From: an uncultured Victivallales bacterium
Lineage (GTDB): Bacteria; Verrucomicrobiota; Lentisphaeria; Oligosphaerales; JAFGRS01
Assembly: GCA_903834675.1 (NCBI GenBank)
Contig: CAILKC010000765.1
Coordinates: 1 to 14,278, forward strand
DNA: 14,278 nucleotides
Reading direction: 5' to 3'
Position 1 is the first letter of the stretch, and every line of letters begins with the position of its first letter. Below the pieces are notes generated by a model that saw only the letters and a list, made by a program, of their open reading frames with translations, searched no databases and had not been told where the DNA came from. The position numbers and the translations under genes are program-made. Of the stretch, positions 1 to 14,278 are shown piece by piece.

Positions 1-10
1 CGGATCGCCT

Positions 11-60
11 GGAGGGCGGCCCTGCGTGGCCGCCGCGGCGCCGACGCAGCGGCGCCCTCC
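11..60. repeat. long imperfect hairpin
   Basis: The outer stem is GGAGGGCG (11-18) with CGCCCTCC (53-60), and the inner stem is CTGCGT (22-27) with ACGCAG (44-49), continued by GGC/GCC with one bulge. It is adjacent to the 32-bp palindrome. Confidence 0.6.
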
Positions 61-62
61 AA

Positions 63-94
63 CGCCCTTAGTCCGCCGCGGCGGACTAAGGGCG
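63..94. repeat. perfect 32-bp palindrome
   Basis: CGCCCTTAGTCCGCCG is followed directly by its own reverse complement, with no loop. The central 14 bp recur inside a glycosyltransferase gene at 9091-9104. Candidates are an interspersed palindromic element or a binding site for a dimeric protein. Confidence 0.85.
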
Positions 95-130
95 GAATGG
101 GAAGCGCCTCGTGTCATAAGAGGTTGCTGT

Positions 131-199
131 AAGTCTCATCCAAGGGTTCAGCCCAGCCTCCGGCTGGGGCCGGACATACCGGAATGAGACTTCCAGTCT
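131..199 (-). repeat. nested and competing hairpins downstream of the operon
   Basis: The outer stem is AAGTCTCAT (131-139) with ATGAGACTT (184-192). The inner stem is CCCAGCC (152-158) with GGCTGGG (162-168). A third stem, AGACT (187-191) with AGTCT (195-199), uses bases of the outer stem, so the two cannot form together. On the transcribed strand the third stem comes first. This may be an interspersed repeat or a 3' regulatory structure. Confidence 0.5.
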
Positions 200-257
200 G
201 CGCCACGATGCGTACGTAGCAGAGCCCGCGCTGTGTCATCCGTGGGCCGCCGTCCGG

Positions 258-1277
258 TCAGCGCGCCAGCATGTGCCAGCGCAGCACCGAAAGCGGGTAC
301 TCCGCGTCGATACGCGGCAAGGCAAAAAGCGGGGCCGGTGCGCACACGCGGCCGGTCCGGGTCGTCAGGCAGAACTCGTACCCCGCCGCCGCGACCGCGC
401 GGGAGGAGCGCTCCCCTCCCAGTCCTCCTGGTAACGCATAGCCTGCCGGGACACTTCTTACCATCTCGGTGATCCTGGCCCGCGAGCAGGTCAGGTCACG
501 CCGCAACTCCTCGTCGGACAGCAGGACCGTGTGCTGGGCGTGGTCCATGCCGTGCGACAGCATCTCCACGCCCGCGTCGGCCAGACGGCGCAGGCCCGCC
601 CAGGTAGCGATGGCATAGGTACCCTCCTGTTCGAAGCGCTCGCGGAAGGCCGCCTCGCCGAACTCGCAGATCAGGGCGTCCAAGGACACCTGCCGATCAG
701 CGGGCGACCTGCCGCCCATCAGCAGCTCCTTGAGCGCCTTGAGAGTGTCGATCCGGGCCCGCAGGCTGTCCGTCGGCCAGACGCGGTCGCCGTCACCCGG
801 CAGGCGGAGGGTGGCGCGCTCCCAGCAGTTCAGCAGCAGGAACGCCAGTTCGTAGGTCCACACCGACCGACCGCGGTCAACCAACCCAGCCGGGACCGCC
901 AGGGACCACGGCATGCCATGGTCCGCCAGGATCTCGGCAGCCAGCCCGGTCTGACAGCGCAGAGCGTCGTCGAAGGTGAGTGCAACCCAGCCTCGATCCG
1001 GCTCGGCTCCAGCCTTGACCGCAGCCACGATCGCGGCCAGCGGGACCACCTGGCGACGCCGCCGGAGGAAGCGGAGGTGCCCGGCGAGAGTCGCAGTATC
1101 CAGGCAGTAGGCCCCGCGTGGTCCGGGGGGCGAGCACGGGGCAATGCTGTGGTAGACCAGGATGACAGCACCACGGCTGGCGCGCTCGATCTGGCTGCAG
1201 AGCCCGGAGTGCGCGCGTGCCGAAGCCAGTATGCGGCTATGGAGTGGCAAGCTACGCAAGGGGAGTTCCTGAGGCAC
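258..1277 (-). CDS. NodB-type polysaccharide deacetylase
   Basis: Predicted metal-dependent carbohydrate esterase (CE4, polysaccharide deacetylase fold) removing N- or O-acetyl groups from a glycan. From the GTG at 1277 the product is 339 aa. Visible motifs: VYHSI at residues 41-45, typical of the domain start; TFDD at 101-104, with D103 the likely base and D104 a metal ligand; SHGMDH at 241-246, which keeps the H-x3-H spacing of the second motif (H242, H246) but has Gly where Ser/Thr is usual; and GYALPGG at 279-285, resembling the later Y-x-x-P-x-G motif. Residues 135-225 form a longer helical insertion between motifs 1 and 2. There is no clear signal peptide, so the site of action is uncertain. 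The gene overlaps the end of the acyltransferase gene by 26 bp, suggesting coupling. The GTG has no good ribosome binding site; a TTG at 1259, preceded by AGGA, is an alternative. It is the last gene of the operon seen here. The fold is secure; the substrate is unknown. Confidence 0.88.
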   Translation of the reverse strand: MPQELPLRSLPLHSRILASARAHSGLCSQIERASRGAVILVYHSIAPCSPPGPRGAYCLDTATLAGHLRFLRRRRQVVPLAAIVAAVKAGAEPDRGWVALTFDDALRCQTGLAAEILADHGMPWSLAVPAGLVDRGRSVWTYELAFLLLNCWERATLRLPGDGDRVWPTDSLRARIDTLKALKELLMGGRSPADRQVSLDALICEFGEAAFRERFEQEGTYAIATWAGLRRLADAGVEMLSHGMDHAQHTVLLSDEELRRDLTCSRARITEMVRSVPAGYALPGGLGGERSSRAVAAAGYEFCLTTRTGRVCAPAPLFALPRIDAEYPLSVLRWHMLAR

Positions 1278-2379
1278 CGACGCCGAGTCTGGCCAATCCC
1301 TGCTTGGCCCAACCCCGGAGGTGGTTACGGAAGGTATGCGTGTGCCAGACCGGCTGAGACATCTCCAAGACGTCGCTAGTCCACAGCAGCTTGTAGTTCT
1401 CCATCCCTGGTCCGAGGTCGATCCTGGACCAACCTCGGCGGATGCCCTCTTCGATCAGCATCGCCAAATGCACCTTGCCTGGTGACAGGTTGGCATAATC
1501 AGGACTGAACGCGGGCTTGTAGTAGTGCAGCACGCCGTGGCACTCAAAGCCGAAATGCCACGACACCGATACCCGGCCAGTCCTAAGCACGGAGAGGTGT
1601 AGAACCCCGGAGGGTAAGAGGTCACCCAGCAGCCTCTCGTAGAACAAGCGGATCTCGTGGGCCTCGAATGGGCTACGCTGCCCGCGGCTCCGCCATTCCT
1701 GACGGTGGGCGTTGAAGAGCCCCTGCAGTTCTTCGCGGGCATCCCCAAGGTCGACGTGCCCGAACACTCGTAGACAGACATCCCCTCTGTCGCGAAGTCT
1801 CCGCATCTGCCTACCGATGTCGCCGCGGTGACTCCTGCTGCGAGTTGAAAGGTAACTCTCCAAGGAATCAAGACCCCGTAGCGCCACGACGGGAGCGCCC
1901 GTAGATGGATCGGCGGGCGCGTCGGGCGGGCCGAGCACCTGCGGCACGCGCCCCACAGCCGCCACGTCACACCATCTGACGGCGCTCTGGAAATGGCGCC
2001 CCAGGTCGCGCCAGAACGCCTGCAGGAGGGGAGGATGGTGCTCCGCGTTCTCGACCAAGGGCACATGACAGTCGAAGTTGGGGAATCCGGCAGCCAGCAG
2101 ACATCTTTGGCCCAGGTTGCGCACCGTTCCGGGCCACAGGCACAAAGACAGAAGCGCCTGGCTCCCCGTACTCGCCTCCACGGCCCTAAGCACAACGGGG
2201 GTGACGCGCTCTGCTCGCCCGATCGTATCCAGCCAAGCCTTGGTCATCACCGGCGACTGGAATACGGTGGCATAGTTGCACGACTGCGCGAGCCGCTTCC
2301 AAAGCTCCATGAGACCGGCATCCTGGAGCAGGTCCCAGCCCACCCGCCACTCGAACGACCATGAGTACTCGGTTGCCAT
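1252..2379 (-). CDS. CelD/FemAB-like GNAT acyltransferase
   Basis: Predicted cytoplasmic acyltransferase of the double-GNAT type (CelD/BioF2-like, related to FemAB), a family often found in exopolysaccharide loci where it acylates sugars or transfers aminoacyl groups. The product is 375 aa. Family signs are the N-terminal phrase ATVFQSPVMTKAWL (about 37-50), the basic stretch SRSHRGDIGRQMRRL (181-195) typical of the second GNAT half, and the C-terminal block around HYYKPAFSPDYANLSPGK (285-302) followed by SRIDLGPGMENYK (318-330), which is the acyl-donor pocket region in these proteins. I chose the ATG at 2379. The frame stays open to an ATG at 2505, but that extension overlaps the methyltransferase gene and is Arg/Gly rich without family character. 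A GGAGG lies 16 nt upstream of 2379, further than ideal. The gap to the upstream methyltransferase stop is 88 bp; the downstream deacetylase overlaps. Acetyl or other acyl specificity cannot be told. Confidence 0.82.
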   Translation of the reverse strand: MATEYSWSFEWRVGWDLLQDAGLMELWKRLAQSCNYATVFQSPVMTKAWLDTIGRAERVTPVVLRAVEASTGSQALLSLCLWPGTVRNLGQRCLLAAGFPNFDCHVPLVENAEHHPPLLQAFWRDLGRHFQSAVRWCDVAAVGRVPQVLGPPDAPADPSTGAPVVALRGLDSLESYLSTRSRSHRGDIGRQMRRLRDRGDVCLRVFGHVDLGDAREELQGLFNAHRQEWRSRGQRSPFEAHEIRLFYERLLGDLLPSGVLHLSVLRTGRVSVSWHFGFECHGVLHYYKPAFSPDYANLSPGKVHLAMLIEEGIRRGWSRIDLGPGMENYKLLWTSDVLEMSQPVWHTHTFRNHLRGWAKQGLARLGVGASGTPLA

Positions 2380-2467
2380 CGTCGTGCCAGCACGACCTCC
2401 CGTCAAGACCCCGGCGCCACCCGTGATGCAGACCGCCGCAGGTTTGGACGTGGTACGCCTCCGCCGC

Positions 2468-3202
2468 TCAACCGGATACCGGCTTGCGGCACACGTAGTA
2501 GACATGCACGTCCAGGAGCAGGCGGGCGCGGCGGGCCGGATTCTGCTCGCTCCGAACGGCCAGAATCTCCAGGCCTGCGGCCGTGATCAGGCGCACGTTC
2601 ACGGAGGGGGGCGCACTGAAGAGAAGGGGACTGCCCAGTTCGGGACCTGACCACCAACGACAGTACCAGGCGCGCAAGTCCCGCGTCAGGGGCAGTTGCT
2701 CCCGGCAGAACCTAAGGGCGCTCCGGCAGAGGAAAAGCGAGCGGAAGAACCGGTGGCAGACGCCAAGAGCGTTGTGGGATGAGAACAGGAAGAGACCGCC
2801 TGGTCTGAGGACTCGGGCGGCTTCCCTCAGGCACACCCCGCGCCTCTCCGACGGGTAGAGGTGGTCGATGCCGTTCCAGGAGAACAGGACGACGTCAAAG
2901 GAACTGCCGGGGAAGCGTAGGTCACAAGCATCGCCGACAACGAAAGTGAGGTGCGGTGATCGAGCCTGAGCCGCAGCCACGAGAGCGTCGCAGATGTCCA
3001 AGCCCGTCACGTCGTACCCCAGCGCCGCCAACGGGGCCGTGGTCCGGCCGTTGCCGCAACCGAGATCCAGGACCGGGCGCGGCGCCGGCGGAAAGAACTC
3101 ACGGACCAAGTGCTCCTCGGCGGGGAAGAAGCCGAGGGAACTATCGAAGCGCCCCAGCACCTTCGGGCTGGCATACAGTTCGGCGGGGGCCTCGTGGTTC
3201 AT
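2468..3202 (-). CDS. class I SAM-dependent methyltransferase
   Basis: A 244-aa Rossmann-fold methyltransferase using S-adenosylmethionine. Motif I is VLDLGCGNG (44-52), the glycine-rich SAM loop. The acidic residue binding the ribose is D69 in VTGLDI, the adenine-contacting segment is GDACDL (90-95), and the motif IV-VI region reads SFDVVLFSWNGIDH (101-114) and ARVLRPGGLFLFSSHN (129-144). The closest general type is the Methyltransf_11/25 group, which methylates small molecules, sugars or lipids. The start at 3202 is favoured over an in-frame ATG at 3292 because it has a strong GAGGAG six bases upstream and the longer form would overlap the preceding glycosyltransferase gene. The spacing to that gene is 37 bp, so the two are probably cotranscribed. 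Placement in a glycan operon suggests a sugar or glycolipid substrate, which is inference. Confidence 0.9.
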   Translation of the reverse strand: MNHEAPAELYASPKVLGRFDSSLGFFPAEEHLVREFFPPAPRPVLDLGCGNGRTTAPLAALGYDVTGLDICDALVAAAQARSPHLTFVVGDACDLRFPGSSFDVVLFSWNGIDHLYPSERRGVCLREAARVLRPGGLFLFSSHNALGVCHRFFRSLFLCRSALRFCREQLPLTRDLRAWYCRWWSGPELGSPLLFSAPPSVNVRLITAAGLEILAVRSEQNPARRARLLLDVHVYYVCRKPVSG

Positions 3203-3208
3203 CCCTTG

Positions 3209-3214
3209 CTCCTC
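3209..3214 (-). promoter_or_regulatory. ribosome binding site of the SAM methyltransferase
   Basis: On the minus strand this reads GAGGAG with a six-base spacer to the ATG at 3202. It is one of the clearest Shine-Dalgarno sites in the window and decides the start over the in-frame ATG at 3292. Confidence 0.75.
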
Positions 3215-3239
3215 GACTGCCGATCCTGCCGTACCGCTT

Positions 3240-4289
3240 TCAGGGTGCGTCGACGACCGAGAGTACGCGGCGCAGGGCGTTGGCGGCTTCATTCCGTAGC
3301 GTCTGGTTGGGGTCGTCAGCGTCCGGCGCGCGCTCCGCCTGAGCCAGCACGTCGGCTACGGACCGGGCGTCCCCCGGGACGCAGCGCAGGCAGTGTCGCT
3401 GCGCTGCGGCAGGCAGGCGCGACCAGAGCTTGGGCGGGACGATGGCGTAGCAGCCGGCAGCCACCGCGTCGATCACCGTGGTCTTGATGCCAAAGCCCAG
3501 ATCAGTGAGGACCGCCACGGCACGCACGGAACCGAGCAGGCCCCACACATCGTCCGTAACGGGAGTGAACTCGACTCCCGGCTGCGCCATGTCCACGGGA
3601 ACGTCAGTCAGGACACCCCTAGTACAGAGAAAAGCCCATCCTGGCCGCGATACAGCGCAGTCCCGGTAGGAGGCGGCCATCTTCCCCAGGCCGATTACCT
3701 GATCCCGGTGGAACCGCCCACTGAATCCGCCCGGGAGACCAAGGATCACCTGGCGGCGCTCCGCCCAAGGCAGCAGACGTGCCCCAGGCCTGAGCGTGGG
3801 CCAGGGACTGAAGTACGGCATGTGTTCAACCTGGGCCCGGCCCGGCAGACGCCGCCAGTAGGTGGCGGTTTCCCACGGACCGATACCCAGCAGGGAGGTA
3901 GCGTACCGGCAGCAGAGTGTGTCCTGCCACAGCACGCGCAGGCAGCCATACGTACACCGGGCAAGATGGGCCGGGGCCGTGAGCGAGGGCGCCTCGCGAT
4001 GCCAGTGCTGGAGCGCCTCCGGGTTGTGCGCCCGCACGTGAACTCTGACCCCCGGCCTCGCCTGCACCAGCCGCTTGACGAGCCAACCCCAGTAGCTGTA
4101 CTCGACGATGACATCGGTAATGTCGGGAGTGCAGGCCCCGATCACGGTGCCCGGGTCCTCGCCGTGAAAGACGAACCGGCGCGCCGACGCGCCGATTGAG
4201 CGCAGGGTGATCTCGGTCGCATGTACGGCTTTCCAGTTCCCGGAATCGGGATAGGCCAAGGCGAAGTCCGGGATGGCATGCAGGATCAT
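3240..4289 (-). CDS. GT4-like (GT-B fold) glycosyltransferase
   Basis: A 349-aa predicted glycosyltransferase of the two-domain GT-B type, probably cytoplasmic and using a nucleotide sugar. The N-terminal half carries VHVRAHNPEALQHWH (83-97), like the R-x-H-N-x-E segment at the acceptor side of many GT4 enzymes. The C-terminal half carries LGFGIKTTVIDAVAAGCYAI (264-283), matching the G-x-G-I-K-T-K-V-L-E-A-L-A-A-G-x-P-V-V nucleotide-sugar motif. The first Glu of the usual E-x7-E pair appears as Asp (D274), and the second position is not obvious. The ATG at 4289 overlaps the stop of the upstream EptA-like gene in an ATGA arrangement, a strong sign of translational coupling. The methyltransferase follows after 37 bp. 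The sequence is divergent, so the class is fairly sure but the sugar and linkage are not. Confidence 0.75.
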   Translation of the reverse strand: MILHAIPDFALAYPDSGNWKAVHATEITLRSIGASARRFVFHGEDPGTVIGACTPDITDVIVEYSYWGWLVKRLVQARPGVRVHVRAHNPEALQHWHREAPSLTAPAHLARCTYGCLRVLWQDTLCCRYATSLLGIGPWETATYWRRLPGRAQVEHMPYFSPWPTLRPGARLLPWAERRQVILGLPGGFSGRFHRDQVIGLGKMAASYRDCAVSRPGWAFLCTRGVLTDVPVDMAQPGVEFTPVTDDVWGLLGSVRAVAVLTDLGFGIKTTVIDAVAAGCYAIVPPKLWSRLPAAAQRHCLRCVPGDARSVADVLAQAERAPDADDPNQTLRNEAANALRRVLSVVDAP

Positions 4290-6040
4290 CGGGGTTGCTT
4301 CTCTACCTTCACGAGATGCCCATCGGCGTCCATGACGGCGAAGACATCATAGCGGGCCTCGACACTGGGATCACGCAGCGATGACAGCAGGGCTCGGCGT
4401 TCGCGGTTGTCCTCCGGGGTGACTTGGTAGAGGGACGGCGGGTAGGAGAACTGCAGATCGGCGGTGGTGTAGCCCAGCAGGTCCAGGACCGTGCGAAAGA
4501 TGTTCCCGTGACAGACCGGCAGCGCAGCCTTGGCGCGCAGTGGGTCCAGGTGCGCCATCTCGGCGGCCCTCGCGCTGGTGGGAATCAGGAGCAGCGGCAC
4601 CTGCAACTGCGCCTCCTCGCCGGTCCCCGAGCAGTGCCCCCATCTGCCGTACTCGCCGAGGGACTGGCCGTGGTCCGCAGTGACAATGACCACCGTGTCG
4701 GTCCCGTCGAACATATCGATCACCTGCCCGACCCAGGCATCGAAGTAGCGGATGGCATTGTCATAGGAGTTGATGATCTTCTCGCGCTGCCGGTCCGAGA
4801 ACGTGCCGGGGTCATCGGCCTGGAGAGAGGGTCGGTAGGTATCGCAGTCCGGGGAGTAACCGTAACGCTCGGCATACGGCCAGTGGGCGCAGTAGGTACT
4901 GACGAAGAGAAAGAGCGGTCGGCCCGCACTGCTGGCGATGGTCTCGCGGAGGCGCGGCAGCATATTGGCATCCAGGCGCTTGCCATGGCCATCGGCGTCC
5001 CCCGCCTGGTCGGCACGAAGCACCAGCTTATCGATGCTGCCATCATACCACCAGGGCCCGTCTTCAACCTCCGTCGGCACTACCGCGCAGGTGGTGTAGC
5101 CCGCCCGCTTCGCATAGCCGAACAGCGTGGGGCGTTCAGCCAACGAGCGCAACGCCGGGAAGGTCGGCTCGATCATGAGGCGCCCGAAGGATCGGGTCGT
5201 GGTGTCGCCGCCGCTGATGACGTTGGTGAAACACACGGCGCCCTGTCGCACCCGTTGCGCCAGGCGTGGTGTGGTGTCTCGCGAGTAGCCATTGGTGCCG
5301 AGATGGTCGCTGCGGAGGCTCTCGGCCACCACGTAGACGATGTTCAGCCCCAGGGCGGCAGTCTTGGGCGGTCCTGGCACTCGCCGGGCGGGCGGGCGGT
5401 AAGCCCACTGTCGGCGCACCTGCAGGCACAGGTCGACGAGGCACTCGGGGACTTCCAGGGTTGGCGAGGACAGACGAGACCGCATTAGGCCGCGGTCGTT
5501 GGCGTAGGCCACCAGCGACAAACACAGGCCAAAGGCGAGCGCCGAGGCCAACGTCCGCCGACTGGCCCTCCGGGGAGACGCAAAGGCGCAGGCTCTGACC
5601 CAGACGGCAAACACACCGCCTACCGCCAGGGCAGGTGCGTAGAGGTACTGCCTGATGCAGGCCAGGGATTCGTCGAGGCACCTCGCCTCGGCCAGGAGCA
5701 GAAGCTCTGCGGAGACCCCCTGTCCGAGGTGATGGTACAGAGTGTATTGCAGCGCGACGGCCAGGAACACTGCCAGTGCCGACAGCCAGGCGAGCACGCG
5801 CCCCGAGGCCATCACCGTGAGGTAGAACCAGGTCAGGAACAGGAAGGACAGCGCGCTGCCGGCCGCAGAGGCCCGGGGATGAGTGTAGGTGACGGTGCCT
5901 GCAAGCCACCCGTGGATACACAACTCGGCGCCGGCAGCGGCCAGTGCAAGTACCAAGCAATGCATCAGCCCCATTGATGACTTGGCGACGGGACGGCTGG
6001 CCCCAGGCACCGAGGCCATTGATTGCCGGGTCAATCGCAT
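4286..6040 (-). CDS. EptA-like membrane phosphotransferase (sulfatase fold)
   Basis: Predicted integral membrane enzyme of the alkaline phosphatase superfamily, like EptA-type phosphoethanolamine transferases and LtaS, which move a phospho-headgroup from a phospholipid to a glycan on the outer side of the inner membrane. Counting from the ATG at 6040 (584 aa), about five hydrophobic segments lie at 24-42, 61-79, 84-104, 135-152 and 163-180. A catalytic domain follows from about 231. Metal ligands visible are E240 (YVVAESLRSDH) and D456/H457 (IVTADHGQSLGE). The nucleophile is probably in the Thr cluster 280-282 (SGGDTTTRSF). H386 and H469 match the two further EptA histidines in spacing. The C/S-x-P-x-R sulfatase motif is absent, so sulfate hydrolysis is unlikely. 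The start is uncertain: TTG at 6085 and ATG at 6019 are alternatives, and none has a good ribosome binding site. It is coupled by ATGA to the next gene. The transferred group is inferred. Confidence 0.85.
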   Translation of the reverse strand: MRLTRQSMASVPGASRPVAKSSMGLMHCLVLALAAAGAELCIHGWLAGTVTYTHPRASAAGSALSFLFLTWFYLTVMASGRVLAWLSALAVFLAVALQYTLYHHLGQGVSAELLLLAEARCLDESLACIRQYLYAPALAVGGVFAVWVRACAFASPRRASRRTLASALAFGLCLSLVAYANDRGLMRSRLSSPTLEVPECLVDLCLQVRRQWAYRPPARRVPGPPKTAALGLNIVYVVAESLRSDHLGTNGYSRDTTPRLAQRVRQGAVCFTNVISGGDTTTRSFGRLMIEPTFPALRSLAERPTLFGYAKRAGYTTCAVVPTEVEDGPWWYDGSIDKLVLRADQAGDADGHGKRLDANMLPRLRETIASSAGRPLFLFVSTYCAHWPYAERYGYSPDCDTYRPSLQADDPGTFSDRQREKIINSYDNAIRYFDAWVGQVIDMFDGTDTVVIVTADHGQSLGEYGRWGHCSGTGEEAQLQVPLLLIPTSARAAEMAHLDPLRAKAALPVCHGNIFRTVLDLLGYTTADLQFSYPPSLYQVTPEDNRERRALLSSLRDPSVEARYDVFAVMDADGHLVKVEKQPR

Positions 6041-6338
6041 CCGCCAATGGGTCTCGGCCGATAGCTCACCAACGTCAAGGAACAAGCGTCCATACTGGGG
6101 ATGTCATGGTTCTGCACTGAGACTCTTCTTTGGCGATCAAAGGCTCGTCTGTGGGCCCAGATTCTCTGGCACTTCCTGCCAAAGCCATCGATGGCCCCGC
6201 TGGTCAACCTGCCATCCGCCGACGCCGGTCTGCCGTCAGTTGAGGCGGACCGGCCACTGACGCGCGCTTCGATTTGACGCTGCCACAGACGACCGTCCTC
6301 AGGCCCCTCGACCGGCAGCCTTCACACCGTCGCACCGC
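6041..6338. other. 298-bp intergenic gap
   Basis: This gap separates the GT-C gene from the EptA-like gene. I see no coding sequence. It holds two interlocking inverted repeats (see the pseudoknot entry) and a small TGGCA/TGCCA hairpin near 6170-6184. In transcription direction a TTGACC near 6201-6206 could be a -35 box, but no convincing -10 hexamer follows, so I do not call a promoter. The gap is the natural place for an internal promoter or 5' leader for the third gene block. Confidence 0.4.
6224..6262 (-). other. possible H-type pseudoknot in the leader of the EptA-like gene
   Basis: Two perfect 7-bp inverted repeats interlock. Positions 6224-6230 (GCCGGTC on the plus strand) pair with 6248-6254 (GACCGGC). 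Positions 6234-6240 (CGTCAGT) pair with 6256-6262 (ACTGACG). On the transcribed strand the order is stem 1, stem 2, stem 1', stem 2', the H-type pseudoknot order, with loops of 1, 7 and 3 nt. The two stems could also form as alternatives. A role in transcription or translation control is inference only. Confidence 0.35.
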
Positions 6339-8234
6339 CTACCGACTCAGCCACACTGCCTCGTAAAGCCCCGTATGGACCACGGGCAGCTCCCGCGCCT
6401 GCCAGCCGGCCTGGCGGAAGCGCTCGAGCACGCACGGCTTGGACTGGCGCACACTCTCGTCCATGGGCAGATACAGAATGCGGCGATAGGCTCCCAGGTC
6501 CCCCGCGGCCAGCAGAGCCGTGAGACGCTCTGCCGGCGCCACCAGCACCCGTTCCCCTGGCGGCATGCGGTCGGTGATCTGCAACACCATCCCGCGCCAC
6601 AGGTTATCGAGGTACACTAGGTCGGGCTTCTCGCGGGCGATGTACTGCACGTTGGTCTGCGGTTTGATCCGCTGGCAGTGCCAGCCGTAGAGGACCAGCA
6701 TGCCAAGCATGCCGACCAAACCAACGACAGTCAACGCCCGGAGCCAGCGCTGCGGGTGCAGATGCAGAAACAACACCCAGGCCAGCACGGTCAGCAGCCA
6801 GAAAGCGCAGAGGTGATTCGGGCCAGTGGCCCAGCCGTGGTAGAACCCGAGAGCAACCAGCAGAAACTGCAGCAGTCCAGCCCCGAGCATGCCGGAGAGC
6901 ACCACGGCCGCCGCAGCGCCTACGTTGCCGCCGCTGGCGGCGCAGGGTTCAGGGTTCGGGGTTCGGACTACGGAGGCCCCATCCGTGCAGATCCGTGTGG
7001 TTTGTGGGTACGTCGCGCCTCCTCTCCGCCCCATCGCCCAGGCGACGTAGCCGCCAAGCGCTAGGATGACGGCGAGCAGCGCGGCACCCGCCACCCAGCA
7101 GATCCACGCCGGCAGGAACGACGGCCAGGGGATCACCATCTGCGGGATGCCCCCGAACGCCTCGCCGACCTGCAGTCGCCGCGCGATCCCCTGCGATACC
7201 GCCCGGGCATGCTGGATGGCGCCAGGGTTCAGCACCAGGAACAGCACCGCGGCACCCACATAAGCCGCGCCGAGACTCAACGTCCGGCGCCACTCCCGGC
7301 GCCAGGCCAGTACCCCGAGCAGGGCCAGGTGGATGGGTACGCTCATGGTCGCGAAGGTGTACTGCGTGCTCATGCCGCCGACGCACGCGAGCCCAAGCAG
7401 CGCCGAGAACACCGCAGACCGACGCCTGGAAAGCCGCTCCCGTGCCAACTCGCTCGCCAGAAGCATGGTCAGGGCGTAGAACACGGCAAAGAGCGCGTAC
7501 TGCCGCACCCACGTCGCGGTGAAGATGGCGCTGTTGCCAAGGAGGAAGAGGCAGAACGCGAGGGCTGAGGGATGAAAGCTGAAAACTGATGGCAGGCCGG
7601 AGGTGCTGCCAGGCCCTGAGCCTGTCGCAGGGCCATTGCCCGACCCTGCCCCCCCCTCGACCTGGCCCCTGCCGCGCCGAACCGTGCTCAGCGCCTGCGG
7701 CTGCGCACTGCCAACTAAGCGGTGGACGGTGAAGGCCAGGATGCCGGCGGCAAGCACGATCTGCAGCCAGGTCAGCCACACCGCCTGCTGGTACCCGCCG
7801 TGGGGGAACAGGCTCAGCCAGCGGTTGAAGACCCAGAAGGCCAACGGCGGGTGTTTGTCCCCTGCCTGCACATCCCGGCAGATCTCCGACCAGGACACCC
7901 GCACAAAGCCCTTGGTGAAGCGCTGCCACTCCTGCGCGGGCACCACGTGGTTGAGCGGGGCCTCGCCCGTGGCCAGCAGGTGTCCATACTCGCGCTCCAG
8001 CCCCTTCGAGGCCAGCAGGGCGATGACCTCGTCGTGGTGCGGACCGGCGTAGCCCGTGTCCCGCTGCCAAGCCAGGAAGCCGAAGAGAACGGCGGCAGTG
8101 AGTAGGCTGCCGAACAGTGCCTGGCGAGCATGGCCCGACAGCACCGGCCGTCGCGGACCGTACGGCACAGCGCTCACGGCCTCCGGCCCGTGCTTCTGAG
8201 CATGGATATGTGATGGAGTCTCGTTCTCAGTCAT
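6339..8234 (-). CDS. GT-C fold (GT39-like) integral membrane glycosyltransferase
   Basis: A 631-aa multispanning protein resembling PMT/ArnT-like transferases, which use a polyprenyl-phosphate sugar on the outer face of the membrane. After a cytoplasmic N-terminus, helix 1 is at 40-56, followed by a loop with the catalytic-type acidic pair D68-E69 (GPHHDEV) and DKHPPLAFWVFNRWL (126-140), the H-P-P-L motif of the family. Further hydrophobic helices lie at about 151-170, 224-262, 275-310, 320-336, 371-400, 440-466 and 476-520, followed by a soluble tail of about 110 residues. Two low-complexity stretches interrupt loops: 183-222 (Gly/Ser rich) and 405-435. They are encoded by repeat-like DNA, described separately. 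I chose the ATG at 8234, 29 bp after the upstream stop; no strong ribosome binding site is seen. An in-frame TTG extension to 8423 would lie entirely inside the neighbouring gene and lacks family features. The donor sugar and acceptor are unknown. Confidence 0.85.
   Translation of the reverse strand: MTENETPSHIHAQKHGPEAVSAVPYGPRRPVLSGHARQALFGSLLTAAVLFGFLAWQRDTGYAGPHHDEVIALLASKGLEREYGHLLATGEAPLNHVVPAQEWQRFTKGFVRVSWSEICRDVQAGDKHPPLAFWVFNRWLSLFPHGGYQQAVWLTWLQIVLAAGILAFTVHRLVGSAQPQALSTVRRGRGQVEGGAGSGNGPATGSGPGSTSGLPSVFSFHPSALAFCLFLLGNSAIFTATWVRQYALFAVFYALTMLLASELARERLSRRRSAVFSALLGLACVGGMSTQYTFATMSVPIHLALLGVLAWRREWRRTLSLGAAYVGAAVLFLVLNPGAIQHARAVSQGIARRLQVGEAFGGIPQMVIPWPSFLPAWICWVAGAALLAVILALGGYVAWAMGRRGGATYPQTTRICTDGASVVRTPNPEPCAASGGNVGAAAAVVLSGMLGAGLLQFLLVALGFYHGWATGPNHLCAFWLLTVLAWVLFLHLHPQRWLRALTVVGLVGMLGMLVLYGWHCQRIKPQTNVQYIAREKPDLVYLDNLWRGMVLQITDRMPPGERVLVAPAERLTALLAAGDLGAYRRILYLPMDESVRQSKPCVLERFRQAGWQARELPVVHTGLYEAVWLSR
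6930..7022 (-). repeat. in-frame repeat-derived insert 2 in the GT-C gene
   Basis: Encodes residues of about 405-435 between two membrane helices. It contains a 7-bp tandem (AGGGTTC, three units, the last with one change, 6944-6964) and a 10-bp direct repeat beginning ATCCGTG (6981-7000). Both are of a type usually seen between genes. The reading frame stays open and the encoded peptide (TPNPEPCAASGG region) has no family character. Confidence 0.6.
6944..6964. repeat. 7-bp tandem repeat, 3 units
   Basis: Units AGGGTTC, AGGGTTC and GGGGTTC follow without a break. Because 3 x 7 = 21, the array is a whole number of codons and keeps the GT-C frame. Confidence 0.75.
7612..7634. repeat. hairpin repeat inside the GT-C gene
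   Basis: GGCCCTG and CAGGGCC form a 7-bp perfect stem with a 9-nt loop. It lies inside the coding sequence, in the Gly/Ser-rich insert, where a terminator would make no sense. A mobile palindromic repeat is the likeliest reading. Confidence 0.55.
7649..7656 (-). repeat. G8 homopolymer in the GT-C reading frame
   Basis: Eight consecutive C on the plus strand, read as G8 on the coding strand across the Glu-Gly-Gly codons near residue 193. A change of one base would shift the frame and end the protein before most of its membrane helices. Tracts of this length are known phase-variation sites in surface-glycan genes of other bacteria; whether this one varies is unknown. Confidence 0.6.
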
Positions 8235-8263
8235 GGAAGGAGAACAGCCCAGATCCGCTGCTC

Positions 8264-9511
8264 TCAACTCGGCGACCACGGTCGCGAGGAGTCCCCGAAG
8301 CTGCGGCCGACGAGTTCGCGGATGCGGGCATCGGCAGGGATGGCGCGCCGGGCAGCCGTCAACTCCCAGGTCTGAGCCCCGTTGCCGTCGCGGCCGCGCT
8401 TGCCGGGCTGGGGGGCATGCCAAAGATGGAGGACGGGCAGGTAGCCGTACGGGTGGACCGCCAGCGTCAGACAGCGATCCCAGAACTCGTTGTCTTCGCC
8501 GCCCCAGCCCACGAACTGCTCGTCGAACCCGCCGATGGCAAGATAGGCATCGCGGCGAATTGCCAGGGAGCCGCCACCCTCAAGGTTCTGGATCACCTGC
8601 TCGCAGCGGCAGTCGTCAGGAACCAGGCCGCCGCGACAGGTGGCCTCAGACGACGACTCGTCCAGGTAGAACACGAAACGCTTGGGCTGGATGACGTCAC
8701 ATCCGGAGGCCACCAGATCCACCACGGAGCGCGCGTAGCCGACCGGCACCAGCATGTCGTTGTCGTGACCGATCAGGACCTCGCCACGGGCCGCGCGGGC
8801 CGCCACGTTGAAGGCCCACGAACGGCAGTAGGGCATGCCCGGGTCCGGCGGTGGGGTATGGAGGTAGCGCACCCAGCCCGGCAACCGGTCGCGAACGCGG
8901 GGTTCGGAATCCTGCTCGATCACGATGCACTCGAAGGTCGTACCCTCCTGGGCGGCGATGGACCGCAGCGTCAACAGCAACAGCGGCAGCCGCTCCTCGC
9001 CGCGATGCCCGATGAGGAAGGAGACCTGAGGGGAAGCGGAAGTCGGTGGTCGGAGGGCGGTGGGCGAGAGGTCGGAATGTGGAAGGCGCGTCCGCCGCGG
9101 CGGATCGTGGCGATCCCCGCTCCTGCCCTGTCCGTCGTCTCGTGCTCCCGTGGTCCCGTCGTCCTGTGGTCTCGTGATCCCGTCGGGTGCTCGGCTGGCA
9201 TTCCAGCACACCTTGTCTGCCGTGACCGGGTCTGGTGCGTCCAGGAGCCGGAGCGGCCAGTCCCGCAGGGCCCGCTGCAGCAACCAGCAACCCGTGATCG
9301 GGAAGACGTTGCAGAGATGCAGGTTGTGGGTGTACTCCCAGTCGCACTTCACCCCCACGCCGCCCGGCTGGATGATCAGGCCTTCGTGGCGATTGCGCAG
9401 GCGCAGCCAGGGCGCCTCCCCTCGGCACAAAAGACGCGGCCGCAGACACCAGAGAAAGCGCGGCCAGTCGTAGAGCAGCGTCCCCAGTTGCTGTCGCCTG
9501 GTGAAGCTCAT
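8264..9511 (-). CDS. GT2-family glycosyltransferase with galactosyltransferase-like C-terminal motif
   Basis: A 415-aa predicted nucleotide-sugar glycosyltransferase (GT-A fold). The catalytic domain begins near 161 with VSFLIGHRGEERLPLLLLTL (163-182). It has an acidic residue in IEQDSEP (D201), the metal-binding GHDND (248-252), and GGSLAIRRDAYLAIGGFDE (313-331) followed by GWGGEDNEFWDR (335-346), which matches the C-terminal galactosyltransferase signature (Glyco_transf_7C: G-G-F-D-E...G-W-G-x-E-D). Residues 1-105 form an extra domain (GLIIQPGGVGVKCDWEY, 44-60) that I cannot name. Between the two lies a 55-residue Asp/Gly/Arg/Pro-rich insert made of repeat-like DNA. The ATG at 9511 overlaps the upstream stop as ATGA, so this start is well supported; the frame is open to 9769, but that part lies inside the neighbouring gene. 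The GT-C gene follows 29 bp later. The sugar is not determinable. Confidence 0.86.
   Translation of the reverse strand: MSFTRRQQLGTLLYDWPRFLWCLRPRLLCRGEAPWLRLRNRHEGLIIQPGGVGVKCDWEYTHNLHLCNVFPITGCWLLQRALRDWPLRLLDAPDPVTADKVCWNASRAPDGITRPQDDGTTGARDDGQGRSGDRHDPPRRTRLPHSDLSPTALRPPTSASPQVSFLIGHRGEERLPLLLLTLRSIAAQEGTTFECIVIEQDSEPRVRDRLPGWVRYLHTPPPDPGMPYCRSWAFNVAARAARGEVLIGHDNDMLVPVGYARSVVDLVASGCDVIQPKRFVFYLDESSSEATCRGGLVPDDCRCEQVIQNLEGGGSLAIRRDAYLAIGGFDEQFVGWGGEDNEFWDRCLTLAVHPYGYLPVLHLWHAPQPGKRGRDGNGAQTWELTAARRAIPADARIRELVGRSFGDSSRPWSPS
9091..9104. repeat. palindrome TCCGCCGCGGCGGA inside a glycosyltransferase gene
   Basis: A perfect 14-bp palindrome, identical to the central 14 bp of the 32-bp palindrome at 63-94 (72-85). 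A one-mismatch relative of its 13-bp core lies at 11796-11808. It is abutted by the GGATCG/CGATCC inverted repeat. Confidence 0.65.
9138..9185. repeat. degenerate 8-bp tandem repeat, 6 units
   Basis: Six contiguous units with consensus TCCCGTGG on the plus strand: TCTCGTGC, TCCCGTGG, TCCCGTCG, TCCTGTGG, TCTCGTGA, TCCCGTCG. Three units make 24 nt, so on the coding strand the protein repeats every 8 residues (GITRPQDD then GTTGARDD). The array lies in the linker of the GT2/GT7C-like protein. Confidence 0.75.
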
Positions 9512-10542
9512 GCCGAGGCGATCCCAGCGCCAGCCGGACGGCGGCGCCCAAGACGGAGTGCGAGGATCCGCAAGAGACTGGACCAGAAGCGTCGGGAGAG
9601 GCAGAGGCGCGGCATGCTCAGCGCCGTGGACCCCATGGCCTGCAGCATCCCGGGCGGGGTCCGACCGGCCCGCAGGCACTGACCGACGTAGTAGAAGAGC
9701 TTGCCCTCCGTCGCGCTGGCGGTGGCCTCGATGCGGGCTGGCGTCACCGCCCCGCTCGCCCTCATCCACTGGAGTGCGCTGGTCAAGGCGAGCAGTGCAT
9801 CCAGAGACACCGGACTGCTCCCCACAGCCGTGGTGGACAAGGAGTCGCGGTGGCGCACATAGCCTGAAACCGGGATGCCGCTGAGCTGCTTGGTCGACCC
9901 GAGAGACAGCAGCCGGAGCCAGAGTTCCATATCCTCGGCTGTGCGCAGAGACGGGCGGAAGGCCGGGAGCTTCCTGAAGACGCTGGCGCGCAGCGTTACG
10001 GTGCTCGTGTGGATGCGCAGACGACTGTTCAGGAAGTCCCGGAAGGGGTCGGCGGAGACCTCATAGCAGACACCGGGGATATCCAGGCAGGGCAAGCGCT
10101 CGGGAGCGAGGATCGTTCCGGGCTCACTGGGCTCCGGAACCGCGGGCGCCAGACGGACGTACTCGAAGGGCTCGAAGACGGCGTCCAACGCGCGGTCTTC
10201 GGCCAGCGCCGGCAGGCACCTGACAAAACGATTGGTGCAGTAGAGGTCGTCCGCGTCCAGGAACGCGATGTACTCGCCTCGGCAGACGGCCAATCCACGA
10301 TTCCGTGCCGCCGCGGCGCCCTCGTTCGCCGGGCTCCGGACCGCCCGCACCACCACCTCGCCCGAGCCGTGCCGGGCCGCCAGGTCGGTCAGAACCCGCC
10401 AGGTGTCGTCCCCAGACCCGTCATCGACCGCGATGATCTCGGCACGGCGCACGCCGGTGGCCAGGACCGAGGCAAGGGCACGGCCAACGGTGCCGGCGGC
10501 ATTGAAGCACGGCATGACGATGGAAACGGTGATCTCAGGCAC
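9508..10542 (-). CDS. family 2 glycosyltransferase (second of a tandem pair)
   Basis: A 344-aa GT-A fold glycosyltransferase transferring a sugar from a nucleotide donor, presumably at the cytoplasmic face of the membrane. The domain starts at once with TVSIVMPCFNAAGTVGRAL (5-23). The first acidic pair is IIAVDDGSGDD (36-46), the metal-binding D-x-D region is FLDADDLY (94-101), and TAEDMELWLRL (201-211) carries the E-D expected to contain the catalytic base. A C-terminal helical tail of about 100 residues (KLFYYVGQCL, RFWSSLLRILALRL) may sit on the membrane. I chose the GTG at 10542, preceded by AAGGTG with good spacing and giving a typical GT2 N-terminus; an in-frame GTG at 10629 would overlap the upstream gene. 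The stop overlaps the next ATG (ATGA). It is a paralogue of the gene immediately upstream. Confidence 0.9.
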   Translation of the reverse strand: MPEITVSIVMPCFNAAGTVGRALASVLATGVRRAEIIAVDDGSGDDTWRVLTDLAARHGSGEVVVRAVRSPANEGAAAARNRGLAVCRGEYIAFLDADDLYCTNRFVRCLPALAEDRALDAVFEPFEYVRLAPAVPEPSEPGTILAPERLPCLDIPGVCYEVSADPFRDFLNSRLRIHTSTVTLRASVFRKLPAFRPSLRTAEDMELWLRLLSLGSTKQLSGIPVSGYVRHRDSLSTTAVGSSPVSLDALLALTSALQWMRASGAVTPARIEATASATEGKLFYYVGQCLRAGRTPPGMLQAMGSTALSMPRLCLSRRFWSSLLRILALRLGRRRPAGAGIASA

Positions 10543-10546
10543 GCGA

Positions 10547-10552
10547 CACCTT
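10547..10552 (-). promoter_or_regulatory. ribosome binding site deciding a GTG start
   Basis: AAGGTG on the minus strand lies four bases before the GTG at 10542 (AAGG core six bases away). It supports this non-ATG start over the GTG at 10629. Confidence 0.55.
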
Positions 10553-10579
10553 GAACTCTGACGTCCTGGCCAACCCGGA

Positions 10580-11638
10580 TCAGCCAGCCTGCGGGAACAG
10601 ACGCCGACGCACCAGGTGCAGAATGGCACGCCAGAACCGCTGAGTCAGCATCTGGCCGGGAAACACAAGCCCAAAGCGGGCCCAGGCCAGCAGCACATCG
10701 GGAACAAAGCGGTGCTGCAGGGATAGCACATAGGAGCTGTAGTGGTAGAACTTCCCTGCCGCCGCGTCCTTGACCATCTCAGTGTAGCCTGGGCGTGGCG
10801 AATGGCGCCGCAACCACGGGTAGGCAGCCATCAGCGACCGCACGACGTCAAAGCGGAACGCCGCCGTGTTCTCCCGCCGGGCGCAGGTGGAATTCTCATG
10901 GAGCAGATAGCCCGCCACCGACACGCGCCCCTGGCACGCAACCCGTTCCCGAGCAAAGATCTTGAACCAGAGTGGCTTCTCGAGGCAGTACCGCAACGGC
11001 GGGAACAGACCCGTCTCATCCAGGGCAGATCGGCGTACCGTGATCGAGGTGGTGTGCGGCATGAACTCGTCCTTGAGCAACCCCTCGAAGAGTTCCCCGG
11101 GGGAAGGGCCTTCCGGACGGAGCACCCAGGCCGGAACGCTGCACATCTGACGGGGTTTCCCGGCCATCTCCTGCCCCCGTTGGCCCGAGGCGTAGACCCA
11201 GTCAAAGGGCTCGACAACAGCCTCGATCTCTGGACGGCTCGCCAGCAGAGGGAGGCTGAAGTCGAAGCGATTGGGGTAGAACTCATCGTCGGCATCCAGG
11301 AAGCAGACGTACTTCCCTCTGGCGTTCCGGATGGCCAGGTTGCGAGTGCGCGCGATCCCCCGGTTCCGCCGACCAGGGTGGAAATGCAGGTCCACCGCCA
11401 CCCCGGGATACGCCCGCTGGGCCTCCTCGATGACCGCCACACTGTCATCGCTGGACGCATCGTCCACGATGACAATCTGCAGTTGCGGATAGCGCGTGGC
11501 AACCACGGAGTCTATGGCATGCCGGACGTACCTGCCCGTGTTGTAACTGGGGATGATCACGCTCACCAGCGGGGCCTGGCTGGGATCGTGCCCTCCTGGC
11601 CGAACGCTATCCCCGCTGGCTGCGACCGACTCTGCCAT
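10580..11638 (-). CDS. family 2 glycosyltransferase (first of a tandem pair)
   Basis: A 352-aa GT-A fold glycosyltransferase. After a short disordered N-terminus, the domain begins at LVSVIIPSYNTGRYVRHAID (24-43). Key residues are the acidic pair in IVIVDDASSDD (55-65) and the metal-binding FLDADDEFYPNRF (113-125). Where the downstream paralogue has E-D-M-E-L-W, this protein has CLEKPLWFKIFAR (218-230), with E220 the only nearby acid, so the catalytic base position is altered. The C-terminal part (KFYHYSSYVLSLQHRF, RFWRAILHLVRRRL) parallels the paralogue. The ATG at 11638 has AGAGGG ten bases upstream; an in-frame TTG at 11683 with AGAGG seven bases upstream is a real alternative that adds 15 residues. 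The next gene starts 37 bp after the stop. The 254 bp upstream carry repeats and may hold a promoter. Family call is secure; the sugar is unknown. Confidence 0.9.
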   Translation of the reverse strand: MAESVAASGDSVRPGGHDPSQAPLVSVIIPSYNTGRYVRHAIDSVVATRYPQLQIVIVDDASSDDSVAVIEEAQRAYPGVAVDLHFHPGRRNRGIARTRNLAIRNARGKYVCFLDADDEFYPNRFDFSLPLLASRPEIEAVVEPFDWVYASGQRGQEMAGKPRQMCSVPAWVLRPEGPSPGELFEGLLKDEFMPHTTSITVRRSALDETGLFPPLRYCLEKPLWFKIFARERVACQGRVSVAGYLLHENSTCARRENTAAFRFDVVRSLMAAYPWLRRHSPRPGYTEMVKDAAAGKFYHYSSYVLSLQHRFVPDVLLAWARFGLVFPGQMLTQRFWRAILHLVRRRLFPQAG

Positions 11639-11795
11639 GGCGCCGATTCCCTCTAGGATCGCCGCACCCCGCGTGGGTGCCAACTCGGGACCTCTGCCTG
11701 AGCACTCCGGACCGGGTTGACTCGATGCCCCGAACGCCCCTGTTCACGGCGAGCAGAGACCCCGGCTGGCCGGATCGAGAAACTCAAGACGCCAG

Positions 11796-11808
11796 CCGCC
11801 ACGGCGGA
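11796..11808. repeat. one-mismatch copy of the palindrome core
   Basis: CCGCCACGGCGGA differs by a single base from CCGCCGCGGCGGA, the core shared by 63-94 and 9091-9104. It is intergenic here. A short GC-rich core could recur by chance, so relatedness is moderate. Confidence 0.4.
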
Positions 11809-11835
11809 CCCGCATCACCCTCGGGGTTCGGAGAT

Positions 11836-11855
11836 GTCGCGAACGGAGTCGCGAC
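11836..11855. repeat. 7-bp stem hairpin, GTCGCGA/TCGCGAC
   Basis: A perfect 7-bp inverted repeat around the 6-nt loop ACGGAG, 38 bp beyond the stop of the O-methyltransferase gene. There is no T-run on either side, so it is a weak candidate for a classic terminator; it may be an interspersed palindromic repeat or a 3'-end stabiliser. Confidence 0.5.
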
Positions 11856-11892
11856 CTACCTTCCACGGGCGCGCCAGTCGCGGGCCGACAGG

Positions 11893-12636
11893 TCACTCCC
11901 GGCGCAGGTAGCCGCCGGGGCAGAACGTGAGGCAAAGCTTCTCGCGTGACCCGTCGACCTGAAAGCCAGTGCCGCCAGACGCAAGAAACTCCTGCACGGC
12001 CTCCATGGGCCCGGGACCAAAGTCTTCCGCCACGGGGTGCCCGCCGATATTCGTGTCCTCAACGATGAGGTAGTGCCCTCGGCTCACCAAGGTGTGGTAG
12101 AGTCGGAGCTCGGCCAGCACGTGACTCTTCGAGTGGTCCGAGTCCAAGACAACCATGACCTTGTCTGCCGGGCCTAGGTGCTGCTTGACGGTTGCGAACG
12201 TCGCGTCGGCAACGGACGATCCCCGCACGTAGGAGATCCGTGGGTGCTCCGGCCGCCCGACCTCGTCGGCGATATCCACGCTGACGACTCGGCCGTTGCC
12301 CAGCACCTCACATAGGTCTGCCATGAACAGGGCGGAACCGCCGAACCGCGTGCCCGTCTCGACGATCACGTCCGGCCTGAGTGCGTGAATGATCTCCTGG
12401 AATACCCACAGATCGAGCGGGCACTTCTCGGCCACTACCCCGCGCCAGTAGGTCGCGGCCCAGGTGCCGCCCTGACCATAGCCGTCGTAGTACATGCGGT
12501 GGAACTGGTCGGTGATCGCCTGACGGACGGCGGGATCGTGCCGCCACGGCCGACGCCGCAGTTCCTCGCGCCGATGGTGGTACGCCCCCCGGACGGCGCG
12601 GATCTTCAGTCGAAGAGCAGTCAATGGACCGAACAT
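11893..12636 (-). CDS. CmcI-type O-methyltransferase (cephalosporin hydroxylase family)
   Basis: A 247-aa member of the CmcI family, whose relatives include rhamnosyl O-methyltransferases of glycolipid pathways. Despite the family name these are SAM- and metal-dependent methyltransferases. SAM-binding motif I is VIVETGTRFGGSALFMA (90-106), with the acidic ribose contact in VVSVDI (117-122). Metal-binding acids are expected in VVLDSDHS (162-169) and LIVEDTNIGGHPV (190-202). The N-terminal YYDGYGQGGTWAATYWRG (49-66) is the conserved substrate-side phrase. The ATG at 12636 is preceded by GAGG seven bases upstream. The frame remains open to a GTG at 12954, but that part is made of the 43-bp repeats and is Arg-rich, so I exclude it. 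Following a GT10 gene, it may methylate a sugar hydroxyl of the glycan; that is inference. Confidence 0.88.
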   Translation of the reverse strand: MFGPLTALRLKIRAVRGAYHHRREELRRRPWRHDPAVRQAITDQFHRMYYDGYGQGGTWAATYWRGVVAEKCPLDLWVFQEIIHALRPDVIVETGTRFGGSALFMADLCEVLGNGRVVSVDIADEVGRPEHPRISYVRGSSVADATFATVKQHLGPADKVMVVLDSDHSKSHVLAELRLYHTLVSRGHYLIVEDTNIGGHPVAEDFGPGPMEAVQEFLASGGTGFQVDGSREKLCLTFCPGGYLRRE

Positions 12637-12698
12637 GTTGCAGCCTCGCACGGCATGTGGTGACGGTGCTATCTGGGGCGACACGGGGGCCTGCCCTG

Positions 12699-12741
12699 GC
12701 GGCCGACGGCGCCAGGCGTGGAGCAGCGGTCGGCTCGACCG
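12699..12741. repeat. 43-bp direct repeat, copy 1
   Basis: Identical over 43 bp to 12891-12933 (offset 192). It starts GCGGCCGACGGCGCC and ends CGGTCGGCTCGACCG. The end contains the inverted repeat CGGTCG/CGACCG around a 3-nt loop. Confidence 0.9.
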
Positions 12742-12890
12742 TCCCCGACCCGTCCCGACCGCGTCCCTCAGAGTGGCGGGGCGGCGACGGGGAGACGGCG
12801 GAAGTCCTGCCGTTTCGGCATGACGGCCCGCCGACCTCCACGCCCTGCGGGCGGACCGGAGGGGCCGGGGCGAGGGCTCCCTTCCGCCTA

Positions 12891-12933
12891 GCGGCCGACG
12901 GCGCCAGGCGTGGAGCAGCGGTCGGCTCGACCG
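12891..12933. repeat. 43-bp direct repeat, copy 2
   Basis: Exact match to 12699-12741. In this copy the flank extends the end hairpin to an imperfect GGAGCAGCGGTCG/CGACCGCTCC stem. Confidence 0.9.
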
Positions 12934-12982
12934 CTCCCTGCACACAACGCACACGCCCCCCTCAACCGAACTCCCGCTCCCG

Positions 12983-13942
12983 CTAGCGCCTCCCGATCAC
13001 TCTCTTGAGGCGCGACTTAGTCCGCCACCAACGCCAGGGCCACGACTGTCTGGAATTGCGGAACCCCTCTCGGATAAGCTGATCGATGTACCGCTGAACC
13101 GGATCCGTGAGGCAGGCTTCGCAAGTGTATCTCAGCAGAACCTGTTCCGCCTTGGCCTGGATGGCCTGGAAATGCCGGGCGTAGACGCCATCCGTCATGC
13201 AGTACTTGACAACGGCCTCGACATCGGGCCCGCCGGTAGCGCCGACGAACCGGTCCATGTTGACGAACAGGTCCTCCGGGATGTAGTCCTCAATTCGACG
13301 GCACCCGTAATACACGGGGACACAGCCGGCCAAGAGCGCCTGCCCTATCTTCTCCGAGAAGTAGTAGTCGTTGATCTCGTTCTCTGAGATAATCTCGAAG
13401 CGACACCGCCGCTGGAACGCCAGTTTGGGGCCTACCGGGTTACCGAAAAGCGGTCCGGCCAGGAGAGCCCGGTACCGTGAAGCAATCACGCCCGCTTCAG
13501 TCCGGATGTTGGGGTCGTGCCGCGCGAAGACGCAGAAATCGTGATCCCGCGTGCTGCCCATCGACAGGGCGAATTCGCGTCGGGTCGAATCACGGAAGTC
13601 CACAGGGGGGCAGAAGGGCTCGAAGAAGCCCGGATCGGGGCGGGTGGAGAAGTTGCGGTACCCCATGTAGCGGTCGGCAAGGTCAAGGAGCGCCTGATCG
13701 TAGTTCGGCGGATGCATGGAACGCGGCTCCAGGCCGACCACAAACGTCTTGCAGCCCGTCGCGCGCTTGAGGAACGTGATCTCCGCCGTGAGGTTCAGGA
13801 AGAACACCAGGTCATACTGTCTTTCTCTATGGTACACCGACCCCGATATCCCGCGGAGGTAGCCGAGCGGCCATAGGCGACACTCGGCGTTGTTCTTGGG
13901 TGCAACGAGGCCAACGCGCAGAGAGGGCTTGGGTTGCTGCAT
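12983..13942 (-). CDS. GT10 (fucosyltransferase-type) glycosyltransferase
   Basis: A 319-aa member of the GT10 family, whose known members transfer L-fucose from GDP-fucose in alpha-1,3/1,4 linkage. The diagnostic block is FEIISENEINDYYFSEKIGQ (182-201) followed by ALLAGCVPVYYGCRRIEDYIP (202-222) and LFVNMDRF (225-232). This corresponds to the family motif F-E-N-S...D-Y-x-T-E-K...G-x-V-P-V...F-I-P..., with E187, N188 and the E197-K198 pair likely in GDP-sugar binding. The C-terminus (297-319, SRQSWPWRWWRTKSRLKRVI) is basic and tryptophan rich, like the membrane-associating tail of Helicobacter fucosyltransferases. The ATG at 13942 has AAGG six bases upstream. The gene stands 68 bp after the acetyltransferase stop. 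Fucose as the sugar is a family expectation, not proven; another GDP-deoxysugar is possible. Confidence 0.9.
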   Translation of the reverse strand: MQQPKPSLRVGLVAPKNNAECRLWPLGYLRGISGSVYHRERQYDLVFFLNLTAEITFLKRATGCKTFVVGLEPRSMHPPNYDQALLDLADRYMGYRNFSTRPDPGFFEPFCPPVDFRDSTRREFALSMGSTRDHDFCVFARHDPNIRTEAGVIASRYRALLAGPLFGNPVGPKLAFQRRCRFEIISENEINDYYFSEKIGQALLAGCVPVYYGCRRIEDYIPEDLFVNMDRFVGATGGPDVEAVVKYCMTDGVYARHFQAIQAKAEQVLLRYTCEACLTDPVQRYIDQLIREGFRNSRQSWPWRWWRTKSRLKRVIGRR

Positions 13943-13948
13943 ATCGTG

Positions 13949-13952
13949 CCTT
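13949..13952 (-). promoter_or_regulatory. ribosome binding site of the GT10 gene
   Basis: AAGG on the minus strand, six bases before the ATG at 13942. It supports this start. Confidence 0.45.
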
Positions 13953-13979
13953 GCAGGGGCAGGCTAACCTGGCACGCCC

Positions 13980-13999
13980 GCTGCGCCTGCGGACGCAGC
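13980..13999. repeat. hairpin between the acetyltransferase and GT10 genes
   Basis: GCTGCG and CGCAGC form a 6-bp stem with the 8-nt loop CCTGCGGA, 11 bp beyond the acetyltransferase stop. No T-run follows in the transcribed direction, so read-through into the GT10 gene is likely; it may be an mRNA-processing or attenuating structure. Confidence 0.35.
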
Positions 14000-14010
14000 C
14001 GGATTCCGAG

Positions 14011-14278
14011 CTAGGCTCTGGGGCTGTGAAGGCGGGCGGGGCTCCCGATCCAGATCTCGTTTGCGGACACGCTCGCCGTCACCACGGAGTTCGCCCCGAT
14101 GACCGCACCGTTCCCAATCGAGACCCCCGGCAAGATCGTCGCCCCTGCCCCCAGCCAGACATCATCGCCGAGGGTGACCCCCAGGCGCCGTGGATCGGGC
14201 GGCTGGCTCTGGATCGGGATACCGCGGCGCGTACCGTGGTTCGAGGCGACCAGCGTACAGAACTGGGAAACGAGGCAG
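14011..14278 (-). CDS. hexapeptide-repeat O-acetyltransferase (partial, C-terminal part)
   Basis: The frame runs from the right edge to a TAG at 14011-14013; the N-terminus is outside the window. The 88 visible residues show the left-handed beta-helix of the LbetaH family: VSQFCTLVASNHGTRRGIPI near the start, then GDDVWLGAGATILPGVSIGN, GAVIGANSVVTASVSANEI and a closing IWIGSPARLHSPRA. The histidine in SNHG fits the catalytic His of the WcaF/maltose-acetyltransferase type, and the extended segment after it (IQSQPPDPRRLGV) fits the external loop before the final coils. The expected reaction is acetyl transfer from acetyl-CoA to a sugar hydroxyl in the cytoplasm. Context as the first visible gene of a glycan operon agrees. 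Only coordinates and start are incomplete; the family is clear. Confidence 0.88.
   Translation of the reverse strand, partial: CLVSQFCTLVASNHGTRRGIPIQSQPPDPRRLGVTLGDDVWLGAGATILPGVSIGNGAVIGANSVVTASVSANEIWIGSPARLHSPRA

Follow-up and report, generated by a model that had tools for sequence, protein, structure and literature searches.

Short-word repeat arrays lying in frame as putative disordered linkers in a bacterial glycosyltransferase and, in another lineage, in conserved enzymes

The window analysed here, which is the whole stretch of 14,278 nt, holds a run of genes of the surface-glycan type, with Pfam matches in eight of the ten proteins scanned and families that include glycosyltransferases, polysaccharide deacetylase and sulfatase. 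A gene on the minus strand (8264-9511) encodes a glycosyltransferase of 415 aa, identified by the Pfam families Glyco_transf_7C and Glycos_transf_2 and by its homologues. Within this protein, 55 residues (106-160; 9032-9196, minus strand) are encoded by arrays of 7- and 8-nt units, confirming the observation of an earlier note on this DNA that repeat-like sequence lies there in frame.

The glycosyltransferase was aligned with 110 other proteins shorter than 450 aa, taken from 120 listed of 1,599 homologues after leaving out the window's own protein and nine fusion proteins. As the earlier note had expected for residues 106-161, the insert had no counterpart in 109 of the 110. The number of residues facing query positions 106-160 was 40 in P0002, 16 in the next protein (P0063) and 3 in the median, and P0002 alone has an insert, shorter and different, for which 41 residues were counted between the flanking anchors. 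The contrary case named beforehand, in which several species would have an alignable linker as long as this one, was not found among these homologues. The protein cluster to which the glycosyltransferase belongs comprises two member sequences on 18 contigs (P0001), which argues against an assembly error. In the AlphaFold2 model, the mean pLDDT was 45-48 for residues 111-150 and 62 for residues 151-160, compared to 96-97 in the tens of residues that flank 101-160 on both sides, the 55-residue insert being modelled as disordered. Insert GC content is 67-71%, near that of the window (67%), and five of the six frames of the glycosyltransferase insert are open. When the insert DNA was searched against plasmids, 88 records with short matches were obtained, the best E among 20 listed being 0.5, and no match covered 80% of the query.

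On the coding strand, the insert reads as an 8-nt array, a palindrome and a degenerate 7-nt array, in this order. The 8-nt array, of the GACCACGG type (9131-9185, minus strand), was reported by Tandem Repeats Finder with period 8 at 9132-9183 (degenerate units, 72% match) and, at 9132-9185, also with period 24 and a score of 73, and the 7-nt array, of the TCCGACC type (9037-9083, minus strand), with periods 7/14 at 9044-9075. Self-match by lag was then compared over the whole window with 30 dinucleotide shuffles. For lag 8, the top peak started at 9131 and reached 32 of 45, with a shuffle maximum of 26. For lag 7, where the shuffle maximum was 27, the top three peaks started at 6930 (29), 9037 (28) and 7539 (26), so that the last is not significant alone. 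No other lag between 4 and 15 exceeded its own shuffle maximum in the window, and lag 16 did so as a harmonic of 8. Only one of the two arrays of the glycosyltransferase insert stands far above the shuffles. Across the window, the top signals for periods 7 and 8 fall within or overlap three inserts, the other two of which are in a neighbouring gene described below.

The palindrome between both arrays, TCCGCCGCGGCGGA (14 nt, 9091-9104), has an exact copy at 72-85, in the core of a 32-bp palindrome in non-coding DNA (63-94), as the earlier note had claimed. The match between the copies ends at the 14-mer without extension, only this core being common to the insert and the 32-bp palindrome. No other 14-nt palindromes exist in the window, and the same 14-nt palindrome appeared twice in none of 100 simulated sequences. 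Directly repeated 14-mers number 34 in the window against a simulated mean of 1.5, many of them plausibly derived from one 52-nt duplication. Two 52-nt direct repeats (12695-12746 and 12887-12938; 94% identity, 192 bp apart) lie upstream of the likely start of a minus-strand reading frame at 11893-12954. The 63-94 palindrome is adjoined by an inverted repeat at 10-61 with 26-nt arms, 85% complementary and without spacer, which is located downstream of the polysaccharide deacetylase gene and looks terminator-like.

Two more inserts are present in a membrane protein encoded by the adjacent gene (6339-8243, minus strand), for which 33 homologues besides itself were compared and no Pfam family was detected at E 0.001 when a longer reading of the frame was scanned. 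Insert 1 (48 aa; 7560-7703, minus strand) contains TTTTCAGCTTTCATCCCTCAGCCCTCG, has pLDDT values of 47-60 in its lowest blocks and is overlapped by the lag-7 peak at 7539, within the shuffle range. Insert 2 (32 aa; 6921-7016, minus strand) contains CACGGATCTGCACGGATG and CGAACCCCGAACCCTGAACCC and carries the lag-7 peak at 6930. In the predicted model, both regions are of low confidence and unstructured between helices, with slight overlap at their ends; two of six frames are open in insert 1 and four of six in insert 2. Heptamer arrays of TTCAGCC, which resembles a word in insert 1, were seen in a Desulfococcaceae MAG (G002, at L230:5999-6039 and L240:4312-4354).

At site 2, 30 of the 33 other proteins lack an insert of this kind, counting among them P0124, which is some ten residues longer there. 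The remaining three (P0122, P0123 and P0148) are the nearest relatives of the window's protein, with core identities of 73-75% against 44-53% for the rest, and have longer inserts that differ from that of the window. The insert of P0123 contains SVDGA and THGRTG as repeats, and that of P0148 contains TEHTE, FSFHPSALPPSA and TEHRTLNTDH, so that, judged from the proteins, the three inserts read like word arrays. FSFHPSAL is found in the window's protein as well, at the other site (insert 1). As P0122 and P0148 have an insert part in common (RMDTKGSL.TEHTE.TE), their comparison suggests that inserts at site 2 may grow by accretion, a reading made at the protein level. At site 1, among the 21 relatives listed (P0122 and P0124-P0143), only P0122 has an insert. 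Two named homologues of the membrane protein belong to Planctomycetaceae (P0128, around 51% identity over the core) and Burkholderiales (P0154, around 47%); a search of viral contigs for relatives returned none, and the third protein search yielded no close relative with a name.

Rickettsia palindromic elements are a family of palindromes with a common sequence that lie between genes and also in frame within genes. The earlier note had likened the glycosyltransferase insert to such a mobile element, and the presence of repeat DNA in frame within a gene, together with the identity of the window's two 14-nt palindromes, agrees with this. Despite this, folding of the whole insert was no better than that of shuffled sequences (z = 0.37, equalled by 126 of 200 shuffles), and consequently the insert was rejected as a whole-length fold-back element; of the hairpin that the earlier note had described, a local one is possible, whereas the folding of the entire insert did not hold. 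In addition, the palindrome is a small middle part of only 14 nt, and the three inserts consist of degenerate arrays with changing words and differ from each other, without any common sequence marking one element. Insertion of a Rickettsia-like element thus appears improbable.

The evidence at the DNA level comes from a model lineage other than that of the source genome, the Thermoanaerobaculia MAG G001 and its relatives, all of them drafts whose completeness was not stated. The G001 locus L025 encodes a glycosyltransferase 40% identical to that of the window. In a sample of 149 genomes of the phylum of G001, the first word pattern matched nine genomes, with 35 matches in G001. Tandem arrays were counted in 400-kb samples of G001, G160 and G168 and in 284 kb of G002, all of them arbitrary stretches in which array density may be somewhat overestimated because many of the sampled contigs came from earlier hits, some of which were array hits. 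In G001, 16 arrays had period 7, six period 8, six period 14 and three period 16, with a single case at period 6, two each at periods 18 and 20 and none at periods 2-5 or 9-13, whereas no tandem arrays at all appeared in a single set simulated with a third-order Markov model. G160 had 26 arrays at period 7, six at period 12, isolated ones at other periods and none at period 8, and G168 had six at period 7 and a few at several multiples of three; period 7 was found twice in G002 and once in 469 kb of cyanobacterial loci. According to these counts, period 7 recurs, whereas period 8 is prominent only in G001 and in the window, and not in G160, G168 or G002.

In the 800 kb of G001 and G160, 59 array arms were identified, 45 of which had an inverted partner within 250 bp, compared to 1 of 80 random segments. 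Eleven arms were in genes and 48 outside, although around 86% of the G001 sample is coding according to our own simple gene finder, trained on G001 and used also for the location of the arms. Thus, the arrays tend to fold back and to avoid genes. Words free of stop codons were found in 9 of the 11 arms inside genes and in 26 of the 48 outside, a trend only (p = 0.17). The claim of the earlier note that such DNA occurs both in and between genes is supported here by the model lineage rather than by the source genome. Separate arrays were noticed in other places: G007 has one long CCGACCG/CCGACCA array (L045, contig C62 from 65175; 17 overlapping pattern matches) and no other match, and at L064:3316-3395 of G001 a 12-nt in-frame repeat encodes repeated GDKT, an ordinary multiple-of-three array that serves as a contrast case.

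The window's inserts could also be ordinary fast-evolving disordered linkers in GC-rich DNA, made repetitive by local slippage and unrelated to dispersed arrays. The predicted disorder of the linkers, the GC content close to that of the window and the degeneracy of the arrays fit this proposal, but periods of 7 and 8 are not the multiples of three to be expected from local slippage within a coding sequence, three inserts are found in two adjacent genes, and many separate sites of the model lineage have one and the same word. We consider such an origin unlikely, albeit less so than insertion of a palindromic element.

Arrays inside conserved genes were analysed at 20 G001 sites that had been picked out with a single word pattern and were read wherever a frame was open, for which reason their in-frame state is partly due to the way they were chosen. 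In-frame arrays were found within or between the domains of a NadD-type nucleotidyltransferase, MutS, a phosphoglucomutase-type protein, an E1 dehydrogenase, an aconitase-type protein, a sugar nucleotidyltransferase, an aldehyde ferredoxin oxidoreductase, a large F5/8-domain protein with two arrays and a membrane protein, the remaining sites being near N-termini or intergenic; where a name goes further than the Pfam and PDB matches (NadD, guanylyltransferase, hydrolase), it is our own reading. Translated arms are G-rich, like GVGGRGS or RESGVG, or C-rich, like PTPDPRP. In the best alignment of MutS to a solved structure, the array is an insertion in an otherwise complete protein. Among the 12 loci resolved of 15 for the MutS site, arrays were present in G001, G161 and G160, and the other nine relatives had a native, array-free linker.

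Nine further sites were checked through their flanks in six relatives. Arrays were detected at eight of the nine in G160 and at five of the six found in G161, the exception being in both cases the guanylyltransferase ("GMP"). No array was present at any further site found in G165, G168, G154 and G162, although the aldehyde oxidoreductase site was located in none of these four genomes and the first site of the F5/8 protein in G154 only. The native loops of these genomes measure 2-15 residues, except for NadD (28-33 residues); as the NadD site has 36 residues in G160 and G161, the array there replaced the loop rather than lengthening it much. G168, array-free at the tested sites, has inverted heptamer arrays of its own with the word GAACGCA/GAATGAA (for instance L203:14740-14854), with 10 arms of this type in 400 kb.

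Fifteen inserts in the sister genomes G160 and G161 were located by the flanking protein sequence alone. All 15 were stop-free multiples of three, and 14 of them differed from G001 in length. As the unit is 7 nt long, single unit changes break the frame. Selection thus seems to act on the reading frame at array sites, implying that they are translated, and the inserts of the model lineage are compatible with translation. The same data weigh on two other explanations. The arrays could work as phase-variation switches, in which gain or loss of 7- or 8-nt units would shift the frame and turn a surface-glycan gene on or off; the type of the genes and unit lengths that are not multiples of three speak for this, but degenerate units, with a 72% match in the 8-nt array, should slow slippage, and arrays of the model lineage are found in MutS, NadD-type and aconitase-type genes, with all 15 inserts in frame. 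We regard such switching as very improbable. The inserts could also remain untranslated, through ribosome bypassing or removal from the RNA, as their hairpin-like form within conserved enzymes of the model lineage might indicate. In contrast to translational bypass elements, whose length is free of the frame, the 15 sister-genome inserts all keep the frame without stops, which bypassing would not need, and this explanation is scarcely credible.

The words themselves changed between sister genomes. G001 and G161 use GGGRGTC, with GACACCC variants also in G161, whereas G160 has in addition GGGGRGT, the same heptamer with C changed to G. In G160 the new word occupies the sites in MutS, aconitase, the oxidoreductase and the F5/8 protein (both sites), with a few old units kept at some of them, and GGGRGTC is found at the NadD, phosphoglucomutase, E1 and membrane-protein sites. 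Counted as overlapping matches to three consecutive units and not as separate arrays, GGGRGTC was matched 375 times in G001, 244 in G160, 136 in G161, 74 in G164, 3 in G034 and 0 in 13 others, with a reversed control of 0 in the first five; GGGGRGT was matched 274 times in G160 (reversed control 17), once in G165 (control 2) and 0 times in 16 others. In another 20 sites of G160, selected for the new word, no mixture of old and new units was seen in 36 of the 41 arms, and where arms existed on both strands a new-word arm faced a new-word arm at 14 of 17 sites; no outer-to-inner gradient of new words was detected along G160 arms. At the oxidoreductase site, flanks 91-100% identical enclose inserts that can barely be aligned. 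Word replacement may have proceeded by conversion of old arrays or by fresh insertion at favoured sites.

RAYT/Y1 transposases (PF01797) were considered as movers of the arrays. The five genomes with GGGRGTC arrays have 7-15 copies of Y1 transposases and the other 13 have 0-8, but the 126 kb surrounding Y1 genes in G001, G160 and G161 contained only one array, compared to 27 arms in 400 kb of G001. Despite the copy numbers, a role for these enzymes is unsupported, as the arrays are not near their genes. REP elements, associated with RAYT transposases, are described in the accessible part of PMC3733652 as short inverted repeats, mainly intergenic and in some cases within genes; the arrays differ from them in that their arms are arrays of words and are not associated with Y1 transposases.

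The window and the model lineage are linked by kind and not by descent. Both have periods not divisible by three, in-frame inserts in loops that are predicted to be disordered and differing words at one site, and CCGACYN heptamers occur in both the window and G001. For octamers of GACCRCGR, a pattern built from both sources, overlapping matches numbered 91 in G001, compared to 1 for the reversed control; counts were lower in seven further genomes of this group, G034 being not far above its control (9 vs. 5). Against the link, the window insert does not fold back and its arrays are looser than those of the model lineage.

Similar short units are known from distant bacteria. Cyanobacteria have STRR heptamers, which are short tandemly repeated repetitive units. 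The TAACTGA repeats of Beggiatoaceae are 7-nt tandem units with forward stop codons, described as intergenic in the accessible text of PMC4679880. The arrays resemble both in their 7-nt tandem units, dispersed in the genome and common to distant lineages, but differ from TAACTGA repeats in being read as protein. In Xanthomonas and Nostoc, G-rich heptameric repeats (GGGNATC and GGGGA(C/T)T) are dispersed and mainly intergenic, with many inverted pairs in Xanthomonas and few in Nostoc, and are under-represented in coding regions, 7-11% being intragenic in Xanthomonas, according to the accessible part of PMC4692102. The window shares 7-nt units with them, above the shuffles at two of its three peaks, whereas its insert also has an 8-nt array, is looser and does not fold back, and its degenerate words do not match theirs. 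GGGRGTC of G001 and GGGGRGT of G160 are near, not equal, to these words; inverted pairs as in Xanthomonas are present in G001 and G160 (45/59 arms) and absent from the window insert, and 48/59 arms of G001 and G160 lay outside the genes called by the simple gene finder. The accessible part of PMC4692102 describes neither in-frame linkers in conserved enzymes nor a change of word at such places, and the open-access literature searched yielded no description of fold-back heptamer arrays that lie in frame within conserved enzymes. Coding palindromes are known from Nematomorpha mitochondria, as inverted repeats within protein genes in which both arms encode conserved sequence (PMC6649704, accessible part), whereas the arms described here encode an added linker.

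The above results suggest, with a probability of roughly 0.7, that the glycosyltransferase insert is short-word array DNA that came into the gene without disturbing its frame and now forms a disordered linker with continuing word turnover. For the window, this reading draws on the absence of the insert in homologues, the periodicity, the predicted disorder and the different inserts that relatives of the membrane protein have at one site; the model lineage shows the same behaviour in its DNA. The interpretation of the earlier note is thereby supported in part. With its 7- and 8-nt tandem units on the two sides of a small palindrome, the insert would belong to a type dispersed mainly between genes in some genomes. 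An array entering a gene in frame would give, on translation, a disordered linker between domains and be tolerated at this boundary, after which the occupied site would keep turning over, with words gained, lost and replaced, while selection would hold the reading frame and the stop-free state. This turnover may involve slippage during replication inside an arm and template switching from one inverted arm to the other; an excess of heptamers has been attributed to polymerase slippage at about 7 nt, a proposal cited in the accessible parts of PMC4679880 and PMC4692102. Some copying process would carry words between sites, although none of the machinery found supports such a spread, and the source genome of the window would presumably be rich in such arrays.

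A broader proposal, which we put forward tentatively and hold to be possible rather than probable, is that some bacteria of distant phyla share 7/8-nt word arrays in which a new variant replaces older words throughout an array, in its two inverted arms and at numerous sites of the genome, among them sites already occupied in conserved genes, while orthologues keep rewritten, species-specific linkers. If so, this would be a genome-wide concerted evolution of a dispersed repeat and a lasting source of new protein linkers, brought about by some copying machinery.

What seems to be new is that arrays of the heptamer type live as in-frame, word-swapping protein linkers. This offers a concrete and testable path from non-coding repeats to bacterial protein sequence, with a built-in test of selection in that the units have 7 nt and yet the inserts come in multiples of three, in related genomes with and without the array. 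As a caution, the sequence of a linker of this kind does not have to reflect function. The origin and spread of heptamer arrays becomes addressable in a few related genomes.
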